35,344 nucleotides of DNA from an uncultured Lachnospiraceae bacterium (GTDB taxonomy: Bacteria; Bacillota; Clostridia; Lachnospirales; Lachnospiraceae): assembly GCA_902800325.1 (NCBI GenBank), contig CADCDW010000036.1, forward strand, positions 1 through 35,344, given 5' to 3'. Below the pieces are notes generated by a model that saw nothing but the letters and a program-made list of their open reading frames with translations, made no database searches and was not told the DNA's origin. Shown piece by piece: positions 1 through 35,344 of this stretch (its first letter is position 1; each line of letters opens with the position of its first letter). The translations under genes and the position numbers were made by a program.

Positions 1-258
1 CACGATATACTAAGGGACTTCTTGTTAGAGAATAAGGCGGAGGTCATAAGCATGAGTATATTCGAATATGATGAAGAACTTCATAAAAAGACGTTATTAT
101 CTGAGGGATATGAGGACGGATATGAAGATGGTTACGATAATGGGCGCAAAGACGGTTACGACAACGGTTACGAAGCCGGTATTACCAAGCAGGCAGCAGA
201 GATAAAAAAGCTCAAGGATGAAATTGAAAATCTCAAAAAAGAACTTAGTTCAAAATAA
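1..258 (+). CDS. C-terminal end of an Rpn-type PD-(D/E)XK nuclease/transposase-like protein (5' truncated by window)
   Basis: The reading frame is open from base 1 and ends at TAA 256-258, so only the C-terminus is seen. It begins HDILRDFLLENKAEVISM and continues with an acidic stretch, then Gly/Tyr/Asp-rich degenerate repeats of the type YEDGYEDGYDNG. It closes with a charged coiled-coil tail rich in Lys, Glu and Leu. This tail architecture is common at the C-terminus of Rpn-family recombination-promoting nucleases (PDDEXK_2) in Lachnospiraceae. The catalytic domain would lie upstream of the window and cannot be checked. An internal TTG at 22 or ATG at 52 could be called as a start, but the upstream frame stays open and matches the family, so a truncated gene is the better reading. 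Confidence 0.6.
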   Translation, partial: HDILRDFLLENKAEVISMSIFEYDEELHKKTLLSEGYEDGYEDGYDNGRKDGYDNGYEAGITKQAAEIKKLKDEIENLKKELSSK

Positions 259-416
259 AGAATTTAATTGTTATTACTTTTTTACGCTATGTGTGTACCA
301 CTCATATAGTCTGCATTATAATAGTTTTGTAGCATAGAAATTAAACCGTTTCACGATATCACATAGACTATCGTGGAGGGTTAAGCAAATTGGGTTTTGT
401 AGGTTGGAGAGAAACG

Positions 417-665
417 ATGAGCGAGAAAGTTAACGAGTACAATGTATTTTTTGATTTCCTTATAGATGTTCTTGGAGAAGAAAGAGTAATGTATCGTGTG
501 AATGAATTCGTAGAACAATTAAACGAATCTGACATGCAACAAATAGCTGATTATAAAGAGGGTGTCAAGAATAAAACTTGGATGTTAAATAGATCTAATA
601 TGCGATTTGTTGTGGAGAATGGATATATAAATCCAAACAAGGAAAAAAATAATAAACCTATATGA
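417..665 (+). CDS. Small hypothetical protein, 82 residues
   Basis: Unrecognised small soluble protein, acidic at the N-terminus and basic near the C-terminus (ends NPNKEKNNKPI). No signal peptide or membrane segment is visible. ATG 417 is chosen because GGAGAG at 406-411 sits 5 nt upstream. A TTG at 390, preceded by GGAGGG at 375-380, would add nine residues in frame. A 7-bp inverted repeat, CACGATA (352-358) with TATCGTG (369-375), abuts that upstream ribosome site. The gene lies between an Rpn-type gene end and a set of gene remnants, so it may itself be part of a decaying accessory island. No function is proposed. Confidence 0.5.
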   Translation: MSEKVNEYNVFFDFLIDVLGEERVMYRVNEFVEQLNESDMQQIADYKEGVKNKTWMLNRSNMRFVVENGYINPNKEKNNKPI

Positions 666-807
666 CAGCCAGCTTTCCAGGTTGAATAAACCATGGAATG
701 ATGTATATCTGGATACTTCTTTTGGCAGGACACATATAGTGGAGACTGGTAATTTACTCGGAGAACCGCTTTTGGTTTTTCACGGTGGAAATGCTACCAC
801 AGCATAA
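655..807 (+). pseudogene. Remnant: N-terminal fragment of an alpha/beta hydrolase
   Basis: In frame 1 this stretch reads NLYDSQLSRLNKPWNDVYL and then DTSFGRTHIVETGNLLGEP-LLVFHGGNATTA before TAA at 805-807. The first beta strands and the HGG(N) oxyanion-hole segment are typical of alpha/beta hydrolases, whose family continues with YNLL after this point. Inserting one base near 805 would restore Y-N-L, so a one-base deletion sits right at the break. The frame has no proper start: a stop lies at 628-630. The nucleophile elbow, acid and His of the hydrolase are absent. The next fragment follows at once in another frame, so this is a broken remnant. Confidence 0.6.
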
Positions 808-1160
808 ATCTGCCTATAGGAAATGTATCTATTATTACAGATGCAGAAGAGAAGAAGGTTGTTGTAATTAACAATCTTAGGTTTAAAAGAAGCAAACGTG
901 TTGATTGGAATACCGTTGAAGAGTATTTGAAAGAATTTATTGGAGAATGTGCAGAAATTCTTGATACCAATGAAATGATTTACATTGGAAGTGATTTTCC
1001 GGATGAATATACTCATTCTAAAGATACAAAAGTTTTGAGAGGACCTAATGAATATGCTAAGGCGAATGCATCTACAGCAATTAAGGAATTAATTCAAATT
1101 GCTACAAATCTTTATGACATTTTTTTGTGTTGTTCACGGGCTTTCAAGTTTACTTGCTAA
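801..1160 (+). pseudogene. Remnant: mobile-element-type domain protein fragment (IYIG-DFPDEY motif)
   Basis: Frame 3 gives an open stretch without a convincing start. It contains VVVINNLRFKRSKRVDW, an EEYLKEFIGE helix, then IYIGSDFPDEYTHSKDTK and AKANASTAIKELIQIATN. These motifs resemble a domain seen in proteins of Firmicute integrative elements and in large polyvalent phage or plasmid proteins; I assign this from memory, so it is tentative. In that family the domain goes on after IATN with a conserved KYGWYRY-type region. Here it breaks off near 1110 into unrelated residues and a stop at 1158-1160. Both ends are therefore truncated. The fragment is sandwiched between hydrolase and TetR remnants, which suggests insertion followed by deletion. 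Confidence 0.4.
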
Positions 1161-1251
1161 TAATTCAGTAGAATACGATGAAAAAGAAAGCAAAAAGATG
1201 CCGGACAATGTTTTTTATGGAATACTTGCAACTAGGAGTAAAAGCAAATAG
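1114..1251 (+). pseudogene. Remnant: C-terminal fragment of a TetR-family regulator
   Basis: Frame 1 from ATG 1114 reads FFCVVHGLSSLLANNSVEY, then a charged helix and a C-terminus ending ATRSKSK, with TAG at 1249-1251. A VHGLxSLL motif near the C-terminal end is characteristic of the WHG-type ligand domain of TetR/AcrR repressors. The DNA-binding half is absent: a stop lies in this frame at 1090-1092, and the region upstream belongs to another gene fragment. The CPBP protease gene starts 20 nt downstream, so an intact regulator may once have preceded it. It could be mistaken for a short gene, but there is no ribosome site before 1114. Confidence 0.45.
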
Positions 1252-1271
1252 GTAAGGAGAATAGAATAATA

Positions 1272-1949
1272 ATGGATAAGAATAATGTGACGAAATTAAA
1301 TAATAGTGTAGTTGCTTTTTTGATTATAATGAGCATCTTGTCTTTTTCAAATATATTTAAGCTTGAAGTAAAGGGCGAACCTCTGAAATTAGCAGGTTTA
1401 ACAATAATTGTAGGGTTAGTTGCATTTTTTGTCACCAAAAAAACAAATGAATCTAAACACGAAGCACTTGATATAAAGACATTTTTGCCTAAGCTGAAAA
1501 GTAAAAAAGTAATAGTGCTTATATTAGTACCTATTGTTTTAAATATAATTTTGGTATTTGTATATAAAGCTTTTATGCCGGAGTATTTTGAATTTTTGAA
1601 GTCAAGAATCCCTTTTGATTTAGAACTATCAAAATTAAAACCAATATTTTTTGAATCAATGGTTATACCATTAGGTGAAGAAATCGCTATGAGAGCATTC
1701 TTTCAGAAACAAACGACAAAGGTGTTTGGTTTTATTCCATCAGTAATTATGACATCAGTTTTGTTTGCTATTGGACATTTCTCGTATGGAGCGATAGCAA
1801 TTATGATTTTAGATATAGGTGGTATTTTTATTGATTCGATATTCTATGGTCTTATATTTAAGGAAACTGATAATGCATGGTGTAGTTGGGTTCCACATTT
1901 TTTAGCAGATATAATAGTTGTTTTGATGATTATGGTTTTGGCATTGTAG
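1272..1949 (+). CDS. CPBP-family intramembrane glutamic protease
   Basis: A 225-residue polytopic membrane protein of the CPBP (Abi/Rce1-like) family, which cleaves substrates within the membrane; bacterial members include bacteriocin immunity and prenyl-protein processing enzymes. Hydrophobic segments lie near residues 13-30, 38-55, 77-97 and 120 onward. The three family motifs are present: GEEIAMRAF (EExxxR, catalytic Glu pair) near residue 140, FAIGHF (FxxxH) near 166, and PHFLAD (HxxxD) near 209. All key residues are intact, so the enzyme could be active. The start is ATG 1272 after AAGGAGA at 1254-1260. It stands alone just downstream of the fragmented genes. The target is unknown. Confidence 0.85.
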   Translation: MDKNNVTKLNNSVVAFLIIMSILSFSNIFKLEVKGEPLKLAGLTIIVGLVAFFVTKKTNESKHEALDIKTFLPKLKSKKVIVLILVPIVLNIILVFVYKAFMPEYFEFLKSRIPFDLELSKLKPIFFESMVIPLGEEIAMRAFFQKQTTKVFGFIPSVIMTSVLFAIGHFSYGAIAIMILDIGGIFIDSIFYGLIFKETDNAWCSWVPHFLADIIVVLMIMVLAL

Positions 1950-2190
1950 TATTGAAAAATATAGCATGGTATATAGTTAGCACAAAAGTTGAATGAGAGT
2001 TAAAACGTAAGATGAAAAGAAAATGAATGGTGAGGGCGATATGGTAATTGCAAAGAGTATCAAAGAGGTGGTAAATCAGCTGTTTCAATTCGTAACTTAT
2101 ATGTTTTTTTATCGTGACATGCTGTTATGATTGTGATAAACTATATCATTATAAAATGTATATCTGTAAATCTATTGATAAGGAGAAAAA

Positions 2191-4020
2191 ATGAGATTAA
2201 AGAGATTTGCTCCGATAGCTGCATGTGTGGCTGTTTTGCTATTTAATAACAATTTGCCGGATATTTATGCTGCTTCCATAGAAAACAATGATAGTACTGT
2301 AACTGAAGAAAATGTCGAAATGGAAGAGGAAGAAATTTTGACAAACTCTGAAACAAATGGGGAAGATGATTTTTATATACCTTCCGAAGATGTTTCAGAA
2401 TTAAATACTGAAAAAGAAGAATTCGGTACATTTCCTGATGAAGAAATAATAAATGCTGATATGTCAGACGATGAAACATCAGACGATGAAATACAGGATG
2501 ATTCCCTGTATGGAAGTTGGTATGATAAGTATATTAAAGATTCTGATGGAAGGTTGATCAAAAAAGAAATATATACTATTAGCGGCGTACTTTCATATAC
2601 CGAAGAATATGAATATGATTCACAAGGTAACAAAGTCAAAATGACAAGAAAAGATTATGTCACATTTGGCGATGATGAAGGAAAACTCAATTATCTGTAT
2701 GTATATGAGTATAGTACAGACGGTAAAAAGAAGAAACTTACATATACGGAATATGTTTTCGGTTCAATCACCGCTACTTTGTCGCAAGGTGTCAGAAATA
2801 ATACTTATTTATTTGATTCAAGAGGTTTTTGTGTAAGTGATTATTGCGTTTATACTCCGTCTGATGATTACGTTTATGCTTCGCCTACCGGTGAGAAATT
2901 AATCTCAAAAGGTAAATACGAATATAAAGACGATGGTACTCCGACAAAGGCATCAATTAATTATTATCATGAGAATGGCAAAATATATTGTAATCTTACA
3001 TATGATTATAATTTGCCGGATTTTAAGACTACACAGACATTTTACAAAAATGACGGAAGGATAGAGGGAGTATTGTTCCTTTCCTATACAGATGGTTCCG
3101 GCGGTATTGATGGTATGGAAAGACGCTACGTTTATCCTGAGGGCGGAGGATGGATAACTTTAGATTATAATGGTGGACATGTGCCAACTAAAGTTAGATA
3201 TAATGCAGATGGAAGTATCAATAACACTCCTTTATATGATGAATCATGGTATGATTCAAGTCTTACGCCGGGTGTAGATATGTATAGACTTTACAATCCA
3301 AATAGCGGTGAACATTTCTATACGGCAGATGCAAATGAGAAAGATTTCTTAGTAGGCGTAGGTTGGAACTATGAGGGGATAGGATGGAGAGCACCGGTTA
3401 GCTCCAATACTCCGGTTTACAGACTATATAATAGTAATGCAGGAGATCATCATTATACAATGAGTAAAGGAGAACGTGATTATCTTGTGAGCGTAGGATG
3501 GAATTATGAAGGGATAGGTTGGTATTCAGATGATTTAATGTCTGTGCCTCTTTACAGACAATATAATCCAAATGCAGTAACAGGAAGTCATAATTATACC
3601 ATCAGTAAAAGTGAAAATGATATGTTGGTTAGTGTAGGATGGAATGACGAAGGAATAGGCTGGTATGGCTTAGTTTCCAACGAAAGTTATAAATATAGCG
3701 TATCAGAGTGTGAGCATAAAAAAGTATATACTGATATGAGTAATGTAAAAAGAGCAAGATATATTCATGATTATGATGGTGGCAGTTGTTATTGCGGAAT
3801 TGATTTGGAACCGGACGGTGTATGGCTTGAATATCATCACTGTCCTATCGGAGTATTTTATTTAAGTACGGACGAGGATACAGCAGGTATGGGTTCTGGA
3901 TGGCAAGGACCTAATCAAAGGATTGCTCCTACTGAAGGTTATCTTATAGAAAGATGTAGAGATTGTGGTGCAGTAAGAAAAGTGGATGTTACAGGAAATT
4001 TGGATTACTTTCAATATTAA
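2191..4020 (+). CDS. Secreted protein with DUF5648 repeats and a Cys-rich C-terminus
   Basis: A 609-residue exported protein. Residues 1-27 form a signal peptide (MRLKRF, hydrophobic core, cut after YA). Residues 30-100 are very acidic (many Glu, Asp, Ser, Thr). Residues 105-350 hold beta-rich tyrosine-heavy strands (EYEYDSQGNK type, loosely like YD/RHS strands). About residues 364-500 are three DUF5648 repeats of roughly 40-45 residues, each with a YRLYNPNSGEHFYT start and a VGWNYEGIGW end. The last 100 residues contain Cys/His pairs (CEH, CYCG, HHCP, CRDCG) that could bind a metal; I do not recognise this domain. ATG 2191 follows AAGGAGA. DUF5648 is found in surface or secreted proteins, often next to hydrolases or adhesins. 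No catalytic residues are evident, so a binding role is likelier. Confidence 0.8.
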   Translation: MRLKRFAPIAACVAVLLFNNNLPDIYAASIENNDSTVTEENVEMEEEEILTNSETNGEDDFYIPSEDVSELNTEKEEFGTFPDEEIINADMSDDETSDDEIQDDSLYGSWYDKYIKDSDGRLIKKEIYTISGVLSYTEEYEYDSQGNKVKMTRKDYVTFGDDEGKLNYLYVYEYSTDGKKKKLTYTEYVFGSITATLSQGVRNNTYLFDSRGFCVSDYCVYTPSDDYVYASPTGEKLISKGKYEYKDDGTPTKASINYYHENGKIYCNLTYDYNLPDFKTTQTFYKNDGRIEGVLFLSYTDGSGGIDGMERRYVYPEGGGWITLDYNGGHVPTKVRYNADGSINNTPLYDESWYDSSLTPGVDMYRLYNPNSGEHFYTADANEKDFLVGVGWNYEGIGWRAPVSSNTPVYRLYNSNAGDHHYTMSKGERDYLVSVGWNYEGIGWYSDDLMSVPLYRQYNPNAVTGSHNYTISKSENDMLVSVGWNDEGIGWYGLVSNESYKYSVSECEHKKVYTDMSNVKRARYIHDYDGGSCYCGIDLEPDGVWLEYHHCPIGVFYLSTDEDTAGMGSGWQGPNQRIAPTEGYLIERCRDCGAVRKVDVTGNLDYFQY

Positions 4021-4077
4021 GATTTTGACGCAGTAAGGAAAGTAGATATAACAGGAACATTTGAAAGATTTAAATAA
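4021..4077 (+). repeat. Decayed in-frame copy of the preceding gene's 3' end
   Basis: Directly after the stop at 4018-4020 the same frame reads DFDAVRKVDITGTFERFK and a TAA at 4075-4077. This matches the gene's own final residues, RDCGAVRKVDVTGNLDYFQY, encoded at 3961-4020. It is therefore an imperfect tandem duplication of the last 57-60 bp, now untranslated unless the stop is read through. Confidence 0.7.
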
Positions 4078-4087
4078 AGATTCAGGA

Positions 4088-4110
4088 GGGACAAGCGTTT
4101 TGCCTGTCCC
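4088..4110 (+). terminator. Intrinsic terminator after the DUF5648 gene
   Basis: GGGACAAGC and GCCTGTCCC form a GC-rich stem (one A/C mismatch) around a short TTTT-containing loop, followed by TTTATTG. It sits between converging genes, the stop of mgtE lying at 4124. It may serve both strands, but the T-rich tail favours the plus strand. Confidence 0.6.
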
Positions 4111-4123
4111 TTTATTGTTCAAT

Positions 4124-5587
4124 CTATCCTTTAAGCTGCAATACATTAAGAAGTAATATCCAGCTCATACCATAGTATGTTACAACTGCTACAAGGTCGT
4201 TTATGGTTGTAATAAGTGGACCTGATGCAACTGCCGGATCAACCTTAATCTTTTTAAAGAAGAGCGGTATAAGTGTTCCGACAGCACTTGAGATAAGCAT
4301 CGCAAGCACAAGTGATATACCTATACAGCCCGAAACAGCATATGCAAAAAGTGCTGTTTTATTTTTTGCAAGCATTATATAAAGGCCTACAAAAACAAAG
4401 GATATAGCTCCGAGCAAAAGTCCGTTACAAAGTCCGATGCGCATCTCTTTTATAACGAGATGTCCTTTCTGTTTAAAGGTGAGGTTTTCGTCCATCAATA
4501 CTCTGATTGTAACCGCAAGTGATTGAGTTCCGACATTACCTGCCATATCAAGTATAAGAGACTGGAATGCCATGATAATGGTAAGCTCTCTTACAATCTT
4601 ATCAAATATGCCGACTACACTTGAAACTATCATTCCAAGTCCAAGTAAGATCAAAAGCCATGGCAGACGTTTTTTCATACTCTGACCAAGTGGCTCCTGT
4701 AAATCCTCTTCGGCGGTAAGACCTGCAAGACGCGCATAGTCTTCACCCATCTCATCATCTACAACTTCGATTATGCTTTGAGCGGTTATTACTCCGAGGA
4801 GTTTATTCATATTATCAAGCACAGGTATAATACTTTCTGAATAATCTTTGAGTTTTTCGATACAGTCATCTATAGTCTCACTCGCGTATACATACGGGAA
4901 TGAGGTGACTATCAAATCATCGAGAGGAACAGTATTTCTCGCAATAATTAAATCCTTCAAATCTATAGCTCCGTAGAATTCATCATATTCATCAACTACA
5001 AAAATAGTAGAGATGTTATCATTTTCCTCAGCTTGTCTTACAAGCTCGCTCATGGCCTGTTTAATCGTAAGATTTTCTCTTATTATGATGCAGTTTGTGG
5101 TCATGCGGCTACCGATTTCATCCTCATCAAATGATGCGATAAGTCGTATCTCCTTTTGAACCTCCGGATTAATCGCTTCGATAATGAGTGAGCGTCTTTC
5201 CTTTTCTATCTGATGCAGAACATTTGCTGCTGTATCTGTTTCGAGTTCGGATACAACGGCAGCAGCTTTTCTGATATCCATTTCATTAAGATAGAGTCCG
5301 GCATCTTCTTCGTCCAGGTACTCAAATATCTCAGCAAGCATATCGGCTCTGCAAACTCTGAAAAGTTTTTTGATCTCGTTTTTATTGAGCGCACCGATAA
5401 CCTGAGCAATATCATTTGCATGATAATCCTCTAACTTGTTAAGTATGTTTTTGGGGGAATTATTGCTTCGTAGGATTCCAAGAATCTCAGACTCATAATC
5501 AGGCTTGGAAAGAACGATTTCATTTTCGGCAGCCTCATTTTGAGTATGCAAATCATCTGATACATTGTTTAATACTTCATCTTCCAT
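4124..5587 (-). CDS. mgtE: Magnesium transporter MgtE
   Basis: A 487-residue Mg2+ channel/transporter. Residues ~35-155 are the MgtE N domain of short helical repeats. Two CBS domains follow (~160-220, with a MTTN start and VVDEYDEFYGAI, and ~225-285, with IPVLDNMNKLLGVI); these sense cytosolic Mg2+ and gate the pore. Residues ~310-485 carry five transmembrane helices, including NVGTQSLAV and the pore motif ASGPLITTINDLVAVV with its conserved Asp. Length and order are normal for the family. ATG (5585-5587 on the minus strand) follows GGAGGG at 5595-5600 with 7 nt spacing. It stands alone behind a strong promoter and a ~250-nt structured leader, which suggests transcript-level control by Mg2+ or another ligand. 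Confidence 0.95.
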   Translation of the reverse strand: MEDEVLNNVSDDLHTQNEAAENEIVLSKPDYESEILGILRSNNSPKNILNKLEDYHANDIAQVIGALNKNEIKKLFRVCRADMLAEIFEYLDEEDAGLYLNEMDIRKAAAVVSELETDTAANVLHQIEKERRSLIIEAINPEVQKEIRLIASFDEDEIGSRMTTNCIIIRENLTIKQAMSELVRQAEENDNISTIFVVDEYDEFYGAIDLKDLIIARNTVPLDDLIVTSFPYVYASETIDDCIEKLKDYSESIIPVLDNMNKLLGVITAQSIIEVVDDEMGEDYARLAGLTAEEDLQEPLGQSMKKRLPWLLILLGLGMIVSSVVGIFDKIVRELTIIMAFQSLILDMAGNVGTQSLAVTIRVLMDENLTFKQKGHLVIKEMRIGLCNGLLLGAISFVFVGLYIMLAKNKTALFAYAVSGCIGISLVLAMLISSAVGTLIPLFFKKIKVDPAVASGPLITTINDLVAVVTYYGMSWILLLNVLQLKG

Positions 5588-5654
5588 TTATTTACCCTCC
5601 GTTTCATTCGTTGAAGCTTTGTTAATTCAACGCTGACGTAAGGGACAAAAGGAC

Positions 5655-5816
5655 AAAAAAATACCTATGTATGAGCGGGTCACACACAGGCAGATAAAAT
5701 TACATATACATAGTAAATAAAGTGACAGAATCCAAACAAGGCTTACACTCTATTAAACTGTATATGCATAATCGCCCGTTTGACCCATGACTGTCGCCGT
5801 TTGCCACTTTATTCAC
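5655..5816 (-). promoter_or_regulatory. Structured 5' leader of mgtE with attenuator-like terminator
   Basis: On the minus-strand RNA a 12-bp arm, GUGAAUAAAGUG (from 5816 to 5805), pairs with CACUUUAUUUAC (5724 to 5713). The single non-Watson-Crick pair is G·U, which fits an RNA made from this strand. The second arm touches a terminator-like hairpin, CTATGTAT (5713-5706) with ATACATAG (5672-5665), followed by seven U (5661-5655). Loop bases UGGGUCA (5787-5781) and UGACCC (5682-5677) are complementary across the two hairpins. mgtE genes are often preceded by the M-box Mg2+ riboswitch. Here AGGTGA and ATGGGTCAA recall parts of it, but the rest of the consensus is not seen, so the ligand is unproven. 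Confidence 0.55.
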
Positions 5817-5847
5817 CTACCTTTTTTGTTGTATTTAAACCATAGTT

Positions 5848-5876
5848 ATTATGGCACTTTAAATAGAAAAAGTCAA
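5848..5876 (-). promoter_or_regulatory. Sigma-A promoter of mgtE
   Basis: On the minus strand: -35 TTGACT (5876-5871), a 17-nt spacer, an extended TGC, and -10 CATAAT (5853-5848). Transcription would start near 5841, giving a leader of about 250 nt before ATG 5587. Confidence 0.7.
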
Positions 5877-5920
5877 TGAGAAATATATTCAAAATAATTT
5901 CAAAAAAATTTTTAAATCTT

Positions 5921-5938
5921 AAGGTTCATATAAGGTTC
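5921..5938 (+). promoter_or_regulatory. Direct repeat, candidate response-regulator site upstream of the VTC gene
   Basis: AAGGTTC occurs at 5921-5927 and again at 5932-5938, an 11-bp period (one helical turn). This is the spacing typical of OmpR/PhoB-family response-regulator sites. A possible -10, TATTAT, follows at 5942-5947 and no good -35 is seen, which fits an activator-dependent promoter. The gap between repeat and -10 is shorter than usual, so this is tentative. Confidence 0.35.
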
Positions 5939-6012
5939 GCATATTATCATAAACACAAGTTAAGGGAAATACCTTGAAAAATTGCTTAAAACCTGATGAG
6001 GAGTGATGAACT

Positions 6013-6777
6013 ATGAACAATGAGATTTTTAAGAGATATGAAATTAAGTATCTTGTAACAAAAGAACAAAGAGCATTAATCGAAAATGTATTTAAAGAAA
6101 AGATGGTGCCTGATGCTTATGGTGAAAGTACCATATGTAATATATATTATGACACGCCGGATATGAGACTTATAAGAAATTCTTTGGAAGGTCCGGCATA
6201 TAAAGAAAAACTAAGGGTAAGAAGTTACGGACAGATAAAACCGGGTGAAGAGGTATTTGTTGAACTTAAGAAAAAATATGACGGAGTAGTATATAAAAGA
6301 AGAGTTACAATGCAGGAAAACAAAGCAAGGATTTATCTTGATAAAAATTTAAAGATTGATAATCCTGTAAAAGGTAACAGCTTCCTTGAAAGGCAGATAA
6401 TTAAGGAGCTTGATTATTTCAAAGAATTTTATAAAAAGCTTAAACCGGCAGTCTACTTATGTTATGACAGAACAGCTTTTTTTTCAAATGAAGATTCAAG
6501 TTTCAGAGTAACATTTGATAAAAATATAAGATGGCGCACTGAGGATATGAAGCTTACATCCAAGCCGGGAGGAAGAGATATATTGGAAGATGGGATGTCA
6601 CTTATGGAGATTAAGACGGCAAATGCGATTCCCAAATGGATGGTGGATATACTTAGCAGCGAGAAAATCAGAAAGACATCATTTTCAAAATACGGAAGAG
6701 CTTATTTGCAGATGCTTGAGGATAGAAATAATAACAATGTAATCGGATATGGCTTTACAGATAGAAAGGTGGGCTAA
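6013..6777 (+). CDS. VTC-domain polyphosphate-polymerase-like protein
   Basis: A 254-residue protein made almost wholly of the VTC domain (PF09359), the tunnel-shaped fold that in yeast Vtc4 makes polyphosphate from ATP. Characteristic basic and acidic strands are visible: FKRYEIKYLV at residues 6-15, KEKLRVRSYG near 65, EVFVELKKKYDGVVYKRR near 80-97, CYDRTAFF near 150 and SLMEIKTANAIP near 200. These supply the Lys/Arg triphosphate-binding side chains and metal-binding Glu. Bacterial members are soluble and encoded beside DUF4956 membrane proteins, as here: the next gene starts 2 nt after this stop. ATG 6013 follows GAGGAGTG. Activity on polyphosphate is inferred from the family. Confidence 0.85.
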   Translation: MNNEIFKRYEIKYLVTKEQRALIENVFKEKMVPDAYGESTICNIYYDTPDMRLIRNSLEGPAYKEKLRVRSYGQIKPGEEVFVELKKKYDGVVYKRRVTMQENKARIYLDKNLKIDNPVKGNSFLERQIIKELDYFKEFYKKLKPAVYLCYDRTAFFSNEDSSFRVTFDKNIRWRTEDMKLTSKPGGRDILEDGMSLMEIKTANAIPKWMVDILSSEKIRKTSFSKYGRAYLQMLEDRNNNNVIGYGFTDRKVG

Positions 6778-6779
6778 TT

Positions 6780-7469
6780 ATGGAAAATTTATTTGAAAGT
6801 ATGAACACATTAAATCAGACAGATATAACTTTAGTGGATTTTGTTGTAACAATAATCGCGGCACTTATACTTGGAGCTGTTCTTGCTCTTACATATAAGT
6901 TTAAATCCAATCCGACAAAGAGCTTTGTCGGAACACTTGCCATACTTCCTGCAGTTGTAAGTGTTGTAATACTTATGGTAAGCGGAAGCTTAGGGGCCGG
7001 AGTTGCGGTAGCAGGTACATTTTCACTTGTAAGATTCCGTTCGGCACCGGGAACTGCCAAAGAAATAGGAGCAATCTTTATGGCGATGGCAGTCGGTCTT
7101 GCCTGTGGTATGGGATTTATGGGAGTAGCAGTTGTATTTACGCTAATCATGTGTGTGGTTGTTTTGGTATATGAAGCCATAGGTTTCGGCAAGTGTAATA
7201 TGTCAACACTTCAAAAGACCATAAATATAACAGTTCCGGAGGATCTTGATTATAGCGAAATATTTGATGAAGTTTGGGATAAATATGTAAATAAGGTCGA
7301 GATGATCAGGATAAAAACTACCAATCTCGGAAGTCTTAACAAGCTGACATATAACATAACGCTTAAGGAAAAAAATACTGAAAAGAAGCTTATCGATGAT
7401 TTAAGATGCAGAAACGGAAATCTGGAAATCAGCATGTCGGCTCAGATAACAGAGCAGATGGAACTCTAA
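6780..7469 (+). CDS. DUF4956 membrane protein
   Basis: A 229-residue protein with hydrophobic segments near residues 20-42, 50-72, 75-90 and 100-140. A conserved cytosolic-type stretch, GTFSLVRFRSAPGTAKEIG, lies between the last two. The C-terminal ~85 residues are soluble with alternating charged strands. This is the DUF4956 layout. The family is regularly encoded next to VTC-domain polyphosphate polymerases, and a role in membrane anchoring or polyphosphate transfer is inferred from that. The ATG lies 2 nt after the VTC stop and its ribosome site (AAGGTGG) lies inside that gene, so the two are translationally coupled. Copies of its own 3' end follow the stop. Confidence 0.8.
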   Translation: MENLFESMNTLNQTDITLVDFVVTIIAALILGAVLALTYKFKSNPTKSFVGTLAILPAVVSVVILMVSGSLGAGVAVAGTFSLVRFRSAPGTAKEIGAIFMAMAVGLACGMGFMGVAVVFTLIMCVVVLVYEAIGFGKCNMSTLQKTINITVPEDLDYSEIFDEVWDKYVNKVEMIRIKTTNLGSLNKLTYNITLKEKNTEKKLIDDLRCRNGNLEISMSAQITEQMEL

Positions 7470-7541
7470 TACCGAAACAGGTGATAGAGCAGATGGAACT
7501 TTAATATCGAAACAGGTTACAGAGCAGACGGTGCTTTAAAT
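7449..7541 (+). repeat. 35-bp tandem repeat spanning the DUF4956 stop codon
   Basis: Units begin ACAGAGCAGATGGAACT at 7449, ATAGAGCAGATGGAACT at 7484 and ACAGAGCAGACGGTGCT at 7519: 2.6 copies with a 35-bp period. The first copy encodes the last residues of the DUF4956 protein (TEQMEL); the others are untranslated. Because 35 is not a multiple of three, expansion would shift the frame. Confidence 0.8.
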
Positions 7542-7633
7542 AAGCATATGGGTTCAAATAAAAAACATACAGAGCCCTGAGATTTTAATAGTAGATTATG
7601 CGGATGTTTGATTAGGAAAATGAGGTGATTGTT

Positions 7634-9865
7634 ATGAGAAAGAGATTTTTAACTATTAGTATGGCAACAGTAATGATACTTTGTATGGCAGGATGCGGCA
7701 AGAAAAACGGGTCTTCGGAAACCTCTACAACGGTTAGTCAGGTTGCTACAGAAAGTGATTCGAATTCTAATGAAAAAGTGGTCAGTGAGGATGATATGTT
7801 TTCAGACAGAGATTATGATATAAGCTATGATGATGCGGAAGAAATTGCTCTGGCTGATGGTTCATCGAGCACTAAGGCTTCGGGAGTTAGTATAGAAGGC
7901 GATGTAGTTACAATTACCAAAGCAGGCAGTTACAAGTTATCAGGTGAGCTTAGTGATGGCCAGATAATTGTTGATGTGGCAGATGACGAAAAGGTTCAGC
8001 TTGTACTTGATGGTGTAAAGATAGAAAATGATGACAGTGCTGTCATATATGTAAAAAATGCAGATAAGGTCTTTGTTACAACTACCGAAAGTGAAAACAG
8101 CCTAAGTGTGACGGGAGAATTTGCTGAGTCTGAAGACGGTGTTGATGCTGTTATATATGCAAAGGATGATATAACATTAAATGGAGCAGGAACTCTTAAT
8201 ATAAGTTGTGAAACTTCACATGGTATATCCGGTAAAGATGATGTAAAAATTACAAGTGGCATTTATAATATAGATGTCGCAAAGAAGGGTATAGATGCTA
8301 ACGACAGCGTGAGAGTTGCAGACGGAACCATCAATATAACCAGCGGAACAGATGGTATACATGTAGAAAACACTGATGATGAGACGCTTGGATTCTTTTA
8401 TGCAATCGGTGGAACATTTAATATAGAAGCCGGTTATGATGGTATAGATACTTCAGGTGAAGCTTTGATATATGATGGAGACTATAACATAGTATCCGGA
8501 GGCGGATATGAAAACGGAGCCTTTCATTCGGATAATATGATGGGTGGAGGCTTCGGCGGACAGCAAAATTTCGAAAACGAACAAAATGTGGGTGGTCGTC
8601 CGGGTCTTGAAAATGGAGAATTCGACGGTCAGATGCCTGATGCTGCATCGGGTGAAAACTTTGGAGGCGGAAGAAGAGGCAGACGTGGCGAAAACACTCA
8701 AGGTGAACAGCAGAATTCTGGTAGCGGTATGGAAGGACAAAGCTCTGATGGAAGTAATATGTCAGAAATGACCCCACCTGATATGGCAGACGGTCAGATG
8801 CCGGAGGATATGACCCCGCCGGATATGACAGACGGTCAGATGCCGGAGGATATGACACCACCGGATATGGCAGGTGACCGGATGTCGGAAGATATGACTA
8901 CGCCTGAGATGCAAGGAACCGAAGCAACAGATGATCCATCGTCAGAGACGCAGAACGATTCTACGAATAATACAAAAAAAACTGACGGTTCACAAATAAC
9001 AGATACTTCAGAAACTACAGAAGAGACTGAATATGACGCCGATGATTATCTTGAAAACTCTACCAAGGGTATAAAAGCAGACGGTGGAATATATATTTAC
9101 GGAGGAACATATACCATAGATGCGGCGGATGACACCATACATTCAGATAATGAAGTGACAATCGATGAAGGAAGCTTAACACTTTCTTCCGGTGATGATG
9201 GCATACATGCAGATGTGATAATTACTTTAAATGGTGGAAATATAGATATATCAAGCAGTTATGAGGGTGTAGAAGCACATACTATAGAGATAAATGGCGG
9301 TGATATTAATCTTGTCGCATCCGATGATGGTTTAAATGCAGGAGGAGATACAGATGCATCTCTTAGTATAAACGGAGGCATACTTCATATATCTGCCGGT
9401 GGCGATTGTGTAGACTCAAACGGAAACCTTGTTGTAACAGGCGGAGAAACGTATGTAAGCGGACCAAACAACGGCGGTAACGGATCTATAGATTATGAAG
9501 TAAACGGATATATAACAGGCGGAACTTTTATAACAGCAGGAGCAAGTGGCATGGCTATGAACTTCGGGCAGGATTCAACACAGTGTTCGATACTTTATGA
9601 ACTTTCCGGCAGTGTGGAAAGCGGTACAACGATAACACTTTCTGACAGTGACGGAAATGAAATTGCAAGCTACACACCTGACAAGGCATACCAGTCAATA
9701 GTTATAAGCTCCCCTGATATAGAAAGCGATGGAACCTATACTCTTACCGTAGGCTCAGAAACATATACCATAGAAATGTCAGGTACTATATATGGTCAGG
9801 GAACAGGTATGGGAGGCTTTGGAGGCATGGGCGGAAACGGTATGATGCCAGGTGGTGGATTCTAA
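7634..9865 (+). CDS. Cthe_2159-type carbohydrate-binding lipoprotein
   Basis: A 743-residue lipoprotein. MRKRF and a hydrophobic run end in the lipobox CMAGC with Cys21, so it should be tethered to the outer face of the membrane. Residues ~75-290 and ~470-690 are a split right-handed beta-helix rich in DDGI/DDTI turns (for example EDGVDAVIYAKDDITLNGAG and SSGDDGIHADVIITLNGG). This matches the Cthe_2159 family (PF14262), known as polysaccharide-binding. A low-complexity insert rich in Gly, Met, Pro and Asp (~300-460) separates the halves, and the C-terminus is Gly/Met-rich. ATG 7634 is preferred over GTG 7625 because TGAGGTGA at 7621-7628 is its ribosome site. It probably belongs to the VTC-DUF4956 cluster. 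Confidence 0.8.
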   Translation: MRKRFLTISMATVMILCMAGCGKKNGSSETSTTVSQVATESDSNSNEKVVSEDDMFSDRDYDISYDDAEEIALADGSSSTKASGVSIEGDVVTITKAGSYKLSGELSDGQIIVDVADDEKVQLVLDGVKIENDDSAVIYVKNADKVFVTTTESENSLSVTGEFAESEDGVDAVIYAKDDITLNGAGTLNISCETSHGISGKDDVKITSGIYNIDVAKKGIDANDSVRVADGTINITSGTDGIHVENTDDETLGFFYAIGGTFNIEAGYDGIDTSGEALIYDGDYNIVSGGGYENGAFHSDNMMGGGFGGQQNFENEQNVGGRPGLENGEFDGQMPDAASGENFGGGRRGRRGENTQGEQQNSGSGMEGQSSDGSNMSEMTPPDMADGQMPEDMTPPDMTDGQMPEDMTPPDMAGDRMSEDMTTPEMQGTEATDDPSSETQNDSTNNTKKTDGSQITDTSETTEETEYDADDYLENSTKGIKADGGIYIYGGTYTIDAADDTIHSDNEVTIDEGSLTLSSGDDGIHADVIITLNGGNIDISSSYEGVEAHTIEINGGDINLVASDDGLNAGGDTDASLSINGGILHISAGGDCVDSNGNLVVTGGETYVSGPNNGGNGSIDYEVNGYITGGTFITAGASGMAMNFGQDSTQCSILYELSGSVESGTTITLSDSDGNEIASYTPDKAYQSIVISSPDIESDGTYTLTVGSETYTIEMSGTIYGQGTGMGGFGGMGGNGMMPGGGF
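8768..8893 (+). repeat. 42-bp coding tandem repeat (MTPPDM units)
   Basis: Three 14-residue units, MTPPDMADGQMPED, MTPPDMTDGQMPED and MTPPDMAGDRMSED, followed by a partial MTTPEM. They lie in the disordered insert of the carbohydrate-binding lipoprotein. The period keeps the frame, so copy number can vary without breaking the gene. Confidence 0.85.
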
Positions 9866-9880
9866 ATAGTTTTCCATGAT

Positions 9881-9910
9881 ACCATCTTACGCGCAGTAAG
9901 AGGTGCTTTT
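9881..9910 (+). terminator. Possible weak terminator after the lipoprotein gene
   Basis: ACC-CTTAC and GTAAG-GGT arms around GCGCA (9881-9904), followed by GCTTTT. It is short, but it lies 16 nt after the stop. The 12-mer ACCATCTTACGC recurs at 9949-9960 in the neighbouring hairpin. Confidence 0.4.
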
Positions 9911-9943
9911 AATAAACGTCAGATGTAATTGCTTAAAAATATA

Positions 9944-9986
9944 CCCCGACCATCTTACGCATACAGTGTGTGTAAAGTGGTCGGGG
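9944..9986 (-). terminator. Intrinsic terminator of the phosphoribosyltransferase/FMN_bind-like unit
   Basis: CCCCGACCATCTTAC (9944-9958) pairs with GTAAAGTGGTCGGGG (9972-9986), with two mismatches. On the minus strand the stem is followed by TATATTTTT, so it ends transcription of the gene at 10025-10726. Confidence 0.8.
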
Positions 9987-10024
9987 GGGAGCAGCGTTTT
10001 AGTTCAAAAAAGCACCGGCAGGCC

Positions 10025-10726
10025 TCACTGTTTTATTAAAGACTCCCTTGCCGCCTGAAGTATAAGTATGGTTGTGTACTGGTTGTCTTTTGAGTATGTA
10101 AGGTTTTCAAACGCAGCTCCTGCGTCAAGCTGTGCGTTAAGCTCATCCAAAGAAGGACTTATTAAAGGATACATAGCAGTAACAGTTTCGTTCAGGTTGG
10201 TGATGTCAAGATGAGATACACGACCATTGTCAACTGTAACCACAAGCTGGAGTTCGGTCTGACCGCCTACATTCATGATGGAGGAGTATACTCCGGATTG
10301 GTATGTACTGCCTTTGCTTTTGGAATCGGTGGTTGTTGTAGCCTGATTGCCTGAAACTGCTGCGGAAGTACTTACGGACTCTTGCGGAGGGATAACTGTT
10401 GCCTCCGGTGCAGGTTGGTTTTGGGTTGTAGCCAAATCATTCTGACTTTGTTCATTAGAGGAGGTTGTATCGGTATTTTGCGTTTGGTTTTGTGGAGGTA
10501 TGACAGTAGCCTCCGGAGCGGTTTTTACCGATACATCGCCGGTATTTTCATCCGAAATTTCGTTTGTGCTTTCTATGCTGCCTTTTTTGTCACCCTTCTT
10601 TTTATCCTTTGACGGAGAAAACATATAGATAAGCAGTGATATAAGAAGGATTCCAAGCACAACAAATATCGCTGTGTATATAAGCTCTTTTGACTTTAGA
10701 ACAACAATTTTTGTTTTTGATGACAT
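10025..10726 (-). CDS. Membrane-anchored protein with FMN_bind-like C-terminal domain
   Basis: A 233-residue protein. Residues ~15-36 are one transmembrane helix (AIFVVLGILLISLLIYMF) after a basic N-terminus, so the rest is probably extracellular. Residues 40-145 are a low-complexity Ser/Thr/Gln/Asn linker with APEATVIPPQ twice. Residues ~150-233 resemble an FMN_bind domain: YQSGVYSSI, then VVTVDNGRVSHLDITNLNE, YPLISPSLDELNAQ, and a final helix. The usual SGAT segment whose Thr receives FMN reads NLTYSKDNQYTT here, so covalent flavinylation is doubtful. ATG 10726 is chosen because AGGGAG lies 8 nt upstream; a longer frame to 10864 would overlap the upstream gene. The ribosome site is buried in an inverted repeat. 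Function unknown. Confidence 0.6.
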   Translation of the reverse strand: MSSKTKIVVLKSKELIYTAIFVVLGILLISLLIYMFSPSKDKKKGDKKGSIESTNEISDENTGDVSVKTAPEATVIPPQNQTQNTDTTSSNEQSQNDLATTQNQPAPEATVIPPQESVSTSAAVSGNQATTTTDSKSKGSTYQSGVYSSIMNVGGQTELQLVVTVDNGRVSHLDITNLNETVTAMYPLISPSLDELNAQLDAGAAFENLTYSKDNQYTTILILQAARESLIKQ

Positions 10727-10730
10727 AATA

Positions 10731-10781
10731 AAAACTCCCTGCTTAAGATTATTATAAATATATTCCAAAGCAGGGAGTTTT
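10731..10781 (-). promoter_or_regulatory. Perfect 14-bp inverted repeat enclosing the ribosome site
   Basis: AAAACTCCCTGCTT (10731-10744) and AAGCAGGGAGTTTT (10768-10781) are exact complements around 23 nt. In minus-strand RNA the 3' arm contains AGGGAG, the ribosome site of the gene starting at 10726, and ends in UUUU. The hairpin could act as a terminator after the phosphoribosyltransferase gene or mask translation of the next gene. Confidence 0.7.
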
Positions 10782-10803
10782 ATAACTTGTATATCAGTAT
10801 TTT

Positions 10804-11448
10804 CTAAAGCTTCGAATATCCAAAGCTGTTTACAATTGCAGTTAGAGGATGTTTGGCTTTGCACATAGGACAGTCGACAGCCGGATAGGTAAGATAATTA
10901 GGTATATCGTCTGTAGTAAATATAGTATTGATATGCTGACCATGTATCCGGTTTGCAGCAGAGAAGATAGCCGATACACCTGCTATTTTACCACCGTAAT
11001 ATTCGATACACTCAAGAGCTGAGTTTATGGTTTTACCTGTTGTGGCTGTCGCAAGAAGAACAAGTATATTCTTTCCTTTGATAAACGGAAGAAAATTCTC
11101 CCTGAACATAAGCTGTCCGCTTGAGGTCTGTTCCGGTGTGAGTATATATACAGTGTTATGCATATTGGCAGACATTATACCTGCACTGGTAAGCTCATCG
11201 GCAAGATACGCACCTATTATATCTGTTCCGTCAAGACATACGATTGCATCAATTATGGTTGTGGTAACGTATTCCTGAACAAGAGCCTTTGCCGCAGCTT
11301 TAGCTTCGTTTCTTCTCGTTTTTAATGTGGTCATATCAATATAATAATTTATATGAGATGAAGATGTAGCAAAATGCCCCGGAGTAATATTTAATGCTAT
11401 AAGATTATTGAACTTTGAATAAATTTTAAATTTATTTGGATTTTCCAT
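10804..11448 (-). CDS. Type I phosphoribosyltransferase, orotate-PRTase-like
   Basis: A 214-residue Rossmann-like phosphoribosyltransferase. Visible elements are SHINYYIDMTTLKTRRNEAK near residues 31-50 (nucleobase hood), AIVCLDGTDIIGAYLADEL near 68-86, NILVLLATATTGKTINSAL near 126-144, and a C-terminal CPMCKAKHP segment followed by NSFGYSKL. The PRPP loop normally reads hydrophobic-(E/D)-D-hydrophobic-x-TTG. Here it is LLATATTGKT, so the acidic pair is missing. The family resemblance is to PyrE-type enzymes, but the substrate is uncertain and catalysis may be altered. ATG 11448 has AGGAGGT at 11460-11454, and a good promoter lies upstream. It is the first gene of a two-gene minus-strand unit. 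Confidence 0.7.
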   Translation of the reverse strand: MENPNKFKIYSKFNNLIALNITPGHFATSSSHINYYIDMTTLKTRRNEAKAAAKALVQEYVTTTIIDAIVCLDGTDIIGAYLADELTSAGIMSANMHNTVYILTPEQTSSGQLMFRENFLPFIKGKNILVLLATATTGKTINSALECIEYYGGKIAGVSAIFSAANRIHGQHINTIFTTDDIPNYLTYPAVDCPMCKAKHPLTAIVNSFGYSKL

Positions 11449-11494
11449 AATATACCTCCTCGTAAATATAGTTTATGGACTCAATAACAATTTT

Positions 11495-11523
11495 ATTATA
11501 GCTTTTTTTTGTATATTAGACAA
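11495..11523 (-). promoter_or_regulatory. Sigma-A promoter of the phosphoribosyltransferase unit
   Basis: Minus strand: -35 TTGTCT (11523-11518), 17-nt spacer, -10 TATAAT (11500-11495). The start point would be near 11488, about 40 nt before ATG 11448. Confidence 0.75.
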
Positions 11524-11632
11524 GTAGAAATCGTTTTTTTAGGTTTTGGTAAGCATTACAATTTGTGGCAGATGACAGAAAGCTATTTAAGATAGGTATA
11601 GCTTTTGATTCAGAGAAAAGAATGTTATCTGA

Positions 11633-11776
11633 CTAGTACACCGAATAATAAGTATCTGGTACAATCACGAAGAGAAATTGTCTCAGATACAAGGCGGAAG
11701 AAGGAGGCGATGCGGTGGCATCGTCGACTGAATTTATCAAGCGGTTGTGCCGGTTATTTATTTTTCGGTGTACTAG
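11633..11776 (+). ncRNA. 144-nt palindromic element, candidate structured RNA or miniature mobile repeat
   Basis: The ends are perfect 13-nt inverted repeats, CTAGTACACCGAA (11633-11645) and TTCGGTGTACTAG (11764-11776). Pairing extends inward to 34 positions per arm (11633-11666 with 11743-11776): 28 Watson-Crick, four G·U and two U·U as plus-strand RNA. The loop holds a second hairpin, GGCGATGC-ggtg-GCATCGTC (11705-11724). Part of the 5' arm, GTATCTG...ACAAT, can instead pair with ATTGT...CAGATAC (11677-11690), so two folds compete. A terminator follows at 11812. A weak promoter candidate lies upstream (TTGTGG 11563-11568, TTTAAG 11586-11591). The overlapping reading frame at 11605-11904 shows no protein character. 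It could equally be a dispersed MITE-like repeat. Confidence 0.55.
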
Positions 11777-11811
11777 AAGGTCGTAGAGTGAAAAATAAAA
11801 TGATAATGATT

Positions 11812-11842
11812 AAAATAAGAGCTGATAGCAGCTCTTATTTTT
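11812..11842 (+). terminator. Strong intrinsic terminator downstream of the 144-nt element
   Basis: AAAATAAGAGCTG (11812-11824), loop ATAG, CAGCTCTTATTTT (11829-11841): a perfect 13-bp stem ending in a T-run. No protein gene precedes it on this strand; the gene upstream is divergent. It therefore implies a short untranslated transcript or insulation. Confidence 0.8.
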
Positions 11843-11853
11843 GTGGAGAGGAA

Positions 11854-11893
11854 TATGTTGAGTATACGCTTTGTATGTTGAGTATGCGCTTTA
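11854..11893 (+). repeat. 20-bp tandem duplication
   Basis: ATGTTGAGTATACGCTTTGT (11854-11873) is followed by ATGTTGAGTATGCGCTTTAT (11874-11893), with three differences. It ends 3 nt before the -35 of the next promoter, so it may bear on its regulation. Confidence 0.75.
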
Positions 11894-11896
11894 TAC

Positions 11897-11925
11897 TTGC
11901 CTGAAACAATCAATTATGGTAAAAT
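11897..11925 (+). promoter_or_regulatory. Sigma-A promoter of the fapA-like/addBA operon
   Basis: -35 TTGCCT (11897-11902), 17-nt spacer, extended TGG, -10 TAAAAT (11920-11925). A second TATAAT at 11957-11962 lacks a good -35. Just before the ATG, TTAATCT (11978-11984) and AGATTAA (11991-11997) form a 7-bp hairpin with the ribosome-site GGGG in its loop. Confidence 0.7.
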
Positions 11926-12000
11926 CATATCTATATGTAACGATTTTTTATCATATTATAATGTTTTTATTTATGGGTTAATCTTTGGGGAGATTAAGAT

Positions 12001-14310
12001 ATGAGCAAAACAACTGTGAATTCCGGTATTTCAGAAATTGAAATTGCTAAACGACTGGAAGCCTATCATCTGAAGGGCTTTGACCGTATGCAGCTTGAGG
12101 AGATTGAGCTGGGTCTGAAAAGCGGCGTAGATGTAGATATTTATGCAGATAAAAAGTATATGTTTCTTCAGATGACTGAGATAAGAAAAGGACTTGAACA
12201 GGGTATAGATATAGCTCCATACATGGATGAAAAATATGACTGGTTTCAGATGAGGGAAATCAGAAGAGGCATAAAGAGTGGTATCGATGTATCCATATAT
12301 CTTGATGAGAGTATGGATTATCTTGTTATGCGGGAAATCAGACTCGGTCTTGAGTCAGGCATTAATCTATTACCATATTACGAAAGAAAAATCCCAAAGG
12401 CTGTTTTAACGGAAATCAGAAAGGCTTATTCAGATGGACTTAATATAGATTTATATGTTGATGACGAATATGAAGAAGATCAATTAGAACAGATAAGGAT
12501 AGGATTAAAAAATAATGTAGATATTACCTGTTATATGGATCATTCTTTTTCAGGTGGTCAGATGTATGAAATAAGACGCGGACTTGAAGAAAAACTTGAT
12601 ATTTCCATATATGCAAAAAATATATATAACTGGATGCAGATGCGCGAGATAAGACTGGGACTAAAGGCCGGTGTGGATGTTTCTAAATATGAAGATGTTT
12701 TATATACACCGGAGCAGATGCGTGAGATAAGACTTGGACTTGAAGAAGGAATTGATGTATCAGACTATATTTCGTTAATGTGGAGTGCAACTGATATGGC
12801 CAACCACAGAGCCAAGATTAAGGCATTTGGTAAGGTAGAGTCTGACTTGTTTAATCCGGAAGCTGAGATTATAAAATATGATGACAATGAGTTTAAAGAT
12901 GCTGATGCACCGGATGACGGCATTATCTGGGATACTGAAAACCAAAGGGTTATCATAGAGGTAAACCGTGATGCCATGACGGCATATATCATTTTACCAA
13001 AGCTAAAAGAAACGGACGAGGGTTTTACTGAAAAAGAAATATCTACGGCTATTAAACTGGGTGGTGTAAGACAGGGTATAAAAAAAGAAATTATACAGGA
13101 AATATTGAATGGTAATATAGGGTTTGGTGAAAGAACTCTTATAGCAGAAGGTAAGCTCCCGGTTGACGGAGAAGATGGATATTTTGAATACTTTTTTAAT
13201 AGAAATATAGATAAGAAACCTGAATTAAATGAGGACGGTTCGGTTAATTATGCCAACGTTACTTTGTTTGAACAGGTTGAAGAAGGTCAAAAAATAGCAG
13301 TTTATCATCCCGCATCAAGAGGTGTTTACGGCTATGATGTAACAGGAAAGCTTATACATCCAAAGAATGGTCAAAATCTTCCAAGACTTAGCGGGAAAAA
13401 TATATCAGTTTTGGATGATGAAGTTACATATGTTGCAGCTGTAAAGGGGTGTATAGAGGAAACAAACGGAATTATTACCATCAATACTGTTTATGTTGTC
13501 AATGGTGATGTGACTTTATCAACAGGCAATATCAATTTTGACGGAGACGTAGAGATAAGAGGAGACGTCAGAGCCAGATCTTATATAGAAGCAACGGGAA
13601 ATATTACTGTAAATGGAAGTGTAGAGGCTGCATTTTTGAAAGCCGGAAAGGATGTACTTGTTAAACAGGGGGTTCTTGGTAAGGGCCTTGGTATAATAGA
13701 AGCAGGTAATGATGTATTTGGAAAGTTTTTCGAAAATGTCAAGATATTTGCAGAACATGATGTAAGAAGCAATTATCTATATAACTGCAAATGTACCGCT
13801 ATGAATAAGGTTGTTATATCCGGAAAGCGAGGTGCGATAGTTGGCGGTCTTACTTCAGCTATCTATGGAGTTGAAGCTGCAGAGCTTGGCAATAAGATGG
13901 GTATAAGAACCGAATTTGAAATAGGAGCCAATCAATATTTTCTTAAAAAATTAAGAGACTGGGATTTAAAAGCAAAAGATCTTTCCGTAAAGGTTACAAT
14001 ATTTAAGGAAGAGATAAAGAAACTTCAGGTTAAAGTAAAGATGGAACTTTTAAAGGATACACCTTTATATCAAAATGTTCAGACTGCTATGATGCAGCTT
14101 ATGAATGAGATAGAGGAAATAAAGAAAGAAAGAGATGCATTTACAGGTGAGCTTGCTAAAAATAGTGCCGGTATTGGTGTAAGAGTTTCGGGGAAGGCTT
14201 ATTCGGGCTGCCTTATAAATATTAATAATGCCAAATTCCTTCTTGATAAGGATATTAACAGAGTATGGTTCAGAGAGAAGGATCAGGTTATAGTTCAGCT
14301 ATTAAGCTAA
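12001..14310 (+). CDS. FapA/DUF342-family protein with nine N-terminal 26-residue repeats
   Basis: A 769-residue cytosolic protein. Residues 31-264 are nine repeats with an exact 26-residue period; each carries a QMxEIRxGLxxGIDVSxY-like core and ends in Asp/Tyr-rich residues. After a linker, residues ~285-720 form the DUF342 (FapA, flagellar assembly protein A-like) region. It has a beta-strand ladder of GDV/GNI steps, for example VNGDVTLSTGNINFDGDVEIRGDV, and a long coiled coil near 635-700 (KDLSVKVTIFKEEIKKLQVK). The C-terminus is a short beta segment ending DQVIVQLLS. No catalytic residues are known for the family, which has been tied to flagella, polysaccharide or regulation. It opens a long operon, directly before an HD-GYP protein. 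Confidence 0.8.
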   Translation: MSKTTVNSGISEIEIAKRLEAYHLKGFDRMQLEEIELGLKSGVDVDIYADKKYMFLQMTEIRKGLEQGIDIAPYMDEKYDWFQMREIRRGIKSGIDVSIYLDESMDYLVMREIRLGLESGINLLPYYERKIPKAVLTEIRKAYSDGLNIDLYVDDEYEEDQLEQIRIGLKNNVDITCYMDHSFSGGQMYEIRRGLEEKLDISIYAKNIYNWMQMREIRLGLKAGVDVSKYEDVLYTPEQMREIRLGLEEGIDVSDYISLMWSATDMANHRAKIKAFGKVESDLFNPEAEIIKYDDNEFKDADAPDDGIIWDTENQRVIIEVNRDAMTAYIILPKLKETDEGFTEKEISTAIKLGGVRQGIKKEIIQEILNGNIGFGERTLIAEGKLPVDGEDGYFEYFFNRNIDKKPELNEDGSVNYANVTLFEQVEEGQKIAVYHPASRGVYGYDVTGKLIHPKNGQNLPRLSGKNISVLDDEVTYVAAVKGCIEETNGIITINTVYVVNGDVTLSTGNINFDGDVEIRGDVRARSYIEATGNITVNGSVEAAFLKAGKDVLVKQGVLGKGLGIIEAGNDVFGKFFENVKIFAEHDVRSNYLYNCKCTAMNKVVISGKRGAIVGGLTSAIYGVEAAELGNKMGIRTEFEIGANQYFLKKLRDWDLKAKDLSVKVTIFKEEIKKLQVKVKMELLKDTPLYQNVQTAMMQLMNEIEEIKKERDAFTGELAKNSAGIGVRVSGKAYSGCLININNAKFLLDKDINRVWFREKDQVIVQLLS

Positions 14311-14329
14311 AGTGTTTTGGAGGGAAGCT

Positions 14330-15466
14330 ATGGGAGAATCAAAGAGATTTATATTGCTTTCGACATGCAGTTTTAAACTTTTGAATGATGTGTCAAAAGC
14401 TCTTAGTGATGAATATGAGATAGTCAAGGCGATTGACGGTGCGCAGACAATCAGAGCTATATCTGATAAAAGCATAAGTCTTGCATGTGCTATTATAGAC
14501 TTAAATCAGCCCAACATGAATGTGTTTCAGATATTGAATCTTATGAAAAAAAGCTCAGTTATGAAATATATTCCTGTTATTATGATGGCTGAAAATATAG
14601 ATGAAGAAAATGCCCAAAAGTGCCTTGATGGTGGGGCGGAAGATGTCGTTATAGTTCCTGTAGCTGCATCTAAAATCAAGTTTGCGGTAAACAGAGCCAT
14701 AAGAAATAAAATGTATATAAAAGAGTTGGAAGAAAAAATATCAAATTCGGAAGCTCATAACAATAATCCTGATATATCTGCTGATGCGGAAAAAACAAAG
14801 GATGGTTCCGGATTTTCAAACAGAGAGGATATAGATGCGCTTCAACACGAATTTGCCAATATAATCGGTACTCTTGCAGAGTTTAGAAATTTCAGTAAAA
14901 ATCACATTAAGAGAGTCAGAGAGATTACGAGAACTTTGTGTGATACACTCATTACATTTTTCCCTGAAAGCAAACTTGGAAAAGATGACGTGGATTGCAT
15001 AGCTGATGCTTCGTGCTATCATGATGTAGGCAAACTCCTCATACCGGATGATATTATTTTAAAACCTCTTAAGCTTACTCCGTCTGAGTTTGATATGATA
15101 AAATCACATACTACAAAAGGTTGTGAGATACTTGATAATCTGAAGGAGTTTCAAACAGAAAAAATGTATCATTACAGTTGGGAGATATGTAGATATCATC
15201 ATGAAAGATATGACGGAAAAGGATATCCGGAAAAGCTTATGGGAGAAAATATCCCTCTTTCCGCACAGATAGTTTCCATTGCGGATGCCTTTGATGCGCT
15301 TATGACCAATACTACATACAGAAAAGCGATAGATTTCGAGAAGGCATACTCAATGGTACTCGAAGGTGAGTGCGGTATGTTTTCACCCCGTATCACTCAG
15401 TGTTTTAAGATGAATAAAGATAAGATTGAAGAAATATCAAAACAATATGCAGATCCATATGCATAA
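14330..15466 (+). CDS. Response-regulator-like protein with HD-GYP domain
   Basis: A 378-residue protein. Residues 6-125 have a receiver fold: Asp57 (IIDLNQP) sits at the phospho-acceptor place, but the N-terminal acidic pair is replaced by STCS and the Lys-Pro motif by VIVPV. Phosphorylation is therefore doubtful. A coiled linker (126-190) leads to an HD-GYP domain (~190-375) with an intact metal set: His192, His231-Asp232 (YHDVGK), His260, His290-His291, GYP at 298-300 and Asp319. HD-GYP enzymes hydrolyse cyclic di-GMP. ATG 14330 is chosen over GTG 14312 because TTGGAGGG (14317-14324) is the ribosome site. It starts 19 nt after the FapA-like gene and 24 nt before addB, so all are co-transcribed. 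Confidence 0.85.
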   Translation: MGESKRFILLSTCSFKLLNDVSKALSDEYEIVKAIDGAQTIRAISDKSISLACAIIDLNQPNMNVFQILNLMKKSSVMKYIPVIMMAENIDEENAQKCLDGGAEDVVIVPVAASKIKFAVNRAIRNKMYIKELEEKISNSEAHNNNPDISADAEKTKDGSGFSNREDIDALQHEFANIIGTLAEFRNFSKNHIKRVREITRTLCDTLITFFPESKLGKDDVDCIADASCYHDVGKLLIPDDIILKPLKLTPSEFDMIKSHTTKGCEILDNLKEFQTEKMYHYSWEICRYHHERYDGKGYPEKLMGENIPLSAQIVSIADAFDALMTNTTYRKAIDFEKAYSMVLEGECGMFSPRITQCFKMNKDKIEEISKQYADPYA

Positions 15467-15490
15467 TATATAACTATACGGAGAACAAAT

Positions 15491-18400
15491 ATGTCTTTAC
15501 AAATGATACTCGGACCTTCGGGTTCGGGTAAATCGCATTATATATATAATAAAATAATTAAGGACGGTATAAAGAATCCTGACGTTAATTATATATTACT
15601 TGTGCCTGAGCAGTATTCGATGGCATTGCAGCGTAAGCTTGTTATGATGCATCCGGCGAAAGGATATATGAATATAGATGTCATAGGCTTTAACCGTCTT
15701 TGTTTTCGTGTCTTTGATGAGTTAAATATAAAACCCGGTAAGGTTCTTGAGGATTTTGGAAAGAGTATGCTTATAAGAAAGGCAGCAGGAGAAAGAAAGG
15801 CTGATATGTCTGTTTACTCAGGCAGTCTTGATAAATCGGGTTTTATAGATGAAGTAAAATCCCTTATGTCTGAAATGTATCAGTATGATATAAATAAAGA
15901 AAGTTTAAATGCAGTTATTGAAAAGCTTAAGGATAGTCCGACGGATATTTTACTTTATAAAAAGCTTGAAGATATGAATAAGATTTTTAATGCATTTGAT
16001 GGGAAGCTTTCCGATAACTATATAGTGGCAGAAAAGCTGACTCAGATATTGACAGACAATGTAGAAAGATCAGAGCTTATAAAAAGAAGTGTTATCGTTA
16101 TGGATGGTTTTACCGGTTTTACTCCCATACAGCTTGGGCTTGTGGAAAAGCTTATCAGATACGCGAAAGACGTATATGGAGTATTTACCATAGATAAAAA
16201 GTTTTATGAAAAAAAACATGTAAAGGAGCATGAGCTTTTTTATCTTACAAAAAAAACGATAGCAGGCATAAAGGAGCTTGCGATAAGAAATTCCGTTGAG
16301 GTTTCTGAAGATTATTTTGTGGATGGAAATGATGTAAACAGATGGACTGACAAAAGCAGATATATAGCTTTTCTTGAAAAAAATATATTCAGATTTCCAT
16401 ATGATAAGTGCAGGGATGTTCAAAATGATATATCTGTAACTCTTTATGATACGCCGCGTAAGGAGATGGAAGGTGTGGCATATCGTATTGACAAACTTGT
16501 AAAGGAGGAAAACTACAGATATAAGGATATAGCTGTAATAAGTGGCAATCTTGAAGGTATAAGCGAAAAAACAAAGCAGATATTTGGAAGATATAATATA
16601 CCGTTTTTCCTTGATGCAAGTATACCTGTAAAAAATAATCCATATATAAATTCACTGGAATATATTCTGAGAGTTGTTAAAGAAAACTTTTCATATGACA
16701 GTGTATTTGCATTTTTAAAGTCGGGTATTTTAAACGAACTTGACAATGATGATATAGAAACACTTGAAAATTATGTATTAAAAAAAGGTATACGCGGTAA
16801 ATCAGGATGGAGCAGAGAGTGGAATGAAGAAGTAGAAGAGATAAGAGCTTATGTGGCAGATATACTTATACCTTTTTATGAACTTCTACACAAAAACCTA
16901 AACAGTATAAAGGTTTATACAGAGGCAATGCGCACATTTATGAGCAGACACAATTATGAAGAGCGTATGTCGGATTATAAGAATTTATATGAAAAGGTAA
17001 TTTCTGTTTTTGATAAGATGGACGAGATTATGGGTTGTGATGCTGCTGCCATAGATGATTTTTCGGAGCTTATGGCTCTTGGACTTAAAGATTTGACGTT
17101 GGGAGTGATTCCGAAAAACCTTGATATGACGATAGTGGGAGATATAACAAGGACAAGACTTGATGATATCAAAGTACTGTTTATAGTTGGCATAAATGAT
17201 GGAATCATTCCTAAAAAGAGTAATAATGCAGGCATAATCAGTGACAGTGATAAAGAACGCCTAAAGGAGTTTGGAATAGAACTTGCGCCTACTGAAAAGT
17301 TTAATTCATATATAGAACAGTTTTATCTTTATATAAATATGACTAAGCCTAAAGATAAGCTTATTCTTTCTTATACCGGTATGAATGATGATAATGAACA
17401 GGCAAGGCCGTCATATATTATTTCAAGAATTACCAACATATTTCCGGGTATATCTGTAAGTAAAGATGACTCATATAAGGTTTCCAACAGAAAAACAAGT
17501 CTTGATACACTTATAGAGGGTATGCAGCTTATAATGGCAGGCGATAATAAAAGGCTTTCCGAGACTATGACTTTGTATAAGCTTTACCGGGATACGCAGG
17601 AGAAGGGGCTTTCTCTTATAGAAGATGCGTTTTCATATAATAATATTCCTAAAAGCCTGTCATCCGATATAGCAGATTTGATTAAACTTAAGCTTACGGC
17701 TCAATCGGTTTCAAGGCTGGAAAAGTATGCAGCCTGTGCTTATTCTTATTTCCTTCAGTATATTCTCGGGCTATCCGAAAGAAAGATAAGGCAGATAGAT
17801 AACAGAGATATAGGAACCATACTGCATGAGGCTATGGAGCATATGTACAGACATGTCCATGACGATATGGACAATGACTGGTCGGGGGTAAGTGAGGAAG
17901 ATAGAAATGATATGGTGGAGCGATATGTTGAAGAGGCGTTTAACAATGCTTACGACAGCTATACCGTAAAGGAAGGCAGATTTGATTATTTACTTACGGT
18001 TTTAAAAAGAATAGGTAAAAGAACGGCAGCAGTTCTCTCTGATATAACAGATAAGGATATGCTGAAGCCTGAATATTTTGAGTATAAATTCACCAAAAAG
18101 CTTGACGTTCCTAAGCAGGATTTTGATATGACTTTAAATGGAATAGTTGACAGGGGAGATATATATTACTCATCTGAGGACAAGGCGTTAAGGCTCAGAA
18201 TTATTGATTATAAATCGGGCAGTCATGATTTTAAGATAAGCAGGCTTTATGAAGGACTGTCATTACAGCTTTCCGTATATATGAATGTTATGCAGGAGCT
18301 TGTCGAAAATGAATATAATAAAAATAAATCAGATTCTGAAAAAATAAAGGTAACTCCTGAAGGCATGTATTATTATAAGATGGCAGACCCTTATGTAGAT

Positions 18401-18739
18401 GCCGAAAATGAAGAGGGTGCAAAGAAGGAAAGAGATAAAAAGCTTAAACTTACAGGACTTTTAAATGATGACTTAGAAAAGTTTAATAATATAAACGATT
18501 TTGCTATTTATAAAGCAAAGGATATAGCTGTAAGTATCATGTCCGGGCAGATAGATAAAAACCCTATGTCCGTAGACGGAAGAAGCTCATGTGAATACTG
18601 CATATATAAGGAAGTTTGCAGATTTGATAAAAAATACGGTGGTAACAGGGAGCGCTTCCCAAGATATACAGAAAAGGATAAGGATATAGTGTATGACAGG
18701 ATAAAAGAAATATTGGATAATGCGAAAAATGATAAATAG
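15491..18739 (+). CDS. addB: AddAB helicase-nuclease subunit AddB
   Basis: A 1082-residue subunit of the AddAB complex, which resects double-strand breaks and recognises Chi before RecA loading. Walker A GPSGSGKS is at residues 8-15. The inactive helicase core spans most of the protein. The C-terminal RecB-type nuclease has IVDRGDIY and IDYKSG (near 905-910). The iron-sulphur staple is complete: Cys749 (AACAYSYF), then Cys1034, Cys1037 and Cys1043 (SCEYCIYKEVC), with the same C-x2-C-x5-C spacing as the family. The start follows GGAGA and is 24 nt after the HD-GYP stop; addA begins 20 nt downstream. Length is normal for clostridial AddB. Confidence 0.95.
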   Translation: MSLQMILGPSGSGKSHYIYNKIIKDGIKNPDVNYILLVPEQYSMALQRKLVMMHPAKGYMNIDVIGFNRLCFRVFDELNIKPGKVLEDFGKSMLIRKAAGERKADMSVYSGSLDKSGFIDEVKSLMSEMYQYDINKESLNAVIEKLKDSPTDILLYKKLEDMNKIFNAFDGKLSDNYIVAEKLTQILTDNVERSELIKRSVIVMDGFTGFTPIQLGLVEKLIRYAKDVYGVFTIDKKFYEKKHVKEHELFYLTKKTIAGIKELAIRNSVEVSEDYFVDGNDVNRWTDKSRYIAFLEKNIFRFPYDKCRDVQNDISVTLYDTPRKEMEGVAYRIDKLVKEENYRYKDIAVISGNLEGISEKTKQIFGRYNIPFFLDASIPVKNNPYINSLEYILRVVKENFSYDSVFAFLKSGILNELDNDDIETLENYVLKKGIRGKSGWSREWNEEVEEIRAYVADILIPFYELLHKNLNSIKVYTEAMRTFMSRHNYEERMSDYKNLYEKVISVFDKMDEIMGCDAAAIDDFSELMALGLKDLTLGVIPKNLDMTIVGDITRTRLDDIKVLFIVGINDGIIPKKSNNAGIISDSDKERLKEFGIELAPTEKFNSYIEQFYLYINMTKPKDKLILSYTGMNDDNEQARPSYIISRITNIFPGISVSKDDSYKVSNRKTSLDTLIEGMQLIMAGDNKRLSETMTLYKLYRDTQEKGLSLIEDAFSYNNIPKSLSSDIADLIKLKLTAQSVSRLEKYAACAYSYFLQYILGLSERKIRQIDNRDIGTILHEAMEHMYRHVHDDMDNDWSGVSEEDRNDMVERYVEEAFNNAYDSYTVKEGRFDYLLTVLKRIGKRTAAVLSDITDKDMLKPEYFEYKFTKKLDVPKQDFDMTLNGIVDRGDIYYSSEDKALRLRIIDYKSGSHDFKISRLYEGLSLQLSVYMNVMQELVENEYNKNKSDSEKIKVTPEGMYYYKMADPYVDAENEEGAKKERDKKLKLTGLLNDDLEKFNNINDFAIYKAKDIAVSIMSGQIDKNPMSVDGRSSCEYCIYKEVCRFDKKYGGNRERFPRYTEKDKDIVYDRIKEILDNAKNDK

Positions 18740-18759
18740 TTAAAAGAAAGGATAAAGCT

Positions 18760-21700
18760 ATGGGCTGGACTTTAGAGCAGCAAAGAGCGATAGATGAAAG
18801 AAAATCAAATATTCTTGTATCGGCGGCGGCAGGATCGGGAAAGACCGCTGTTCTTGTTGAGCGTATAATAAACAAGATGACTGATAAAGAGAATCCAAAG
18901 GATATAGATCAGTTCCTTGTTGTTACATTTACCAAAGCAGCCGCAGCTCAGATGCGTGAAAAGATAGCACTGCGTATCGAGAAGATGCTTTTGGAAGATC
19001 CGGACAATGAGCATCTTATGAGACAGGCAGTGCTTGTAAACAGAGCTGATATTACAACTATAGATAGTTTTTGCCTTAGAGTTGTCAAAGAAAATTTTGG
19101 ACTTTTGTCAATAGACGCCAATTTTAATATAGGCGATGCAGGTATGATGGCACTTATAAAAAATGATGTATTGGATGCGATGTTTGATAAGCTTTATGAA
19201 GAAAAAAATGCTGATTTTTTTATGCTGCTTGATATATTTGGTAACGATAGAAATGATGATAATTTAAAAAATAATATACTAAAGATTTATAATCTTGCTT
19301 CGAGTTATCCGAGACCTTATGTATGGTTAGAGGATGCAAAGGAAGTTCTTTCGGTAAATGATGAAAAAAAACTTATGAAGCTTAACTGGATGGAGGACTT
19401 TTTTGCGCTGGTAAAGGCATATGCACAAAGCGCTGCCTTTTATGTATCGTGCGGCAGGGAAATATGTGAAGCAGACGGAGGCCCTGATAAGAATATAGAA
19501 GTATGTGAAAGTGATATGGAAGCTGTTTCAAAAATACTTGAAGCAGATTCGTATGATCGTTTAAAAAATGCTCTTGATATAAAGTGGGCGAGATTAAAAA
19601 CCTGCAAGGGCGATATGTATGATGAGACACTGGTTGAACAGTTTAAGGGCGTAAGAGAAAACTATAAAAAATTAATAACAAAGCTAAAGATATTTAAGGG
19701 AGATTCAAAGTCGCTTTTAAACGAAATAGCCAATATAAGAGGATATCTTATACCGCTTATTAATTTTGTTGTGGAGTTTTCAAAAGAGTATGAACTTGAA
19801 AAGCAAAGGAGAAAACTTGTTGAGTTTTCCGATGTTGAGCACATGGCATATCAGCTTGTATGTGCAGGATATGATGAGGACAATAAACCGCTTGCTACAG
19901 ACCTGGCAAAAAGGATTTCAGAAAAATATGACGAGATATTTATAGATGAATATCAGGACAGTAATTATCTTCAGGAGGATATACTTTACTCGGTTTCAGG
20001 TATAGGCCTTGGAAGAAACAATATGTTTATGGTTGGCGATGTCAAGCAGAGCATATATAAGTTCCGTATGGCAAGACCGGATTTATTTATATCCAAATAT
20101 AACACATTTTCAGATGAAGGACCGGAGGTTAAGATTGAGTTAAAGAATAATTTCCGTTCAAGAAAGAATGTGCTGGATTCAATAAACTATTTTTGCAAAA
20201 AACTTATAAGAAAAGACCTTGGAGGTATAGAGTATGATGACAGCGTAGCTCTCGTGCATGCCAAAGGTTTTCCGATGCCTGATGATTCGCTTAAAGACAG
20301 TGTCGGTGGAAGTACTGAGGTTATACTGGTAGATAATTTTGAAACAGACGAAAGACTGTCCGGGCTTGAGCTTGAATCGGTTGCGATAGCTAAAAGGATT
20401 AAAGAACTTGTGGGAGATGAAAATCCACAATATATATATGACGAAGAAAAAGGTATATACAGAAAGGCAAGTTATAGAGATATTGTTATACTTGCAAGGA
20501 GCTTAAAAGGCTTTGGAGATTCTGTTTATAACACTCTTACTATGTCGGGCATACCTGCATATCTTGAGGATACCGGAGGGTATTTTGAGGCAGTTGAAAT
20601 CAAACTAATCATGTCACTTTTATCTATAGTGGACAATATTAAACAGGATATACCTCTTGCTGCAGTCTTGCTTTCGCCTATGGCAAAGCTTGATGAAAAT
20701 GAGTTATCTTTTATATGTGACTATGCCCAAAAGAAGCTTAAGAAAAAGCATCTTCTGTATGAAAAATGTCTTTGCTATATGGAGGATGTAGATGATTATA
20801 TATCCGAAAAGCTTAAAAATATATTTGATATAATTGATACACTCAGGCTTGATAACAAAACCATGTCAATAGCATCACTTATTTGGAAGGCTCTTGATAT
20901 TACGGGCTATTATAATTATGTTCTTGCCATGCCTATGGGAAGCAGAAGAAAAAATAATATAAATATGCTTCTTGAAAAGGCAGAAAAGTTTGAAGACGGT
21001 TCGTATAAGGGACTCTTTAATTTTTTGAGATATATCGAGAAACTGAAGATAAATGAGGTGGATTTTGGAGAGGCTAAGATGTTTGGCGATGATGAGGACG
21101 TAGTTAGAATTATCACCATGCATAAGAGCAAAGGCCTTGAGTATCCGATAGTTTTTGTAAGTGGACTCGGCAAGCAGTTTAATACAGCGGATTCAAAGGA
21201 ACAGCTTATAGTTCACAGCGATTATTATCTTGCGGCAGATTATGTGGATACAAAGGACAGGTTCAAGAAAAATACCTTTATTAAAGATGCATTTAAACTG
21301 CTTATAAAAAAAGAAAATATGGCAGAAGAGTTAAGAGTACTCTATGTCGCATTGACAAGGGCAAAGGAAAAGCTTATTATAACAGGTTGTGACAAGGATG
21401 TTGACAAGACCATATCTAAGCTTATGGTGCCGGAAACCTCTGACGGAGCCATTCCGTTTGATGTAAGATACAATGCGCCGGGCTTTCTTACATGGATTAT
21501 AGCATGCATGAATAACTATGACAGTAAGGACGAAATCTGTGATATAGAATTAAAGATTCTTCGTGAGGAAGATATTAGCGGATATATAGGAAAAGAAGAA
21601 ATCAAAAAAACATGGTCTGTTTATGATTTCTATGAAAATGCATTGGATAAATATGATAAGGAATTATACGAGATATTCAAAAAATCTTTTGAGTATGAAT

Positions 21701-22551
21701 ATCCGTTTGACAGCTTTACTAAGATGAAAAGTAAGATGTCTATATCTGAGATAAAAAAGATGAAGGCTTTTGACGGTGAAGGGTATGATGTGGACGAGGT
21801 TCTTGCGGACAAATCCGGCAGGTTAATCGGGGAAGATTTGGCAAATCAAAATAATGCTTTATCAGATGAGCATTCGGTAAATCAAAAAAACGCATCATCA
21901 GGTAAGGATTTGGTAAATCAAAATAACGCTTCATCAGATGAGGATTATAAAGATTTCAAGAAGGAAAAAGGCGGTTTAAACGGCGCCCAAAAAGGAACCA
22001 TAGTTCATAAATTTATGGAGCTTCTTTGCTTTAAAGATTATGATTGCTTAGATGAAAAAGAAATGCTTGAACATATCAAAAGCTTTATCAAGGAACTGGC
22101 AGAAAAAGATATTTTCAGCAACGAAGAAGCTGCAGTCATAAATCCATACAAGATAAGAACTATGCTTTTGTCAAGTCTTGGAAAAAGAATGATTGAGGCT
22201 GATAAGCTAAACCTGCTTAAAAAAGAAAAACAGTTTTCGGCCGGGCTTACTTTTGATATGATATATAATTCTGACAGTAGGGAAGCTTTTGACAATAATG
22301 ATAAAAAAACTGATGATATGTCAGAAGATATGATTATAGTTCAGGGTATTATAGATGCATTCTTTCATGAGGATAATAAAATAATACTCATGGATTATAA
22401 AACAGACTTTGCAGATGAAGATAAGCTGATAGGGATGTATAAAGCACAGCTTGATTATTATGCGTATATATTGGAAAAAATTACCGGTTTAAAGGTTGCT
22501 GAAAAAATAATATACTCATTTCATCTTGAAAAAGAGATATATTTGTCGTAA
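18760..22551 (+). CDS. addA: AddAB helicase-nuclease subunit AddA
   Basis: A 1263-residue UvrD-type 3'-5' helicase with C-terminal nuclease. Walker A SAAAGSGKT lies at 21-29, motif Ia VVTFTKAAAAQM at about 50-60, DEYQDS (Walker B) near 395, GDVKQSIYKFR near 427, HKSKGLEYPIVFVSG near 787, and VALTRAKEKL near 865. The nuclease core has GIIDAFF and LMDYKTD near 1195-1215. Together with AddB it degrades broken DNA ends until Chi. The linker before the nuclease domain carries three 12-residue repeats (1025-1060), unusual for this conserved enzyme. ATG 18760 follows AAAGGA. The tightly spaced upstream addB confirms the assignment. Confidence 0.96.
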   Translation: MGWTLEQQRAIDERKSNILVSAAAGSGKTAVLVERIINKMTDKENPKDIDQFLVVTFTKAAAAQMREKIALRIEKMLLEDPDNEHLMRQAVLVNRADITTIDSFCLRVVKENFGLLSIDANFNIGDAGMMALIKNDVLDAMFDKLYEEKNADFFMLLDIFGNDRNDDNLKNNILKIYNLASSYPRPYVWLEDAKEVLSVNDEKKLMKLNWMEDFFALVKAYAQSAAFYVSCGREICEADGGPDKNIEVCESDMEAVSKILEADSYDRLKNALDIKWARLKTCKGDMYDETLVEQFKGVRENYKKLITKLKIFKGDSKSLLNEIANIRGYLIPLINFVVEFSKEYELEKQRRKLVEFSDVEHMAYQLVCAGYDEDNKPLATDLAKRISEKYDEIFIDEYQDSNYLQEDILYSVSGIGLGRNNMFMVGDVKQSIYKFRMARPDLFISKYNTFSDEGPEVKIELKNNFRSRKNVLDSINYFCKKLIRKDLGGIEYDDSVALVHAKGFPMPDDSLKDSVGGSTEVILVDNFETDERLSGLELESVAIAKRIKELVGDENPQYIYDEEKGIYRKASYRDIVILARSLKGFGDSVYNTLTMSGIPAYLEDTGGYFEAVEIKLIMSLLSIVDNIKQDIPLAAVLLSPMAKLDENELSFICDYAQKKLKKKHLLYEKCLCYMEDVDDYISEKLKNIFDIIDTLRLDNKTMSIASLIWKALDITGYYNYVLAMPMGSRRKNNINMLLEKAEKFEDGSYKGLFNFLRYIEKLKINEVDFGEAKMFGDDEDVVRIITMHKSKGLEYPIVFVSGLGKQFNTADSKEQLIVHSDYYLAADYVDTKDRFKKNTFIKDAFKLLIKKENMAEELRVLYVALTRAKEKLIITGCDKDVDKTISKLMVPETSDGAIPFDVRYNAPGFLTWIIACMNNYDSKDEICDIELKILREEDISGYIGKEEIKKTWSVYDFYENALDKYDKELYEIFKKSFEYEYPFDSFTKMKSKMSISEIKKMKAFDGEGYDVDEVLADKSGRLIGEDLANQNNALSDEHSVNQKNASSGKDLVNQNNASSDEDYKDFKKEKGGLNGAQKGTIVHKFMELLCFKDYDCLDEKEMLEHIKSFIKELAEKDIFSNEEAAVINPYKIRTMLLSSLGKRMIEADKLNLLKKEKQFSAGLTFDMIYNSDSREAFDNNDKKTDDMSEDMIIVQGIIDAFFHEDNKIILMDYKTDFADEDKLIGMYKAQLDYYAYILEKITGLKVAEKIIYSFHLEKEIYLS
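21832..21939 (+). repeat. 36-bp coding tandem repeat in the AddA linker
   Basis: Three 12-residue units: EDLANQNNALSD, EHSVNQKNASSG, KDLVNQNNASSD, followed by a partial EDYKD. They are Asn/Ser-rich and probably disordered, between the helicase C-terminal region and the nuclease domain. The multiple-of-three period allows copy-number change in frame. Confidence 0.85.
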
Positions 22552-22631
22552 GTTTATATATGGTCCGATTTCAAAAGCAATATATGCAAGGATAAGGCAG
22601 CCTGATAATATAGGATTATAAGGAGGAAAAT

Positions 22632-23126
22632 ATGGCACGTACGGATTTGGAAAAAGAAGGAATTACATTACTTGGGAATCAAAAGGTAAAATATCCGTCT
22701 GATTATTCTTCGGATATACTCGAGACATTTGTAAACAAGCATCAGGATAACGATTATTTTGTAAAATTCAACTGTCCGGAATTTACATCACTCTGTCCGA
22801 TTACAGGACAACCTGATTTTGCAACCATATATATTTCATACGTACCGGATAAGCTTATGGTGGAGAGCAAATCTTTGAAGCTTTATCTTTTCAGCTTTAG
22901 AAATCATGGTGACTTTCATGAGGATTGTGTCAATATCATCATGAAGGATTTAATAAAACTCATGTCACCTAAATATATAGAAGTATGGGGAAAGTTTACT
23001 CCGAGAGGCGGTATATCCATAGACCCTTATTGTAATTACGGCAAGCCGCAAACAAAGTGGGAACAGGTTGCATTTGACAGACTTACTCATCATGATATGT
23101 ATCCTGAGAAGGTGGATAACAGATGA
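22632..23126 (+). CDS. queF: NADPH-dependent preQ0 reductase QueF
   Basis: A 164-residue enzyme that reduces 7-cyano-7-deazaguanine to preQ1 in queuosine (tRNA wobble base) synthesis. Cys55 (SLCPITGQ) forms the thioimide, Asp62 is the acid, [20 protein letters not shown] (78-97) is the NADPH/substrate motif, and His96-Glu97 bind the base. These numbers coincide with the short, unimodular Bacillus-type QueF. ATG 22632 follows AAGGAGG. It lies 80 nt after addA, and its stop overlaps the folC start by 4 nt. No preQ1 riboswitch is seen in the 80-nt gap. No other queuosine genes are in the window. Confidence 0.96.
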
Positions 23127-24466
23127 TAACAGATTATGAAGCCTGTGTAAAATATATAGATCATATACCTCTATTTTCACATGAGAAAAATGAGAGAAAT
23201 AAATCAGGTAATGAAAATCTTTCATTTCTTATGGAAGAACTTGGTAATCCTCATAAGAATATAAAAAGCATACATATAGCAGGGACAAACGGAAAAGGCT
23301 CAACTGCATCTTTTATCAAATGTATATTAAATAAAATGGGCTATAAAACCGGAATTTTTACTTCTCCGCATCTTATAGATATAAGAGAAAGAATCGCCAT
23401 AGACAATGATATAATTTCAAAGACTGATTTTTTCAATGCTTTTCGGGCGGTTTATAAAGCAGAGCAAATAATTGTTGAAAAAGGAAAGTCTAAACTTTCA
23501 TATTTTGAATTTTTATTTGCTATGGCAGCAGTATATTATGACATTAAAAAGCCGGATTATGTTATATATGAAACGGGTCTTGGGGGAAGACTTGATGCGA
23601 CTAATCTGCTTTCTCCTGTCATAACGGTTATAACTTCAATCGGTTTGGATCATATGAAATATCTGGGTGATACGATAGAAAAAATCGCTGCCGAAAAAGC
23701 AGGCATAATTAAAGAGGGTGTTCCTGTTGTTTATAAAACTGAAAGCCAAAAAGCGGATGCTGTTATATCGAAAGTTGCAAAAAACCGCCGTGCCGAAGAA
23801 ATAAATGTCGCAAAAACGGATTATCTTATATTTGATATTACAGATAAAACGATTGATTTTGCGCTTGCCAATGATTATTATATATACGAAAGGCTGGTAT
23901 TAAAGAAAACTGCTCTTTATCAGGTTGATAACGCGGTATTGGCTATAGTTGCCTGTAATGAGCTTTTGAAGGATAAAGGTGTAATCAAAGAAGATATTAT
24001 AAAACAAGCGTTACTTGATTTTTATTGGCCGGGACGTATGGAATCTTTATATCCCAATGTTATAATTGACGGAGCTCATAATGAAGATGCTATAGACATG
24101 TTTAACGAGACTGTTCATGATTTGTACAGTGATAAAAAAATAGAGATTTTATTTGCTGTCTGTGAAGATAAAGATTATGAACCTATGATAAAAAAGTTGT
24201 GTGACGGGATTTCGATAAGTAAGGTGTATGTGACGAAAGTTGATTCGTACAGAACGGCTTCACCGGATCATGTTGCAGAATTATTCAGAAACAGGCTTGA
24301 CAGGAACACGTCAACAGATATAATGGTTGATTGTGATATAAAAAAGATTTTTAAAACAGCTTTATCTGAGGTTTTAAATAAAGATGATACAATGCTTTTT
24401 TGTGTTGGTTCGCTATATCTTGTGGGCAGCATAAAACAGATTGTTTTGGAGGCAAAGGATGATTAA
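23123..24466 (+). CDS. folC: Folylpolyglutamate synthase / dihydrofolate synthase FolC
   Basis: A 447-residue Mur-ligase-fold enzyme that adds glutamate to dihydropteroate and/or folates with ATP. P-loop AGTNGKGST lies at 53-61, followed by [29 protein letters not shown] near 150 and GLDHMKYLG near 173 contribute metal and folate binding. The C-terminal Rossmann domain has [10 protein letters not shown] near 315 and [11 protein letters not shown]. Length is typical. ATGA overlap with queF (23123-23126) shows translational coupling. The 3' end overlaps the next small gene by 8 nt. Whether it has both activities cannot be read from sequence. Confidence 0.93.
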
Positions 24467-24641
24467 TTTTGAAGAAGAACTTAAGAGATTTCAGCCCATA
24501 CCTGAAGTAAGTCAGGCTGAGGATGCTATATACAGTAATGATTTAAAAGATATAAGCGATATAGTTTTTCAGGTTACGGAAGAGATGAAAACCGCCAATG
24601 AAAATGCAGCCGGCAGATATGCGGGAAGAGTAAGGAGATAA
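24459..24641 (+). CDS. Small hypothetical protein between folC and the TPR gene, 60 residues
   Basis: An acidic helical peptide, [19 protein letters not shown] at the start and a basic GRYAGRVRR end. No membrane segment or known motif. ATG 24459 has TTGGAGG at 24447-24453 and overlaps the folC stop by 8 nt; the next gene starts 2 nt after its own stop. The tight coupling on both sides makes it a real gene. The short charged form suggests a partner-binding or regulatory peptide, but I do not recognise it. A TTG at 24441 would add six residues upstream of its ribosome site and is unlikely. Confidence 0.7.
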   Translation: MINFEEELKRFQPIPEVSQAEDAIYSNDLKDISDIVFQVTEEMKTANENAAGRYAGRVRR

Positions 24642-24643
24642 TT

Positions 24644-25771
24644 ATGGCAACCAAAAGACCGGTGCTCTGTCCGAACTGTGGAGCACATATAAAGAAAAAT
24701 GGATATTGTTCCTCTTGCCATATGCCGCTTCCGGTATTGAAAAAGGCTTTTAATACATCTGATTATTATTACAATATAGGCTATGACAGAGCGGTTGCAA
24801 GAGACCTTTCGGGAGCTATAGATTCTCTCAATATATCTCTTAGATACAATAAGAAAAATATCATGTCCAGAAATCTGTTGGGACTTGTGTATTATGAGAT
24901 GGGTGAGATAGTTAATGCTTTAAGCCAATGGGTTATGAGCGTCAACTATCAGCCCTCCGGTAACCTTGCATCGAAGTATCTTAAAGAATTAAGACAGGAT
25001 CCTACATTGCTTGCCAATGTAGATCAGATAGCCCAAAAGTATAATCAGGCGCTTAATTATGCCAAGAGTGAGGATTTTGACCTGGCTATTATCCAGCTAA
25101 AAAGTGTTTTGTCTTCCAATCCTCATTTTGTAAAGGGCTATCTGTTGCTTGCGCTTTTATACATAAATTCTGATAATTATGAGAGGGCAAGAACAACCTT
25201 AAGGAGAGTTTTAAAAATAGACAAAGCCAATACTCTTGCTATTCATTACCTTCATGAAATGGGAGATACTGATGAAAATATTATAGAAATGAGTAAGGAA
25301 TCAGTAGAAAATGATGGATTGCTGGATGAGGAGGAAGCTATAACTTTGAGCACGACCGGTGCAAAAAGTGATAATAAAATTAAGCTGTTTTTTGGCGATC
25401 TGATAGAAAAGTATAAGGCAAAAGCTGTTTCAAGAGGCGAGTATGGTGAGATAAGCTTTGCAAAATACTCGGGCATATATGTCCTGCTTGGTATGGTGCT
25501 CGGAATATTTATTTTATATTTCATAGTAGTTCCGGCGCAAAAGCGAAAAATCATAAATGAAAAGGACGAACTTATCAAATCCTACAGTGAAGAACTTGCC
25601 GATAAAAATGCAACTATTAACTCTCTTACCAATGAAATAGCCGATTTAAATGTGGAACTTGAGGCTGCATTAAATCCCGAGGAGGATGTACAAAACCCTT
25701 TGCCGGATTATTCGGGCGTAGAAAACGGTATGTCCGATGAAGATTTGCAGAATCTGATAAATAATGAATAG
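24644..25771 (+). CDS. Zinc-ribbon, TPR and transmembrane protein
   Basis: A 375-residue protein. Cys9, Cys12, Cys22 and Cys25 (CPNC, CSSC) form an N-terminal zinc ribbon. Residues ~40-210 are tetratricopeptide-like helical pairs: YYNIGYDRAVARDLSGAID, then NLLGLVYYEMGEIVNAL, then repeats ending YERARTTLRRVLK. One transmembrane helix lies at ~276-297 (YVLLGMVLGIFILYFIVVP), followed by a coiled coil (300-345) and an acidic tail. The TPR part is thus probably cytosolic and the coiled coil outside. TPR domains mediate protein contacts; the partner is unknown. It is the last gene of the long operon, ending just before a strong terminator. Confidence 0.75.
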   Translation: MATKRPVLCPNCGAHIKKNGYCSSCHMPLPVLKKAFNTSDYYYNIGYDRAVARDLSGAIDSLNISLRYNKKNIMSRNLLGLVYYEMGEIVNALSQWVMSVNYQPSGNLASKYLKELRQDPTLLANVDQIAQKYNQALNYAKSEDFDLAIIQLKSVLSSNPHFVKGYLLLALLYINSDNYERARTTLRRVLKIDKANTLAIHYLHEMGDTDENIIEMSKESVENDGLLDEEEAITLSTTGAKSDNKIKLFFGDLIEKYKAKAVSRGEYGEISFAKYSGIYVLLGMVLGIFILYFIVVPAQKRKIINEKDELIKSYSEELADKNATINSLTNEIADLNVELEAALNPEEDVQNPLPDYSGVENGMSDEDLQNLINNE

Positions 25772-25786
25772 TAAAGACTGTTTATT

Positions 25787-25833
25787 AAAAGGCACAAAGG
25801 AAAGTAATATTTACTTTCTTTTGTGCCTTTTTT
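25787..25833 (+). terminator. Strong intrinsic terminator closing the addBA-queF-folC operon
   Basis: AAAAGGCACAAAGGAAAGTAA (25787-25807) pairs with TTACTTTCTTTTGTGCCTTT (25811-25830) with one wobble-type position, leaving a tight loop, then a T-run. It separates the operon from spoIIAA, whose start lies only 36 nt further on. Confidence 0.9.
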
Positions 25834-25869
25834 ACATTATAAAATTCTTAATAAAAACAGGAGGTTATT

Positions 25870-26223
25870 ATGAAAAAATATGAATATGCGGATGGAACAC
25901 TGATTTATTATCTTCCCAAAGAATTGGATCATTATGCCGCAGAGAAAATCAAGACTCAAAGTGAGAATATTCTTGAAGAAAATGAAATCAGATACCTGAT
26001 ATTTGATTTTGATAAGACAGTATTTATGGACAGCTCAGGTATAGGACTCATAACCGGAAGGTACAGAAGAGTGCATGACAAAGGAGGTAAGGTTTATATA
26101 GTTAATGTAAAGGATACTATAGATAAGATACTAACTATGTCCGGCATATACAGAATTATAGAAAAGAAGGAAACCAAGGAGGATATTATAAAGGAGATGG
26201 TAGAAGGAGGATATTATGAATAA
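25870..26223 (+). CDS. spoIIAA: Anti-sigma-F factor antagonist SpoIIAA
   Basis: A 117-residue STAS-domain protein. In the forespore, dephosphorylated SpoIIAA binds SpoIIAB and frees sigma-F. VFMDSSGIGLITGRYRR (51-67) carries the phosphorylated Ser55, equivalent to Ser58 of Bacillus, and the LDHYAAEKIK helix is also family-like. ATG 25870 follows CAGGAGG. The stop overlaps spoIIAB by 8 nt, as in other spoIIA operons. No clear sigma-H promoter was found in the 36 nt after the upstream terminator; a promoter may overlap the terminator, or readthrough may contribute. Confidence 0.93.
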   Translation: MKKYEYADGTLIYYLPKELDHYAAEKIKTQSENILEENEIRYLIFDFDKTVFMDSSGIGLITGRYRRVHDKGGKVYIVNVKDTIDKILTMSGIYRIIEKKETKEDIIKEMVEGGYYE

Positions 26224-26659
26224 TACAAACGAAATGACAGTCAGCTTTACAAGTAATGCCCAAAATGAAGGTTTTGCAAGAATGGTGGTTGCGGCTTTTA
26301 TTACAGGAACCAATCCGACCTTAGAGGAAGTTTCGGATGTGAAAACTGCTGTTTCGGAAGCTGTAACCAACTCCATTATTCACGGGTATGGAGATAAAGA
26401 CGGAAAGGTTGTCATAAATGCAAGTGTGACAGGCAGGAGTATATATCTTGAGATAATTGATTATGGTAAAGGCATAGAGGATGTAAAAAAAGCTATGGAG
26501 CCTATGTTTACCACAAGACCTGATGAAGAAAGGTCGGGTATGGGATTTTCCTTTATGGAGGCTTTTATGGATAGGGTTGAAGTTGTTTCAAAACCGGATA
26601 ACGGAACGGTTGTAAAAATGTGGAAGGAGATAGGAACGGTGGGCCGTCAGTTTGAATAA
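26216..26659 (+). CDS. spoIIAB: Anti-sigma-F factor / serine kinase SpoIIAB
   Basis: A 147-residue GHKL-type kinase that holds sigma-F inactive and phosphorylates SpoIIAA. The N box AVSEAVTNSIIHGYG gives Glu48 and Asn52, the G1 box is IDYGKGI, and the G2 region is ERSGMGFSFM. Length and motifs match Bacillus SpoIIAB. ATG 26216 follows AAGGAGG, which lies within spoIIAA. The stop (26657-26659) directly abuts the sigF start codon, with no gap. Confidence 0.95.
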   Translation: MNNTNEMTVSFTSNAQNEGFARMVVAAFITGTNPTLEEVSDVKTAVSEAVTNSIIHGYGDKDGKVVINASVTGRSIYLEIIDYGKGIEDVKKAMEPMFTTRPDEERSGMGFSFMEAFMDRVEVVSKPDNGTVVKMWKEIGTVGRQFE

Positions 26660-27397
26660 ATGAATGAATTGGAGCTATTTAGACTTGCGAAAAAGGGAAA
26701 CAAAGAAGCAAAGGAAAAGATAGTTTCAGATAATACAGGCCTTGTCTGGAGCATAGCAAGGAGGTTTTACGGTCGCGGCTATGACCTTGAGGATATATAT
26801 CAGATAGGCTGTATAGGCCTGCTCAAGGCTATAGACAGATTTAGCGAAGAATACGAGGTTAAGTTTTCTACCTATGCGGTTCCGCTTATAGCGGGGGAGA
26901 TAAAAAGATTTTTACGCGACAACGGTATGATAAAGGTGTCTCGTATTTTAAAACAAAACGGTTACAGGATAAGCCAGGCCAGAGAGGCGCTTTCTATAAG
27001 GCTTGGTCGTGATCCGAGTATGGATGAAATATCAGCGGCGACCGGTCTTAGTGACGAAGAAATAATATTGGCAACAGATGCTAACAGAGAGGTAGAGTCT
27101 ATATACCAGCCGGTATATGAGCATGACGGAAGTGAAATGTGTCTGGTGGATAAGCTCGCCGATGAAGCGGGAACTCTAAAAACAGAAGATAATTTATACA
27201 ATAAAATTCTGATAGAGCAGGCCATGAGCCGGCTCGATGAAAAGGAAAAAGCTCTTATAAATCTAAGATATTTTCAGGATAAAACCCAAAATGAAACTGC
27301 AAAGGAATTAGGCATCAGTCAGGTTCAGGTAAGCCGGCTTGAAAAAAAACTTTTGTTTGTAATGCGCAATAGTATTGACAATAAATCGAACTTATAG
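26660..27397 (+). CDS. sigF: Forespore sigma factor, sigma-F (SpoIIAC)
   Basis: A 245-residue sigma-70 family member. Region 2 reads NTGLVWSIARRFYGRGYDLEDIYQIGCIGLLKAIDRF (core binding) and KFSTYAVPLIAGEIKRFLRDNG (-10 recognition). Region 3 follows, and region 4 has NETAKELGISQVQVSRLEKK (-35 helix-turn-helix). It is slightly shorter than the Bacillus protein. The ATG lies immediately after the spoIIAB stop with no strong ribosome site of its own, so translation is probably coupled. Gene order AA-AB-sigF is the canonical spoIIA operon and implies a sporulating lineage, or at least one that retains early spore genes. Confidence 0.95.
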   Translation: MNELELFRLAKKGNKEAKEKIVSDNTGLVWSIARRFYGRGYDLEDIYQIGCIGLLKAIDRFSEEYEVKFSTYAVPLIAGEIKRFLRDNGMIKVSRILKQNGYRISQAREALSIRLGRDPSMDEISAATGLSDEEIILATDANREVESIYQPVYEHDGSEMCLVDKLADEAGTLKTEDNLYNKILIEQAMSRLDEKEKALINLRYFQDKTQNETAKELGISQVQVSRLEKKLLFVMRNSIDNKSNL

Positions 27398-27514
27398 TAC
27401 AATAATCGACAAGTTAGTTTATTTTACGTATTTATATTACAAAAAACATATTTATATTTCATAAAACGTAATTAAATTATAATAATCATAATAAGAATAT
27501 GATAATCAAACTAA

Positions 27515-27533
27515 TAGTACGATAAACGAACTA
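27515..27533 (+). promoter_or_regulatory. Palindromic TetR operator candidate
   Basis: TAGTACGATAAACGAACTA is an imperfect 19-bp palindrome, 14 of 19 positions symmetric, 27 nt before the TetR start. A similar half, TAGTACAATAATCGA, lies at 27395-27409 (12 of 15 identical to the first 15 bases). The region between (27398-27547) is very AT-rich, with no gene. Autoregulation is inferred from position. Confidence 0.4.
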
Positions 27534-27559
27534 TATGTACAAAAAGATTGAGGGTTAAT

Positions 27560-28186
27560 ATGGGAACACGTAAGAAGGCAGCTTTAGAGCAGTTTAATCG
27601 TGACAATATATTGGACGCAGCCAAAGAACTGTTTGAGCTTAAGGGTGTTGAGGCAACTACTATGGATGATATTGCCAAACACGCTGATTATAGTAAATCA
27701 ACTATATATGTCTACTTTAAGAGTAAAGAAGATATATACAATTCAATAGTGGAAGATTACATGAGCATTCTTACGGGTGAGATTGAGACATGTATCAATG
27801 CAGAGACAGGTTTTGAAGATTCTTATTACAGATTGTGTCAGTGCCTTGTCAATTTTGAAGAGAAGTATCCAAAATATTACGCAAGTCTGATGGGCGAAGA
27901 GAAGATGACCAACAGCAGGAAGAAAACGGATATCATCAATCAGGATGTAGGACGGGAGTTAAGAGAACTTATAAGCAGCCTTCTTGAAAAGGGTGTAAAG
28001 CATAACATCTTAAGAAAGGATATAGAGCTTCAGCCGACAGTGCTCTATGTATGGTCGGCTATAAGCGGGATTATACAGGTAGCGGACAGAAAAAAAGATA
28101 TTTTAAGAAATAAAGTTAATATGGATAAAGACGAATACTTAAAATATTCTTTTAGAACATTTTACGAATCGTTGGTAAGGAGGTAA
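27560..28186 (+). CDS. TetR/AcrR-family transcriptional regulator
   Basis: A 208-residue repressor-type protein. The N-terminal domain has NILDAAKELFELKGVEATTM and the helix-turn-helix DDIAKHADYSKSTIYVYFKSKEDIY (36-60), standard for TetR. The C-terminal helices (~65-205) form the ligand pocket; EDSYYRLCQCLVNFEEKYPKYY and the YVWSAISGIIQ helix are typical but do not name a ligand. ATG 27560 is preferred over TTG 27548 because GAGGG (27550-27554) is the ribosome site. It is followed 2 nt later by a flavodoxin-like gene, the probable co-regulated partner. Confidence 0.88.
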   Translation: MGTRKKAALEQFNRDNILDAAKELFELKGVEATTMDDIAKHADYSKSTIYVYFKSKEDIYNSIVEDYMSILTGEIETCINAETGFEDSYYRLCQCLVNFEEKYPKYYASLMGEEKMTNSRKKTDIINQDVGRELRELISSLLEKGVKHNILRKDIELQPTVLYVWSAISGIIQVADRKKDILRNKVNMDKDEYLKYSFRTFYESLVRR

Positions 28187-28188
28187 GC

Positions 28189-28857
28189 ATGAATTACGTT
28201 TTTTACGTAACTGATGAAATGGATGCTATACCTTTTTCGGGAAGACTTCGTAAGATGGATGCGGGAAGGGAAGTAGCAGAACATATAAGAACCGATTTGA
28301 AGAAATGTACTGTTTTAAAGTACACTGAATATATGGGTGAGAGATTGGAGGCGGACAGTGTAGGGATTGTGTTCCCTTCACACAGTTGGGGTATATCGCT
28401 TGCTATATATTCATTTATGCAGAATCTGAGGGTTGGTAAGGATACTTACCTTTATGCAGTCTGCGTAGGTGAGCATCTGGATTATGAGTCAACAAGTCAC
28501 TTTAAGATTATCGAACAGTTTAGACGTATAATTGAAAAGAAGAGTCTTAACAGAAAATCTGATATTTTTGTAAGATGTAAAGGAATAAAGCGTGAATTAA
28601 GAAAAGACTACCGGGATGACCCGGAAAATCCGGTAAACTTATCAATCGAAGAAAAGATTGGCAATATACTTGACGGGCTTTTATATCATAGTTTCGATGA
28701 GTTAAAAAATAAGCCACGCATTGAAAAACAGTACAACGAGTTCGGTCTTAATTACGGATATTCCTTTGAAAAGACAGGAAAGACAAGGGCAAAGCTCAAT
28801 AATATTTATCTTGATGATTCGATGTTTGCCGGTGTTAGATTCAGTAAAGTTATTTGA
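28189..28857 (+). CDS. Flavodoxin-like protein
   Basis: A 222-residue protein. Residues ~1-140 look like a flavodoxin fold: MNYVFYVTDE first strand, VGIVFPSHSWGISLAIYSFMQNL (the aromatic-rich flavin-side loop), and TYLYAVCVGEHLDY. The usual T/S-x-T-G-x-T phosphate loop is not obvious: the N-terminal segment reads TDEMDAIPFSGRL. The C-terminal ~80 residues are basic and unrecognised. No ferredoxin Cys motif exists, unlike EFR1-type flavodoxin-ferredoxin fusions. The ribosome site AAGGAGGTAA overlaps the TetR stop, so the two genes are coupled. FMN binding is a family inference only. Confidence 0.55.
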   Translation: MNYVFYVTDEMDAIPFSGRLRKMDAGREVAEHIRTDLKKCTVLKYTEYMGERLEADSVGIVFPSHSWGISLAIYSFMQNLRVGKDTYLYAVCVGEHLDYESTSHFKIIEQFRRIIEKKSLNRKSDIFVRCKGIKRELRKDYRDDPENPVNLSIEEKIGNILDGLLYHSFDELKNKPRIEKQYNEFGLNYGYSFEKTGKTRAKLNNIYLDDSMFAGVRFSKVI

Positions 28858-28887
28858 GAAATTTACATTTTTTGTTAACCTCCTATA

Positions 28888-28932
28888 AAGGGTCGCTCTG
28901 TAAGGTTATGTGCAGGGCGGCCTTCCTTTTTT
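28888..28932 (+). terminator. Intrinsic terminator after the TetR-flavodoxin unit
   Basis: AAGGGTCGCTCTG (28888-28900) pairs with CAGGGCGGCCTT (28913-28924), with small bulges, followed by CC and TTTTTT. It ends the two-gene unit about 30 nt after the stop. Confidence 0.8.
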
Positions 28933-29046
28933 GATTGATGATTAAATTGATTTATGTTTTTTATCCTGTGTATATGAGAACTTATAAGTGTTAAAAATAT
29001 TGATTGGAGGCTTATTATAAATAAATATTAAATAAGCAACAAAAAC

Positions 29047-29075
29047 TTGTATTTAAGGCTTAGGTTTGGTATAAT
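29047..29075 (+). promoter_or_regulatory. Sigma-A promoter of the class A PBP gene
   Basis: -35 TTGTAT (29047-29052), 17-nt spacer, extended TGG, -10 TATAAT (29070-29075). The leader is about 55 nt. Just upstream, GCTTATT (29010-29016) and AATAAGC (29031-29037) form a 7-bp inverted repeat. Confidence 0.75.
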
Positions 29076-29135
29076 ATTACAGCGAATGTTTTCATGGAGC
29101 GATTATTCTATTTTATATATATTTAGGAGGCAGTA

Positions 29136-32066
29136 ATGGGTTATTCAAAAGCGGAAACAATTAAAAAACAGAAAAAACTTGTTTCCAAGGCACAAAGATA
29201 TAAGCGCAAGGTGTTGGTAAACCTGCTTAAAATAGTTTTATTGGCTTTTCTTGCAATAATTATAGCAGGAGCAGGAGCTGTATTTGGCATGATGAAGGGT
29301 ATTCTTGATAATGCTCCTGATATAAATCAGATAAGCATTATGCCAAAGGGATATAAAACAATTATCTACGATGCTGAAGGTAATCCTGAGACTGAGATTG
29401 CAACTATTGGTTCAGACAGAGTATATGTTTATTATGAGGATATCCCTCAGGATTTCATCAATGCTTTTGTCGCAATTGAAGATGAGCGTTACTGGTCACA
29501 TAACGGTATAGACGTAAGGGGTATTGCCAGAGCTTTTGTTGAAGGTGCAAAGTCAGGTAATTTTGACCAGGGTGCTTCTACCATAACCCAGCAGCTTATA
29601 AAAAATGAGGTATTCAATGTAGGTCTTGGAGAGACTACATTTATGGATAAGCTTGAAAGAAAGATACAGGAGCAGTATCTTGCCATGGAGCTTGAAAAGA
29701 AATATTCAAAGGAACAGATTATAGAGTGTTATCTCAATACTATCTACCTGGGACGAGGCGTTAACGGTATACAGGCTGCTTCAACAAAGTATTTCAACAA
29801 AGATATAGACGAACTTACAGTTTCCGAGATGGCAACCATAGCAGGTATTACACAGAACCCTACTAAGTATGATCCTACCAGATTTCCGGAGGAAAGTGCA
29901 AAGAGAAGAGAAAGAGTTCTTAAGAAGATGCTTGAGCTTGAATATATAACCAAGGCTCAGTTTGATGAGGCTATGGCTGATGACGTATTTACAAGAATAG
30001 CAGAGGTTCAGCAGATTAAAGAGGCAGAAGAGAGTGTTTATTCTTACTATACAGATAAGATTCTTGTAGACCTTAAAAATGATTTTATGGAGCTTTACGG
30101 ATGTACAGAGCAGGAGGCGTCACAGCTTATATTTACCGGTGGTTATTCGGTATATTCGGTTCAGGATAAAGCCATCCAGAAAATATGTGATGATGTAATA
30201 AATGATACAAGCTACTATGGCAATGGAACAAGAGTCGGACTTGATTATAATCTTACAATTCTTGATCCGGACGGAGAAACACCACATAATTATTCCATAG
30301 GACATCTGCTTAAGTATTATAAGGAAAAAACCGGAGATTCCAAGTTTAATAATATCTTTAATGATGAGGCATCGGCGCGGGCTGCGGCAGATGAATTTAA
30401 AGAAGCAATGCTTATTAGAACCGGTGGTACGTTTAGTGGAGAAAGCTTTACGGTTTCACCTCAGCCGCAGTTTTCGTTTACAGTTATGGATCAGCATACG
30501 GGATATGTCAAAGCCATAGTTGGAGGACGAGGTGAAAAAACTACAAACCGAAGCTTAGACAGGGCAACAGATTCACCAAGACAGCCGGGTTCTACATTTA
30601 AGATACTTGCAGCATATCTTCCGCTTATAGATGCATGTGGTGGAGGTCTTGCGATGCCATTTACCGATGAACCGCTCAAATACGCCAATGGTGTAATGGT
30701 TCATAACTGGTGGGGTGATTCATACAGAGGCCCTGTTACGGTCAGAAAGGCTATTCAGGATTCCATGAATGTTATAGCTGTTAAGGCCATAACCGCTGCA
30801 ACTCCTGAACTTGCATATAAGTATCTTGTAGATATAGGCCTTACTACCATAGTTGATTATGATGTTGATTCAGATGGTAATATTATTTCAGATATAAACC
30901 AGGCTACAGCCCTCGGAGGTCTTACAAAGGGTGTTACAACCTATGAAATGACAGCGGCCTATGGTTCCATAGCCAATAACGGAATGTATGTAAAACCGGT
31001 TGTTTATTCTAAGGTTATTGATCATGAAGGAAATGTAGTTATAGATAACACTACACCTACAACAAAGAGAGTTATGAAAGAAACAACGGCATGGCAGCTT
31101 ATAGATGCGATGAAGTCTGTTTTAAATGGTGGTACCGGTGGTTCTGCAAGGATGACAACAGGTATAAGCTGTGCAGGTAAGACAGGTACAACTTCCAATA
31201 CGTATGACTTATGGTTCTGTGGTATGACACCATATTATACTGCATCTATATGGATGGGATTTGATTCAAATGTTAATATGGGCGGATACAACCAGAGTCT
31301 TCATTGCAGGATGTGGAGAGACATTATGGATCAGATAGCTACTATGGAGGGACAGGATCCGTCTGTTGATTTTGAAAAGCCGGAGGGCATAACCACTGCG
31401 ACACTTTGTCAGATTACCGGTAAGCTTCCGGGTGCAGGTTGTCCTACATTTACAGATTATTATGCAGCTGCGGATGTACCGGGACAAAGATGCCCGGGAC
31501 ATGCTACCTATACATTCTGTCGCGAATCAAAATGTATAGCGACATCACAGTGCCCTGATACTGTAACATTTACAGTTGAGGTTGATGAGGAAACAGGACA
31601 GACAAGACTTGTAAGTACTACAGGTGGAGAGAGTGCTGCTGAATATGCAATTACAGATGAGATTTGTCCTCTTCATCCTGAACAGTCTGAAGAGTTGACT
31701 ATTAACTCGGCTGCCGGTGAAGGTGGAACGATTTCAGCATCGGTTACCTGTGCAAGAGGTTCAACCGTAACCTTCTACATCACACCTAATGAAGGATATT
31801 CAATTTTGGATGTAACTGTAAACGGACAGAGTGTGGGTCCGGTTACAAGCTATACATTTAATGATGTTCAGGAGAATGCCAATATAAGTGCTGCATTTAC
31901 CAATGGCGGAGGCGCACAACCACAACCGCAGCCACAACCGCAACCTCAGCCACAGCCACAACCGCAGCCAAGTACAACGGAGGCACCTTCTACAACTCAG
32001 GCACCGACGGAAGCACCGACGGAGGCACCGACAGAGGCACCGACAGAAGCTCCGCAGCCTGAGTAA
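29136..32066 (+). CDS. Class A penicillin-binding protein (transglycosylase-transpeptidase)
   Basis: A 976-residue bifunctional cell-wall synthase. A basic N-terminus and one transmembrane helix (~30-52) anchor it. The GT51 domain has Glu115 in EDERYWSHNG, then QGASTITQQLIKN (145-157) and EKKYSKEQIIECYLNTIYLG. The transpeptidase has Ser486 in RQPGSTFK, SMN at 543-545 and KTGTTS at 682. After ~790 come Cys-containing loops and a beta-rich repeat-like domain (GTISASVTCARGSTVTFYI, InlB-B-repeat-like). A long Gln-Pro and Thr-Glu-Ala-Pro tail follows. ATG 29136 follows AGGAGG. glgA starts 69 nt downstream, possibly in the same transcript. The name PBP1A/PonA cannot be chosen from sequence alone. 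Confidence 0.92.
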   Translation: MGYSKAETIKKQKKLVSKAQRYKRKVLVNLLKIVLLAFLAIIIAGAGAVFGMMKGILDNAPDINQISIMPKGYKTIIYDAEGNPETEIATIGSDRVYVYYEDIPQDFINAFVAIEDERYWSHNGIDVRGIARAFVEGAKSGNFDQGASTITQQLIKNEVFNVGLGETTFMDKLERKIQEQYLAMELEKKYSKEQIIECYLNTIYLGRGVNGIQAASTKYFNKDIDELTVSEMATIAGITQNPTKYDPTRFPEESAKRRERVLKKMLELEYITKAQFDEAMADDVFTRIAEVQQIKEAEESVYSYYTDKILVDLKNDFMELYGCTEQEASQLIFTGGYSVYSVQDKAIQKICDDVINDTSYYGNGTRVGLDYNLTILDPDGETPHNYSIGHLLKYYKEKTGDSKFNNIFNDEASARAAADEFKEAMLIRTGGTFSGESFTVSPQPQFSFTVMDQHTGYVKAIVGGRGEKTTNRSLDRATDSPRQPGSTFKILAAYLPLIDACGGGLAMPFTDEPLKYANGVMVHNWWGDSYRGPVTVRKAIQDSMNVIAVKAITAATPELAYKYLVDIGLTTIVDYDVDSDGNIISDINQATALGGLTKGVTTYEMTAAYGSIANNGMYVKPVVYSKVIDHEGNVVIDNTTPTTKRVMKETTAWQLIDAMKSVLNGGTGGSARMTTGISCAGKTGTTSNTYDLWFCGMTPYYTASIWMGFDSNVNMGGYNQSLHCRMWRDIMDQIATMEGQDPSVDFEKPEGITTATLCQITGKLPGAGCPTFTDYYAAADVPGQRCPGHATYTFCRESKCIATSQCPDTVTFTVEVDEETGQTRLVSTTGGESAAEYAITDEICPLHPEQSEELTINSAAGEGGTISASVTCARGSTVTFYITPNEGYSILDVTVNGQSVGPVTSYTFNDVQENANISAAFTNGGGAQPQPQPQPQPQPQPQPQPSTTEAPSTTQAPTEAPTEAPTEAPTEAPQPE
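31915..32057 (+). repeat. Low-complexity coding repeats: (Gln-Pro)n then (Thr-Glu-Ala-Pro)n
   Basis: About nine Gln-Pro dipeptides (31915-31971) followed by PSTTEAPSTTQ and four TEAP units to the stop of the PBP. The DNA is made of CAACCGCAGC-like and GCACCGACGGAG-like units. Such tails are expected to thread through the peptidoglycan. The repeats also create long spurious frames on the other strand. Confidence 0.85.
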
Positions 32067-32135
32067 AGGATATATCAATCGTTTTGAAATAATTAAACTG
32101 ACATATAAAAATAAAACGTATAGGAGGGGTATAGT

Positions 32136-33572
32136 ATGAAAAAAGTAGCTTACATTGCATCAGAATGTGTACCATTTGTCAAGACCGGAGGACTTGCGGA
32201 TGTAGTTGGTACACTGCCGAGGATATTTGATAAAAAAGAGTACGACGTACGTGTCATTATGCCTAATTATATGTGCCTTCCGGCTAAGTATAAGAGCAAG
32301 ATGAGATATATTACGCATTTTCATATGGACATAGGCTGGAAACAGCAGTATGTAGGAATTATGTATCTTGAGTATGAAGGTGTTCCTGTATATTTTATTG
32401 ACAATGAATATTATTTTAACGGGTTTAACATCTACGGTGATGTAAAGTGGGATATAGAGAAATTTTGCTATTTCAGTAAGGCCGCTCTTGCAATTTTACC
32501 AAGTATAGGATTTCAGCCTGATATAGTTCATTGTCATGACTGGCAGGCCGGACTTGTTCCTGTATATCTTAAAACTTTATTTGCAAGTAATCCGTTTTAT
32601 TCGGGTATTAAGTCTATTATGACGATACATAACCTTCAGTTTCAGGGAAAATGGGACATAAGAACAATTCAGGAGTACTCCGGACTTCCTGAGTACGTGT
32701 TTACACCTGATAAGCTTGAGCTTAATAAGGATGCAAGCATGCTTAAGGGTGGACTTGTGTATGCTGATAAGATTACAACCGTATCCAATACATATGCGCA
32801 GGAGATTCAGACAGCGCAGTATGGAGAAGGACTCGAAGGACTTTTATCAGCGAGAAGAGAGTCTCTTTGGGGTATAGTGAACGGAATTGATTATGATGAT
32901 TATAATCCGGCTACGGACAAGAAGATATTTAAGAATTATACAGTTAAGAATTTCAGAAAAAATAAGGTTGTCAACAAGATAGAACTGCAGAAGAAGCTTG
33001 GTCTTCCTGTAGATGACAATGTCTATATGATAGGTATTATTTCAAGACTTACTGACCAGAAAGGACTTGATCTTGTGGACAGAGCTATGAATGATATCTG
33101 TACAGACGGAACCCAGTTTGTAGTGCTTGGTACCGGTGACAGAAGATATGAGGAAATGTTTAAGTATTATCAGGGTTTCCATCCGGCTAAAGTATCTGCC
33201 AATATCTTCTATTCGGATGATCTGTCACATGAGATATATGCAGCGTGTGATGCGATGCTTGTTCCATCAAGATTTGAACCTTGCGGTCTTACACAGCTTA
33301 TGGCTTTAAGATATGGTACACTTCCTATCGTTCGTGAGACAGGTGGTCTTAAAGATACGGTTCAGGCTTACAATGAGTTTGAAGGAACCGGAACAGGATT
33401 TTCATTTGCAAACTATGATGCGTTTGAACTTCTTAATACTATAAATTATTCCAAGAAGGTATTCTTTGATGATAAGGAAGCATGGGCCAATATGCAGGAA
33501 AGAGCTATGCAGCAAAATTACAGTTGGAAGAATTCGGCTGAAATCTATCAAAGACTTTATGAGCAGATATAA
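32136..33572 (+). CDS. glgA: Glycogen synthase (ADP-glucose type) GlgA
   Basis: A 478-residue GT5 glycosyltransferase that extends alpha-1,4-glucan from ADP-glucose. KTGGLADV (16-23) is the ADP-glucose-binding loop. HCHDWQAGLVPVYL near 133 and TIHNLQFQGKW near 167 are family signatures. The C-terminal GT-B half has GIISRLTDQKGLDL near 298 and the retaining-enzyme motif SRFEPCGLTQLMALRYGT near 378. Length is typical. ATG 32136 follows AGGAGGGG. No other glycogen genes are visible here, so glgB, glgC and glgD must lie elsewhere. The stop is 16 nt before a 226-bp palindrome. Confidence 0.96.
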   Translation: MKKVAYIASECVPFVKTGGLADVVGTLPRIFDKKEYDVRVIMPNYMCLPAKYKSKMRYITHFHMDIGWKQQYVGIMYLEYEGVPVYFIDNEYYFNGFNIYGDVKWDIEKFCYFSKAALAILPSIGFQPDIVHCHDWQAGLVPVYLKTLFASNPFYSGIKSIMTIHNLQFQGKWDIRTIQEYSGLPEYVFTPDKLELNKDASMLKGGLVYADKITTVSNTYAQEIQTAQYGEGLEGLLSARRESLWGIVNGIDYDDYNPATDKKIFKNYTVKNFRKNKVVNKIELQKKLGLPVDDNVYMIGIISRLTDQKGLDLVDRAMNDICTDGTQFVVLGTGDRRYEEMFKYYQGFHPAKVSANIFYSDDLSHEIYAACDAMLVPSRFEPCGLTQLMALRYGTLPIVRETGGLKDTVQAYNEFEGTGTGFSFANYDAFELLNTINYSKKVFFDDKEAWANMQERAMQQNYSWKNSAEIYQRLYEQI

Positions 33573-33588
33573 ACGTGGCTAATATGAC

Positions 33589-33814
33589 GCCTCTCCGGTT
33601 GAATGTGTGTACATATAGAGGGAATTTAAAACGTGCCATCAATTTGCTAAATCAATAAGCGCGAATTCTTTGTATTCGCACGAAATCGAGAACTCGCTAC
33701 GCTCAAACAGCTCGATTTCTGGGCGAATCCATGCGAATTCTTGCTTTTGATTTTACGCAAATCGGGCAAAGGTTTTAAATTCCCTCTATATGTACTTAAT
33801 TCAACCGGAGAGGC
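33589..33814. repeat. 226-bp near-palindromic element after glgA
   Basis: The outer arms are GCCTCTCCGGTTGAAT (33589-33604) with its exact complement at 33799-33814. A further 24-bp perfect stretch follows, GTACATATAGAGGGAATTT plus AAAAC (33609-33632 with 33772-33795). Pairing continues imperfectly inward (TTTGC, AATCAA, GAATTC, ATTCGC, GAAATCGAG) to a ~20-nt loop at 33691-33710. No frame of note is inside. No clear target-site duplication flanks it. It could be a MITE-type repeat or a long terminator-like 3' structure for glgA. Confidence 0.75.
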
Positions 33815-33828
33815 TGTGTATATATTAT
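33800..33828 (+). promoter_or_regulatory. Possible promoter for rqcH
   Basis: -35 TTCAAC (33800-33805), 17-nt spacer, -10 TATTAT (33823-33828). The -35 lies inside the right end of the palindromic element. The -10 is repeated 40 bp later in the tandem duplication. Moderate match only. Confidence 0.3.
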
Positions 33829-33903
33829 AGATGTTGTATTAGTTTTTTGATATAAGGGTTTGTATTATAGATGTTACATTAGGCTTTTCTGATATATTTG
33901 TTT
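33824..33903 (+). repeat. 40-bp tandem duplication upstream of rqcH
   Basis: Unit 1 (33824-33863) and unit 2 (33864-33903) both start ATTATAGATGTT and contain a GATATA near position 26-31, with several substitutions. The remaining spacer to 33980 is AT-rich and holds no gene. Confidence 0.7.
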
Positions 33904-33980
33904 TTATTTTTTGCAGTAAATTATTTATGATTGTATTTATTATGCAGTGATTTTCATTGTATTTTGTGAGGTATTAGGTT

Positions 33981-35344
33981 ATGGCTATGGATGGTGTTTC
34001 GATAGCGGGAATTGTATATGAGTTAAAAAAGAGGATAATGGGTGGAAGAATCTACAAGATCTATCAGCCGGAGGATGATGAAATCTGCCTTGTAATTAAA
34101 AACAAGACAGATGAGGGTAATACTTCTGACAGGCTGGTTATCTCGGCCAATGCAGGTATGCCTATGGTTTACATAAGTGGTAAAACTAAGGATAATCCTT
34201 CAGTTGCACCTAATTTTTGCATGCTTTTAAGAAAACATATCGGAAATGGCAGGATAAAGGATATAAGACAGCCTGATTTTGAAAGAATTATCGAGATTGA
34301 TATAGAACATCTTGATGAAATGGGAGATTTATGCACAAAAAGGCTTATCGTGGAGATTATGGGTAAGCACAGCAATATTATTTTTGTGGACGATGATGGA
34401 GTTATTATAGATAGTATAAAGCACATATCACATGCGGTAAGTTCAGTAAGAGAGGTGCTCCCGGGACGTAAATATATATATCCTCCTGATAAGGAAAAGA
34501 TAAGTCCTATAGCATCGGATGTAAATTATTTTATAAATCATGTTATGACAAAGCCTGAAAATGTTGCAAAGGCTGTTTATACATCATATAAAGGAATTTC
34601 ACCGGCTATTGCCAATGAGATTATATATCGGTCCGGAATTGATAAAGATAATACAGATGCTTTAAGTTTATTGGAAAAAGAGAACATTTATAATGTGTTT
34701 AATGAACTTATGAGGGATGTTCAAAACGGAGAATTTGAACCATGTATAGCATTTGACGGATATGAGCCAAAGGAGTTTTCTTCCGTGAGACTTACTTCTT
34801 ATGGAGATAAGAATTTAGAGGGAAACAATCCGTCTAAAAATTCAAAAGGGTTAAAACTTTATGACAGCATTTCAGCCGTAATAGAAGAATATTACAGTAA
34901 AAAGAGCGTGGTTTCGAGAATGAAGCAACGTTCAACGGATTTAAGAAAGATAGTAGCCAATGCTGTAGAAAGAACGTCTAAAAAATATGATCTTCAACGT
35001 GCACAGCTTAAGGATACTGAAAAAAGAGATAAGTATAAGGTTTATGGAGAACTTCTGACAACCTATGGATATAGTGCAAAGCCGGGAGATAAAGAAATAA
35101 TATGCGATAATTATTATACCGGAGAAAAGATTACGATTCCACTTAAAACTGACAAAACCGCTATGGAATGTGCAAAGGAATATTTTGACAGATACAATAA
35201 GCTTAAGAGAACTTATGAAGCTTTAAGCCGGCTTACGGAAGAAACCCAAAAAGAGCTGACATACCTGCTTTCTGTTAAAAATTCGCTTGAAATTGTGACC
35301 TCAGAGGGAGATTTAAAACAGATAAAGGAAGAATTGATAGAAAG
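33981..35344 (+). CDS. rqcH: NFACT-family ribosome quality control protein RqcH (3' truncated by window)
   Basis: The first ~454 residues of an NFACT protein (formerly fibronectin-binding protein A), which joins stalled 50S subunits and directs alanine tailing of nascent chains. The N-terminal NFACT-N domain has DGVSIAGIVYEL, NFCMLLRKHIGNGRI near 78-92 and EIMGKHSNIIFVDDDG near 128. The family Asp-Arg pair appears as Glu101-Arg102 (PDFERIIEID). The HhH region and a coiled coil (KKSVVSRMKQRS onward) follow, and the frame is open at the edge. The C-terminal NFACT-R domain is outside the window. ATG 33981 follows GTGAGGT (33966-33972). Confidence 0.9.
   Translation, partial: MAMDGVSIAGIVYELKKRIMGGRIYKIYQPEDDEICLVIKNKTDEGNTSDRLVISANAGMPMVYISGKTKDNPSVAPNFCMLLRKHIGNGRIKDIRQPDFERIIEIDIEHLDEMGDLCTKRLIVEIMGKHSNIIFVDDDGVIIDSIKHISHAVSSVREVLPGRKYIYPPDKEKISPIASDVNYFINHVMTKPENVAKAVYTSYKGISPAIANEIIYRSGIDKDNTDALSLLEKENIYNVFNELMRDVQNGEFEPCIAFDGYEPKEFSSVRLTSYGDKNLEGNNPSKNSKGLKLYDSISAVIEEYYSKKSVVSRMKQRSTDLRKIVANAVERTSKKYDLQRAQLKDTEKRDKYKVYGELLTTYGYSAKPGDKEIICDNYYTGEKITIPLKTDKTAMECAKEYFDRYNKLKRTYEALSRLTEETQKELTYLLSVKNSLEIVTSEGDLKQIKEELIE

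Follow-up and report, generated by a model that had tools for sequence, protein, structure and literature searches.

A probable MITE-like family of one-strand hairpin elements with a conserved internal loop and CTAG-type target duplications

The window analysed here, a stretch of 35,344 nucleotides, is the whole of contig C36 of a 2.77-Mb draft genome of an uncultured Lachnospiraceae bacterium. Between two divergent genes, one on the minus strand (10804–11448; no Pfam match) and one on the plus strand (12001–14310; FapA match), it holds a long palindrome at 11633–11776, and the question is what this palindrome is. The initial annotation had read it as a bistable plus-strand RNA, possibly a small RNA or switch, or else a dispersed MITE-like repeat put to use. 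Its description of the palindrome was accurate: on recount the 34-nt arms (11633–11666 and 11743–11776) pair with 28 Watson-Crick, four G·U and two U·U positions, and the internal hairpin of GGCGATGC and GCATCGTC is present in the computed fold. As plus-strand RNA the 144-nt element folds at -64.3 kcal/mol (z -9.86; none of 200 shuffles as good), and the minus strand folds at -49.1 kcal/mol (z -7.98). The FapA-domain protein encoded at 12001–14310 carries tandem repeats of about 26 residues (78-nt spacing) in its N-terminal part. The palindrome comprises the following parts:

11633–11636, no strand: left CTAG of the 4-bp target-site duplication, from the flanks of the family
11637–11690, plus strand: 5' arm, pairing with the 3' arm, with arm covariation in the family alignments
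11691–11705, plus strand: conserved purine-rich 5' side of the internal loop, AAGGCGGAAGAAGGA, from conservation across the family
11706–11725, plus strand: tip stem-loop GGCGATGC-GGTG-GCATCGTC, from the fold; it covaries in distant members (helix 7)
11726–11731, plus strand: GACTGA remnant of the 3' side of the internal loop, from alignment to the copies on contigs C86 and C26
11732–11772, plus strand: 3' arm, from the fold and the arm pairing
11773–11776, no strand: right CTAG of the 4-bp target-site duplication, from the flanks of the family

Alignment to the C86 and C26 copies displays a stretch of 21 nt, including the GACAACGC motif, that both possess and the window copy lacks; it would directly follow GACTGA at 11726–11731. 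With 21 nt of its core lost, the window copy is probably a dead copy. A mechanically called ORF of 99 amino acids, at most a putative gene, crosses it. The perfect terminator that had been placed 36 nt downstream is in part confirmed: a hairpin does begin there (11812–11841), but 14 of its 15 mirrored positions pair, and it is not among the sites of the terminator consensus scan. Within the element that scan gave one terminator-like site, on the minus strand at 11723–11708 (0.2 expected).

Blastn in the own genome displays copies or parts of copies on contigs C26, C86, C65, C119, C32, C2, C92 and C35, and a covariance model finds nine places; C86 and C119 terminate inside a copy. Because the element is repeated in its own genome, a chance origin of the palindrome is excluded, and the reading as a dispersed MITE-like repeat is borne out by a multi-copy family with target-site duplications. 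The BLASTN comparison proposed at the outset thus yielded further copies in the own genome, but none in 60 other genomes of the order (36 of the same genus and 24 others) when the window copy was the query. Absence by blastn is weak evidence, since model R1, a covariance model built from 40 elements, matched eight places in G044, one of the 24 blastn-negative order genomes. The core pattern with three mismatches matched in 7 of the 36 other same-genus genomes. In the order, R1 matched in 20 of 295 genomes from six families at E 0.001, and in the phylum in 19 of 398 genomes from nine families at E 1e-5; both counts include the own genome and family, and the search filters lose weak matches.

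The 20-nt core occurs in at least 116 stretches of genome contigs, where about two would be expected by chance (an estimate). By eye, 114 of the 116 listed stretches are the element, the exceptions being L179 and L170, the latter without arms; a loose automated test passed 115 of the 116 listed sites. Among 80 titles listed, one names another phylum (Acidobacteria, L170) and a few give no taxon, the rest being Lachnospiraceae or other Clostridia. Clustering of 79 elements at 85% identity gave 21 clusters. Among 72,556 plasmid records, blastn with a Lachnospiraceae copy gave matches in 24, all of them Streptomyces, and a second query matched 14, also Streptomyces; the window copy itself matched none. 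R1 recognised all of the first five Streptomyces loci, two of them in the inner part only, and six of nine in a later set (L323–L325 were missed). Phage records gave no match for three queries, and among viral contigs none had the element end pattern, while one had a core match without element ends. Rfam 15, which the initial annotation had suggested scanning, returned no match at gathering score in the window and six related loci, and the four sub-threshold matches, in four loci, all lie outside the element. Topic searches of the literature returned no title or abstract opening that describes the element, searches with element sequence strings returned nothing relevant, and the part of PMC3765725 that was searched held no matching passage.

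The elements are about 145–170 bp long, most copies measuring about 158 bp without the duplication and those with nested inserts up to about 217 bp. The 5' half has near-constant length, and the sequence of its arm is free between subfamilies. Among 76 filtered elements (75 distinct sites), 50 are flanked by CTAG on both sides and five by non-palindromic direct repeats (CTAC twice, at different sites, GTAG, CTAA and CCAG); in 13 the two sides are unequal and in eight the boundary was misplaced by the script. The direct repeats CTAC, GTAG, CTAA and CCAG are not explained by an inverted-repeat end. It is thus the flanks, rather than empty sites, that show a 4-bp duplication at CTAG-like sites; a search of the genus for the empty site of the window copy gave partial flank matches only. 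More distant members have, by eye, TTAG or TATA flanks, and the Streptomyces ends in L319 and L323 read CTAGGGGGTGTC.../...GACACCCCCTAG. By crude ORF calling 66 of 78 elements lie outside long ORFs. In 13 of the 78 (a raw count, 12 distinct sites) the duplication forms the last four bases of the adjoining ORF with the TAG stop kept, and two annotated Streptomyces genes also end in this way.

Tandem elements with a common CTAG occur, as do small nested inserts in the core; such inserts, of about 25–55 nt, sit at several core positions in L130, L152, L224, L210, L348, L349, L322 and L325. L120 and L134 consist of halves from different subfamilies, by core recombination or assembly error. In L323 (Streptomyces canus) the tip domain is swapped for another stem, with AAGGCGGAG and CGACAACGCGGC retained.

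The internal loop is nearly constant on both sides, with purine-rich AAGGCGGAGGA as its 5' strand and GAYYGACGACAACGC as its 3' strand. As the 20-nt core is invariant in alignment A1 by construction, conservation was judged on other columns and on model and blastn finds; the 5' side of the loop is kept in A1 outside the 20-nt pattern, in distant genomes and in Streptomyces. Tandem G·A pairs with Watson-Crick pairs in between may form in the loop. The tip stem occurs in several types (GGCGATGC, GGCGTAGC, ACATACC, AGCATAG) and covaries (helix 7). In A1, both-side changes are seen in 39 of 50 predicted pairs. In alignment A3 (48 rows, fitted to the model) 91.3% of cells pair, against 34–45% in slid controls; 783 cells show a both-side change, against 243 in shuffled alignments; and the score of 0.804 falls to 0.214 when shuffled and to no more than 0.158 when slid. 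At least one both-side change is found in 49 of the 50 pairs, a weak count, since shuffles give 43.6. One row of A3 (L109, plus) is on the wrong strand, and its removal leaves both 49/50 and 91.3% unchanged. The covariance model proposed for this element thus found relatives, and the alignments show that the arms and the tip stem keep their pairing while their sequence varies.

Mismatches in the arms differ between the strands. Counted on an alignment treating both strands alike, 19 subfamily representatives hold 71 G·T against 24 A·C and 44 G·A against eight C·T; individually, G·T is in excess in 17, in deficit in one and tied in one. The trimmed arms of 24 later sequences hold 77 G·T against 29 A·C, and untrimmed arms, which run into the unpaired core, 83 against 51 (39 to 34 in the inner zone); four Streptomyces sequences hold 19 against one. 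Over all 43 sequences, a set without the wrong-strand row and four short-arm rows, the window copy among these, G·T outnumbers A·C by 146 to 55 (more in 35, fewer in four, tied in four). The excess has p 1e-10, which becomes 8e-7 once composition is corrected for; as the sequences are related, both values overstate the significance. By zone, the 43 sequences hold 72 to 23 in the inner arm, 36 to 12 in the outer 17 bp and 38 to 20 between; in the first set the outer-arm bias was weak (16 to 7, p 0.09). Of the two strands, the one carrying the core gives the better fold in 20 of 21 representatives and, in rows from distant genomes, in 32 of 35 (two sites twice; exceptions L296, L304 and L308) and 28 of 28. 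This mismatch bias suggests that the fold of one strand is probably selected, as RNA or single-stranded DNA. The wobble asymmetry noted in the window arms is hence real and family-wide, and of the claim that it reflects selection on an RNA, the selection on one strand probably holds, with RNA and single-stranded DNA fitting alike. Strand-symmetric changes combined with target-site duplications had been named as evidence against that claim; the duplications are present, but the changes are compensatory and strand-asymmetric.

Does the fold serve the host? Folded alone, the 5' half does form the alternative hairpin on which the bistable reading was built (-14.5 kcal/mol), but in the full-length RNA its pair probability is about 2e-5. 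At equilibrium a bistable switch is rejected on this value, and bistability of the element would hold at most during transcription. Local folding excess in the 5' halves is mild (mean z -0.98 versus 0.0 in the 3' halves; 20 sequences, window included) and may suggest a possible folding intermediate; in A1 a partial alternative register is present, with weak covariation. Both flanking genes lie within 600 bp in 55 of 78 elements, with orientations of same strand (15), both opposite (14), convergent (18) and divergent (8); no orientation preference relative to the genes is seen among these 55, nor any bias relative to GC skew (46 to 51 of 98), which argues against a host switch. It is very improbable that the window locus holds a cis-acting RNA useful to the host, be it a switch, a terminator or an RNase III site. 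Such an RNA would fit a stable hairpin that lies between divergent genes and is followed, 36 nt further on, by a second one, as well as the one minus-strand terminator-like site inside the element; against it, the core of the window copy is deleted, the alternative fold is reached at only about 2e-5, relatives lack orientation bias at gene ends, and blastn matches are found in none of the 36 other same-genus genomes. The first three of these points also count against the small RNA or switch originally proposed here.

We consider it probable that the palindrome belongs to a non-autonomous MITE-like transposon with a CTAG-type 4-bp duplication, moved in trans and selected for the hairpin fold of one strand. 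An element of about 145–170 bp would insert at CTAG-like sites with a 4-bp duplication, moved by an enzyme acting in trans; one strand would fold as a single long hairpin with a purine-rich conserved internal loop near its tip. Since orientation is unbiased after insertion, selection on this fold would most likely act during mobilisation rather than afterwards. That the duplication is fixed at 4 bp suggests a transposase making staggered cuts, and the one-strand fold suggests a step that involves RNA or single-stranded DNA. Several points weigh against this explanation: no partner was found in the genomes examined, no empty site turned up for the window copy, the outer-arm bias was weak in the first set, the untrimmed later sequences gave only 83 to 51, and the inverted-repeat symmetry of a DNA transposon could alone yield the arm covariation.

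The last point leads to an ordinary MITE, in which only double-stranded terminal repeats matter and the strand bias comes from mutation bias or composition. Short fixed target duplications are typical of DDE transposases, which fits, and so does the weak outer-arm bias of the first set; we nonetheless regard this as unlikely, given that the bias outlasts composition correction and recurs in the later sequences and the four Streptomyces copies, that terminal repeats need no internal loop conserved across phyla, and that the tip stem, too, covaries. Selection on one strand would equally suit a single-stranded DNA hairpin as the moving form, as in IS200/IS605 or integron cassettes, and DNA hairpins also tolerate G·T and tandem G·A. 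Lagging-strand-dependent insertion, however, gives an orientation bias relative to GC skew, which the 46 to 51 split lacks, and the constant length of the 4-bp duplication suggests staggered cutting of both strands, leaving this a doubtful candidate. Helices rich in G·U and a near-constant internal loop between varying helices would be expected if the element's own RNA were needed for movement, by binding an enzyme at the conserved loop or by guiding itself; here no partner enzyme was found and any promoter in the element would be putative, and we are sceptical of this version as well. More broadly, we tentatively put forward, as a possibility, a transposon superfamily with fold-recognised ends, in which the element's own RNA or single strand, via the loop that Actinomycetota share with the phylum of the gut bacteria, directs or catalyses a step of movement; any self-complementary arms would then suffice.

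The search for an enzyme that would move the preferred MITE-like transposon covered 11 genomes by end pattern, and among the matches listed no transposase with matching ends was found. The matches (50 in five genomes, and those listed in six more) are mostly pairs about 145 apart; the remainder are chance matches, lone ends and some derivatives of lesser or greater length. A pair of ends 3.5 kb apart (G066, contig C44) was rejected as an autonomous element, its second end being that of a normal copy, and the intervening ORFs of at least 150 amino acids look, by eye, like housekeeping genes. The own genome gave no DDE_5 match for an IS701-type partner. Arm queries against Streptomyces plasmid records returned copies and other matches, with no annotated transposase among the matches listed. 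In L185 an IS630-like element (DDE_3; 419–1802) lies in CTAG near a family copy; it was dismissed as partner because its ends differ from the family's (only one was found in the locus scan). The repeated flank TTTTCAAACACGCTC was likewise dismissed as a partner's end, as it is part of a different hairpin, about 165 bp long and without R1 match.

Among known systems, the family is like RUP as a MITE presumably moved in trans, and like IS630 in its CTAG preference. IS630 prefers CTAG and duplicates TA; five family copies have 4-bp direct repeats instead, and an IS630-type MITE with TA-only duplication is contradicted by CTAC, GTAG, CTAA and CCAG, a rejection that does not extend to the TATA-flanked members. 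As far as the consulted part of PMC2229807 defines bacterial MITEs, the family has their size (under 200 bp in most copies) without coding a protein, terminal inverted repeats, many copies and a target-site duplication (50 CTAG pairs and five direct repeats among 76). The Correia/NEMIS, ERIC, RUP, RPE and YPAL elements described there share with it a length below 200 bp, (nearly) no coding, terminal inverted repeats, target duplications, a mainly intergenic position and transcripts predicted as one long stem-loop; they are described from single genera or related groups, and the mode of movement of bacterial MITEs is given as mostly unproven (PMC2229807). Unlike these, the present family has its core in two phyla, arms free in sequence, a usual CTAG target that is duplicated over 4 bp, and, close to its tip, an internal loop that is conserved. 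It differs from the bacterial MITEs in the consulted part of that source by its spread over two phyla, the freedom of its arms and the constancy of its loop, and is best read as a MITE superfamily that is new, unusually widespread and structured in its core.

Palindromic, hairpin-forming repeats are also found in REP/BIME with RAYT, but a REP spans 20–40 bp and carries GTAG or CGTC as a tag on one of its ends; the family, whose elements are about 160 bp long, have inverted ends and lie in a direct target duplication, differs in size and ends and was not assigned to them (PMC3733652, as far as consulted). In the main text of that source, as far as it was searched, ctag, streptomyces, lachnospir and clostrid do not occur.

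A family that occurs in two phyla, has covarying helices and keeps a loop of some 30 nt nearly constant, and for which the search gave no matching transposase, would point to a mobilisation step on a folded single strand. The covariance model may also serve to annotate intergenic hairpins left unmarked in the genomes of gut bacteria and Streptomyces.

Other hairpins accompany the family. The window has a second long hairpin at 33609–33795 (39-nt arms, 82% complementary; fold z -11.96), which is also dispersed, with a 78% match on C86 (L071, 4409–4538) that adjoins a copy of the first element; it is probably another MITE family. In L126, L177, L187, L200 and L215 a companion hairpin, some 165 bp long and with ends that read AGAGCRTGTTTGAAA or nearly so, adjoins a family copy, joined at the copy's CTAG or a variant of it. 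If ends recognised by their fold were indeed the rule, these companions sharing CTAG may be carried by the same machinery as the family. Their sequence is unrelated to the family and without R1 match, and they fold much better on one strand (L187, -114 versus -82 kcal/mol).
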